Below the pieces are notes generated by a model. The model saw nothing but the letters and a program-made list of their open reading frames with translations. It was not told the origin of the DNA and did not search any database. This document shows positions 1-64,000 of a stretch of DNA of 64,000 nucleotides, in pieces. Position 1 is the stretch's first letter, and every line of letters starts with the position of its first letter. This DNA comes from Hydractinia symbiolongicarpus. Its lineage: Eukaryota; Cnidaria; Hydrozoa; Anthoathecata; Hydractiniidae. The stretch is from NCBI RefSeq assembly GCF_029227915.1, contig NC_079889.1, positions 1,426,001-1,490,000 on the forward strand, read 5' to 3'. Position numbers and translations under genes: made by a program.

Positions 1-785
1 ATTAATTTAACGTCAATGGCTTAATTTATTTTATTCTTTGTTAATTGTTTCTCACCTTATTCTGTTAATGCTGACTCATATTGATATACAGTTCACAATA
101 AACTGTTATCAAATTAAACCGTTTGTTTCCCATCATGAAGAAATTTAAATTGTTTTTTTTTAAATCAATTAATTTAAAAAAGGATTAATATAAATTAATG
201 AAGCCATGTTAATGCACTTATAACTTTAAGGCCAAAAAACTTAAAACGAAGGTGGTGACGTGAATTGTTTTTCCTACAAAGGTACCCAAGGAAAACCTGG
301 GACAAAATAAAACCAATTTTCTAAAGATAATCAACCTATCCGTTTTGGAACAGCTTTAAGATCCAACATTTCTGCAACCGTTTTTCATAAGGGCACGGTC
401 GTAGTTGTTTTTCTTGATTGATGTTTCAAGTTCTACACAATACGAGCAACAGGTAAATAAATTTCTAAAAAAGAAATTTTTAAGCATCTACGGTTAATTT
501 CTGACATCGTCACAAATATAAATATTTTTTCCTTTGCTCTCTGGTCTAACTGGATCCAGGGGCTTATACACTAGTGTTTTGATAATAAAGGATCAGTGAT
601 TGTACATCATCCATGTAAAAGAACACGATCAAAAGTTGTTGAAAGGATATGCTTAAAAGATATAGAGTTAACTAACCAAAGGTTTAAGGTTTGGAAACAT
701 GTTTTCAACACCTTTTAGCATTAAAATCCATTTACAGGTAAAGGAGTACTGTCAAGATCAGTAATCTCTTACCGAACTTTTTAAT
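1..785. other. Mostly non-coding left end
   Basis: No convincing gene is visible. One short open stretch at 405-452 is preceded by AG and followed by a GTAAAT donor. It would join in phase 0 to the possible terminal exon at 821. Its acceptor has a weak pyrimidine tract, so this is only a candidate penultimate exon. Confidence 0.4.
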
Positions 786-985
786 CCCCTTTACGATCAC
801 TATTTTTTTCTCAATTACAGGTACGTGCAGTGTTAGAAGCCATTACTGATATGTCAAATTAAACTTAGACAAAAGGTATTTGATTCCCCTTTACAATCAC
901 TATTTTTTTCTCAATTACAGGTACGTGCAGTGTTAGAAGCCATTACTGATATGTCAAATTAAACTTAGACAAAAGGTATTTGATT
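786..985. repeat. Exact 100-bp tandem duplication (786-885 and 886-985)
   Basis: The two units are direct repeats with a period of exactly 100 bases. I see one difference between them, TTACGATCAC in the first and TTACAATCAC in the second. The unit contains a pyrimidine-rich tract, an acceptor-like CAG, a short open frame and a stop. The near-identity implies a recent duplication or an assembly artefact. Confidence 0.95.
821..862 (+). CDS. Possible terminal exon, duplicated at 921-962
   Basis: A strong acceptor (TTTTTTCTCAATTACAG) precedes 821. Reading in phase 0 gives VRAVLEAITDMSN and then TAA. The same acceptor, peptide and stop recur exactly 100 bases downstream. This looks like the last coding exon of a plus-strand gene that starts left of or near the window edge. 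The candidate upstream exon at 405-452 (ends CAG, then GTAAAT) would join in frame. I do not recognise the protein from so short a tail. It may not be an exon at all; the main support is the acceptor quality and the coherent short peptide. Confidence 0.3.
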   Translation, partial: VRAVLEAITDMSN

Positions 986-2684
986 CTCCCAGGGAGGAAG
1001 TCAATATAGCAAAAATCCACAGTGGAAGTACAACTAATATTTGGAAAAAAATATTTTATGTTAGAATGAGGCGCTGTTTAGTGATATATGCTTTAAATTT
1101 ATTACTGGTAAGCTTGTGCTCTCTCCTAATGTATCACAGTTAATCATTTTTCTCTTTTGTTGCATAGGGTAACCGTAATGCACATAAAATAATTGGTTCA
1201 GAATCAGCATGTAACGTAAAGTTTATTCACTTAACATTTACTAAAAGGTGGAATGAATGAAAACCAAAAAGACCTACGCGAAAAACAACGCTTTACACAT
1301 AATTGCTACATTTGCAGCAATGTTGTTTAAAGCGTCGGAATTAAAACATTAAAATACGTACAAGTTTTGTTGTTGCGTTTTAGAAATGTACTTCTAACCA
1401 AATCGAACTTCACATCAGTATGCAATTGTTCTTGTCTTTATTATTATAACTGCTATTAAACTTTACTTTCAACATATTTTTTAATAATATATTACCACTA
1501 TAAACCAATAATACTCTTTTTTCATTGCATTAGAGTTAAATAGTTTTCAACAGAGCATAAAACATAATGTTAATACAAACTTATTATGATCACTATTGTG
1601 TTGTTTGGTTATTTAAGTGACGATAAGTCGTGTTTGAAATGTTTGGACAGCCATTATTACTGATGTTTTTATAACAAATAAGATATTCACCGGAAAATTA
1701 TGCAGAAAGTTAACGCGACATGTATGACTGGACATAAGTTTATCTAGGCATGTGATTGAGTGCTGAAATTTTGTCATTTTTCTTAACTTTTATTGCGCAT
1801 ATTGGAGATATGAATAATTTTGGACAGGTGTTATTTTTTTGTAAATTTAAAAGAAACCTGAAATTAATGTAAGAGTCTTATTAAATGTCGTATTTGTCAC
1901 ATCAATATTCGTTGCATGTATTTTGGGCACTATAGAGTTGCCAAGAAGTTGGTAAGGAGATTAAAGGGTTCTAGGGATAAGTTACGGACATGTTAAAAGA
2001 AAAAAATTATTTAGCAGAATGACGTCATTTCAGATCTCGATGACGTCATTATCTTGTTTTCCTTACCTTGACCATTTTTGTTTACATGCAATATTCTACA
2101 TATAAAGCAAGTTCAATGACATAAGTTTTAATATTTCAGCAAAACCGTATCTTTTTATCCGTATATTTCCTTACTTGGAACGCTAAGTTTTATTACTTGA
2201 GCGAAAGTAAGCGAAAGTATTTATGGTACCTCTAACCGCCCAACCCCTTAAATTTACATGGATAAAAAAGACGAAGTCATAATAGATTTAACTCAGAACA
2301 GATTTATAAGAACTGTTTATTTATAGTAAGGGTTGCGCAGAAGATTTCACATATGTCTTTTGTAGGCGTAAAAAAATTAATGCAAATTAAGTTTTGTTGT
2401 TTTGTTTGAATATTTATATCATTAAAAATTGTTTAACTTTTGTGCATCATAGGGTGATTGTTTAAATTTGGCATTGTTTGTATAGATATAGATGGGTTAA
2501 GAAGTACCTGCATTTATACATTTGGAAACAAAACTCAAATAATCTTGTTGCAAATGTACCAGTATCGGTATTTCACCTAAAATGAATTGTTAAGATATTG
2601 CTACAGTGTTAAGTTAAAAAAATTACAATAGAAAAAAGCAAAATAAAAGTTTTTGATATAATTTCAAAAATTTTTGAAAAGAAA
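986..2684. other. Non-coding stretch with two CRE-like palindromes
   Basis: No coding region is supported. Two copies of the 10-base palindrome ATGACGTCAT, the CREB/ATF consensus, lie at 2019-2028 and 2040-2049. Their starts are 21 bases apart, about two helical turns. No gene start lies beside them, so a regulatory role is speculative. Confidence 0.4.
2019..2049. promoter_or_regulatory. Paired CRE-like palindromes
   Basis: The sequence ATGACGTCAT occurs twice in 31 bases, both copies perfect. The core TGACGTCA is the known binding site of CREB/ATF bZIP factors. No neighbouring transcription unit was identified. Confidence 0.3.
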
Positions 2685-5501
2685 ATTTTTATTTATTTAT
2701 TTTGGAAAGTTTATAATTTTCTGGGCCTTTTTACAAGATTTCAGAAGTACAATGTGTCGCAAGCCTTCGCAGACGTCTTGCCTGTGCGCAATAAAAAATA
2801 ATCGATAGCGCTACTGTTAGGTTCCGTGCTTGTTGTCTTTTTCTTTATATAGCGGGAATATCAATAAAATTGAAATGAGCCATTACTTAAGTTTTAGTTA
2901 AATTGCACATCCATTTAAAAAGTAGGAAATCGAAATAATTAAAGGAAGAGAAAATTACGTTTAGAATAAATCTTCTGCAGTCAGAATACTGACCGCCCTT
3001 CTTAATTGATTATGTTAATATAATTATTTCTATTGTTGTTTGCTTATTTAAACATTATCCGCAAGTCATTTTTTCTCAAATGTTTTGTGCTCGAAGGGTC
3101 TCATTTACTTGAATAAACAGGATTAATTCTTTTACTTTTTAGGAGGGTAGGATGTGGGCAGGCTGACCTTGCGCTCAATGGTTGATTTAAGTTTGGCGTT
3201 TGCTTTGAGAAATTGTGTGTTTATTTGTACATATAAGTAAGGGATTTGCTCTGGCATATTCGCTTGCGGTTTTGTATGAGAGACTAAATTTTAACATCGT
3301 CAAAGAAGGCTTACATAAGTAAAACATGGCTACAAATAAATTAAAAAGACAGAGGTGCTTCATGATAGCAAATTGCACAATAACCAAAAAATCATCCTCT
3401 TTTTTTTCAATAGTTTTGATAAATATGAAACACTTTTTGTTTACAACGTTTATGCACTGAAATTGCCGCATAAAAAAACGTTTTCTCCGCATTAAGGCAT
3501 CTAGCCATATTTTTTAAGTTGAAGGATTCGTAAATACATCTGGCAGAATTGGTTTTATTTTCAATGATAGTTGCGTTAAATCACAGGCACTAACACTAAA
3601 TATTGCGAAATGATAGTTCTTAAAAAAATAATTATTCCTAGATAAAACCAATGTAATAATAGAGTTAGGCAAAAAGAAGTTGGTCTTATTAACGGCTACA
3701 TACATGGTAGGGTTGGTTGATGACATAAAGTGCTGTATCCATCTAGAACTACGTTATGCTTAGGTGGTAACACTTGGTACAATTGTGGAATGCTTTAATA
3801 CAAACAGATTCTATGTATAAAATTAACTTGATGTCATAGCATTCCGAAATAGCTTAAAATACACCAAAGACAAGACAATATTCTGCGTTTTGGCAGACTT
3901 ATTAACTGTATAGCAGAAAAAATTTTTTTATCTTAAAAGTCATTTGGATTGACTCACCGGGTTAAAAATAATGTCATATTTACCCAACAGTTCTTATTTT
4001 GAAGATAAAGGTAAGAATACTCGCTTTTCCATAAATGTTGCTGCTCATGTCATTGAACTTGGCAAATGTTTTACAATATTTCATTTAACGATGATCTAAG
4101 TAAGGAAAACAATGTAACTCAATCAACATACCGTGCAACGCTTTAAAGTTCGTGTAGAACATAATGACACCGTCATTGCAGCCTTAGGTAAACATATCAA
4201 CATCAACACCTAGGCTACAACGACGATGTCTTTGTTATCTACACGAAGTTTATGGGGTGGCGCCAAAGTCGCCTAAGAAAGTTGCTGTTGAGAAGTTGCT
4301 TGATTATTTATTTTATTTAAATCTTTCCCTAATACCCTTAAATCGCCTTAGCAACACCTTGGTAACCACCTAGAAACCAATATACATGTGATAAATAATT
4401 CATTATTTCACAAATAAAAAATCTTGTAACACTGTTACTTGGATAAAACGGGTTTTTGTAGAGCCTACAAATAATCCCCCCTCCACCCCCCTCCCTTAAG
4501 TATTTCAATGCCACAATGAAATTTTTTCAGAATAAATTTTGCTTTATCGCAAACTGTAATAAAAGTAAAAAAAGCCACAAATTCTAGCACGCAATAACAC
4601 ATCAAACAATATGCGCAGTGAAAGATAACGTGAGCCCTTCATGAATTAAAACAACGAGAATTTTTAACACACAACCTCATCATTTCAACTAATTTGCAAT
4701 TGAAGTTGAGCAAAACAAAATATGCAATACCAAGTACATTCAGGCTTGGCAGAAAAACTTCGAAAAAAAGAGTTTTCAAATTTCGACTAAGAATTTCGAT
4801 CAAAAACGAATAAAAAAGAAAGAAATAGGGAAACAACAAAAAATAGGAAAAAACAATATTTAAAGAAGGACAAACAAAAAATCAAACGGATAAATATAAT
4901 AAGAGCTAATGAACAAACATTAATAATAAATAAATATTCAGATGCGGTTAAACTATATGAATAACTAAACAAAAAATAGGACTGCAATCATGCACAAAAT
5001 TAATGAAACAGTGGCAGACCTTTCATCAGTTTTTAAAGACGGATAAAGGGGAGTGCGCATGTAGATTTTGTTAGTAGCATTCTCTAGCGCTTCCTTACAA
5101 CGAAATAATCCACGTCGCTCCACACAAAATCGCTAAATTTTTAAAAATAATCGTACTGAGTCAGTCATAACATGAGATACGAAGACCTAAGTCCGCTGAC
5201 AATCTCAAATGCGAGACTCTAATATAGAACAACCAATGATCACTTCTGGCGGCTAAATTTGAAATTGACCGTTCTGTATATTTTCTCCATGATTTTGGAG
5301 CTACATGTTGTACTGATAGTTTATTAAGTTCTAAAATCTATCTATTTAGTAAATTAATATTCTTTATTTTTATTGGCACCAGAAAAAAAAAAGAGTCAGG
5401 AAAAAACAGCCGTTCTAGAAAGATTTGGCATGTCGCGCCAAAAAGCTTTGGGATTACTGTGCTTGTGTTATAAGTTAACGTAGATAAATCCATATATTAT
5501 G

Positions 5502-8500
5502 TTACATTGAAAAACCAGGGCCCCAGTGTTTAATACCATTACATGATTTGTAGGTGGCAAACAATAATACGCCTCTTGCAGTTTTCTGTACTTCAACGTG
5601 TCTAACACGCAACAATATTTCAGCTAACATCTCACAAAAATATGGCTTTATCGCACGAATGTCTAAATGTAGCTTTTCTAATCTCATTTCAAATTTGTTT
5701 TGCATTATTGATTTACGAAGATCGTAGATCACCCGTCGTGAGTGAGAGCGTACATGCAAGTGAACTTCTTTATAAAGTAGTAAAGTATCAAATAAAGCGC
5801 GAGTCACTTCACCGTAATCTCTATCGAAATCCTCTTCCCAATAAACAAAAAATATGGAATACCATTTAGAAGTATTAACCGAGTTTTTGGAGCAATAGTG
5901 CAATGAAGTTATTAAATACTTTAAACTGTCTTGATCAAAAGAATTAGAATATATAAATAAAATGGTTACACTACAAATGTCTGACATGATTTTTGACAAT
6001 CCAACTACACAGGATACGCCACCTTGATTTTGTTTAAATGTTATACCCAATACATCAAAGTCATTTCTGTATTTTTCAAGAAAATACACAAGCTCAGATT
6101 GTGTGTGTGAAGCATCCACTGTTAAGAACAAATCACTGCAATCAGATTTCAGTTTACACTGTTGAATGATCTTTTCGCTTAGGTTGTTTTGGTATTCAAA
6201 TATTCCTTGAAGTAATTGCGGATTTTTAGTTCTTAACAAGTTGTTAAGAGGATTATTTCCATGTTGAACAAGTCCCATATTTTTTACAAATTGTTTTAAA
6301 ATAGACGAAGACTCAGATTTAACTTTTAAAGCTCCGTGCAGACCACAAACAAGTGGTAAACAGCCAGATAACGAGGGGTTTGATGTAATGTCATTTTTAT
6401 GTTTGCCTTCAGGAAAGAAGTAGTACACAGCTGTTAAAAACTCTTGCATAAAGAGATGGTTGAATTGATACTTAAGTCCATCCATTGTTTGAAGTTTTGA
6501 AACTAAACCAGTAGCTTCAATATTTTCGTTTCTTATCTCCTTTGGTATGTCAGCGACATCTATTAGAATGGCGCCATGTGCAAGCATCTTTTGTGCAAGA
6601 AAGGACAAAGAAAATACAACTTTTTGTACACACTTTTCTTTGAAAATATCAAAAACATTTGATGTAAGTTGGTTACTTGGTCGGGTTTTGTAATGTCGAT
6701 GTAGAAACAACGCTAATTGCCAAACAAATAATTCTGTTGTTGTTTTCGGTGCATGGAGAAGTCGTTGTTCTTGATATAGAGAGCAAATTGTCCACAAATA
6801 AACTGGGATCCTCGAAAGGAGTTTTAACTGCTTTGATTCATAAATTTTTTTGCGTAAAAGGTTTCCAAGTTTGGCATCTGATCCACTAAAAACATTAATG
6901 TAATCAAGTACCTGCTCTGAGCTAAATCCAAGAATATCAACTTGTTTAATTGAAGCCGTAGAAAAAGAATTTCTTAAAACAGGACAAGCATTTGGTCTGG
7001 ATGTAATAATTGTTTTATGACCAGGCATTAAAGCATTATGCGGATTTATTGTTTCAAAAATGACTTTCGAAATATCGCTAACGTTGTCTGACTTCTGTTT
7101 TGAAATAGTATGCAAATCTTCAACTCTGGTGAACTCATCCAATCCGTCCATGATAAAAATAATTTTTTTTGAAACAGGAACAAGGTCAGTGAATTTCATT
7201 TTTGTAAACAGTAGCGGATACTTTTTCAGGACTAAATCATGGAGCGATGAAATATTGCGAACTAAATTCATTTCTCTAAACTTGAATAGAAAAACAAATT
7301 GGAAATTTTTCCAAATACGTTTCTCAGCCCAATTCAAGGCCATTGTCTTTACCATAAAAGATTTTCCGATTCCTCCAATACCTCTCAGCAAAACAATTTG
7401 ATTTTCTTTATCCAAAAGATTTTCCATGGTGCATTTCCCTTTTTGTGATAACATCTGCTTGATGTGAAACTCTCTAGCAGAATGTGTGTTGTTTATATCA
7501 ACATCTAAGCTATCCACAACTGCTAAGTCTACATAGAATCTTTTTCGGGATATAATTTGTCCATTTATATTTTCAATGTGTTCTTTTCCTATTCCTTCTA
7601 GATAATACTGCCTTAAAAGATCAGAAGCTTCTTTTAAATTTTTGTCGTCACCTAAAAGAAAATGCAATGGATCTTTTAAAATTGCCTTATGTTAGGAATG
7701 TGGCGTAGCGTAAAGCAAAGTCCCTTTATAGCATCGTTTATTATGTTGTAAGGCGCGATTTTGCCATCAATGACGGGTGTTAATTTATATTTATCACATG
7801 TATAGACGATGTTATTCAGCACTGAAAAGAATATTCATTTAAAGCTATTCAGTGGGAGAAGAGAGGAGAGGGACAGGGTAAAGTCTTAATCGTAACGTGT
7901 ACAATTCTGGTTGTGTTAGCACAAGTAAAGAATTTTGACACCGTGCGAAACATGTGTTTAAAAAAATATTAAAATTAAAAATAGCTAAAATATGCACAAA
8001 ATCTCTTTTTTAAAATGTTTGGTAATACAGCCGCCTTAAAGAAAGCAATTTACGAAAAAGTTTTAATGTTTTACAAATTATGGTTGTATGATATGCAACT
8101 GATAAAAATTAAATAAAGTAATTAACATTTTAATCTAAGAAGTTTTAAAACCAAAAAAGCGTCATAATGAATTTGACCTTTCTTTAGGGTTAAGACGAAA
8201 CATACTTTAAAACCACGTGCTATATCGTACATTCTAGTTCTGTATGCTAATTAGCATATCACTTGCTGTTTTTTTTAAACAATAAGCTTTTCATAACAAC
8301 ATGTTACGCGGGAGAATTTTCATCACAGGTTATTTCAATAGACACAAAAGATTAATATCAACTTCTTAATTCACTTAAAAGCAAATGATCATACCTGAAG
8401 AAAAGTAGCATATGGATACTGCAATACCAATAATTGCGATGCTAATCGCAATTATTGGATAGTACTGTTGACCCAGCTTTTGCAATGCAGTTACAAATAA

Positions 8501-9424
8501 TTTTAGCCACGCTTCCAGTTTCTCTACACGAACTTCCACACCTTAATAGTAAATTAAAGGTCAAAAGAAGAAGTATATATTTCTAAACTTTTAATAATTA
8601 AAACACATGCAAGAAGAGATACCTTTTAAATCATGTTTCAAAGAAGTAATATCTTCTTGCATCTGTGTTATAGAGTTATGCGCTTGCTCCAGCTCTTCTT
8701 TAATATCTTTGATGTCATTAGAATTACTCCACAACTTACATCTCATGCGTTCTAAACTTTCAATTATATTATTTGTCTGATTCTCAAGAGACAGATTTTT
8801 ATTTGTTAATTCATGTATCTGAGTGTCATGATGGTTTAATTTCGTTTGGTTGTACAAAATAATTGCTCGCAGCAACAAGTTGTTTTGAAGGTTTAGGTTA
8901 ACTGTTTTTAAATCGTTTACGTCAAATGGAGTGTCGTGTCCCAAGCCATTTATTATAACAAGAAGTTCATCCCATGTGGTTGAAAATTCTGGCTCTTTTA
9001 AAGCTGTTATACGAGGAAAATGATTGAGATAGTTGCGCATCTTTCTTGCTCTAATACAAAATGCTCCTACTGATTTGTCATTACCTGGTGGATCAACTTG
9101 TCGCCAGTTTCCATTATCTGGCTTGATAGTTGTCAATTCTTCAATTAACACTAAAATCAGCGTAATATCGAAAAGATTCGAGTCGGTTTCGGTTTTACCT
9201 TGGGGGTATAAAATTTCCCATTGTGGTTTTGTAATCACTTTTTTGCATTTTAATTCTGCCAGTATCTCTCTCTTAGATATTAAAAACTTGTACAAATCTT
9301 TTGGTTGCTTTGGCACTCCGTTGATGTACAAAACGTTTAAAAGAGCATCTCTGAGTGGTCCTAGTATAAACATGGCTAATCTGAGCCATAATTCACAGGA
9401 GGTTACAAATCTTTCCAGAGTCAT
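5502..9424 (-). CDS. HEPN-TM-NACHT receptor (NLR-like), copy A
   Basis: Three exons join in frame: 9426-8623 (ATG at 9424), 8541-8395 and 7651-5502, giving 1032 aa. Exon 1 has a DZIP3/hRUL138-like HEPN domain (residues about 15-170, DPPGNDKS and the RNYLNH form of the RNxxxH RNase motif) followed by a coiled coil (about 185-265). Exon 2 encodes a single membrane span (YYPIIAISIAIIGIAVSICY). Exon 3 encodes NACHT, with P-loop GIGGIGKS, Walker B KIIFIMDGLDEF and a TSRP motif, plus a long C-terminal region without visible leucine-rich repeats. Both introns are phase 1 with GT-AG ends. NACHT proteins of this class are innate immune sensors; the RNA-directed role suggested by HEPN is inference. Compared with copy B, the 3' end lacks 381 bases, which fuses the tail GVLLFATYKSC to the NACHT part. 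A 5' non-coding exon is likely, because AG directly precedes the ATG exon. Confidence 0.85.
8395..8541 (-). other. Membrane-span exon of NLR copy A
   Basis: This 147-base exon lies between TTAAG (acceptor) and GTATGATC (donor). It encodes 49 residues counting split codons: an amphipathic start (VEVRVEKLEAWLKLF) and then a hydrophobic helix of about 20 residues. Both boundaries are phase 1, matching the HEPN exon donor (AAAG/GTATCT) and the NACHT exon acceptor (TTTTAG/GTGACG). It is conserved in copy B at 21454-21597, one codon shorter. Confidence 0.85.
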
Positions 9425-10125
9425 TTCTGAAAGGAAGAACGTTACGTAAATGATTTAATCATACTCCTTTTTGTCAAACAATATTACACTTCAATTTTAT
9501 GTTAGAAACAATAAGACTTAAGCTCGCAGGTACTTATTACAAGAATGGCGTAACAAGCAATTCGTTTTCATGGGACACGTTTGGAGTCGTGTTACATTAG
9601 TAAGAGAGTAAACTTCACATAAATGCCATCTATTTCACTGGTAGAAATAAATCACACTTGCATTTAAGCTTTTAATTTAAGGTCTTGGTTGCTTAGTGCA
9701 AATTTTTACCTCCTTAATTGAATTTATATGAAGTATGTTTCGACTGACTGCGAGCTGTTTTTGAAACAACGCCCTTTTTAAACTGCAAATTAATCAACTG
9801 CGTGAAGGCTTTCATTTTGTACAGCTTAAGTGTAGCACTCACTTAATATCCCATGTTTTCAATTGCTTACCATTGCACATATAGGCTTATTATTACGGGC
9901 GTGTTGGATCCTAAGTTACGTTAGTCTTACTGCTTGTTAATGGTGGTTTAATAGAAGCAAATATATAAATTATGTGTTTAAAGGTGATAATTCAAAGGTT
10001 TTTCCCCCAAAATGATTTAAGTACATGTTTTAAAATATATATATGCAAAGACGCACTGCCGGTTGAACTATATACTCTCCTTATCAATACTTTCTTGACC
10101 ACCGTGCTTTTCTTATCAAACTATT

Positions 10126-12140
10126 TTAAAGCCCAATGCGCGCATTTCATGTACTATCCTATTCTTAAACAATGTTTTCAGTCAAACTCGTCTTCGCGTT
10201 TTTTGTGCAATGGCATGTTTGAGTCGTCGTTTTAAAGTCTCATATCTCCTGCACTGCTAATAAAAACGATGACGATCCTAACGCCAGGTTTCAAGATGTA
10301 AACATTAGAGAAAATGGACTGAAAAATTTGATCAAAAAGTTCTTTCTTTGCATTGACAGGGTTCTTGCTAACGCTTTACAAATTATATTTCTGTAAGCAT
10401 TATTTATTCTTACCTAAGTGAATTGTCTGTTCTTCGTTTTACTCGTAAATAAAAAAGAGCCAGATTTTTTGATTTTTTTCCTGGTAGAAAAATTTAAAAT
10501 TCCAAAATGTTGTGAAATTAACCTGCAACAGTGCTTTGTACGCGTGGTTTATAACATTTCAACTGCGTTTGAAGTAGGAATGAAACATTCAACGTTTGTT
10601 ATAGATAAAACTACTTTTTCTGACTAAAGTATATTCAAATGGTGACTTGCTGACTTAAATACATTAAATCTTACTATTGGGTTATACGAAGACAAAACAC
10701 TTTTCATAAAATTAATAAAGAATTTAAAAGTTATTTCTAGTTGACTACTTAGAGTATTATGGTTCTAATAAAGGAAAAAGTTCTAGTGCTGTATCGTTAT
10801 TTGGGTTGGAGACAAGTTAGTTGCAGAATAACAACCTACAGTTTAAAATTGATTAAATGATACGCCAACACAATATATTAAGGAAAAGTGGAAGTTTTGA
10901 AATTTGTCCTCACAGTTAATTATGTAGCTATTTCTTGTATTTTTTAATTAAATTTTTGTAGTTGTAAATGATTGCAACAGAGGATATTATGTTTGTCAAT
11001 TAAAAGTTTAAAAATACATTTTTCATATTTGTCACTCCTGACATTAATTAATTAACCTCTATAAAGGATGTCGTAAGGGCGACTGGCAGACATTAGACGC
11101 TGAAATCTGCTGTGTCGTATCAACAATTTTTAGCAAGATTGTTGATGCAGAAAACTAAAACAAGAGTGTCTTTATAAACTTTATTCTGATACTAGCCATA
11201 TTATTCGTCAGAACAGGTTTGTGTTGGAAGATAAACCTTGTGCGTAAATATTTTATTGCTATTAAAATTTTTTGAAAGATAATGAAAGTATTTACAGAAC
11301 TCTCTAATCTCTGCTTAATTAAACCAATGCTTCAACAATATATATATGGTTTATATCTTTTAATCTCACAGTTATCAAAACATGTTTTCTGGAACATCCC
11401 TATTGTATATACATTGTCTTTGTATAAATGATCAATAATCTTAGATCAAAATCTAGTAAAGAATATAATGTGTACATGTATTTTACTTTTTATAATTTAA
11501 TAGTGTTTAGGTGATATAATGTCTGCTAGTACTGAATCTCTAACTTTTGCAATCGTTACATGTAAAGTAAGAAAACAAAATTTTCATGTAAAAAGAGGAA
11601 GTAAAAATAAGTAGGGTTTATTTATAACAAACCTTGCGTTTTTTTATAAATCTTTCCTCTTCTTTTAAATTTGTTAAAACTGCAACAAACACGTATAAAA
11701 ATATCTAGCCAATTAACATTGAACCGTATAATTTGTTATAGAATTTATCAATATACTTCGTACAATGAACATAAATAATAAATTTGTTGTATTGGAATAT
11801 AGTTTTTTTGAATATTTAGAATTATATGATGGAGTGCGATAGCATTGCTAATTAAATGACTCCCGAATTAAGGAAACCTTGTTATCAAGGTAAGAAACTA
11901 ACAAATCAAGAGTTTTGCTAGTATTTTAACCACAAAAAAATTCGTTTAATACCAAATGCCCTTAATCTGGATAAAGCCCTTAATCTGGATGAAGCGCAAA
12001 TTTTACTTTTAAGTAATGTTATTAATGTTTTAGAAAAAAGAATAGTCTTGAAACTTCTGTCATAATTGAGTAAAAACAATCACTCTATAGAAGTACGTTT
12101 TAGGATGTAGCTATCTAACTAATAGGGTTTAATATTCGCC
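10126..12140. other. Non-coding spacer between the duplicated copies
   Basis: This is AT-rich sequence with only short, poorly composed open frames. No exon, RNA gene or clear element is supported. Short local duplications occur, such as the repeated CCCTTAATCTGGAT at about 11959-11990. Confidence 0.5.
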
Positions 12141-12149
12141 ATTACTTCA

Positions 12150-12550
12150 AACTACCCCTTTAACTTCTAGGAAATCCTTATAATCGGAAAAGTATAATAA
12201 ATTCATGTTTTAGAAGAATCTTTAGAACGTAAATTTCGCAAAACAAATTTATTTCATGAATGAGAATCATTCTTTGAAGTTTAGATACTTGATTGATCCG
12301 ATTTTTCAATTTTTTCCGACTTTTGGCATTTTTTAACATCAATTATACGAAAATCGGAAAGTATGTTAAATAAATTTTATTTTACCGTCAGAAACTTTAA
12401 GGATATTCTTTAAATTCGTTAAGGAGCTAAAAGTAAGCTATGGTCAACATAATTTCCGTTACGACACAAAAATTGATGACATAAGCAAGAATTCATTGCT
12501 GCCATTTTGTTCCTTTTATGACGTAACAAGTAATTTTTATCGAAAAAACA
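12150..12550. repeat. Dispersed repeat, relative of 17890-18350
   Basis: The sequence shares ordered blocks with 17890-18350: GAAATCCTTATAAT, a stretch of CGAAAATCGG type, a TTTTATTT..CAGAAACTT block, and a tail containing TTCCTTTTATGACGTA. Neither copy has an open frame. It is probably a non-autonomous element of unknown class; I could not define its ends here. Confidence 0.6.
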
Positions 12551-15240
12551 GAACAAAAATCCTCGCTTATGTTACAAAAAAATAATTGGTTTAAAAAACT
12601 AGATTTTATTTATTCATTTTGGAAAAGCCTTGTTTACAAAATTTAAAAAAATTAATGTCTCGCACGCCTGTTGCTCTACTTCTACAGACGTCTTTTATGG
12701 CCAGTGCGCTTAAGAAATAATCGACAGCGTTACTGTTGTGCTCAGTACCTGTTGTCTGTTTCTTTTTATAGCGGAAAATGCAGTCGAATGGAAGCCATTA
12801 TTTAAGTTTTAGTTAACTTGCAAATACATTTAAGTTGATATATAGCTAGCCGGTAGACATAGCAGAATACTGACCACCCCTCCCAATTGATCATTTTAAT
12901 TTAGTTATTTCTATTTTTATTTGCTTATGTGAACATTATCCGCAAGTTATTTCTTTTCAAATGTTTTGGGCATGGAGGGGTTCCATCATTTAAATAAACA
13001 TGATTGATTCTTTTAGTTTTTAAAGAGAGTAAGATGTGGCAAGGCTGACCTCGTCCTTCTGGTTGATCCAAATTAAACGTTTGCTTTGAGAAATTGTGTT
13101 TATTTATAGATATAGGTTAAAGACTTGCTCACATTTATTTGTTTAAGATTTGTACGAGAGAATAAATTTCGGCATCGTGGAAGAAAGCTTACTAAACATG
13201 GGCACAAATGGATTAAAAAGACAGAGATAGTATGTGCTTCTTAATAGCAGATAGCACAATAACCAAAAAATCATCCTGTTTTTTTTTTATTCTATGGTTT
13301 TGATAGGTATAAAATACTTTCTTTTTACACCGTTTATGCACTGAAATTTGGTGCATTAAAAACGTTTTCTCTGCATTAAGGCAACTAGCCATATATTTTA
13401 AGATGGAAGATTCGTAGATGCATCTGACAGAATGGGCTTTCATTTCAATTGATAGTTGCGTTAAATCACAGGCACTAACACTAAATATCGCGAAATGAAA
13501 GTTTCCTAAAAAAATAATTATTACTAGATAAAACCAATGTAATAATAATAGAACTACTTTTGCTTAGGTGATAATACTTAGTAATAGGTTATAATACTTA
13601 GTACAGTTGTGGAATGCTTTAATACAAACAGTCAAGGCCTTCATTCTTAACATATACCAAAAACAAGATAATATTCTGATTTTGTAATTTTATTTTAAAA
13701 TTCCTTCCGCGGTAAAAATTCTATGGTCTTGCGTTTTGGCAGTCTTATTAACTGTATAGCAGAAAAATTTTTTTCTTAAAAGTCATTTGGATTGACTCAT
13801 CGGGTTCAAAATAAGGTAAGAATACTCGCTTTTCCCTAAATGTTGCTGCTCATGTCATTGAACTTGGCAAATGTTTTAGAATATTTCATTTAATGATAAT
13901 CTAAGTAAAAAAAGCAATGTAACTCAGGCATTATACCGCGCAACTCTTTAATGTTTGCCTAGAAAATAATGAAATCGTCAGGCTTAGGTAAATATATCAA
14001 CACCTAAGGCTACAACGACGATGTCTTTATTATCTACACGAAGTTTATGAGGTAGCGCCAAATTCGCTTGGTTAAGTTGCTTGGTTAATATTTTATTTGA
14101 AACTTTCTCTAACATCCGTAAATCAAATTAGGAGCGCCTTGGTAACCACCTAGAAACCAATATACATGTAATAAATAATTACTATCTGACAAATATAAGA
14201 CCCTGTAACACTGAAACTGTCTTTTTAAAACCTACAAATAATACACCACCCACCTATGGGAGAAATTCAATACCACTATCAAATTTTTTCAGAATAAATT
14301 TTGCTTTATCACAAGCTGTAATAAAAGTCAGAAAATGTCACAAAATTTTAGCATGGAATTACACATTGAACAAAAGTTATGCGCAGTGAAAGATGACGTG
14401 AGCCCTTCCTGAATTAAAACAACGAGAATTTTTAACACACAACCTCATCTTTTCAACTAATATGCAACTGAAGTTGAGCAAAACAAATAATTTAATGCCA
14501 AGTACATTCAGGCTTGGCAGAAAAACTTCTAAAAAAGAGTTGTTAACTTTGACTAAGAATTTCGATCAGAAATCAAGAAAGAGAAAGAAGTAGGGAAAAA
14601 GATACGCAAAGAAACAAAATTTTAAAAGAAAAACAAACAAAAAATCAAATTAATAAATAAAATAGTACCTAATTAACAAATATAAATAATGAAGATTGAG
14701 ATGTGGTTAAACTATACTAATAACTAAAAAGCAAAGACTGCAATTATGGGCGAAATTAATGAAACAAAGGCAGTTTTTTTTAATTTTTAAACACGAAAGG
14801 GTAGTGCGCATGTAAAATTTGCTAGTAGTATTCTTTAGCGCTTTCTTACAACGAAATAACCGCTCCATACAAATATGGTCGTGCTTAGTCAACCTTAACC
14901 TGAGCTACGAAAACCTAAGTCCGCTGACAATCTCAATGCCCGACTCTAATGTAGAACAACCAATGATTGCTTGTGGCGGTTAAATTCGAAATTAGCTGTT
15001 TTGTTTCATTATATTTTCTCCATGATTTTGAAGCTAAATATTGTACTGACTTTTTATTTAGTTCTAAAATAAGCTGGATCTATTAAGTAAAATAATGTTC
15101 ATTGTTTTCTTTAACACCATAAAAAGAAGAATAAGAAAAAATCAACCGTTCAGATTTGGGGTTTTAACATGTCGTGCCAAAACTTTTTGGGGTTAATGTG
15201 CACGTGTTATAACTTAACGCCCTTAATTCCATATATTATG

Positions 15241-15618
15241 TTACATTGAAAAACTAGGGCCACAATGTTGGCCATCATTACATGATTTGTAGGTGGCAAA
15301 CAATAATACGCCAAAAAAAATAACATCGTAAGCCACAACTACCGCATAAAATGTCGTATCCACCAATATACTAGCTTTTGTTGAATCTAACTTATGGAGA
15401 GATAGGAGTATAAGAAATAATGGTAAAGTTTGAATAAACAATACACGTGCTATATACCATCCCTCAAACGCATTCGTTTCAACCGGGAGATTTGAAGTTT
15501 CCTTGTTCAATTTATATTTCCATATCCATGATGTCTCAGTCATTTGCAATTCCCAATTTTGAATGACAAGTTTTACAAGTACTAAATAAGTCGATCCGTT
15601 CAAAAATTTAGACTTAAT
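15241..15618 (-). other. In-frame 126-codon extension after the NLR copy B stop
   Basis: Directly after the TAA (15619-15621) that ends the NACHT exon, the same frame stays open for 126 codons to a stop at 15241. It encodes two hydrophobic segments (around ARVLFIQTLPLFLILLSL and FYAVVVAYDVIFFGVLLF) and ends SCNDGQHCGPSFSM. Copy A keeps only its last part, GVLLFATYKSC onward, fused to the NACHT exon by a 381-base deletion. It could be an ancestral C-terminal membrane module cut off by a new stop, a read-through product, or an alternative 3' exon. Confidence 0.55.
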
Positions 15619-17771
15619 TTAAGTTTCTTTCAACAATTTGTCCAATGCTTGCTTTAAGCAGTCTACTTCTTCGTCAGAAAATCTGTAAAATGCGCTTCTA
15701 GTTTTCTGTACTTCAACGTCTTTAACACGCAACAATATTTCAGCTAACATCTCACAAAAATATGGCTTTATCGCACGAATGTCTAAATGTAGCTTTTCTA
15801 ATCTCATTTCATATTTGTTTTGCATTATTGATTTACGAAGATCGTAGATCACCCGTCGTGAGTGAGAGGGTACATGCAAGTGAACTTGTTTATAAAGTAG
15901 TAAAGTATCAAATAAAGCGCGAGTCACTTCACCGTAATCTCTATCGAAATCCTCTCCCCAATAAACAAAAATTATGGAATACCATTTAGAAGTATAAACC
16001 GAGTTTTTGGAGCAATAGTGCAATGAAGTTATGAAATACTTTAAACTGCCTTGATCAAAAGAATTAGAATATATAATCAAACTGCTTACACTACAAATGT
16101 CTGACATGATTTTTGACAATCCAACTACACAGGATACGCCACCTTGATTTTGTTTAAATGTTATACCCAATACATCAAAGTCATTTCTGTATTTTTCAAG
16201 AAAATACACAAGCTCAGATTGTGTGTGTGAAGCATCCACTGTTAAGAATAAATCACTGCAACCAGATGTCAGTTTACACTGTTGAATGATCTTTTCGCTA
16301 AGGTTGTTTTGGTATTCAAATATTCCTTGAAGTAATTGCGGATTTTTAGTTCTTAACAAGTTGTTAAGAGGATTAATTCCATGTTGAACAAGTCCCATAT
16401 TTTTTACAAATTGTTTTAAAATAGACGAAGACTCAGATTTAACTTTTAAAGCTCCGTGCAGACCACAAACAAGTGGTAAACAGCCAGATAACGAGGGGTT
16501 TGATGTAATGTCATTTTTATGTTTGCCTTCAGGAAAGAAGTAGTACACAGCTGTTAAAAACTCTTGCATTAAAAGATGGTTGAATTGATACTTAAGTCCA
16601 TCCATTGTTTGAAGTTTTGAAACTAAACCAGTAGCTTCAATATTTTCGTTTCTTATCTCCTTTGGTATGCCAGCGACATCTATTAGAATGACGCCATCTG
16701 CAAGCATCTTTTGTGCAAGAAAGGACAAAGAAAATACAACTTTTTGTACACACTTTTCTTTGAAAATATCAAAAACATTTGATGTAAGTTGGTTACTTGG
16801 TCGGGTTTTGTAATGTCGATGTAGAAACAACGTTAATTGCCAAACAAATAACTCTGTTGTTGTTTTCGGTGCATGGAGAAGTCGTTGTTCTTGATATAGA
16901 GAGCAAATTGTCCACAAAAAAACTGGGATCCTCGAAAGGAGTTTTAACTGCTTTGATTCATAAATTTTTTTGCGTAAAAGGTTTCCAAGTTTGGTATCTG
17001 ATCCACTAAAAACATTAATGTAATCAAGTACCTGCTCTGAGCTAAATCCAAGAATATCAACTTGTTTAATTGAAGCCGTAGAAAAAGACTTTCGTAAAAC
17101 AGGACAAGCATTTGGTCTGGATGTAATAACTGTTTTATGACCAGGCATTAAAGCATTATGCGGATTTATTGTTTCAAAAATGACTTTTGAAATATCGCTA
17201 ACGTTGTCTGACTCCTGTTTTGAAATAATATGCAAATCTTCAACTCTGGTGAACTCATCCAATCCGTCCATGATAAAAATAATTTTTTTTGAAGCAGGAA
17301 CAAGGTCAGTGAATTTTATTTTTGTAAACAGGAGCGGATACTTTCTCAGGACTAAATCAGAGAGCGATGAAATATTGCGAACTACATTCATTTCTCTAAA
17401 CTTGAATAAAAAAACAAATCGAAAATTTGTCCAAATACGGTTCTCAGCCCAATTCAAGGCCATTGTCTTTACCATAAAAGATTTTCCAATTCCTCCAATA
17501 CCTCTCAGCAAAACAATTTGATTTTCTTCATCCAAAAGATTTTCCATGGTGCATTTTCCTTTTTGTGATAACATCTGCTTGATGTGAAACTCTCTAGCAG
17601 AATGTGTGTTATTAATATCAACATCTAAGCTATCCACAACTGCTAAGTCTACATAGAATCTTTTTCGGGATATAGTTTGTCCATTTATACTTTCAATGTG
17701 TTCTTTTCCTATTCCTTCTAGATAATACTGCCTTAAAAGATCAGAAGCTTCTTTTAAATTTTTGTCGTCAC
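15619..17771 (-). CDS. NACHT exon of NLR copy B
   Basis: The acceptor TTTTCTTTTAG precedes 17771, and the exon opens GT GAC GAC as in copy A. It encodes 716 residues with P-loop GIGGIGKS, Walker B KIIFIMDGLDEF and a TSRP motif, and no leucine-rich repeats are visible. The C-terminus (FYRFSDEEVDCLKQALDKLLKET, written here only to show it differs from copy A) ends at TAA 15619-15621. The frame is intact and nearly identical to copy A, so the ATPase may still be expressed. Its upstream partners are the membrane exon at 21454-21597 and a HEPN exon that is now split by an insertion. The intron to the membrane exon has grown to 3682 bases from 743 in copy A. Confidence 0.8.
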
Positions 17772-17884
17772 CTAAAAGAAAATGCAATGGATCTTTTAAG
17801 TTTGCCTTATGTTAGAAATTTGGCGGAGCGTAAAGCGAAGTCCCTTTATAGCATCGTTTATTATGTTGTAAGGCGCGATTTTGC

Positions 17885-18460
17885 CATACATGACTGGAAT
17901 CTCTATGAAATCCTTATAATGGGGAAATTATAATAACTCCTGTTAGGATTATCCTTAGAACTTGAAACTTGCAACACAACTTTGTTTCGTCAAGAAGAAT
18001 CATTTTGAATAATTTTGACACGTGACTAATCCGATTTCTCGATTTTTTCGGATTTTACCCGAAAATCGGGAAAAAACGGATTTTCGGTCAATTTTTGGCA
18101 ATTTTTGGCAATTTTTTATACGGTCCATGTAAAAACCGAAAGATATGTTAAAAACATTTTATTTAGCTTTCAGAAACTTCAAACAGAATGTAAAAATTCG
18201 CTCTAGAACAAAAGTAATTATACTATAAGCAGATAGTGGCATTTTTAACAATTTTCAAGCTTCTGATGACGTCACAGAAAATGTGATGACGCAAGCAAAA
18301 ATTTATTGCCGCCATTTCGTTCCTTTTATGACGTACTATAAGTGTGCCAAGTTTGATTCAATTTGAACAATCCTATGAAAAGTTATTAAGGGGGGGCGGG
18401 GCGGAATCCGCCCCCCCGGTCATAGTATGTTTGAAAAACCCCGGACCGAATAGGGTTAAC
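17885..18460. repeat. Dispersed element with G/C-rich palindrome, inserted in the copy B intron
   Basis: Copy A lacks this block; the two copies are colinear on both sides. The left part is related to 12150-12550. Near the right end, a G-run and a C-run (about 18388-18418) flank a hairpin-forming centre, GGCGGAATCCGCC, and the element ends near CGGACCGAATAGGGTT. It is non-coding. The family is not recognised. Confidence 0.6.
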
Positions 18461-18778
18461 ACAAGTAAAGAATTTTGACACCGTGCGAAACATGTGTTTA
18501 AAAAAATATTAATATTAAAAATAGCTAAAATATCCACAAAATCTGTTTTTTAAAATGTTTGGTAATAAAGGCGCCTTAAAGAAAGCAAATTACGGGAAAG
18601 TTTTAATGTTTTACAAATTATGGTTGTGTGATATGCAGCTGATAAAAATTAAATAAAGTAATTAAGACGAAACATACTTTAAAACCACGTCCTATATCGT
18701 ACATTCTAGTTCTGTATGTTACCGAATTACAGTATGTTAATGCTAATTAGCATATCGCTTGCTGTTTTTATTAAACAA

Positions 18779-21103
18779 CTAGTCGATTAGGCCCGTGGAA
18801 AAATCCACTTAGGCAGAAAAACAATTAAAAAGTTCTGTCATTTGAATTTGGATGACATCAGCAAATATTTCAGTATATTGAATATGCCTTTTACTAAAAA
18901 AAATAATCTGAAAATGCATAAAAAGAAAGTGTATAAGTCATAATTTAACAAAAATGTTTTAAAATCTAACACAAAATATCAACATAATATAAAAAAAAAA
19001 TATAACACATATCTCAAATATGTATACATCTTATTATGTGATTATGTTGAAAACCTTCAATATTTTAATCTGAAGTGTCGAAAAGAAAGGCTTGCAACAG
19101 TAAGCACAGATCTATGAAATAAGTTCTTTACCCATTTTAAACATTGTCTTTTCCCTAAATGCTTATACAACAATACAACCTGAACAATATCAAAAAGCCA
19201 AACTTAAACAAACACAAAACACCTAAAAACAAAAAGTTAAACTTTGAAAAATCATTTATTCGGTTGCATACCATCCTCTCCCGCACAAATATGCACAAAA
19301 TGTAAAAATTAACCGGTTAACAAAACAATTTTTTGTCTAATGATCCGTACTGACTTTACCAAACAGTTTAACCTGAAATGTCAAAAAAGCAATAAGCAAA
19401 GAGTAAATTTCAAATCAACAAAAATCATTATTTTGAAAACATTGTATATATATATATGGTCCTTCCTCACAAAAGTTTACAATAAATGTAGAACACAAAG
19501 GTTTATGAGGAGCAAATCAAAATATGAACAAAAATCAGTTCAATTGGCATGTTCTATATTGTCTTCAGCCATAAAATCTTCCACAAAATTGATATGAAAC
19601 CCATCAAATTCAACTCAGAAAAAGCAGTCATTTAAGTGCATACAAAAATACAACTTGTAGAATATCAAATTATTATTTTTAGTATATATAATTGCATATG
19701 GTCCTCCCTCACAACAGTTAAATTTTTGCACTAAATTTGCAACACAAAATACAAATTCTAAATAATTCCTATGGTTTTCCTCAAAAGTTTAATCAAAATA
19801 TAAAAGATGAGAGGTGAACGACAAAATCAAAGTTTGCAGAATTTAATTATTTTGGTATATATATATATGTCTATTGATATATGCCCTTTATAACAATATT
19901 TCAATCCAAAATGTGAAAAAGAAAAACAGTTTGCAACAAAATCAGTTATTCTGATGATACTGCATACACTTTTTCTCCACAAAAGTGTAAAAAAAGAATG
20001 GTTGTAGGAAATACTTCTGATTCAACAAAAATCAGTATTTGCATCTTGTACTCATTAAATATTACCCAAAATTTCAAAAAACTGTGATTTGGAACGCATC
20101 AAATTTAAAAATAGAGAGGGATCAGTCATTTCGGTATGTTGTACAGAGTCCTTACACGGTAAGAATTTATACAAAATATAAAAAAACACAAGTTTTTTTG
20201 GTGTTGTACTCCCTCAAAAAAGTTGAAACTTTTCTTAATTGAGACAAAATTCCATAAACAAAAAAACATTTTAGTCAGAACATCTAGTACAACAAAAATC
20301 ACTACACTTAAGGTACCAGAATTATTACATGTTAAATAAAAATCGTTTCGTCATATTGCATGTAACCGATGTATATAAGTTTAGTTAACTACACAAAATG
20401 TGAAAAATACATTATTTGCTTAAAAACATTCCTTAAACTCTTCTTAAATACTATGTAATACTTTTTTAAAAGTTGTTGTGGCTTGTTAATTTAAGCTTAA
20501 AATGTCAATTAAAATAAGTTACAGTCACATTCTTAGCAAAGACCACTAAGATTAGCTTCCATGTAAAAAGCAACATAAAACTGAAGCGAGCATAAGGTAG
20601 CTACAGCAGCTAAAAGCTGGTCACTTAAATATAAACTGGAGACTTAGCTAGGTATAAAAAACATGGCTACATATTTATAAATTCCTAGCTATATACCTAG
20701 CTAGCTAGTTGTTGTTGTGGTGGTTGATGCTAGCTAACAAACATGTGTCGCATCAATAATATCATCAAAACTTTAAAAAACATAAACAAACCTTACAGAA
20801 ACCTTTCTATACTTCATTTATATACCATGCCCCTTTTTAAATGCTTTTGTAAAGATTTATTTTGAAGGCAAGAGAAGACAAATGCTTAAAAAGGACAGCC
20901 ATCTTTTTTGCAAACACAATTTCTGTTACTTTGTGCTAGAACTTCATTTAACAAACCACACAAAACTCGCGGCTTTTCACGACAAAGAAGACATATTTTT
21001 TTCGGCAACATCAAAGATTTTTTTCGGCAACATCAAAGGAAAATAACGATATTAACTTTGCCTGTTACAGACACACAGACACACTTAGCGTATTATTATA
21101 AGA
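18779..21103 (-). mobile_element. Non-autonomous Helitron N1 with internal diverged tandem array
   Basis: Read on the minus strand, the element begins TCTTATAATAATACGC (21103 downward), with a GTGTGTCTGTGTGTC-like tract. It ends with a hairpin related to CCGTGGATTTTTCCACGG followed by CTAG/T at 18782-18779. These are Helitron hallmarks: 5' TC, a 3' CTRR and a hairpin just before it. The host is the copy B intron, and copy A has the empty site. The interior (about 19250-20420) holds diverged repeats spaced about 170-240 bases, each with a TATATATAT run and a CTCACAAAAGTTTA-like block. No helicase or Rep frame is present. Confidence 0.7.
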
Positions 21104-21282
21104 CTAGTCAATAAGGCCCGTGGAAAAATCCACGGGTTCGCCCGGCCTTTGAATTTACCCGTGGCAACAAAGTGGATAAGAATATATCGCATTTGATATT
21201 CGTGTTTCCGTAACATCATTTTCTAACTTAGCGGGGGTCCGCGCAGAGACAGACAGACAAAATACGGCTATTATTATAGAGA
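21104..21282 (-). mobile_element. Complete short Helitron N2 (179 bp)
   Basis: On the minus strand it runs from TCTCTATAATAATAGCC, through a TTTGTCTGTCTGTC tract, to a perfect hairpin CCGTGGATTTTTCCACGG and terminal CTAG followed by T. It abuts N1 and N3 head to tail. It is non-coding and non-autonomous, and gives the clearest full-length unit of the family in this window. Confidence 0.8.
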
Positions 21283-21345
21283 CTAGCCGTTAACCCGTGG
21301 AAAAATCCACGGGGTCGCCCGTCCTTTATATACCGCATTTCAAAG
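21283..21345 (-). mobile_element. Truncated Helitron N3 (3' end only)
   Basis: On the minus strand it ends with the hairpin CCGTGGATTTTTCCACGG, GGTTAACGG and CTAG/T. The body is lost near 21345, where sequence shared with copy A (CAAAGCTTTTCATAAC) resumes. Confidence 0.7.
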
Positions 21346-21453
21346 CTTTTCATAACAACGTGTTACGCGGGGGAATTTTCATCACAGATGATTTCAATAG
21401 ACACAAAAGATTAATATCAACTTCTTAATTCACTTAAGAACAAATGATCATAC

Positions 21454-21597
21454 CTGAAGAAAAGTAGCATGTGGATACAGCAATACCAATAATTGCGATG
21501 CTAATCACACTGATTGGATAGTACTGTTGATACAGCTTTTGCAATGCAGTTAGAAAATTTGGCCACGATTCCAGTTTCTCTACACGAACTTTCAGAC
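21454..21597 (-). other. Membrane-span exon of NLR copy B
   Basis: This 144-base exon is flanked by a TATTAAG acceptor and a GTATGATC donor, phase 1 at both ends, as in copy A. It encodes LKVRVEKLESW and then the hydrophobic span YYPISVISIAIIGIAVSTCY. It is one codon shorter than copy A and still in frame. Confidence 0.8.
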
Positions 21598-21668
21598 CTT
21601 AATAGAAAATAAAATGTCAAAAGAAAAAAAAATTTTAAACAGACGTGGTAAGAAGAGATTCCAGGTAC

Positions 21669-22005
21669 CTTTTACATCATCTTTCAAACAAGCAATATCT
21701 TCTTGCATCTGTGTTATAGAGTTGTGTGCTTGCTCCAGCTCTTCTTGAATATCCTCGATGTCATTAGAATTACTCCACAACTTACATCTCATGCGTTCTA
21801 ACTTTTTAATTATATTATTTGTCTGATTCTCAAGAGACAGATTTTTATTTGTCAATTCATGTATCTGAGTGTCATGATGGTTTAATTTCGTTTGGTTGTA
21901 CAAAATAATTGCTCGCAGCAACAAATTGTCTTGAAGGTTTAGGTTAACTGTTCTTAAACGTTTTACGTCAAATCGAGTGTTGTTTCCCAAGCCATTTATT
22001 ATAAC
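21669..22005 (-). pseudogene. C-terminal half of split HEPN exon, NLR copy B
   Basis: It encodes the end of HEPN and the coiled coil (RTVNLNLQDNLLLRAIILY onward), aligning to 8623-8960 of copy A. The donor is AAAG/GTACCT at 21668. The frame is intact, but its upstream half lies beyond a 2711-base insertion that begins at 22006. Without exact removal of the insertion the HEPN domain cannot be made, so this copy is probably broken or N-terminally truncated. Confidence 0.75.
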
Positions 22006-24716
22006 TAGCCATAGTTACCACTAATGCGCCCCGAATTACTAATAACGATTTCAAACATTCAAATTTAGAACGGGATTTAAAATTAAAATGGAAAATGGTG
22101 GACGTTTGAAATCTATAAAAACTGCAGTGTTAGAACTTATTATTTTCGTTATTTTCACATTTGGCTAAGGCTCTATCTATAAAGTTAGTTCTTGATTAAA
22201 TATATGTACACTTTAAACGCCTCTAGCCTTCTTGTTGTGTAATTTCACGTAATCATTGCTTTTGATTTTTGGTTAAAATTCGTTCAAAAGACTTACGCAT
22301 ACATTTTTGACTTATCAAATCTCCAAAAATTCTTGTGCTGTAATAACAAATTGTGTCTGAAAGCTATTCTGCTGAAACATTTTCCGCCAAATATGACGAA
22401 TATGATAGAAATGCAGTACGGAATTGCATAGAGGCTTGTGAATAAGCTTATTGCCCAGGGGAAAATTTTTAAATAAGAAGCCCTGCGACTTGAAGATTTC
22501 CGTCATTAGCCTAAAAGATTCTGAAATTTGAAGTAGACTTTAAAACGGAGAACAATGGGGTATATAAACACATCATAAGTATCCTAATTCTCAATTATTA
22601 TTGCGTAAAATACAACTTGATAAATAAAAAATAATTTTTTTTTTACATATATATAGTATATATTCTAAAACAATAGTTAAAACTTTAACTGGATTTTTTT
22701 ATAACTGATCTCGAAAATTCCAGGATGCAGGATTGCTATGTATGAACTTCACGATTCGAATATATATAATAACTTCTGAACAATTTCAATTTCAATGAAT
22801 TATTACTCTGTTAAGTTACCAATAAAATCCTTAAAAATTTCTCTCGTTGAAGATTTTTCGAAACTGCTGATGGTGCATGGTTTCATAACAAATGATCTGA
22901 AAAAGAAAGTATATTTAAAATTGAGAAAGAAGAATACAATTTTACCAGAACTGAATTAATACTAGGTTGTTTAATTATTGTCTACTTATCTGATTTAAAG
23001 TTAGAATTTATTAAAAAGATACAAATCAATGCCATGTGATACACAAAAGGTATACTATATAAATAAAAATATATATATAAATTTAGTCAAGCTGGCTTTG
23101 ATATCATTGTTAAACAAGTATAATATTAAGCAGGCGATACAAGATTTTCAAACTTGTGGACAATACAGGACTTATTTTGTTGAAATCGATTTATTGAATT
23201 TTACAAATTTGATTGTTTATTATCGAGGAAATTGATTGGTCATTGTTTTCGAATTGAATTGAACAAGTTGATACAAAAAAGGGTAGACACTCAATTAATA
23301 AATTTGTCAGATTTGATAAATCAACAACATCATTTATAATTTCAAGAAAAAACATAAAAAAGGGAAGAAAACAAAGAAACCTGTAACATACTGTGGGTAG
23401 CGTCTAGTTGTACTGCAAGGGCTAACTATGTTATGTTATTGGTTAATTTATCAGTTCAACTTGACTGTTCCGTGCAATAAACAACAATATTTTTTCATGA
23501 TTCAACAAATATCTTTTTATATATATTCTTGCGGTCTGATTCGTGTCAACCAATCACGGGCAGCCATTATGAAATGGGGTACAAATGCCGTAATTAATGT
23601 TTTTGTGGTGAAATCTTCATAAATACAATACTGGATTTTTCAAGGAATTCTTTTTTTTTTAGTCAAATCTTTAATATGTTTTAGATACTGCTTAATTTTT
23701 GCCATTTTGCGACATTTTAACGACGTTTTACTTGTAAATTCTGTTTAAGTAAGGTTGCTACTTTGAAGGTTTGACCGTGAAAAGTCCACTTTGTTCTCCA
23801 TCAAATAGCAACGAAGGAGAACATTCTGACCGCAAGAATACATGATAGCAGTCTCACAAAGGTTCCTTTAGAAGTTATTTTACTCACCCAAAACGCCTAT
23901 ACTTTTTACGGTGTATGTGGCTTATCAGCACCCTCGTTGATAAAATTACACAGGGCAGGATAAAAGTTTTTTGTTGCTTCTGAAAAAAGGGACTCTAATG
24001 AAAGCACTATTTTGTGCAGTTCTAGCTTGATAGCTGTAGTACAAGTGAGAGTAGTTTTACGACTATTAACTTATAAAATGCAAGAATTTAAAAATAAGTA
24101 TTTAGCTCCCTAGCTACATCATTAAAGCTATTACGACAAGCCAGACCATCGGGAAGGGAAGACCAACAAAATGCAAGCAGTTTTAGTCATGGCCATACAC
24201 GGAATGTTCTGTTCTTGATTGACTTTAAATTGTGATGCATTTATAAATTGCGGCCTTTGGATCAACGCCATAAACCGTTCTGAGTTTAATTTCATATAAA
24301 ATATAAGTAATCCTTCTACTTACTGTTAACAAGTTTCGAAACAACTTGGACAAAGTAAAACAAACCTTTTCTTGAAGATAAATTCACTTGGGCTGCAGTG
24401 ACATTTAAGCATATTAAACGAGACAATATTACAAAGCTTTAAATTAACATAACAAAAGAATCTCGATTAATATTTTTTATGGCAGTCAAATCTTCAGAGA
24501 CAACAAAGAAACCGAGACAAGATAAGTTTTGCTCGATCAGTGTTATTTTTGTCTTGATGGTACCAAACACACAGGTTGTGTTATATCAAACCTAGGTTGG
24601 ATGTTCGAGCCGAAGTTCCCCCGCGAAGTTGAGAGTAAGAAAAAAACTTCTCCCATACATAAAACAAACACTATATACCCGCGGTCCACTAAATGTGCGC
24701 CCCTTCGGCGGGGCGC
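22006..24716. mobile_element. 2711-bp insertion in the HEPN exon, unclassified
   Basis: Copy A reads straight through this point (ATTATAACAAGAAG). In copy B, ATTATAAC is followed by the insert, and AACAAGAAG resumes at 24717. That is a likely 3-bp target duplication, AAC. Both ends contain a related direct motif: CCACTAATGCGCCCC near 22017 and CCACTAAATGTGCGCCCC near 24686. The right end forms a hairpin, GCGCCCC-TTCGGC-GGGGCGC. No transposase or integrase frame is visible inside, so it is a non-autonomous element of uncertain class. Confidence 0.75.
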
Positions 24717-25184
24717 AACAAGAAGTTCATCCCATGTGGTTGAAAATTCTGCCTCTTTTAAAGCTGTTATACGAGGAAAATGAATGAGGTAGTTGCGCAT
24801 CTGTCTTGCTCTAATACAAAATGCTCCTACTGATTTGTCATTACCTGGTGGATCATCTTGTCGCCAGTTTCCATCATTTGGCTTAATAGTTGTCAATTCT
24901 TTAATTAACACTAAAATCAGCGTAATATCGAAAAGATTCGAGTCGGTTTCGGTTTTACCTTGGGGGTATAAAATTTCCCATTGTGGTTTAGTAATCACCC
25001 CTCTGCCTTTTAACTGTGCCAGTAGAGTTTTCTTAGATATTAAAAACTTGTACAAATCTTTTGGTTGCTTTGGCACTCCGTTGATGTACAAAACGTTTAA
25101 AAGAGCATCTCTGAGTGGTCCTAGTATAAACATGGCTAACCTGAGCCATAATTCACAGGAGCTTACAAATCTTTCCAGAGTCAT
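24717..25184 (-). pseudogene. N-terminal half of split HEPN exon, NLR copy B
   Basis: It starts at ATG 25182-25184, right after the TTATTTCAG acceptor, as in copy A. It encodes MTLERFVSSCELWLRLAMF through the HEPN core, including QMRNYLIHF, which keeps the RNxxxH motif, and ends at TTWDELLV. Reading then runs into the insertion and picks up about 58 unrelated codons before a stop at 24543. Alone it could give a short HEPN-only protein of about 214 residues. Confidence 0.75.
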
Positions 25185-25900
25185 TTCTGAAATAAGAACG
25201 TAACGTAAACGATTCAATCATACGTTTTTTTGTCAAACAGTATTACAATTTTATTTCAAAAAAATATGACTTAAACTCGTGGGTACTTATTACAAAAGCG
25301 GTGTAACGAGCAATTTGTTTTAACGGGGAGATTTTAGGAGTCGCATTAAATTGGTATACTTTAAAACAAAAACTTAAATGTCATCTATTTCACAAGCAGA
25401 AATAAATTAAACTTGTATTTTAAATTTTATTTCAAGGTCTTTGTTGCTTAGTGTAGTTTTAATCATTTACCTTTATAATCGAATTAATTGGTAATCTGTT
25501 TTGCCCGAGTGCAAGTTATTTTGAAAACGACGTCCTTTTTAAATTTCAAATTATTTAACTGCGTCAAGGCCATCATTTAGTACGGCTCAAGTGTAGCGTT
25601 TTCCAAATCTTCCATATTTTCTATTGTTTACCATTGCGTGTATGGGCACATTGATAAGGTGGTTCGGAGCTTTTAGGTCCTGATTTACGTTAGTCTTACT
25701 ACTTGTTTACGGCCGTTGAGCAGAAGCCGAATATAAAAATTATTTGTTTAAAGGTCAAGAATTCAAAGGTTTTTTTCCCTAATATAATTTAAGTACTTGT
25801 TTTGAAATAAATGCTTGCAGAGACGCACTACAAGTTGAACTATATACTCTTCTTGACAATACCCTCTTGACCACCGTACTTTATTTATCAACCTATTTTA

Positions 25901-27500
25901 AATGACAAGCGAGCTGCGAACGGCACGGCTGCTGAAAAAATATTCATGATGAAAGGTTAATTTGAAGACCAAACCGACTGGCTTGGTCTGCTTTATAATA
26001 AATCACTTTACATGTTCGCCATTATGATAAAAATGGTCCTTAAACAAAATAATTTTTTGATGTTGAAAATGTTTGTAGAATTGATGTTTTCACCTAAAAG
26101 CATTATGTTGACCTAACACTTTGCAGAACGACAACACACTAGACTCAAAATAAAAAAAAAACATCATGGTAAAAATACCAGTTTTGTTTAGATATTGTGT
26201 TGAATTATTTATAATTCTGTATTTTTTACACATTTATCAACCAGGTGGCACAATTAAAAAACACTGCATTATATTATATTCTGTTGTTAATGTGTTATTT
26301 ATAAATATATGTGCGAGTCTGTGATCCTAATCCACAACATTAATATGTGATCCTAATCCACAACAATTGCTAAAATGTCGCCATTAAAGCAGATAGCACA
26401 ATCAGAAGGCTGAGATATATAATTTTTTCAATTAACGTGCTAAACCGAGTGGGACACGCTTGCAGAAAATTTTGTGTAGTAGCGACGATGAGGCCATTTT
26501 GATACGGTGCAGATTGATATCATGTTAAAGTTTTTAAGTTTTAGTCCTGATTTTTTATCATTGTTATTTCTGGGTTATCTTCGGCAATCTGACCACCCCA
26601 GGGCTTTTAAGGCTTGTGACGAGGCAATAGAGGACAATATAAATATATGTATGTATTATGTCTGTTCCACACATGAGTCACTTGTCAGCTGCTTGGAGTA
26701 GTGCGAGAAGAAAGATTGATTTAATTAAGACTATCAAGTAATCTGAGTGTAAACCAGACTTAAAATGGTCTTGTAAACCTTGCAGGAACCTTAAAGCGTT
26801 AACATACCTGTTAGTTGAGGTGGTTGCTCTTAAAGAGAGCTTAATCCAGAGAAGGGTCATATCAAAGGTGCTTACTCAAGGATAACGGTATGCTACTGAT
26901 TATGTGAAACTCTGTTCGACTTATTTCTTGTGAGATCGCACACAAAATCCGTAGCTCCAGTTTGTGTTTATGTGTTTACTGCTATTTCGAATGAGCAAGA
27001 TGCGTTAAATTTCGTTGAAAATCAAAATTCAGTATCATTTTAAACAACAAAATTACACGTAACATGAAAAAATACATATATTTTATTACAAATCTGAATT
27101 CTTTTTTGAAACTTTAAGACACATAATACTTTCGCCAAAGCACTTTAAATACATTGAGGTTGTTATTACATACACGTTTGCATTGTAAACAGACTCTCCT
27201 CCGTTGATATTGAAGCCTTATGTAAATAACCGCAATATATAATATATGTATGATTAGGTTAGCAGCATCTGCAAAGGAGCGATTTATATCATTTAATGCA
27301 ATGATAATAAAAACAAGACGTATGATATACGCAAACAAACTCGCCAAAAAAGTGTATAAAAAGCTGAAGTTAGACACGACATATTTTGCTATTCGGATAG
27401 GCAATAATATTGATAGAAAATTTCTCGAAATTTCAATTTTCGTTAGGTCAGTCTGTAAACACGTCCTCGCGGGCGAGATACTAAAAAGAAAAAAAAAGTA
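25901..27500. other. Non-coding stretch
   Basis: No supported gene. A short tandem repeat, TGTGATCCTAATCCACAAC, occurs twice at about 26318-26365. The short open frames show no family resemblance and overlap on opposite strands. Confidence 0.5.
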
Positions 27501-27504
27501 AAAA

Positions 27505-27590
27505 TAGTTACCAAGATGAGATTCGAACACACGACTACTCCCGTGTCGGTGCTCAGAGAGGCAAAAATTTCCATTCTTGTAGGACACATT
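27505..27590 (-). repeat. tRNA-like fragment (possible SINE head or tRNA pseudogene)
   Basis: On the minus strand there is a good B-box, GTGTTCGAATC (about 27530-27520), followed by TCATCTTGGTAAC, as in the 3' half of a tRNA. Upstream, GCCTCTCTGAGCACCGAC could be a degraded A-box half. A clean cloverleaf is not obvious by eye, so a functional tRNA is unlikely. Confidence 0.35.
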
Positions 27591-28923
27591 TTGCGTTTTA
27601 ATACAAGCTCACGAGCTTGTAATAAAAAATGGATGTGGTATTTTAGCAACATGAAAGATAAGACGCTAACTTTAAAGAAGGACTGGTGAGGGTTAATAAA
27701 AGAAACCACAAAGAACGGACTCCAAAAGAGGAACCAGGACATTGAAGCTGCAATCTATACTAAGAACCAAAAAGGATTGACCTATGACTCTGAACATCTA
27801 ATAAACCAAATTGAAGGTGTAAAGAATTTTATTTGAACAAAGAAAAATGTATGATGCCACGAGATTATAGTCTTCATTAAAATACACATTTTGCGAATAA
27901 AATTCAAACATGCAGCTCCTGTTGTTTTCGCCAAAAAAATGTAATCAATATAATTAGAATTTGTATAATAAATCAGAATTATTAATTAGAATTATTAACA
28001 GAAAAATTAATTATTCAATGTATTTTGATTAATAGTGATTGGACAGGTTATGGGTGCAGTCTAATGGAAAAGCATTAACTGTGCGTAGTAATAAAAGTTA
28101 ACCAAAAGCAGTTATCAAACAACAGCGAGTGTTAACAAGGCTTTTTTGATAAAGAATCATATACAGTCAACAAGTTTCAATAAATTTAAACTAACGTGTT
28201 GAGCTTTGCCTCTTTCCCTTGTTTCTTAGATTTTTGTTGCTGTATTTTATTAAATCACATCAATTTTGTCAGACTGTTGACAATTTTTTTTTGCACGAAA
28301 TTACTCGCTTGTGTAATTCCCATTTAAGTTGAGCGCTACTCTTTCATGTTGCGTACTTTATCTTACAGTGTTCAAAGAAGAACCTTATATTATCATCTAG
28401 AAATGAATACAGGTAATAAATGAAGGGCATCATTGTGTAACTTTAAATTAATGAGGGAAATATCAAGAAAAATAATTTACTTCAAATCAAATTTTAGAAA
28501 ATTAACATTGGATTAAATTTAAAAATACACCATTTTTTACAATTCCGTTCAATGCTAGAGTTTGAGTTTGTATACAAAAACATAACAACAAATTTTTTCG
28601 TTATTATTATCTGAAAACAATATTCACAATGAACCCATTACAATGTAAGTATGTTAGTAAAGCTTAGAAATAAAATTAATTGATCACTTAATTCAATTTT
28701 GAACACCAAAGAAATATAGATATGAGAAGAAATATTCTTAGTAATACTTACACTTTTGGCTGTAAATATTTGAACTTACGTTTTGATGAGGGTACAGACT
28801 TAGGGTTGACTTGCAACCGATAAAATGCAACCGATAAAATACTGTTAGCGTCGCTGATTTTTATAAAATGATTTTTCTTTTAAGTATTAATATCCTATGG
28901 ATGCCTTTAACAAAGAAGATACC
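27591..28923. other. Non-coding stretch left of the transposon
   Basis: AT-rich with no supported gene. A short duplication, GCAACCGATAAAAT, occurs twice at about 28815-28842. Confidence 0.5.
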
Positions 28924-28946
28924 TTAAGGGAAGAAATTTTCGCGGG
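28924..28946 (+). repeat. Left terminal inverted repeat
   Basis: TTAA followed by GGGAAGAAATTTTCGCGGG. It matches the complement of 32246-32268 at all 23 positions. Palindromic subterminal units with CGCGG edges follow at about 28941-29005. Confidence 0.9.
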
Positions 28947-29058
28947 AATTTAATTTCGCGGTTGATCAAAACGATTTTTTTCGCGGAATTTAATTTCGCG
29001 GTCGAGAAAAAAATATAATTTTCGCGGTCGAGAAAAAATAGTCTTTCTAAATTGTTAA

Positions 29059-30836
29059 TTACTCGTTACATTCATCATCGATAATGAAGTCAAATGCGTT
29101 TCTATCAAAGTCTTCTTCGAACCCCCATTCTGCATCATCATCATTGTCGTCGTCATCTTCATCATTTTCTACGATTTCGTTTACGTATCCTTCCCGTATC
29201 TCGTCCGATACTTCGATGAAGCTGGGCTGGTTAGCAATCTCATCCGGTGACATAGCCAACGGCGCTATCTCATTAAACGGGTCGACGCTTGGTAGATTCA
29301 ACTTTCCTTTCTTTATCGCATCATAAATTCCAGCAATTTTCCAACCTTTAACAATAACATCAACACCAGCTACTGAGGCGATGTGATTGTAGTAGTCCAC
29401 AATCCAACTTGCATGTAATGGTTTCATAGTCGTTAGTTTGAACTCAATGTTGATGTTTTCCACTTTTACTCCAGCATCAAGGGCGTTCTGAACCTGTTGT
29501 GTGTACCAATCAGAAAACTTGCTTTTCATGAATTTCTTGCAATGGCCGTTTACTGTTAAATCCAGCGGCTGGAATAGATGGGTCATATTGTTGGGTACCA
29601 TGATGAAAAATATGTTATTTCGTGTTAAGTGAGACGTGACTTCGTCGGTGATTTGGCCACGAAACACATCGAATACCAAGAGAGCTGCTTGGTCTGGCTT
29701 TCCCAGTGCTTCTCGCTGAGCCTTGACATATGGTAGAATAACCTCATCGATAACTTTTATTGATTCTGCTGTATTACTGAAGTGTTTTGGGTTAACACTC
29801 AAGCTAAATGAATCAGGGAATTTGAATCTTGGGAGACTTTGGGTAGTCTTTCCGCCGTAAATAAGTTGGATTGGTAGGAAGCTTCCATCCAATGTGACCA
29901 CAAAGGTAGCTGTTATGCAACGTTTATCAGATGAGCCTGCGATTCCGATAGACTTTGTGCCTTTTTTGGCCAATGTATGGTTGCCGCTTGGTACGTACTT
30001 GAGTGGAGTTTGGTCCAAATTCATTACGAGACTGTCTGGAATGTTATGTTCTTCGACAAGGGATACGATATCATGCAAATAGAGTAGTTGTGCTTCTTTT
30101 TTCGCTCCTTCGGGTATTTCGACCTTTCCTGTTGTTTTCATGCGTTTTACAAACCCCATTCTTTGAAATAAGCTCTTAGCCCAAGATGACGAATCGAGAT
30201 CGATGTGTGCTAAATTTAACTGTGGGTTTCGTGCAATTAGAGCTTTGGCAACTGATACCGCAATGGCAGACGTAATTATCCCCCCTCTGTTTCGCACCGC
30301 CAGTAGAAATTTTTGGACCATTTGGTCCAAAGTTCCTAGTAAAAGTGGTCGACCTCTTCTGAGAACTGCCAACTCACGTCCGACAGAACGCTTCTCCTTA
30401 CTCGCCTTTTTTACCTCGTCTTGATACAGTTTACACCACCCTCTAACAGTACTTTCGTTCAATGGTTGGCTTCTTGATGAAAATTTCCTCGTAGCAGCAG
30501 CGGGGCCGTGGATTGCAGCATATTTGCCGATATTAAATCTGTCTTCGTTTGACCATTTTTGGTAGGACTTTCTGTTGGTCTTTCGAGGAGTAGATGCGGC
30601 TTGGGCAGCAGCTTGGAAATCTAACGGTCCTAAACCTGATTCTCTCTGCAAGTTACGCGACGATTCTGAAAAATTAAAGGGATATCTGGGTATTACATTT
30701 GTATCAAATAAATATCAACTGCTTTAGAATTTTAATAATTCTAACAAGGCTTTAAACTCGGAAGATTTTTGCTTAAAAAGTAAGTATTACAATATGAAAG
30801 TTAATAATAAAAAGTAGTGTTACCTGAACTTGACAT
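29059..30836 (-). CDS. Pogo-like DDD transposase (two exons)
   Basis: Exon 1 is 13 bases (30836-30824, ATGTCAAGTTCAG/GTAACA). Exon 2 is 30665-29059, after an AATTTTTCAG acceptor. Joined, they give 539 aa starting MSSSESSRNLQRESG. No ATG precedes the conserved part in exon 2, which supports the tiny first exon. Residues about 35-90 form a helix-turn-helix DNA-binding region (WSNEDRFNIGKYAAIHG). The DDE_1 core has the acid residues D222 (NLDQT), D337 (VFDVFRG) and D373 (QPLDLTVNG), a DDD triad with 35 residues between the last two. The C-terminus is a highly acidic tail (ENDEDDDDNDDDAEWG). It would bind the element ends and cut and join DNA in the nucleus. It lies inside intact inverted repeats, opposite the HIRAN gene. 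Confidence 0.85.
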
Positions 30837-31044
30837 TTTTCTTTCGTCTTGTTTTGTCTTTTTCACATGAACGCGTTTGTTTACATGTGTCAGTTTATCA
30901 CCCAAACTCAAGAACACGAGTGAAAGATATTTTGATCGATGAACAATACAAATATACAAAATTTGTGGTTTAATAGACCATTTCTATATATCCAAAACGA
31001 GACGAATTTCTATTAAAAACTTTCAATGGTTTTTTTTTGTTTCG

Positions 31045-31235
31045 GGAGAGCAAATAAATGAACATTCGAAAAGAAAAATTTTCCAGACAACAATTTTCCC
31101 GCGTGTTTATCCTATTGTTTGAGGGGGAAACCCTTCGATGAGAGCAAATAAATGAACATTCGAAAAGAAAAATTTTCCAGACAACAATTTTCTCGCGTGT
31201 TTATCCTATTGTTTGAGGGGGAAACCCCTTACTCG
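31045..31235. repeat. 94-bp direct duplication in the divergent promoter region
   Basis: The block GAGCAAATAAATGAACATTCG through TTTGAGGGGGAAACC occurs twice, with CAAATAAATG at 31051 and at 31145 (period 94). The copies differ slightly (CCCGCG against CTCGCG). It lies between the transposase and HIRAN gene starts and could double promoter or transposase-binding sites. Confidence 0.85.
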
Positions 31236-31341
31236 CTGAAGTAAAGGAGACTGAAGTAAAAGAGAGTCAAACAATGAGGACAAACTTATTGAGACAAGAA
31301 GGAAACAAGAAAGTACAGAAGAAAGTTACTGTCACTGTAAG

Positions 31342-31965
31342 ATGGCGTACAGTAAAGTTTTCGAATTTTCAGCAGCAGTAAGAGGATACCATTATTATAA
31401 AAGCTTTTGGAATCCTCAGAGAGAACAATTTCTAGAATGTCATCACGAGTTTGGAAATCCCTTTGATCGTTTCGCGATCAAGGTTTGCGAAATAGGAGAT
31501 ACAAATGCAGTTGGTCATCTTCCACGAGAGATCTCGCGTGTTACAAAATTTTTCATGGATAGAGGAGCAATCGTTAATGCCAAGCTTACAAGTGAACATT
31601 ATAGACGCTCTCCCATCGTTCAAGGCGGTATGGAGATTCCATGTAAAATCACAGTGAAAATTGCTGGTATTTGTATTAACCTTCTGTTGATGGAAAAATA
31701 TAAACAACTTATAGAGGAATTGTACATTGAACCCAAGAATGAGGAAAATCTGGGATCCTTTTTACAACCTAATAATGTGACCGAGGAAAGCATCAATTTA
31801 CCTTCCACTTCATCCCAATCGAAGAAGAGCAAGTCCAAAGATGAAGCGAGCAATCAGAAAGATATCCGAAGTTTTTTTAGCAAGACCATTAGCATTAAAA
31901 CAACTACTAAAAGGCGAGATGGCAAGAAGAAAACGGAAAAGATTATCACGATTGACTCTGATTGA
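31342..31965 (+). CDS. HIRAN-domain protein with PIP box, transposon accessory gene
   Basis: A single-exon frame of 207 aa with a good start context (AAGATGG). Residues about 5-118 match a HIRAN domain: FSAAVRGYHYYKSFW, then HEFGNPFDRFAIKV and AVGHLPREIS. In HLTF/Rad5 this domain binds 3' single-stranded DNA ends at stalled forks. A serine/lysine-rich linker follows. QKDIRSFF at 172-179 fits the PCNA-interacting consensus QxxIxxFF, with basic residues after it. The extreme C-terminus, IITIDSD (201-207), looks like a SUMO-interaction motif. The gene lies within the inverted repeats and diverges from the transposase. The likely role, which is inferred, is to link transposition to replication or repair by contacting PCNA and DNA ends. 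It contains no catalytic domain. Confidence 0.8.
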   Translation: MAYSKVFEFSAAVRGYHYYKSFWNPQREQFLECHHEFGNPFDRFAIKVCEIGDTNAVGHLPREISRVTKFFMDRGAIVNAKLTSEHYRRSPIVQGGMEIPCKITVKIAGICINLLLMEKYKQLIEELYIEPKNEENLGSFLQPNNVTEESINLPSTSSQSKKSKSKDEASNQKDIRSFFSKTISIKTTTKRRDGKKKTEKIITIDSD

Positions 31966-32099
31966 TTAATGAAAGTTTTATTGATTATTGTAATTCTTAG
32001 AGCATCTCTTATGTTAGAAAAGATACTTTTATGTATATGCCATTTCTCCATTCTCAGTTTTCACTGAATTTATAATTCCAATGCAAATAAAATCAAAAA

Positions 32100-32268
32100 T
32101 TTTCGCGAGAATTTAATTTCGCGGTCAACAAATTTCGAAAAATTTCGCGGGAATTTAATTTCGCGGTCGGTGAATTTTTAAAATTTTCGCGGGAAGAAAA
32201 TTTCGCGGTTTTTTCCAAAAACCGCGAAAACCGCGAAATTTTCTTCCCGCGAAAATTTCTTCCCTTAA
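32100..32268. repeat. Right end of the transposon: subterminal repeats, palindrome and TIR
   Basis: Two AATTTAATTTCGCGGTC units at about 32107-32166 are followed by a long palindrome (about 32180-32262). Its arms read AATTTTCGCGGGAAGAAAAT outward from each side of a short TTTTTTCC-type loop. The final 23 bases are the inverted repeat. Folding potential is high. Confidence 0.8.
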
Positions 32269-32654
32269 TAATCTTTAACATAGAAAGATATGAAACTTAT
32301 CAGTATGACATCATATCCACAAAATAATGACAAATATAATTATGTACTATCACTACTATACTTTGAATAAAGAAACTATGTCAATGTAAAAATTTAACGA
32401 TTTCGGGATTTTTGGCCTAGATCCCCAAAGTTATTTTACTCAAAATGTATCGAAATTGACTATTTGGAAAAATTAATTCTCGCGGATTTATATTTATTCT
32501 GAAATTTATTTTATAAGACAAAATTTCCCTTTACATTATTTTTGTGTAGTAATTGTTAACCAATCTTTGAATTGATTCAAAATAACGTGTTTTTCCTTGT
32601 TGATGGCATTTTACGGCAACATATACTATCTCAGAAAACTTTAAAAAATTAAAA

Positions 32655-32850
32655 CTATCAGTCTCGAAAGTTGTTTCTCGCAAAGAAAATTAAAAGTGGC
32701 TATCCGCGAAAGATATTTCCCGAGATTTCACGAAAGATTTTCCCTTGATTTTGCAATATATTTCCCTATATTTCACGAAAGGTATTCTTTGCCTAGATTT
32801 CACAAAATTATCTCCCTTGATTTCGCCAAAGTTTCTTCCTTTTCTACTAT
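32655..32850. repeat. Degraded relative of the transposon subterminal repeats
   Basis: This segment alternates short motifs such as CGCGAAAGATATTTCCC, TTCACGAAAGATTTTCCC and TTTCGCCAAAGTTTC, like the CGCGAAA/TTTCGCG units at the ends of 28924-32268. It opens frames on both strands that are artefacts of the repeat. It directly abuts the 3' end of the CAP gene. Confidence 0.45.
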
Positions 32851-34086
32851 TAAAATGTTGGCGGTAAAACATTTTGTTCAAACTGTCTCAGCATATTACC
32901 AGCTGGAAAGTATCTTGCAACTATGTATACACTGCTTCCTCCGTTCTTTTGGCACTTCACTACTCCCAATCCAAGTTTACGAGATGACTTCCAAATTATT
33001 TGGGTAAAATGACCAACTCCACTTTTATATCCAGGATTTTTAAAGTCATACTTGCTTATTTCTTCGTACCTATTTGACAAAGAAAAGAAGATAATACTAA
33101 AAATTTTTTATTAAGCTAGGGGGTCATAAAAAGATATTATAGCATGAAACTAACTCGCTTTCATTGTATCGCACATTTATTTATTAAATGTCACGTGTAA
33201 AAACGTGAAACACACGTGTTCCAAACTTTTGACATATTCAGTATACACGTTTTCTTTTATAAACAGTGCAAAAACTTTGGCAGGAGTCTCAGCGGTGCTT
33301 AAGTTTCAATATTTTACAGAATCAACTGTTTCCCTGCTTAGTTGGGCTGATGAGGATAATTTAATTTAAGAGTCAAATAGAGTTAAATTTGAAAATACAG
33401 TATGTTTTCAATTCCTTTCAATGCTAAAGTTTGCTTAATGAAGTATGCAATAAATATAGCCACAATATTTTTAAGTTGTAATTATCCAAAAATAACATTT
33501 TTAATCAACCCATTACAATGTACGTATGTTTAGTAAAGTCTGGAAATAAAATTTAATAGTCACATGGTTCAAATTTTAAACATCAAAGAACGTAAATACA
33601 TAAATATAAGAAACAAACATGCATCGCTTTTTGCAAGTTAACCACATAACTTTTGTAACAAGAAGAGTGTCGAAAATTATTGTTGTTCTTATAATCTATG
33701 ACCCCTGTTCTCTCTTATCTTACTTACTCACTGGCTGATTGTTGCTTATGATTTCGTTTTGGTTTTAAAGCTTTGGCTAACAATTAATTATGTTGTTCAG
33801 GAGAAGCTAACAAATTTTAAACGTCGGAAGGTTTAATAAATGCGTTCCAAGTATTATTCTTACCACTTGTGCACAGCTTTTATGCCAGCTTCATTTTTAT
33901 TCACATCACCTGAAGACCACTGTGAGTATACATTTTCTCCAAACTCTCCATCATCATGATCAAGTTTACCAATCGCCGCTAAATGGTCAGCCCATTTTTG
34001 TGCACCTTTTGCTAAACTGGCATCCCAAACTAAATCTGGAGCTTGATGTTTCCGCCGGTAAGTGTTGTGAGCATTTAATATGTTTT
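32850..34086 (-). CDS. GLIPR2: GAPR-1/GLIPR2-like CAP-domain protein (5' exon not found)
   Basis: Two exons are clear: 34086-33864 (acceptor TTTATTTCAG, donor TG/GTAAGA) and 33069-32850 (acceptor CAAATAG, stop at 32850). The split codon restores Trp in KAVHKW-YEEISKYDF. The joined protein follows the cytosolic CAP family from ENILNAHNTYRRKH to VARYFPAGN and ENVLPPTF. The conserved tetrad is visible: His in KLDHDD, Glu in GENV, Glu in WYEEI and His in GHFTQ. The frame stays open upstream of 34086 but without an ATG, so a short first exon must lie at higher coordinates. The family binds Golgi or lipid-raft membranes and regulates autophagy in mammals; that role here is by homology. An ETHE1-style complete gene could not be built. 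Confidence 0.85.
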
Positions 34087-34238
34087 CTGAAATAAAATCG
34101 GAGTAAAATAAACAAAAACAAATAAGAAAAAGCTCAAAAAAGCTCAAAAAATAGTTTAAGCCGAGGTGGCTCTATTACGTACGAATAAATTCTATTGAAT
34201 ATTCTCTAAAATGCAATTATTGTTATATTAGTCAATAA

Positions 34239-34813
34239 CTAGTCGATAATGCTCGTGGAAAAAACGAGCTGTTTTAGCTGTTTTGCCACATTATAAAGAA
34301 ATTAATAAGGGGATTTAAGAGTTCAAAAATTTTAGTGACGTCAGCAATGACCCGCTCAATAGAAAAAATATTTTTTTTTAGAAATTGGTATACCAGTTGC
34401 GTTCATCGTAAAGATCCTAAAATCTTGATCAAGAAAATGTATACGATCATTTACTTTTGACGAACTGGGTTAAAGTTTTTTTGATGACGTCATCAACCAG
34501 TCTGTTCAAAAACGGGTGAGTTGACCCAACTTTGGAGAACTTGCCTAATTTGGTACAGGTGGACACTAGTTACACACGTAGGGATGACGCCAGCTATTTC
34601 CAGCCGTTTCCAAGATATTAGGTGTCAAATATAAAAATATAATGCAATGGTTCACTTATTTTAGAAATGCAACGTAAGTCAGTCCTACCGTCCTACCGTA
34701 ACGTCAAAAGTTATCAAATAAGACATAGCGTTTTGGGATGCATCAAGGGAACATAAAGGTGTCTACTTTGCCAGTCACGGACGGACAGGCAGAGTTTTCA
34801 TATAAATATAATA
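34239..34813 (-). mobile_element. Non-autonomous Helitron with variant hairpin
   Basis: On the minus strand the 3' end reads GCTCGTTTTTTCCACGAGC, ATTATCGA, CTAG and T. The hairpin arms (GCTCG/CGAGC) differ from the CCGTGG/CCACGG of the other copies but still pair, so the change is compensatory. The far end carries a TCTGCCTGTCCGTCCGTG tract and an AT-rich TATTATATTTATA. No coding frame. Confidence 0.65.
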
Positions 34814-34917
34814 CACTAGTTATCTAAAACCGTTGAAAAAATCATCTATATTGTGCTTATTATAAATGATTTCTTGTTAATTTCAGTTAAAAAGACTGCA
34901 AAAAATATATGTTAAAT

Positions 34918-37545
34918 CAACCTCGTCCCCAGGGCATCTTGTATCTTTTCTGACGCCGGGACGGCGTTACAAACATGGCCTTGGAGGAGGCTGGTCCGAT
35001 ATGAAACCTGATTGGAGCGAAAGTGATACATACTTATAGCGTCATACAAAACATTTTAGCGAGGCGACGAGTTTGACGAACAAGAGAAAGCTGTTCTTAT
35101 TTTAAAAAATGAAGGAAGAGCTATAAAATGTTTTTTCAATGTAAAAAATTTAATAAAAAGCATAACTGAGCAATAAAAGTACAAAAAAATACATTAAAAG
35201 TGTTACTGCTTACATGGAAATGTTCCAATAGCTGACAAAGTTCAATAACTCGAAAAGTAGCTAGCTAGCACACTATACCTAGCAAACTAGATAAGAACAA
35301 AAGAAAGAAATCAACTTGTTTCTAAGTGGCCAGGTTTAATTTGCAGCTTTATGTAGAGAATGACTTACATAACATTACTAGTTGAGAGGCCTAGTGCTGT
35401 CCATGTCCTTTATAGACAAAATAATTTTGCACAAAATGTCGAAAATGTTTTTTTTACAAAATATATATATATCATTACGTTTTAAATTATATTAGGTTGT
35501 GGTTAGCGGACATGTTTTATTGCTTTATACGTTTTACTTATGTTTTGGTTACCATAAGAAAATATAAAAAGACAGTAAGTTAACCATCAGACTCATTTTA
35601 TCATTGGCTGCATATTTACCCCACCTAATTCAAGAAAATTCAAAGTGCAATAACTTCAGTAAAAAAATAAAGTTTTTGACTTGAAACTTGTTATGGAGTA
35701 CTTTTCGACCGATTCGATTAGAGGTAATTTTACACGAGACATAAAAAAATGAACAGGCATTTTGAGGAAGAGAAAAGGATAGGAAGAATTTCCTAAACTG
35801 ATTCTTACTAGGCCTTTTTTAACAGGCTATGAAGAAATTTAAGAATATTAAACACAATCAAATTTTAAGTGGTCACATTTTGATTGAGCGCTCAATCTGA
35901 CATATGGTTAAATCCAGGATGTACTGAAGATAGTGGTAGATGTTGAACTGCTCACCACTGTGATATATTATGTCGAGAGTTTAATACTGATTACAAAGCA
36001 GTGAACATAAAAAAATACCAAAAAAGGTCTAAACCGGGTAGTATATATAGTGTCCCATAACTTCAGTAAAAATTAAAATTTTGACTTAAGATTTGGTATG
36101 ATATGGTTTTAAATTGGTTTGATGAAATTGAGCCAAAAAATAGTTCTATTATTCCAGAATTTAGCCCTTTTCAGAGACACTGATAAGCCGTTTTGACAGC
36201 ATATCAATTTTGACTAAGATACAGATAGGTTCAGAAAATTTTAAAAGCTTTTTTAACCTCAGATATAGGTCAGATAAGGTTCAACCTAAAATTATGCCAG
36301 TAAACGGAAAATTTATTTGCAAGAATATCTTTTTGCTGATATCTTTTTGTGACTGGATGCTCTTATGAAAATACTGAATTAATATTCACGGTTAGCTAGT
36401 TTGGCATTTTGAATATTTTCCAAGCAGAATGATAACAATAAACATAATAAGTATGTACAAATTAAAAAGCGTTTTTTTGAATAGCAGCAAAATTTAATGA
36501 GCTCTAAAAAGGGCGACTTTGTGGAACCTAATTTTGGTCCAAAACCCCCGAAAAAATATCCTGAAAAATTGTTTCCCTCAAATTTTTTTCTTTTAAGGTA
36601 GCAATACTTTGCTGTTGGTAAAGTCGTATACTTTTGAGGGAGCGGTACATGATACATGATTTGAATCGACAAAACAGATCACATGTAGACTTTCCGATTT
36701 TAACTTTTAAACCAGCATATGGCTTTTGATAAAATTTTTGGATTATTATGTTTTAAACAAAAAAACTTGTTTTTGTATATCTGTGTATGCAATGAAATGT
36801 GACCTTGTTGAGTGAAAAATAAAAAAAGCTGTAAGTCCACCATATTCAAATTCAGTTTCAGTTAATAAAATAATAATGAAAAAGCAACTTTGGAATTCAT
36901 ACAAAAATCATGGTCATCATATAAAAGTAGTAATGCAGACACAGATATGAACTTACAGTAAATAAGCCAAATTAGCCAAAATAAATAAAAAATATAAATG
37001 GTAATATAAAGTTAAATTTATGCCTAGCTATATTCAGTCAGGCACCTGAATAACTTGACCATTTGAAAATTATGTGGCCATATTTGCAACTTCTCTAAGT
37101 TGCAAATATGGTCAGGTGGGCAAATCATTTCCCAAATTTCCCTAGCTGCAAGTTTTGCGACCTAGTGCTTGCTAGCCAACCAATTCAGTAAAATACACAT
37201 AACTAAACTACTTGAATTCCTTCAAGTACACAGCAGCCTAAATAACATGATTGTATATTTATACATTTGGAAAACAATAAAGGGCAATATGCGAGCAGTC
37301 TTTGTCTTGCGTATGTGAGGAATCAAAACCAACTCGCCGCACATGTCTGTTACGTAAAACGCTGATCTCGCTTTACTCTGCAAGGTTATATATAAAACTT
37401 TAGTTCATTGAGACAAATCTCATTAAATATTACACACAGAAAAACTGAGTATTGGAGGGTCACGTGACGAGGCCTCCTCCAGGGCCATGTTTGTCTCGCC
37501 ATCCCGAGAGAAAAAAAGAGACAACAAGCGCTGGGAACAACGCTG
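34918..37545. mobile_element. Long element with imperfect inverted ends (CAACCTCG..CCCAGGG family)
   Basis: The left end (CAACCTCGTCCCCAGGG, then ACAAACATGGCCTTGGAGG at about 34970) matches the reverse of the right end (CCTCCAGGGCCATGTTTGTC at about 37477, CTGGGAACAACGCTG to 37545). By eye the ends are about 70% similar over 75 bases. The interior has no transposase. Two separate solitary insertions in opposite orientation is the alternative. Related ends occur at 40390, 40843-40922 and 57316-57390. Confidence 0.5.
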
Positions 37546-38685
37546 ATATTAAATGTATACATACCCATTCCTAATCTATGTGGATCGCTTTTGGTAATAG
37601 TCCGAAAGTTTTTGATTGAAGTAATTTTTATGGTTAAAAAAATGCTAAGATATTGAGAAAGGTGGAAATAAAGAATTTTAAGCAAGTTACACACATCATA
37701 GTGTCTTGTGTCTACACACGCGCTGTATTTACAATGAGGTATTAATCTGGTCCTCTTACAGTTTTTTCTACCATCAAAACTATTTCATCTACTAACATCC
37801 TCAGCTTAAGACATTAGCAACATAACATGTGGTAAAAGGTAATTTTATTTAGTAATATTCACTTGTTTTTGTTTTGAAGTGATTGTATCATAAGAACTCA
37901 GAAACATGGAAAAATACGTTTATTATTATTATTGAAGTTATAGAAACCATTGAAATTGTTTGCCCAAGATAGCCTTTTAAATCCTTATTGGTACTGCTAT
38001 CAACGAGGGTCCTGCAAAGGAGTATGGTGCATTTAAAACTCCTATTTAAGCTACGAAAGTCGTCCAATCACAGCAATCGCTTAACTGGAAAACTGCCTAA
38101 GTTATCAATCCTATTCTAATGCTGAACACTTTTATACTTAAATTGCCATCGACAGATTTTGAGGCCAATAACTCTATATGATTAAGCTACAATACTGATA
38201 TTTTAATCAAGCATCAGAATTTTGTCATTCATCACCGTCAAAGCCAATTAATCTTTCAATTTTTGTTATTCTACAACAGACCGTTTGTTAACATGCGTTA
38301 TGTGATATTCTACCGACCTTTCGTCACACACATACAGTTAACGACAAATCGTTCAATTCTTTACTTCGGAAGTAACATCTAATTAGGAAAAGGAACTCGG
38401 CACTCTTTTTAAATTAAAACAAAAACGAACTTTAAAGTGAAACTTAATAAAGCTTTTATTTGCAGTACCACATGTTCTAATGAAAAGAGTCATTCAATTG
38501 AGTAGCTACCAACATTTACAAAAAGAATTTCGTAAATAAGTTAAGGACGTAACATGTTCAATCAATGCCGCAAATTATCAGTCGTGACCCAACATGTATC
38601 ACATCTTTCTTTCAATACTATTTTAGAAACATATACAAAAAATGGATCAGTGTAGGTAGATTAAATGCTTTTTTAATGATAGAAA
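37546..38685. other. Non-coding stretch
   Basis: No gene or element could be supported here. Confidence 0.5.
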
Positions 38686-38829
38686 CTAGAATTTAGCCCG
38701 TGCCTGTCTCACATATATTGCATATGCTATTTTGTGCATCATTTAAAACAACCTCAACTTCGTGGATAGAAAGAAAAACTAGCAGGCCGGCAGACAGGCA
38801 GAAAGACAGGCAGGCTATCATTATAGAGA
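38686..38829 (-). mobile_element. Short Helitron fragment (144 bp)
   Basis: On the minus strand it starts TCTCTATAATGATAGCC, carries a CTGTCTTTCTGCCTGTCTGCC tract and ends CTAG/T-like at 38689-38686. The 3' hairpin is degraded. Confidence 0.55.
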
Positions 38830-39690
38830 TTACGAGCAGTATAGGAAGTTGCAATTGTATTGCGAAATTGTACATCTCATTTTCTGAAAATTCGTTAGAA
38901 AATGTTGCAAAAAAATAAACAGAAAAACAAAAAATAGCAATTAGAACAAAAAATTAGTGAAAGAAGCAAAATGAAACACTCCCATAATGTTTACATAACT
39001 TATGTCCTGCGATACCCGCCTTTACCATTTTCATATTCAATTACCTTTCTATCCTTGTTTAAAAATGGGCACTCCACTTTGGTTAGAAAACAAAGTTATA
39101 AAATCAACAAGAAAAAAAACATTAGAATCAACATACCCATTTCACAAAATTCTCAATAACTGTTTTTTCGACAACTCTACTTTACAAAATTCTAATTTAC
39201 ATTTAAACAGATGTTATAATAAAAATAACACGTGTAAGTTATGTAAGGGTCTTGAATTGAACAATAATTGCGTATTGTGAATTTCTTGCTTAACCATGTG
39301 TACACATCAAATTAACGAGACAGATTTTTTTTTCAAATAATATTTTTCAATAATTTGCACCTGAAGGTGTATTTTTTTGTTTTGCAAGTAACATAATGTT
39401 GATAGACGTGTTTAACATAGGAGAGTCAATTCACACTATGTCATTTTTGTGACAATATTTCTATGTTCTTGTCAAACTGGATTACAGTTTAATTGCTGCA
39501 TTTGTTTCTTGATATCTCCTCACAAGATGACAAGCATACTATGACCCTACACTGATTTGAAAATGAGTTAGGACTTCTTTACACACAGAGTCTTGGGTGA
39601 ATTTGAATAATTTCGCCCTCCCAGGTTTTTATATTAAAAACTTTCGGTCAACTTTCATAGCTGGTCAAAGATACGACGTACGTTGACGCA
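38830..39690. other. Non-coding stretch
   Basis: AT-rich. Overlapping short frames on the plus strand at 38971-39280 show no recognisable family and no splice context. Confidence 0.45.
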
Positions 39691-39699
39691 GAGGCGTGA

Positions 39700-40052
39700 T
39701 TGTAATATATGTAACTATCGTAATATTTGTAACTGTCGTAACATTTTTATTTGTCGTAACTCATCTAACTATCGTAACATGTCTAACTATCGTAACATTT
39801 CTAACTATCGTAACATATCTAAGTATCGTAACATATCTAACTATCGTAACATACCTAACTATCGTAACATTTCCAACTATCGTAACATATCTAACTGTCG
39901 CAACATATCTAACTATCGTAACATGTCTAACTATCGTAACATATCTAACTGTCGCAACATATCTAACTATCGTAACATGTCTAACTATCGTAACATATCT
40001 AACTATCGTAACATATCTAACTATCGTAACTTATCTAACCGTCGTAACATAA
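39700..40052. repeat. 18-bp minisatellite, about 19 units
   Basis: The unit is TAACTATCGTAACATATC, itself two 9-mers beginning TAAC. Most units differ at only a few positions (CATATC, CATGTC, CATTTC; CTATCG, CTGTCG). Because 18 is divisible by 3, two plus-strand frames stay open and would give NYRNIS or TIVTYL repeats. With no start context or flanking exons, these are repeat artefacts. Confidence 0.9.
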
Positions 40053-40842
40053 ACGAATCGCCATTTAGATAAAACTTCTTCTATTTTTCAACGAAAAATA
40101 CTAACAATGTCTAAGGGGCTAAAAACAACTTTCAAACACACGTAAAAACTGAAATGAAACATACCCATTTCAGAAAAACTTTGATGGCTTTATCGATAGC
40201 AAAATTGGCTTTGATTCATTTTTATTTAAGTTGAAACAGATGTTATACTAACAACAAAGAACGAAAAACACAATTAAGGAATGGAATAATGAAGGTTCAA
40301 ATTGAAAAACAATTAAAAATTATGTTTATTTTTACATTTCACTTTTAAATACTGTTATCAACTAAAAGTGAGTGCATCAAATATTAATAAGCAACTTAAT
40401 CCCCAGAGCTTTCTGCTTATGCCAGCGGCCCTGGTATTTCCAACAGGAGGACCATTTTTCTCCTATTTTTTATGTTTTTTTTTATTTAAGTCTGAATACT
40501 GAAATTTTGGTATTGTTAAAAAAATAAGCACTTGGGACAATCGTACGGAAAAAAATTATTAGATTTCATGGTGCATTTCCAAAAATTCTTTACCGATGTG
40601 TGGTTTTACTATGGAAACATGGCCTTAACATGTAACGGTTACTTTACACCATGTCGTAATTTTTATTCAACGAGATTAGTGTCTAAATGAAATAAAAGTA
40701 ATTAATAAGTACATTACCAGATTATTTACAGAGCTTTGGAAGTAAGAACAACTTGTAAAATATTATTTATATTACAGGCAAATCTAACATTATTGTTTGT
40801 GACATCCGCTGGTACTCATATTGGGCTCATATGCCATTTGTA
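40053..40842. other. Non-coding stretch with one repeat fragment
   Basis: No gene. At about 40390-40465 a fragment (GCAACTTAATCCCCAGAGC, later CGGCCCTGG) resembles the left end of the element at 34918. Confidence 0.4.
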
Positions 40843-41003
40843 GCAACCTTGATCCCAGGACCTGTAGCGTATCCAACGTATGAGGATATCTAAAAATGCT
40901 ACAGGCCCTGGGTTCGAGGTTGTCATTCGTAGGTGCTCGTATGTGACTCGTATGGTATTCGTGTACTCAAATGTGACCAGCGTCCAAGCTCGATCCCAGG
41001 ACC
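40843..41003. repeat. Palindromic foldback of the CAACCTCG..CCCAGG family
   Basis: The arm 40843-40867 (GCAACCTTGATCCCAGGACC and on) pairs with 40898-40922 (GGCCCTGGGTTCGAGGTTG) across about 30 bases. A third related block, GCTCGATCCCAGGACC, sits at 40988-41003. Non-coding. Confidence 0.65.
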
Positions 41004-41690
41004 TTTTAAGCACCGTTGAGAAGAAAATAGTCCTGGGGGACGGGGTTGACCTGCGTGCACCTTGTGCGTAGCGCATGTAGAAGGAGCCCTTTCGTTTCTT
41101 CTTGTTCAAAAACAAAAGTTGTAAAACTAATAAGCCAAAAAAAGCTACTTTATCATCACACATTGCATAACTAGCTGAAATTGCAGTCGGAAACTTTTAT
41201 TTTCTGGTACGTCCCTCTCTGTTCCATTACTTCAGGCTGCTTTTCACTTTAAGAACATTTTTTCGCCAGCTTCACTTCTGTCATATACTGGCCCGTTCCT
41301 GTCCAGTTAGAGTAGAAACCAACTCTATCAACATGATGAGAATCACGTCCATGAGTTGTTGGCAATGGGAGAACGCAAATATCTTCACAACAGAGTTTGG
41401 TTTCTACACAGTGGTTTAATATAGGGAAAGTCTCTAATAATTGTGGAAGTCTTTTATTATTTAAATAACGTTCTAAAAGGTGTTATTGAAATAAAAAAAA
41501 TGAAAAAATCACACATTAATACAGTAGCTCTTTTTTGAGGGAAAAATTTAAAAAAGCAATTTTTTTGCTGGGTTAACATCGGCGATGGAGCGCGGCGTGA
41601 AAAACAAAAACAAAAAGGGCTGCAAAAACGAAAGTTAAAACAAAGCGAGCTGTGTGGTTGTGGTTTACAGCTATCCAGGACACTTAAAGG

Positions 41691-44600
41691 ATGAATTCTG
41701 TGCTAAAATCTCGAACGCACGTGTTTCGACAGGTCAGTCGAACGTTATTTTTGTTATTTGTACATGTGTATTTTTTTTAAAATTGAGTACGTAGACAAAG
41801 CTTTACCATGCATGCACAAGTATTTCTTTTTTTGGACTTTATGATTTGCCATAAACCAGTCAGGGTACAAATACGGTGACCTAACATCATCTAGAATTAG
41901 GCAACAAGCTATAGACTTTTGTCCTAACCAGTTAAAATGAGCATTAAATACTCTAGGACTCTCCATCTAAGCGATGGTCCCTCCTGGAAATAATAAACAG
42001 GGTATATCCCTCGATATTTGTGAGGCTAGCCATGTAAAATATTGACATCTAAAAGCTTTAAAAAAGTGAGAAATAATCACAACCGAAAATGTAAATGTAG
42101 CTAGAGCTAGTTAGCTAAATGAGTTTAATGGGCTGGTTGTCTGACCAACTGACCAACTTATTCACATAAAAAACCCAGGTTGGGAAGTCGGAAAAAATCT
42201 GAAAAAAATTTCAATGCATGAGTATGGACAAAGCTTCCAAACTCAATTTTCTATTGTAATATTTTTACATCTGCCCAATCGAAGCCCAGTTTGAATCAAT
42301 TTTTAGTGGTTTCAAAACCTGGCACCTGTGCTCTCTCTTCAAGTCCTCCTTTCCACCAATTATTATATCTTATTAAGCATTAAAAGTCCTGAAAATAGGA
42401 TTGGGTGGGGAAAATTGTTTTATGGTTTTATGAATTTACTCTTTACAATCTAAAAATCCCATAAACAAATCTAACCACCCACTGACAAATAGAAAGAAAG
42501 AAAATTATGTATGATTTAGATGGCTAGCCTCAGAAATATTGAGGGATATATAGGGAGTCCTGAGTATTTAATGCTCATTTTAGGTGTGAGAGTTTTAACT
42601 ACTAAGCTACACAACTACAATCTGACTGGTTTTTGCAAGGACTTTAGGGAAAACTAAAGTTGCCTTGAAAAAAAGTATTTAAATGAGTATTTTAAAACTT
42701 CTAAGCATTTCAAAATCGCAAATTTGCAGGATAAAAGGTTATTGACGAAAACACATTTTGCGTAAATTTTTTCTCATGTTCGTTATCTCATGTTCGTTAG
42801 AGATACTAGGAATATGTGCAAATATATAACTAGTTGATAAGGTTATAATGATTTTTGATGACGTCATCAACCCGTCCATTCCAAAACGGGGACCCAGGTT
42901 TGAGAAAATTACCCAAATTGGTCCTAGGTGGTCCCTAGTTACCCACACGGTAAAAAATCATTGATGTCACCACCTCGTTTCCAAGTTATTTGGCCTTAAA
43001 GTTTTAAGTGCAATGTAATGGATTCATTAATTTAGTATAGGATATTGACATTAAAGTAGTGTTATTGACGTCGCGCTGTAACGTCATAAAATTTAACATC
43101 CGAGACATACTTTTTTCGGCGGCTTCAAAGAATATTTCAGCGAAATCAAAGAAAAATGACGATATCCACTATGACCGACACAAACACTCTGTATTATTAT
43201 ATAAGAAGCTAAAGTTAAGGCTGCACATAAAACACAATTACCTCTTACTTTTTAGTTATTTGATGCTGAATCATGGACGTTTACATATCTTCTTGGTTGT
43301 GCGATCAAGAAAGAAGCTATTTTGGTGGATCCAGTGGATACTCAGGTTGCTTACTACTATCAGTATAATGTTGTTGTTGGAATCTTTGTGAAATCTCAGT
43401 TAAAGGACTTCACTTGTCTCATAAACCTTTAAAATGTGAAAGTTGTGGAAAAAATCTCAAATGTTTTTGCAACTAAAATTTAATATTCAAATTATGGAAT
43501 TTTCCGGGGTTTTTTTAAAATTAATGAAAAAAACTAAAAATATGTTTTTATGTAATAAAAACATTTTTACATATCACTTAAACAACATGGTATTAAAAAA
43601 TTTAAACTTCCTCTTTTTTGTCCACATTGTGGTACCAAAAAGCGATAATTATATAAACATCAATAAACACTGTCGTTGTCGTACAAAAGCCAACTTGGTT
43701 TGTACATATTTTGATTTGTGACATCACACGCCGTACATAGCTCAACAAGATTTGTATTTAAGAACATTTAAGTAAAGAGTTCACAGCTTCTTATGCTCAC
43801 GAACCAGAATATACCAAGGAAGAATTGAGTGACAAAGCAAACCAGTGTAAAGTTTGCACTGTTGAAAATGTAAAAATTATTTTGTTCTTTCAAGCTTCAG
43901 CAAGTGCTTGATACATTGTTTGTGCAAAGAAACTCAATGACTTTTTTACATTATGTTTAAACAAAGTGATGTTAGAAACTTACGTATGTTCTTCAATGTT
44001 GTAGCAAAGATAATTGCGAAAAATTTATTTAACATTGGAAAAAAGGTAAAGAAATAATGCTAACTTGTTAAATGCTAAAACCAAAAAGCATCTGTTTAGG
44101 AATCATTGTGTACAATCTTTCTGCCTTTTAAATGTTTTATATTGTGCAAATTCTAGAAGATGAAATGAAAAAACTTGTCTTAAAAGATGTTTTTATACAC
44201 AAAAATAAAGAAAAAGTTTCATACACATAAAACTTATAATTTTTATCCACAATCTTATATCTTTTTGAGCTATGTAGTGTGACGTCACAAATCAACAAGT
44301 TGAGTTTTGTTTAATAATGGTGTAGACTGTTTATAATTATCGCTTTTTTGGGGGATAAAATTGGGACATAAAAAATTAAAAATTAAAATGACAGGTGTTT
44401 TAGTTTTTTCTAGGTTAATGTAAGTTAAAAGTACTTCTCATGCAATTTTAAATGTTATATATAATAAATGTATAATGCATAGTGATGTTTGGGTTGTCTT
44501 TTCACAATATATAAATACTAAAACTAGTTTTATCTTATCTTTTGTGTACAACTTTACTTACTAAAACCGTAGGTTGAACGAGATTTAAAATTGTTGAAAG

Positions 44601-46255
44601 AGCTAGATCTCACTTTGAAATATGCTGGTAAGTTTTTGTGTTGTTTCTATTATCATGGGTGATATTTGCTTTGAATATGCAGCTTTCAGTGTATATATAA
44701 TAGTTTTATTACCAACAGCTAATGTGTGACCATGCATTAAAACAAAGGGTGTGTAAGGTTCACCAAACTGATTACCTTGCTGTAGAACTAAATGTATGAT
44801 ATTTTGATGTAAAGTGTAGCAATGTGTATTACACTGAAAATTCAATTTATGGAGCACTATTTTGTAATTTGGTTTTTGTGAATTAGTTATTAATTTTTAG
44901 GTCAGAATTAGGATGACTATCTATGTCTTATTCATAAATAATATGCATTACATATAGCTATCTAGAAATTAATGTCTTACTTTGTCAATGTGACATAAGC
45001 CGTGTTAGTACATTAACCTCAGGCATTGGTTTTAGTTCATATAGAGAAGACAGTAGCTTAAAGGTAAATATTTATTGCAGAAGGAATTTTTGCAAAACTT
45101 TTTTTTTGCAGATGAGTTTTCAGTATTAATTTTTGCGGATGCCAAAGATTTAGTATATATATAATTTTAGTAGGCATTAGTCTTTTTCCTACATTGCTAT
45201 TTTCAAAGGAGCAGCAAAAAAACAATGGCTTTGATCCTACAGAAAATTGAAGTACAAAAAATAAAATAAAAAAATAGGTATAATTAAATATTTCAGGTCA
45301 CAAGAAATGGGAAATTTTGCCAAAGAATTATTTGCAGATGACCGATTTATATTTTTTTTGCAGAACTCCTTTTTGTGGATTGGAGAGAAATTTGTAAAAA
45401 TTTGCAAATAATTTGTACCCTTTTAGGCTATAACTTTCTATTACCATACCCATTTTTATAATTGTGCAAGTTTAAGTTGACACATGAAACGCCATGGGGT
45501 AATAAATTTTTAGGTTGTGGTTTCTAGAAATTTGATTTGTTTTAGTGAATACGCATTGTCATGCCGATCACGTGACAGGAAGTGGAATTTTAAAAACAAT
45601 GACAGCTTGCAAAAGTATGATTGGTAAAAATGCTGGAGCTGCTGCGGATATTCTATTAGATGATGGAGATAAAATAACTTATGGAGATAGTGTACGTTGG
45701 AAATTTTAAGTGTTACCTCTGTTCAGAAAACAGAATTCTGTGAGATTATTTTCCAAATCCTGTATAACTTAAAAATTTCCCAGTGAAAAGGGTTCTGTTG
45801 AGAAAAATAGGGGTGTTGTTGTAAAAGGGTGGGGTTGCTCTATATCCCAAAGCAAATTATTGCTTCTTGGATTACTTACTTCAAGTAAAACACATCACTT
45901 AATTTAGCTTTAATACAGGAATTTCTCACTTTTAGTTTGCAGGCAGTTTTTATTTCTTTGTTTTCAAAGTTACATCCTGTTAATTCATTAATATATCTAA
46001 ATTCGTGTTTCTGCCTGTCAAAATCTATTAGAAAAAATCATTTGAAGTTGACAATTGTGAGACGATTCAATAAACGCAGTAAACTAAGCTTGTGGCAATT
46101 TTTACAATTGGCAATGTTAGAAAATTAGAGAGACTTATCTAGGCTATGAAAGGCACGCAAAGTAGACAAAATGTAATTTGGTAGAGGTTTTTCTCACTAT
46201 CAATATCTAACAAAATACGACGTTGTTTAAGTTCCATATGATCACGTTTTGATGG

Positions 46256-46289
<34 letters not shown>

Positions 46290-49200
46290 TCTTGGCTTAA
46301 CGTCCGTTTTTCGTGCTAACATGGGTTGGACGGGGTATATTAATGGCCCTCTTCCAATCTGATCTAGACTGTGTTAGATCTAAACTCAACTTCCTCTGTA
46401 TCATGTCTGTCCTTATAACCTCCTGCCATGTCTTTCTCGGTCTGCCTCTGGGTTTTGCTCCAGGAACTATTAAGTCTCTGCACTTCCTTACCCAATTATC
46501 CATCTCCATTCTTTCCTAGTACCTAAGCCAATTCAATCTTCTTACCAGGATAACATCTTTAATTCTACGGATACCTTGGTTTTAGAAGAAAATATGCCGT
46601 CGTTCAGGCTCCATACGTTTGCGTTTTGGTGCGCGTTTTGATGTAGCGAAACAAACTTTGTTGTTATCTTTTGAAGATGTGTTATGTGATATATTTTGTG
46701 TTTCAAAAAACATTTATCCTCAAAATCTCCAGTGCACTCCTCCTCACCATCACAACAGTAACAAGGCTTACGTTACTCCACCCTAACTCAAATACTATAT
46801 CATATGAAGATTTTTATTTTTTCAAAAAAGGTCTGTAAACGGGGTGTTCTCATTTGTCAAAATAAAGGTCTGAAAATAGGATATGTACAGGCTAAAAAAT
46901 GTAAAATAATTGTTTAGAAATAATAAAACATGACACACAGTGCTTATAAATGTTTTCTTTTCTGTCCATATTTACAGAGTATTGAAGCTATATCAACTCC
47001 TGGACATACCAACGGTAAATCTATTTTTTAAATAATATTCTTTTGTTTCTGTTTTTCTATTTAAAACTTTACATGTTTTACCATATTAGACAAAAGTTAA
47101 CCTGATTTTGCAGGAATTAACGTGAATATTTTATAAGATTAGTTCGTCATAATGTTTTGTAACGACACACATAATCTCTTTCTAACAAGAATTCTTTGAC
47201 TTCGATCCTTTGTAACTTGAACCAATCTATGCGAAAAGAAAATTGTACATCATTAAGAAATTATATGGTTTAGCTTCTTTTGTAGCGTGGCCTTGTGGTT
47301 ATGGAGTTCGCTTTGTAATCACAAGGTCCGTGGTTCGGTCCACAGCGCGGGCATGTTTAGCAAGTGTATTCACCACAGCTACGGGTCAACCCATGCCATG
47401 TGAGGGAAATTGGGTAGGTACTGCCGGTGTATACTTAATGTATAAATCCGAACACAGGGCCCACATTGATAACAGTGTTTCCAACAATGAAGTGGCAATA
47501 TCCTGTATAAATATTCTGAATAAAAGCTATATTTTTCCTTTTATTAATAATTTTATATTGACAGCAAATTTTTAAAGGAAACCTACCTAATTCTGTCGTA
47601 TTGTTGTATTATAATACGAAAAGGAAAAATATAAAAAAATTTACATACCTAAGTATTAACCAGTGTTTTAAATTTTTTGTTTAGGTTGTTTCTCTTATGT
47701 CCACCATCAGGAAAGATTTGCATTGACTGGCGATGCATTGTTGATTAGAGCTTGTGGAAGAACAGATTTCCAAGAAGGTATATATTAGTTATTCTTTCAG
47801 AAAGCTGGACCCAATCTATGTATTCAAAGTCTTTCGTTTCACTTTCTTAAAAAGTTTTTAGTTTGATATGCACTCAATTCAAATCATTGTTGCAAAACAA
47901 CTCAACTACATCTAATGTTTAGCATGACGTTGAGTTTCTTCAATGGGTTATTTTTTTAGCAAATTTTAACTTTCGCGGTGTTTTTTTTTTAATGTAAAGC
48001 TTCAGTATTTAAGCATGTGCGAATATTTTTTTAACATTTTTTTTATGTGTAAGAAAAAATGTGTCGGTCATAAATTTGGTGGTGAAAGTTTTCGTCATCT
48101 AGCAAAAAATGTGTCTTCATTTTTAACCAACCAAATATATTTTTAAATGTTATGTTAGTTCTTTAATTTTTTTAACACAACCCAACTCTTTCTTTGCTCT
48201 ATTTGACGTTTGTTCGTCATCAACGTTTGCTTTAACTGCGGGATTTTCTTCTTCCATGTTGCTCACCATTTCGATGTCATTCAAGGTGACTTTTCAATAC
48301 AAGATTCTATAACCCATTTTTAAAATTTGGTCTTTTGGCGTATTTTATGCAAAATATCACAATTTTTGAATTTAATAAAAAAATAAATTTAGATAAGTCA
48401 GATAATAGAAATAGATAAACTAGCCAATAAGGCCCGAAGAACAGTGAAAAAAAAATCGGGTTGTATAAGAAATTTTAATGACGGCAGCAGTGCATGTAAA
48501 ATAAAAATGCTTACCCGTCGCCTCTCTTGTATAAAGCTTCAAACTGATCAAAATAATGTATAGGATGATGTGATTTTGCCGAACGGTTAGGGAGATTTCG
48601 GGGTTAAAAAAATTGATGACGTCAGCAAACACCCGCCAATGTACAAAAATTGTTTTAGAAATTTGTTTGAAAGTTACTGTCATTGCATGGAGCTTGGGAA
48701 GCTTATTAAAAAAATGTATAGGATCATATGCTTTTGAAGAGATAAAGTATTTTTTGATGACTTTATCAACCCTTCTGTTCCAAAACGGATAGGTTGACCC
48801 AGCCTTAAGAAATTGGTCGCATTTGGGTCCCAGATAAATATTTTTATGACGTTCCGAAACGGATTCGGAGATCTAAATTTGGGAAACTTACCCAATTTAG
48901 TCCCAGGTTGTCACCAATGCAGTGAAAAATGACTGACGTCACCATCTTTTTTCTAAGTTATTTGGCATTTAAGTTAGACCTGCATTGTAATGGCTTAATT
49001 AGTTTAAGTTTAAGCTTTTGACTTTAAATCAAGTTTGTTGGTGTCGTTACATTCATATTTTTCGATTAACAATTGCGACATGTATTTTCGGCCACATCAA
49101 AGGAAAATGAACACATCCACTTTGCCTGTGACAGACAGACAGAAGTAGGATGTCAATATTGGACGATGACAAATACTCGTGGGCTAAAAATATTCGTCGA

Positions 49201-52200
49201 TCATAAATTTTCGTCACCTAGCAATAATTCGTTATTTTTTACTCGCTTAGGTATATAAGAAATAGGGCTAATATAATATAATAGTCGTTAGCCCTTGGAA
49301 AAATCCACGGGGTCGCCCGTCCTTTAAATTAACCCGTTGCAACAAAGTGGACAAAAATATATCGCATTTGGTGTTGGTGCGCATTATAAAAATTTCGTGA
49401 TTCCGTTACGGGACGCAGCTCTTGCGGACACAACAAGAACTAATAAATGTGAAACCATTGCAAGGTTTTATTTTCTGCAAGTTTAGAAGTAGTTTACAAA
49501 GTTATTCGTAACCTTCACTGATACATGCTCTACCAGCAGCTGATACAACTAATCTATTATTTTTCGAAGAAACCATTAAATTATGTGCGATAGTATCTAA
49601 TTAGTGCAGACTCTTTCACCGACAGAAAGTTTGGTGAATTGGAAATTTGGACCTCAAGCCGTCCTTTTTGTTATCAAAGCATAAAATTAAAACTAGAATT
49701 AAAATACACCATTTTTAACCACAAATTGTTTTTGGCGAACATTAACTTCCTCCTATCGAGGGAAGTAGTTTTTTTGTCTTTTTAAATTTTCGCAAGGCCA
49801 CCTAGAATCCAAAAGTTTCTGCACGCGGAAGTTTCTGCAATTGGGGTTGTTAAAAGCACAGAAAAACAACTGTACCTAACAGATATTGATTTATATGCCA
49901 CGTTTAAAATATATCTACTTTGTTTTTTAAAAAATATCTGCCTTGTTTTTTAGGTAATCCTCGCACACTATACCAATCAGTTCATTCAAAGTTGTTATCA
50001 CTGCCGGATGATTTCTTGTTGTTTCCTGCTCACGATTACAAAGGTATGTCTGCTAATTTTAAAGGAAAACTACAACAAAATCAAAACATCAATGAAAATG
50101 GTAACCATTTTGTTTTTGAAAATAGTAACCTTTTTGTTTTTGAAAATGGTAACCTTCTTGTTTTTGAAAATGGTAACCATTTTGTTTTTAAAAATGGTAA
50201 CCTTCTTGTTTTTGAAAATGGTAACCATTAACCTTTTTGTTTTTGAAAATGGTAACGTTCTTGCTTCTTGACAACCAATGAAATCATTTAATTCTTATTT
50301 TCCTATGACAGAAGAAAGTCATACCAAATCTGCCAAATCTGGTTTTGCTTATACAAATTATCCAGTTACAACCAAGTTAATAAGTTTTGAAGAAACTTGT
50401 GTTTTATGACCCCTCCATATTTTTTCAGTCCATTTGCGAAAGAAATAAAATCAAGTAAATCTTGGCTTGGTGGAATTTCCTCCAAAGTCTTAATGAAATG
50501 TTATTTCTACTACAAATCTACAATTCCAAAGTGTCATAAAAATATTCTCAAATAATTGGTAGCGTTGAATCTGTTGTAATAAAACCGAGACCTTGCCATG
50601 CGTACGTGTTTACTGGCGAGTAAGTTCGGTCCAGCAACCGGCGAGTGTCGGGTGTACGCGGTCGAGTATAAGCTGGGTCAGCGAGTCTGTTACACAAGTT
50701 GTTAATATCGTTCGCACTTAAACATCTTTTTTCGATTTGCACTTTACGATTTATTGATTTTCCACTGTGTGCTTTAGGTGACGAAATTCGAGTTACGAAG
50801 TCATCGAGTTCACTTATATGTTTCGCAGTTCCCCGACTATATTTTTCTTGATCCTTTCTTTTGATTGGTTTAACCAATCGTTCTGATACCTGATCTGTAT
50901 CTACATTTTGTCTGGTTATTGTTACTGTGTTCCTGTGCGTGTTTTTGACTCGTTTACCTTTTGTATTTTCGTGTAGCCGTATGGCAATTTCTGTGATTTC
51001 TTCTTGACTTCTTGTTTTCTTTCTATCATGTTCTTTCGCTTCTTGTGCTACGTGTATTCTATATTTCGGTCTAGCTAATCGGTTTATAGTTTCAATACGC
51101 GCCATAGTTTTTGCGCGTTTCGGTGTGATTTGACTCGCGTTTTGTTGCGACTCATGCTGTTTCCTTGCGGTATTGTCTTGCGACAACACTTGTGCAGCCC
51201 TGCGATTTTCTTCTGTCACCCTCGCGATTTCCATGTCAACACTTACAATTTTATTTACAAAATAGAACTTCAAAAAACGTTAACGATTTGAAGTTACAGC
51301 AATTAAAAAATTTGTTAGACATGGTTTCTACATGCAATGAGAAACCTGCGAAATTTTCATTGTATGTTTTGTTGAAATATTGGCTCACTTAACAAAACTA
51401 TTCATTCGTTAATGTAAATATGGAACTGCCATACTCATAAAATTGTAAACTAAGTATCGTTAAAGATTTTTGCTACTGGCTATAAAATAAACAAATTTAG
51501 TAAACTCTTTCACAATTTTGTGTTAACGATAAATGGTTGCTCAATTTTTGATTTGACAGTTGAGATTTTCTCTTATAAATTGTACCATAAGAAGCTAACA
51601 AGCGATATGGGTTGCATTCAAAATACTCAACGCTTAAAAAAATTAAAGTTACATATTCATAAAGTTAGTATATAGAAACCAGGTGATATGCTTTCTTCTA
51701 AAGTATTGCTTCAAAATTAACTCGAAACTTTTGTTGTGGTAGTTGGGTTTTGATTTCAACTCCCTGGTGAGTAAAACAGATGATGCGTTGTCATGGAGAA
51801 TTTGGCGAGTAATGCTTTCACTCACGTCAATTGCTGACGTTTTGTTTTTACCCTGCGTGTGTCGTTTTTATCCGCTGATTTCTACAACTTAGGTTTTGTT
51901 TTCAACTCCCTGGCGAGTAAAACAAATAACGTGTTGTCATGGTGAAGTTGGCGAGTAATGCATTCACTCACGTCCATAGCTGACGTTGTTTTTAACCTGC
52001 TTGTTAACCCGCTGATTCCTTTAACGGGAAAGCAGAAGTTACAATGCGTTTTTATTCTCTGGAATAGATTGTCAGAACAGGACGAACGTCGTCTGACATT
52101 GTGCAGATTATTGGAATTTAGGTCAAACTTCGAAGATCACACCCCCAAGCAATTATTTACGCTCTTTCAATATTAGACATGTACTTTGAACTTGTTAATA

Positions 52201-54713
52201 TTCACAAACGGCTTGAGATTTTAAATTTTCAGTTAAATAATTCTTAATGATGTCAGTATGGCGTATTTTTGCGATTTTTTGCGCTTCACATCGCAGAAAC
52301 TGTGACTAGCGCATTTTTACGATCTTCGCTCGTTTTACCCTAAACCGAAATTTAGTCTTAAAGTTAGACTGCTTTTCTCTCCACTCATTCAAAAGTACGT
52401 TAAGGGGATAAAATTTCGTGTGTATTTAATTCCGCGGTTAAGCCCTCCCTGGAAATTTTGCTTGGATTTAATTTCGGGGTCGACCGAAATTTTCGAATTT
52501 GCATGGATTTAATTTCGTGGATAAGCCCTCACTGGAAATTTCACTTGGATTTAATATCGTGGGCAAGCAAAGAAGGGTAAATTTAAATCATAATTTAATG
52601 CTCTACTTTATCTTCTCAAAACAACAATTTATGTAATATTTAACACTTTGATAAAATCAAAATTATTTCTGTCTTTTCCCTTGTTTTCATTGATTTCTTC
52701 CTCATCCTCATCATTTTCGTCATCTCCGTCCTGGTATTATGTGGCGGTTCTGGTAACATTTGTTTACGTTAAAAGAACTCAAAAGTTTTTCAAAAATGTA
52801 ATTTCGGTGGCTTTAATTTCACATTTTTTAGCGAAAACCGCAAAATTTAATTCACGCGAAATTTTATCCACTTAAGGTAGTTTATATACTAGATGTATAT
52901 GTATGAAGAATTTTGATCTACAATAATGGATAAAATTAATGGAATATGGGCGGCCATATTTTTAAAGACGGACAAAAGCGTGATATGGCCACTACTAGTC
53001 GCAACCTTTGCGCACACGTAAGCCAGGTAGAGAACGTGTGGATTTCGCTAGTGACTTTCTTAAACCACCCGCAAAACAAAATAAATACGCCGCCGCGACC
53101 CGTAATTCGGGAGAAATAGTCTTTTTGACGCCAGCAACAATTAGCAGCTTGTTTCAAGAATTTGGATTTAACCAAATAACCTAAGTTGTGAAGTCCTAAG
53201 TTCGCTGGAAACGTTCACAAAGGAAATGTTACAAGTTCACAATACGCGACTTTAATATAGAAACAACCAATGTAATTACTTGTGGCTTCTAAATTCGAAA
53301 TGAGCCGTGTTATTTTATTATATCTTGTCCGTGATTATAGTGTTTGCCTATTTTATTTTAATAGCTAGTTGTGTCTCCAAATACTTCGTGTGAATTTTCG
53401 CCCATTTATGTTGTTCTTCATTTACATTCGGGACGATTACAAAATGTTTGTTCATTGTGTACAGCTTTCGCAGAGAGGCAGGCTTTTATGATGTTTATGA
53501 ACGCGAAATGATATTTTTTTCATTCATCTCGTGAATGTCAAAGAAAAAAAAATGGATCCTTTTTTATGCAGTTTTATACATTCTTATACATATACAAGTG
53601 TTTAAAAAATTTTTAAAATAGTAGAAGGACTGACCGTGATCTATTTTAGTTTTAAATTTTTTCTTGATAATAATAAAAAAATACGTTTTGAGGTTAATTC
53701 CTTCAATATTTATAGGGTTTAGTTTTGTTGATTCGCGAAAATGCAGGTGGAATTTTTTATCAGCGTCGATTTACTAAATTTTATGTTTCAAAATCTTTTA
53801 ATATCCTGGCAACAAAAAACTTATTTGCGACGTTTCGGGTGTTTCACACACCCAATTTCAAGCAATCAAAAACGTACAAAGTTTTTCTAAATTTATACAA
53901 GTTTAACAGTAACCACGGTTACAAATGAAATACTAATTGTATAAATACAATGGAGCAGATCTAATGTTGTTATTCAACTAGGGACTATCCCGCATTATGA
54001 ACAAACTCTCTTTAATCTCTAGCAAATACCGGTTGTTACCACTAGAGAGTATACTAAAATCGTCAAGAGATGATGTGGTGTGACAGGCTTTAAGATGATC
54101 TTTAATTGCCGTACAATTAGATGAAGTTGATTTCTTACCTGTTAAGGGAGACACTCCGAGGTGCTTGCTTGCCCGAACCTTAAGAACCTTTTATTATAGG
54201 TGGCGTTGCAGCCACTGCACTTATATTTGTAAATGACGCCTGACTTTAATTCTTTGGGCTTTTAATACCACAAACGGAAGTTTCTTCACTTAAAGTAGTA
54301 CCGGTTGAGTGCCATGAAATCTAAGCGTGGTAATTGCATTTAGTCTTGGTTTAGGGAGAAATCATTATTATTCGCGCGATTAATTATCGCGCGCTTTTCT
54401 GCAAATGCGTGAACTTAAAACTCTAAAAAACGATGTTCTTTCCAGGTCATTCAGTAACCACAGTTCATGAAGAATGCAAGTTTAATCCAAGACTTACAAA
54501 ATCAGAGGATGAATTTGTTGAAATCATGAAAAACCTCGGATTGGCGTATCCTAAGAAAATCGGTAGGCAGCTAGTATTGATAAAATAATTTCCACTTAAA
54601 GAGACTTGCAAATATTGTATTGAACTTTCTTTTACTGTTTAGACGTAGCTTTGCCATGGAATGTAAAATGCGGACCATCACAACTTGGCGAAGCCAGAAT
54701 GGACGGACTGTAA
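41691..54713 (+). CDS. ETHE1: ETHE1, mitochondrial persulfide dioxygenase (nine exons)
   Basis: Exons 41691-41732, 43256-43345, 44573-44627, 45546-45691, 46978-47014, 47685-47777, 49954-50043, 54446-54562 and 54643-54713 all have GT-AG borders and compatible phases, giving 246 aa. ETHE1 oxidises glutathione persulfide to sulfite in mitochondrial sulfide detoxification, using one iron in a metallo-beta-lactamase fold. Iron ligands are visible: H66 in NTHCHADH, H121 in STPGHT and D140 in [32 protein letters not shown] and FNPRL are also conserved. The short basic N-terminus [14 protein letters not shown], encoded by exon 1, could act in mitochondrial import. Length is close to that of the human protein (254). 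Introns total about 12 kb and are full of mobile elements; intron 7 (50044-54445) hosts another gene on the opposite strand. The join is supported at every exon by family similarity. Confidence 0.95.
41934..42585. mobile_element. Foldback element in ETHE1 intron 1
   Basis: The left arm (about 41934-42035, with AAAATGAGCATTAAATACTC and ATATCCCTCGATATTTGTGA) is the inverse of the right arm (about 42520-42585, TCAGAAATATTGAGGGATAT and GAGTATTTAATGCTCATTTT). The left arm carries about 40 extra bases. The interior is non-coding. Confidence 0.65.
42830..43206 (-). mobile_element. Helitron-like element in ETHE1 intron 1
   Basis: The plus strand starts CTAG at 42830 and ends with a TATTATTATATAAGAA tract near 43206, matching the 3' CTAG and 5' TC..TATAATAATA ends of the other copies when reversed. 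It shares the block GATGACGTCATCAACCCGTC with 34480 and 48760. It ends only about 50 bases before ETHE1 exon 2. Confidence 0.6.
45066..45425. repeat. Degraded MITE-like repeat in ETHE1 intron 3
   Basis: The left edge (TTAAAGGTAAATATTTATTGCAG) and the reversed right edge (TAAAAGGGTACAAATTATTTGCA) are imperfect inverted repeats. Inside, TTTTTGCAGA/TTTGCAAA units recur. Possibly a decayed relative of the CGCGAAA-rich family; no frame. Confidence 0.4.
46255..46566 (-). mobile_element. 5'-truncated LINE tail with (ATG)n end, in ETHE1 intron 4
   Basis: Minus-strand translation gives [13 protein letters not shown], a TAG, then [37 protein letters not shown] and a stop at 46297. This is the usual C-terminal end after the reverse transcriptase in many non-LTR retrotransposons (R-R-L-W...G-R-P-K-T-W). 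A run of ATG/GAT triplets (46289-46257) follows as the 3' tail. The in-frame TAG near 46518 and the missing 5' part show it is dead. Confidence 0.75.
47284..47525 (+). mobile_element. tRNA-derived SINE in ETHE1 intron 5
   Basis: The head resembles a tRNA: A-box-like TGGCCTTGTGGTTATGG at about 47289 and B-box-like GGTTCGGTCCA at 47332-47342, ending by GCGCGGG near 47353. An unrelated body of about 150 bases follows, ending near AATAAAAGC. The tRNA part cannot form clean acceptor pairing with its flank, so this is a retroposon and not a tRNA gene. Confidence 0.65.
48420..49143 (-). mobile_element. Helitron-like element in ETHE1 intron 6
   Basis: The plus strand begins CTAGCCAATAAGGCCCG at 48420 and ends near a GACAGACAGACAGAAGTA tract. 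It shares the GTTGACCCA..CCAATTT and CAAAGGAAAATGA blocks with copies at 34239 and 42830. The 3' hairpin is lost. No coding frame. Confidence 0.6.
49279..49400 (-). mobile_element. Truncated Helitron 3' end in ETHE1 intron 6
   Basis: It contains the hairpin TGGAAAAATCCA with flanking GGGGTCGCCCGTCCTTT, identical in arrangement to 21283. The terminal CTAG reads ATAG. The body is cut off about 120 bases in. Confidence 0.6.
50093..50262. repeat. 24-bp minisatellite next to ETHE1 exon 7
   Basis: About seven units of GAAAATGGTAACCATTTTG plus TTTTT, varying at CATTTT, CTTTTT and CTTCTT. It begins 50 bases after the exon 7 donor. The exon 7 frame runs on through the donor into the repeat (FENGNLLV-type repeats) and stops at 50231. 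This would matter only if the intron were retained. Confidence 0.85.
50548..51234 (-). CDS. Intronless gene with THEG-like repeats, nested in ETHE1 intron 7
   Basis: The frame from ATG 51234-51232 (context GACATGG) to the stop at 50548 gives 228 aa. It extends 13 codons further upstream without an ATG. Four spaced motifs look like testicular haploid expressed (THEG) repeats: NRLARPKYR (about 51), [10 protein letters not shown] (about 117), TRISSPKAH (about 148) and [11 protein letters not shown] (about 181). The protein is basic and rich in R, K, T and N, with no signal or membrane segment. THEG-repeat proteins are sperm or ciliary microtubule-associated; that function here is inferred. It lies wholly within ETHE1 intron 7 on the opposite strand. 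Lack of introns suggests a single-exon gene or an old retrocopy. GC content is visibly higher than in the surrounding intron, supporting a coding role. Confidence 0.65.
   Translation of the reverse strand: MEIARVTEENRRAAQVLSQDNTARKQHESQQNASQITPKRAKTMARIETINRLARPKYRIHVAQEAKEHDRKKTRSQEEITEIAIRLHENTKGKRVKNTHRNTVTITRQNVDTDQVSERLVKPIKRKDQEKYSRGTAKHISELDDFVTRISSPKAHSGKSINRKVQIEKRCLSANDINNLCNRLADPAYTRPRTPDTRRLLDRTYSPVNTYAWQGLGFITTDSTLPII
51748..52030. repeat. 146-bp tandem duplication
   Basis: The block TTTCAACTCCCTGG-GAGTAAAAC through TGACGTT and CCGCTGATT occurs twice (TCCCTGG at 51761 and 51907, period 146), with scattered differences. Non-coding. Confidence 0.8.
52400..52875. mobile_element. 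TTAA MITE derived from a transposon related to 28924-32268
   Basis: The left end TTAAGGGGATAAAATTTCG and the reversed right end TTAAGTGGATAAAATTTCG are near-perfect inverted repeats; similarity runs on for about 40 bases. Internally there are TTTAATTTCG subterminal units. A minus-strand segment at about 52690-52735 reads [15 protein letters not shown], like the acidic C-terminal tail of the 29059 transposase. This supports an internal-deletion derivative of a sister element. Confidence 0.75.
52876..54445. other. ETHE1 intron 7, right part
   Basis: No gene. A near-palindrome, CGCGCGATTAATTATCGCGCG, lies at about 54374-54394. The plus-strand frame at 53725-53928 has no family resemblance. Confidence 0.45.
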
Positions 54714-56390
54714 CGAGAGAAGTTTGTTGTTGTTGTTGTTGTTTCTGAGCATGTCTTGTTTTTTAGAGTATTACACTTAAGAAACAACATTCTATTCAAA
54801 GTTTACAAGGTTTTGTCTCTTGACATTTTTTAGAGTTGCAAAAGTATAAACTTATATTGTTTGCAATTAACAGTAAAACTTATTCTTACTAATTTTCGCG
54901 TGGAGAAAGACGTTTTGTCCTCACAGAATAAGATTATTAGTAAAATACTGGCTTTCACGCAATATGTAGATATTTTTGTGTTGTTTACATAGGGTTTTTT
55001 GGGTAATTTCTGTGCTCAATTTGGCGTAATAATGAATTTTTGTGTATCGAAACAAGTACGTGCGAAAATCAGTACGGGTAAGGTAACTTATCTTATAATT
55101 TTTTAACCTATCTTGGTGTTCACCGAAATGTTTTTATGCACAAGGAAGAAAGAAAGAAAGAAAAAAAAATCATTTCATTTCTTATTATTTTTATTTAAAA
55201 TCTTTTGCAAATTTTTTTATAGTATTTGCAGTTTTTCTATTATGTACCCCTATAGCACAAAACAGGACCTATATGGGGCGTAGCTTTTTGTTATGTCCTC
55301 ACTTGTGAAACAGCGCTATTAAGTTCCTTGGAATTAAAGAACAAATCTTTCCTAATGTAAGCAGCAGTAATGAGAGAAAGCGAGATAAATATGAAAACTC
55401 AGAAAGTATTATAACCATGGAGGTAATAAAATATATAATATATCTTAATTTGATGGAGTTTTGGATCAGCTATGACCACTGCGCACAAGAGCTGCGCGAG
55501 GCAATAATTTTGTGCGAGGTATTTTCGCTTTATTAGTACGTTGGATTATGCGAAAGCTAAAACATTAAAAGCGAAGAAGATGGTATCAGCAGATTTTTTT
55601 TTCTTTAATTTTTAATTGTTACTTTCTAAACCCAAATTTCCGCTAAAAAAATTTACTAATTTTTAATGTTTTCTTGCCTCTTCTACTCTATATTAAAAAT
55701 ACCCGTTTCTCTATGTGGGAGAGAAAAAATTCGTGCTACGAACACACGAATTTTTTATGCACAAACAACAAATGCGATGTATTTTCAACGACTTTGTTAC
55801 GATCTTTCATGCGTAGAAAGCAGTCATAAAGTCCGATTTTCATCAGCAAGCTTTTTACGTCCTTGACATGCTAACGAAGGCACAAATTACAATGAGAGCC
55901 ACCATTACAATGGTCATTTTGAAAGTTGTGGTGTCAAGGTGATTGTCTCTTCTTAATATTTTTGTCTTCTCATCACTTTGTATTTATAGGATTAATTGAT
56001 TTAAATGTTTGTAAGAGTTAAAATTGGTATTTTATCACATTAGGATTTTGTGCATTAAGCACGCTAGCCTAACCAACATGCTTTATTCGTATCTTTTGAT
56101 CCTAGTCCGAATTATTCTTTTCTCTTCATGTCAATGTCAATTAGTCTCACATTTAACTAAGCTGCTAATTCTGGGCAATTTTTATAACTGTATAGCTAAC
56201 CATGACTACCTAACGAGTGAAAGTAGACAAATTGCTGTTTTGTAGCTAGCTAAACCAGCTAGGAATAAACTAACAAAAAATGTCAGATATTTTTGATTCA
56301 CCTAGAACTATATATTATATAAATATGAATTTCAACTTCAGTGGTCTTTATTGTTTGTCTGAGAGCTCTTAAAAACGAAAGCTCTTAAAA
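54714..56390. other. Non-coding stretch after ETHE1
   Basis: It includes a (TTG)n run just after the ETHE1 stop and an AGAA/AAAG simple repeat at about 55143-55169. No supported gene. Confidence 0.5.
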
Positions 56391-56495
56391 TCGAAAATTA
56401 GTTCTCGCAAAATATCAGGACTTCGCGAAAATTAAATTTTATTTTCAAAATTTCTTTTTGCGAAAATTAGTTCTCGCGGAAATTTTTCCTAAGGT
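56390..56495. repeat. MITE fragment of the CGCGAAA family
   Basis: GAAAATTAGTTCTCGC occurs twice (about 56393 and 56463) around TTCGCGAAAATTAAATTTTA. The right edge, CGCGGAAATTTTTCCTAAGG, resembles the transposon ends. Boundaries uncertain. Confidence 0.45.
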
Positions 56496-57315
56496 AGATA
56501 AGTAGAAAGTCTTAGCCTGTGTTTAGTGTTTCGTTGTGGCTAAGGTAATACACAATTATTTTCTTACTCAAGTTTACTTGTGTAACTTTTGCGGAAACTT
56601 ATTTTCCGAACTAAACAGAATTCTGGTTGACTCATATCCTTGGATTGGATATTACCAGGATTTATTTAAAGTGAAGTAGCAAGAAAGCATTTTTTGAAAA
56701 ACACAACCCACCCGCACTGCTATATCGAACGCGTGGTTGGATTTACAATTGTAATAAAGATGGTAGCTGCGAGTAGCGAAGGGTAAATACTTTTAATTTT
56801 CGTGACACATGGATATATTCCCGTGAGGTTTTTCACGGGATGTCGAATAATTTTAGATCAAATAAATAAATAAAAGGTTAATATTTTGTGGTTCATCAAA
56901 GAAAATTCGGGAATCGTTTAGCTACTAATTGTTGGATAAATATTTCAGATCGGCATCTTGACTTTGTCAAACAAATCCGCGAAATGGTTATTACTTATAT
57001 TTGATAATAAACGCTCCATTTTTTTGAAAATATCAAGCTACTTTAAGTGCCGTAAAATTCCCAAAGAATTAATGCGCAAAAGTTTATTTACGCGAGAAAA
57101 AATAATTTCGCAAAAATGTTGTCAGAGTTATAATTATCTATTTTCATGATTTGACTTTAGCGAAAGTCTATGTTAGTGAAATTTTCTGCTCTTCACGCGA
57201 TATGGGTAATTAGCGAAAGTTTTTGCACTTTAAGTAAATGAAAATACTTTTTGCATGATTCGCGTTTAAATTACATACGTGCTATATTGAATCCTGCGAA
57301 ATAGTTGTTTCATGC
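56496..57315. other. Non-coding stretch
   Basis: No gene supported. Scattered CGCGAAA/TTAGCGAAAG motifs at about 56957-57240 suggest one more decayed relative of the repeat family. Confidence 0.4.
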
Positions 57316-57390
57316 CAACCTCGTTTTCAGAGCTCTGTGTCTCTTTATTATGCTGGAAACGCGACGGTCTTAGTTCGAGGTTGGTTGAAT
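57316..57390. repeat. Short inverted-repeat element (CCAACCTCG ends)
   Basis: GCCAACCTCGTTTTCAGAGC on the left is mirrored by GTTCGAGGTTGG on the right, about 70 bases in all. The ends match the family at 34918 and 40843. Confidence 0.6.
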
Positions 57391-58019
57391 GCATCATATT
57401 TTTTCAATTTTTGCTGAATTGTACGAAAAATGGATCAATGACATTATGCCATAGTTTAACCTGCTTTGAAAGCTACACATTGCATTGTTAGGATCAATTT
57501 GAGATAAGACCGATCTCAAAGAGATTTGGGATCGAGAATGACTAAATATCAAATCTATTTTAGAACAAGGTCAATTGTGGCAAGATTTGGTGCCATTTTT
57601 TCTGTATATCTACTTAGAGCATTGATAAGAAACATGTCTGCGTGTTCGAGTGATTGATTATATTGTTTGAATTAGGAACACCCTAAGGCTTTCGATATGT
57701 TCTTTGTACCAGGTGGTAGCAGGTTTAAACAATGCAAAATTTTTGTAAGCTTTGTGAAGATCAAAGAAATTTCTATTCGATTATTTCATAAAAGATTTGT
57801 ATCTTTTGGTTTATCAAAGAAAGTATTTCTGGTGAAGTTTACTAAATACGGGATTAAAATTTCGAATCCGCATTTCGACTTTTTATCTGTAACAAGCCCA
57901 CAATATAGGAATTAGTTATAGTTGATTTCAAACGTTTCATTTTTTTTGAAAAATTAAGCTACTTAAAGTCCATAAAATTAAATAGTATGGATTCATGAAA
58001 GTTCATAAAAAATTAATTT

Positions 58020-58182
58020 TACAGTGGATATTGTCTATCTCGAACTCGCAGGGGACCAAAAAATTTGTTCGAGATAGAGAAAGTTCGAGATAAAGAAAGG
58101 AAATTACCTTAGGCGGACCACAAAGGGACCGAGACTTTAGTTTGAGATAGGAAGTAGTTCGAGATAGAGAGATTCCACTGTA
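58020..58182. mobile_element. Tigger/pogo-type MITE, 159 bp
   Basis: It is flanked by TA on both sides (58020-58021, 58181-58182). The inverted repeats start CAGTGGA and include CTCTATCTCGAAC; 20 of 24 positions match between ends. CAGTGG..TCTCGAAC is the typical terminus of pogo/Tigger elements. Non-coding. Confidence 0.85.
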
Positions 58183-58453
58183 GTTGCAAAAACACATAGT
58201 GGTAACGAGTGTCGGATTTTCTAAATGAAAAAATATGTATTTCGATACAACGTCGATTTAAGAAATGCCGCTTTAAATAATCGATACATATTTAATGTGA
58301 AAGTTTAATGTTTTTTTACACTTTGTGCTTTGAAAATTTAAAAATTAATTTTCTAGTTTCGAAACAAAAAGAATACTTTAATCATAGTAAAAAAATAGTA
58401 TCTGTTAATACACCAACTGCTGTAAAAACTTCTTGTAAAAAAAGGGAGAAAAT

Positions 58454-59577
58454 ATGATGAGTTTTTGGAAGAAAGGTATTTTGTACTTGAAGTAGATATC
58501 TTACTTTACTTACAATTATTATATCAAGTCTCTCTTTACTGTTTAATTTCTTACGACCCTATATTTTTTTGTTTTTTAGGTAAATTCGTCAGTAAATAAC
58601 CACTAACGATGCTCTTTATTGCCATTGTGTATATCAACTCGCCTTTAAAATATTAAATTTTGACTGAGAGAGATATTTCACAGATGCAATTCGCGATTTT
58701 TTGTTCTCGCAATTTTTTTTTCTTTATTCGCAAAATTTGGTTTTCGCGAATTTCAATATTTTTTTGGGTTTAACTGTGCATATCATTGAGCTCTATTGTG
58801 TGAAGCAACCAAATAAACTCGCGAGATTGAGTTATCTAATCGTTTGCTTAAATCATTAAAAATATTTGTTTGGACGAATTCGAGAAAAGAGAGAAAAAAA
58901 GATAAGCTTTGACCGTTAGAAGACATTAGTTCGCGAACTATAATTATTCAGGAAATGAAATTTTCGCCATATTTGGAAATAGCTTATTTCTCATTCGCGA
59001 AATCGCAAAAAATAATTCCCGTGAAATTTTATTTTTTCACCTTGAGAGAGAAAAACGACAAACAACTTACTGGATTCCCAAAGCCACTTTTGCATTCGCC
59101 ATTATTTTTTCATGATTAGGTAAAGAAATATCAATTAACAAAAATGGTAAGTCAAGTAGCGGCTGCATAATCTACCATTTTAAAACGTGGAAAAGTGGAG
59201 GGTACAGTTACGAGTCAATCAAACCTTACATGCTGACTAACCAAGAACTAATAAAATATGATATCGAATACGAAAATTCGAGCACACAACCTGGACGTCT
59301 ACCCATGACATCAAATATGAAGTTACAGCCGAGATGTAGAGATTCTTTAGAATCTTATGAAAGTTCTCTTCAAACAAATGACAAACCAAAACGAGCAAAG
59401 GTAAACAAAGGAGAAACGTTTATACCAGCACCGAAAGGTTATATTCCAAGACTAACTTTTGAAAACTTGCAAATGCTAGCCAATGTTACAAATGAAAGCG
59501 TTCACAAATCCATTAAAACATGGATCAAAGATGTTTACGTCAGCAGAATAAACGAAAAAGAAGCTTATAGAAATTAA
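58454..59577 (+). CDS. Unknown family, paralogue 1 (two exons)
   Basis: Exon 1 (58454-58475) encodes MMSFWKK and one base of the next codon, before a GTATTT donor. Exon 2 (59120-59577) follows a CATGATTAG acceptor. Joined: 159 aa. Exon 2 opens GKEISINKNGKSSSGCIIYH, followed by KTWKSGGYSYES, PYMLTNQE and a variable middle. Near the C-terminus is PRLTFENLQMLANVTNESVH, then KSIKTWIKDVY. Exon size, phase-1 intron and both motifs match the genes at 61519 and 63357. No signal peptide or membrane segment. I do not recognise the family, and function is unknown. The C-terminal motif looks helical. This is the most divergent of the three. Confidence 0.65.
58660..59047. repeat. Decayed CGCGAAA-rich element in the intron of paralogue 1
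   Basis: The left side has ATTCGCGATTTTTTGTTCTCGC and TTTTCGCGAATTTC; the right side has TTCGCGAAATCGC and CCCGTGAAATTTTATTTTTTCACC. Weak inverted similarity (CTGAGAGAGATA against CTCTCTCAAGG). The family is related to the TTAA elements; ends uncertain. Confidence 0.4.
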
Positions 59578-60451
59578 ATACATCGACTGTCTAATTTACG
59601 GACACTCTGGGAAGTGGATGCATCTATCTAATCAACGGACAGAAAGTGATTGCAATGGCAAAATCATGGTTAAATCCTATTAACAGACCACGTAATCAGC
59701 GAACAGCAATTAGGGAATACTCTAGCTAGCACCAGACAGGTTTCTGTTGCACTAAACGAACTTTACTGCAGAATTTTTTTTATTAGTAGTAGCTAGGAAA
59801 ACAAAATGCTTTAATTCAAACGTTTATTTTTCATGGGAGTTGTTGCATTATCATTGTACTGCATTTCCCACTGCTCTTTGGTGTCCATAAGATCTCTGTT
59901 TCACGTTTTTCAAGTTTTTATTGTTCGTGGTCAATAGCTTCTAGAAATCCTGTGAAATTTTGGCCATTTTTGATTAACGTACCCCTCTAATTAACAGACA
60001 ATAAGTTGTCCAAAGGTATCTACCAACTAGAGACTCATTCGAACAAGACAAAATATATTTTGTAACAAAAACGTATGGCTCTTGTCCTATTATTACAAGA
60101 AGTCCTGTAAATGTTTTGTCCTAGCTGCTGGCGTTCAACTATTTTGTCCAACAATATGAAATTCAAAAAACGTTTTAAACTTTTTAAAGAGTAGTTTTCT
60201 GTTTTTTAATATATTGGATTTAAATTTTTCTTTCAATATATTGAATAATGTCAAAACGGTAGTGCTTTGTGATATATAAAAAAAATGTTAAGTTATCAAG
60301 TCCCATTCTTCTGCCCACCCTTCCAACAAGCTCCCACCCTCAAATTCATTTCTGACAAATTAATCTTACTATATATTCAGTATCAAGGCAAGGCACAGTT
60401 TCCGTTTAGAATAAAAACTATTTGGTTGTGAGAGTAGTAGTTCTAAGACCA
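59578..60451. other. Non-coding stretch
   Basis: 3' flank of paralogue 1. Nothing supported. Confidence 0.5.
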
Positions 60452-60650
60452 TGTTCACATTATACCGGATAGCTTTTACGCCGTTATAAAAATCATATCG
60501 GATGGGCCTTCTGTTCACACTATCGAATCTGCTTTGCAGCATCATTTTTATAACGGATAGCTAACATGACGCAACTATTCAAAAAGATGTTACGCTGCAT
60601 ATTGGATAGGTTTTCATAGCGCAATGTTTCATAATGTGAACAGTATGAAT
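60452..60650. mobile_element. MITE-like element with GTTCACATTAT ends
   Basis: GTTCACATTATACCGGAT on the left and ATAATGTGAAC on the right form an 11-bp inverted repeat about 190 bases apart. The internal TGTTCACACTATCGAAT and ATAACGGATAGC repeat the theme. Class unknown. Confidence 0.55.
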
Positions 60651-61518
60651 TCTATGCTGAAATACTTTCTTTTTTAATTTAAAACGCGCGTATGTGTAAA
60701 AACAAGGTGCAGCAGTTTTATCAAACCTCTAATTATTACAGATCTTCAACGCATTGCAAAATCTTTGGAGTTGCTCGATCGTAATTCATCATAGACTAAT
60801 CAACAGTATTTTGAATAACAATAATAAATTAAGTCTTATACTTTCCCTATTTATTAAATAACCAGGAGTTCATTTGCGAAAACGAAAAAGAAAAACATGG
60901 AATGAAAGGGAGAGTGTGGTTTTTCTTTTTCTTGGGCCTTCTTAGGAGCCATCTTCGTATTATTTCTGCACATAAACCAGTTTTCTCTTTGCAATCAATA
61001 CTTCATATGATATTCATCATATGATAAAAAAGCACTTTGTAGAAGAGCAATTTAATATCTACGGGGCGCATGCGCAAGTTGTATTTATTAGTTGTAAAAT
61101 ACTTTGCATGAATATTTATCAATGTATGCAACATCATAAGAAGATACCAAGCAATCCTTGGGATACGTATAATTAGTGACGTTATTTGGTCAGTGTGGTT
61201 TTAGTAACCTCGTGTTTGCTAAACGAAAGCTAACGGTTTATAAATATTACATCTTTCTTTAGTAATTATTCATTTTCAAGTGACGTTAAAACTTAAAGAA
61301 AGTTATTTTCAGTTTCAAAACATCTAATCAAATTTTAATGTCATGTATATAAATAAAAAATATAATATTTAGCTAAAAATAAGAACATTCATGAAAACTC
61401 TGTACACGTGAATACAAGTAGCTATAGAAAATAAGAAATATTTGAGCAAATGTTCACAAACTAGTTGTGTCCGGTTAGTTTAGCAATTACCTTGAGTTCG
61501 GCTGATCTCCAACTCACA
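60651..61518. other. Non-coding stretch upstream of paralogue 2
   Basis: No gene or element supported. Confidence 0.5.
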
Positions 61519-62445
61519 ATGAAGTCATATTGGAAGAAAGGTAAATATTCTTTTTTATGGGAAGCCAAAAATTACAAATACAGCATCTTTATTTTCGTAA
61601 TGAATCTCATATCATAATGGAATATTACAGACCTCTTAGACCCAAGAAACACAATTTCTACCTTACTTAGACAAACCCTACAATAACCTAGAACTCCTTT
61701 GTTGCCAACATTTGAAAATATTTCTTGTTTTTTTTACATAATATGATTAAAATTAGAAATTAGCTATTCTGGTGAAGGCATTGGTTTTTAAAGACGACAT
61801 ATGTTTAGTACAATACAACATAAAAACATAGAATAGCCATAATAGGAATGACCATGGTTAGCACCTTTACCTGTCTATTCCCATAGACATTTCAGTCTAA
61901 ATTTTTTCCAATAGGAAGATTATGCCGTAGAGAAGCATCAGTTTTTAGGTAAATTACTTTAATGTTTTGCACATTTAGGTAAGAGAGTTACTGTTTCGTG
62001 TTCTGGTAAGTTGACGACAGGGCATATTATGTATCATATAAAGGCATGGACAGATGGTGAATTCAACTACAGGTGCACGTCTCCTTATCTTTTAACCAAC
62101 CACGAAGATGATATTCATACTGCAGCGACTAAAAGTGCTAAAAAATTTGTAAAAAACAACCACATCAACACTATCGAGTATTCACTCAATTCTGATCAAC
62201 AATCTTCTGACGTATCTGTTTTTGAAACATCAACTCGCATTGATAAAGCAAATGACGTAAGGGAAAGAGAATTCACGAAAAGAGTGCTTCCAAGTTTGCC
62301 AGTAAAAGACCTGACGCCAGATAATTTGAAATTACTTGGTCAACCAACCACTGAAAGTGTGAAATCCTTTATTGAACGTTGGGTTGATGAGACACAAATT
62401 GAAGGCAATGACGCAACGAGCCTAGATTCAAGCGCGGGAATATGA
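61519..62445 (+). CDS. Unknown family, paralogue 2 (two exons)
   Basis: Exon 1 (61519-61540) encodes MKSYWKK plus one base, donor GTAAAT. Exon 2 (61979-62445) follows an ACATTTAG acceptor. Total 162 aa. It reads GKRVTVSCSGKLTTGHIMYH, then IKAWTDGEFNYRC and SPYLLTNHE, a polar middle, then LPSLPVKDLTPDNLKLLGQP and TTESVKSFIERWVDE near the C-terminus. Its closest relative here is the minus-strand copy at 63357, sharing LPxLPVxxLTxxNLxLLxQP. No catalytic or targeting motif is visible. Function unknown; likely a lineage-restricted family. Confidence 0.75.
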
Positions 62446-63356
62446 AACTTCAACAAGCTATTACTTTTTGTACTTTCTTTCAATGCCTATTCACAAGTTG
62501 AATAAAAACACATCAAATATTTACAAAGAAGATGAAACGTAGTACGAGATGAATATTTGGAGCACCTTATGGATACAATACGTCATGGATTTTCCTAACC
62601 AGTACCACACCTTCTCCATTTCATATTTTTGATTAATATTTTATAAGCAGTGGAACTCAATTGAGAGCAAAGTACTTTAGATTTTAAAACATTTTATTTT
62701 AAGAAAGAATGTAGCTATTTTTTAGATTATAATAATAGGAATAAGAATATAAAAACTTAATAGATCAGAGAAATATATAAATATATATAGCCGACGTTTT
62801 TACCAAGACACAATATGTATTGATTCAAAGGCAGATTACAATCGAAAGGTTTTTTGTTTATATACTGCTGAAATAATAGCCTGCCTTTAGGATGGAATTT
62901 CCCCCAAAAGTTCTACACTCCTCCATGTCATAATTTCGCATAATTAGTGGAACTTCAAGTCCAAATTCTTGAGAATCAATAAACGGTTTTTAAAAAAATA
63001 AAAAGATTCCTAGACAACTTTCCAAGCCATTTTATATAAAATCAATTTGTTTTCAAGTGCGATGTAAACTTTAAATTTACGCACAAAAATTAAATAAGCG
63101 CCGCGGCGCTTATTAGAGGAAATACGGTATGACGATCACGTGATATAAATTCTCGTTTCAAGGCCCCTACCACTAAATTAAGTTGGCACAAATCTTAAAT
63201 GAGAGCTGTTATTAAGTCCCTTCTCTCTCTGTATATATATATAAAAACTCCAGGACAAATAATTTTTATTCATACAATTTACATTGCCACGACAGAAATG
63301 TGTGGCTTTTTAAAGTTGTCTATTTGACACGTCATACATCTCGTGCAACGTTTTTT
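62446..63356. other. Non-coding spacer with perfect palindrome
   Basis: The 3' ends of the convergent paralogues 2 and 3 face each other across this spacer. A perfect 22-base palindrome (arm AATAAGCGCCG) lies at 63093-63114. No gene seen. Confidence 0.5.
63093..63114. repeat. Perfect 22-bp GC-centred palindrome
   Basis: Each arm reads AATAAGCGCCG toward the centre, with no mismatch or loop. It is unusual in this AT-rich context. It may be a cruciform or a dimeric factor site; no function assigned. Confidence 0.8.
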
Positions 63357-63847
63357 TTAAACATCTGAACCAAAATTGAGACCAGAGTCATCTTCATCAC
63401 TATAACTCAACTCGTTAACCCAATCCTCTATCGATGATTTTATGCTTTCTTCTGTCGGTTGAGCAAGTAAATTTAAATTCTCACCAGTTAACTTTGTCAC
63501 CGGTAATTCAGGTAGCTTTCTTGGTAAGTGCCTTTCAACATCTCCAATTGTTGCTTTGGTTGGTATTTCATAAATGGTGCTATGGTAAAAGGAATCACAG
63601 GTACTTGCCTTGGATTGGCATGAGCCTTCCCACAAATTACTGTCACATCCAACGTCTCTCCTATTTTCTTCCCGACCTTCAAATGTTGTGTTGGAATGTT
63701 TCCTTTCGATTTTAGGGTCGGATTGTATTAGTACATAAGGATAAACAGTTTTATAGACATGACTTCGTGTTACTTTTTCTTCCACGTGATACATGATTCG
63801 ACCTCTTTTAAACAGCTTGTCATCACGTGATATGAGGATGTGTTTAC
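63357..63847 (-). CDS. Unknown family, paralogue 3 (exon 2 only; 5' exon off window)
   Basis: Exon 2 runs 63847-63357 after a TTCTTGTGTAG acceptor, 162 codons plus stop, in the same phase as its paralogues. It opens GKHILISRDDKLFKRGRIMYH, then an acidic/basic segment, PYVLIQSD, a serine- and cysteine-containing middle, and ends LPELPVTKLTGENLNLLAQP, TEESIKSSIEDWVNE and an acidic DEDDSG tail. The short first exon (M-x-S-[FY]-W-K-K type) is not found in the remaining 150 bases and must lie beyond 64000. Convergent with paralogue 2. Function unknown. Confidence 0.75.
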
Positions 63848-64000
63848 CTACACAAGAAAAGTGTTAATTCATTTGTGGTTTTCTATACCTCAATTATTTT
63901 AATAGTTAGCGATATATTTACAATAATTTTACACTTTGCGTACTGCTCCTGCGTAAGCGACAAATACGTAATCCTCTACCCTAAGCAATGAGGATGAAAA

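Follow-up and report, generated by a model that had tools for sequence, protein, structure and literature searches.

A two-gene DNA transposon of Hydractinia symbiolongicarpus encodes a HIRAN-domain partner protein with conserved PIP-like and SIM-like motifs

Tn7 encodes TnsE, a protein that binds both to recessed 3' ends and to the sliding clamp and directs the transposon to replicating DNA (PMC5371812; this paper and the three cited below are used here in excerpt). Clamp-binding motifs are also known within transposases, including the PIP boxes reported in those of pogo, Tigger and Lemi1; in the excerpt their relevance is unclear and a PIP box is no criterion of membership (PMC5371812). The HIRAN domain of HLTF accommodates a dinucleotide in a cavity whose borders are formed by Y72 and Y93; when N90 and N91 were both mutated, HIRAN function was fully impaired (PMC4666394). 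A free 3'-OH is preferred by the HLTF-type HIRAN, whereas the HIRAN of Rad5 binds ssDNA without a 3'-OH preference; PCNA binding by HLTF is described in the excerpt as not detectable (PMC7804152). The SIM of Srs2 is formed by its last five residues, IIVID, and accompanies a PCNA interaction site (PMC4030836).

The window analyzed here is the whole 64,000-nucleotide stretch of H. symbiolongicarpus DNA. Judged from its sequence, the interval 28922..32268 is a recently active, autonomous two-gene cut-and-paste DNA transposon. The transposon superfamily is already known; what appears to be new is a dedicated partner of the clamp-docking and end-binding type, its binding being predicted. The features of the element, with their positions in the window, are:

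28920..28921, no strand: left target-site duplication TA (sibling flanks read TA, then CC...GG, then TA)
28922..28948, plus strand: left terminal inverted repeat, 27 bp
28938..29027, plus strand: left subterminal TTTCGCGG repeats, 5 sites
29059..30665, minus strand: transposase exon 2 (DDE_1, DD35D, acidic C-terminal tail)
30666..30823, minus strand: inferred transposase intron GT...AG, 158 bp, predicted from sequence
30824..30836, minus strand: inferred transposase exon 1 with the start codon, 13 nt
31046..31228 (end approximate), no strand: tandem duplication with a period of 94 bp, between the divergent genes
31342..31965, plus strand: gene of the HIRAN-PIP-SIM accessory protein, 207 aa
31360..31596, plus strand: HIRAN domain (Pfam match at residues 7-85; fold match at residues 1-127)
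31855..31878, plus strand: PIP-like motif QKDIRSFF, residues 172-179
31942..31962, plus strand: C-terminal SIM-like motif IITIDSD, residues 201-207
32117..32254, both strands: right subterminal TTTCGCGG repeats, 8 sites
32244..32268, minus strand: right terminal inverted repeat, 25 bp, 2 bp less than in most sibling copies
32269..32270, no strand: right target-site duplication TA (from the flanks of sibling copies)

The element adjoins a fragment of a gene with a CAP (cysteine-rich secretory) domain, at 32850-33080 on the minus strand. The window also holds two NACHT-domain ORFs that closely resemble each other (721 and 722 aa; minus strand, 5502-7667 and 15619-17787), as well as HEPN_DZIP3 ORFs at 8591-9424 and 24543-25217; together these ORFs probably represent a duplicated NLR-like receptor locus.

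A DNA search of the H. symbiolongicarpus genome, in which 40 of 254 candidates were scored so that copy numbers are lower bounds, identified at least 15 copies in which both ends are present (family 1). Given that five of these are 100% identical across 3343-3345 bp and have flanks that differ between sites, the element is more than a chance arrangement. The sequence-only reading had called for a search for full-length copies with both genes between matching ends, and 7 of the 15 copies carry both genes, with frames that are open and identical. The case that it had named against itself, the same ends and transposase without the HIRAN gene, was not seen, as no copy (0/15) had a full transposase gene and lacked a full HIRAN gene. 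The other 8 of the 15 copies are internally deleted at 98-100% identity, and 3 of these 8 retain a full HIRAN gene but not a full transposase gene. One such deletion form, in which most of the transposase is gone, is found both at L017 (C3:22846905) and at L018 (C3:22643397), 203 kb apart; since the flanks of the two differ, mobilization in trans is suggested, and this derivative probably moved in trans and locally. Besides the five identical copies, the seven with both genes include two that measure 3439 and 3251 bp; each departs from 3345 bp by 94 bp, the length of one unit of the tandem repeat that separates the divergent genes and is a possible tuner of expression. A locus of ~159 bp, L024 (C7:12701991-12702149), matches only the end regions of the element, at 81%, and is MITE-like.

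A second family in the same genome, first seen as 22 equal-scoring matches with 71% DNA identity to the HIRAN gene, has the same head-to-head layout in an element of 3.48 kb, with 58% protein identity to the first. Eighteen of the 22 matches were retrieved. Because these loci were selected through the HIRAN gene, the presence of the transposase is the sole test there: it was full length with an open main exon in 15 of the 18 and deleted in 3, and the HIRAN protein, by whose gene the loci were selected, was 100% identical in 18/18. Between the two families pS is saturated (0.76 for the HIRAN gene and 0.85 for the transposase) and pN is lower (0.22 for the HIRAN domain, 0.47 for the HIRAN tail and 0.26 for the transposase). 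Thus, both genes have been under purifying selection, the tail least; taken over its full length, the tail shows poor conservation between the families. It should be noted that two copy pairs lie <50 kb apart, compared to 0.07 expected under a uniform distribution (10 of 5,000 simulations), one of them being among the four family-2 matches not retrieved; these numbers, which are small, hint at local jumps.

The inverted ends described in the sequence-only reading are real, but their perfect match extends for 25 bp from 28924 and 32268, not for the 23 bp given there. Over 40 nt, the inverted arms of the window copy are 93% identical. The outer boundary of sibling copies lies 2 bp beyond this point (CCTTAAGGG...), which gives them a perfect repeat of 27 bp and makes TA the target-site duplication. 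Ends of the form CCTTAAGGG...CCCTTAAGG flanked by TA on each side were found in 12/15 family-1 and 17/18 family-2 copies; the outermost bases of both families are CCTTAAGGGAA, and the perfect inverted repeat measures 41 bp in the second family, as against 27 bp in a sibling copy of the first and 25 bp in the window copy. A TTAA target duplication, considered from one copy, was ruled out by the sibling flanks. The window contains the subterminal TTTCGCGG 16 times, and 13 of these sites lie inside the element; shuffling expects 0.91 for the whole window. In the window copy, L019 and L035, the right end is 2 bp short and TA is present on both sides; in L013, we read a right end that lacks 4 bp and is followed by TA; automated scoring gave no TA on that side. 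Ends short by 2 or 4 bp were thus found in 4/33 copies, always at the HIRAN-side end (32268 in the window), and may have been left by a staggered cut or by end repair.

The short ends and the internal deletions bear on an alternative in which the HIRAN protein is a repair helper that caps short 3' overhangs after cutting and recruits PCNA and its polymerase for gap filling at the new insertion site or for biasing donor repair toward copy-back of the element. Tc1/mariner-type cleavage leaves short 3' overhangs. Such overhangs would suit the cavity of HIRAN, which accommodates a single dinucleotide (PMC4666394, excerpt). The internal deletions (8/15 in family 1 and 3/18 in family 2) are as expected of interrupted gap repair, and the restriction of the 4/33 short ends to the HIRAN side also favors this alternative. 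However, many transposons without such a partner show internal deletions, and neither the deletions nor the short ends are tied to the HIRAN protein, so we regard a repair helper as possible, if rather doubtful.

The DDD transposase had been called intact, which our analysis confirmed: its minus-strand ORF is open for 530 aa, and for 539 aa when the inferred 158-bp intron and 13-nt exon 1 are included. It matched DDE_1 (E=2.6e-8), its D213, D328 and D364 are unchanged in 54 sequences, and the DDE_1 domain was present in 54/54 members of the transposase alignment. Its fold is the RNase H-like DDE/D fold of mariner, Mos1-like, with DD35D spacing; no chain was matched when the transposase profile was run against PDB sequences at E 0.1. 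The TA target-site duplication and the mariner-fold DDE/D transposase, i.e., both IS630-Tc1-mariner criteria tested, are found in this element. The pogo group has an N-terminal helix-turn-helix of the CENP-B/Tc5 type, and its ends typically begin with CAGT-like sequences, a typical and not a strictly defining feature. Here, HTH_Tnp_Tc5 was matched in only 2 of the 54 alignment members, and N-terminal helices are present in the predicted model. The label pogo-like applies in part only: the DDE_1 catalytic domain agrees with it, and TA and DD35D fit IS630-Tc1-mariner. Safely, the element is filed under IS630-Tc1-mariner with DDE_1 and DD35D. A PIP motif was found in 0 of the 120 listed transposase relatives, which bears out the proposal that the clamp-type motif resides in a separate partner and not in the transposase.

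This partner, the divergently encoded 207-aa protein, scored 26.4 bits against a Pfam cut-off of 24.7 for HIRAN, and the predicted fold also matched. In the HMMER alignment to HLTF, the family kept N91 in 36/38, D94 in 38/38 and H110 in 37/38 sequences; Y72 was mostly kept (30/38), F stood at the position of Y93 in 36/38, and R71 and N90 were not conserved (H and G/D/N stand at their positions, respectively). The HLTF-type DNA-binding cavity thus appears to be partly conserved. Past the region that aligns to HLTF by sequence lies a YRRSP(L/I)VQGG(M/L)EI stretch at residues 87-99, in which YRRS is invariant in the 38 sequences. The earlier statement that the HIRAN of HLTF and Rad5 binds 3' ends holds for the HLTF type, but not for the Rad5 type, which has no 3'-OH preference (PMC7804152, excerpt). 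Given this difference, and given that PCNA binding by HLTF is not detectable, a HIRAN domain alone is no proof of 3'-end reading. Relatives of the HIRAN protein were not found in phages, viral contigs or prokaryotic genome contigs at the sensitivities used, and a viral or bacterial source is therefore unsupported.

The tail that follows the HIRAN domain is variable and lysine rich, and is modeled with low confidence. Both motifs that had been noticed in it are present: QKDIRSFF fits the full PIP consensus Qxx[ILM]xx[FY][FY], and IITIDSD, a SIM-like hydrophobic core with Asp, forms the C-terminus. In an alignment of 38 sequences (window protein included), hand-picked among relatives with full tails so that the figures lean toward intact tails, residues 172-179 reach 3.31 bits/column, as does the domain (3.31), and residues 200-205 reach 2.84, compared to 1.36 and 1.26 in the linkers; I175 and D205 are invariant. 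From 141 listed relatives, after 25 with short tails and 28 without a recognized domain end had been left out, 88 tails could be scored; the PIP-like motif was present in 75 of these, the terminal motif in 69 and both in 64. Among the 13 tails without the PIP-like pattern and the 19 without the SIM-like pattern, several look truncated or frameshifted to us. The first Q of the PIP motif is often replaced across the family while DIRxFF is kept (Q in 33 of 120 listed; 12 of 141 with a stricter pattern). Human RFC1 starts with a DIRKFF-type PIP box. In a shuffled-tail control on 58 of 120 proteins, which takes no account of their relatedness, the DIRxFF-type motif was found in 46/58 compared to 0.005 after shuffling, and the terminal core in 42/58 compared to 0.21. 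Among 120 listed transposases, 28 also show the SIM pattern in their final 7 residues, and a 24-aa tail peptide had no match among PDB sequences.

Two alternatives turn on this tail. In the first, the HIRAN protein is an anti-recombination or timing factor like Srs2, whose PIP and SIM compete for SUMO-PCNA and thereby suppress recombination or limit transposition to S phase. The presence of both motifs in 64/88 tails, with a PCNA-type site and a SIM at the very C-terminus as in Srs2, is consistent with such a factor, but the 207-aa protein has no helicase part and its conserved HIRAN domain would be left unexplained, which makes this alternative improbable. In the second, the protein serves only as an additional DNA-binding subunit at the transposon ends, and the tail motifs serve nuclear localization or stability. 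Although the linker from the domain to the PIP motif is lysine rich in the family, it is variable, whereas DIRxFF and the terminal Asp show hardly any variation, a degree of conservation that a localization signal does not need; we consider this subunit very improbable.

Beyond this genome, relatives of the HIRAN protein numbered 419 by single-sequence search and 1,252 by profile search, and those of the transposase at least 458 among the candidates scored. The proposed check for co-occurrence yielded nine further HIRAN/transposase pairs that share a source and have contigs equal in size; the match covered 141 of the 1,252 HIRAN proteins and 119 of the 458 transposases (1 of 120 was left out) and is one of contig sizes in two lists, not of contig sequences. 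Pairwise distances of the HIRAN proteins and transposases correlate (r 0.77, 2 of 20,000 permutations; in another sequence set r 0.59, 21 of 20,000 permutations). In a tree of 90 transposases, the 11 with a known partner lie on both sides of the midpoint root (rooting assumed). Together, these pairs, distances and tree positions are read by us as the signature of an old, stable partnership. Against it stand two decayed transposase fragments, L043 (1 stop) and L044 (8 stops), without a HIRAN match in 9.8 kb. In the literature searched, which was limited in scope and did not extend to repeat databases such as Repbase, no paper described the pairing.

Given that the HLTF cavity is partly kept and that the HLTF type prefers a free 3'-OH, we propose that the protein acts as an adaptor linking a 3' DNA end to PCNA, with SUMO on or near PCNA as a further cue. 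The transposase would cut and join at TA, and the HIRAN domain would hold a 3' ssDNA end, which could be the cleaved transposon or donor end or the nascent strand at a fork or gap. The PIP-like motif would dock on PCNA and the terminal SIM-like motif would read SUMO, the simplest case being SUMO attached to PCNA, as in Srs2. The reaction or its products would thus be placed near the clamp and the polymerases, leading to insertion or gap filling at replicating or repairing DNA. The sequences show the structure of the element, the linkage of its genes, their recent mobility, purifying selection, a predicted HIRAN fold and two conserved motifs, whereas we infer the binding to PCNA, SUMO and 3' ends, and with it the role of the HIRAN protein; with binding so predicted, we lean slightly toward an adaptor that ties transposition to PCNA and 3' ends, be it TnsE-like or a repair helper. 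Between target choice and repair as the outcome, the sequence does not decide. More tentatively, and with a lesser chance of being right, the adaptor could be a eukaryotic counterpart of TnsE, i.e., a target selector that reads 3' ends and (SUMO-)PCNA and brings about insertion at replicating or post-replicative gapped DNA; beyond the anatomy, the two copy pairs within 50 kb lend it weak support. If it were true, a widespread eukaryotic transposon lineage would encode a dedicated target-site selector. In elements whose recently moved copies are identical, a separate conserved protein combines a 3'-end-binding type of fold with motifs of the clamp and SUMO types. The old question of how eukaryotic DNA transposons use the replication machinery can thus be tested by removal of a single small gene or of two short motifs.

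Compared to the pogo/Tc5-like elements of IS630-Tc1-mariner (DDE_1), this element has two genes arranged head to head and ends that begin CCTTAAGGG, and, in contrast to pogo, Tigger and Lemi1, its transposase is without a PIP box (PMC5371812, excerpt). Unlike the HIRAN domains of HLTF and Rad5, that of the partner protein stands alone, with no SNF2 or RING part, and has the conserved YRRSP stretch and H in place of R71. Like Srs2, with its terminal IIVID (PMC4030836, excerpt), the protein combines a PCNA-type site with a SIM-like motif at the very C-terminus, but it contains no helicase, and we take the likeness to be convergent. The closest parallel in mode of action known to us would be TnsE of Tn7. 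The two are likened by reported activity only, and the Hydractinia element differs in addressing, as predicted, the eukaryotic clamp, in having a SUMO-type motif and in lacking TnsABC; in both, a separate element-encoded protein is involved, with a HIRAN domain and a PIP-like motif here where the excerpt on TnsE describes binding to recessed 3' ends and the clamp.
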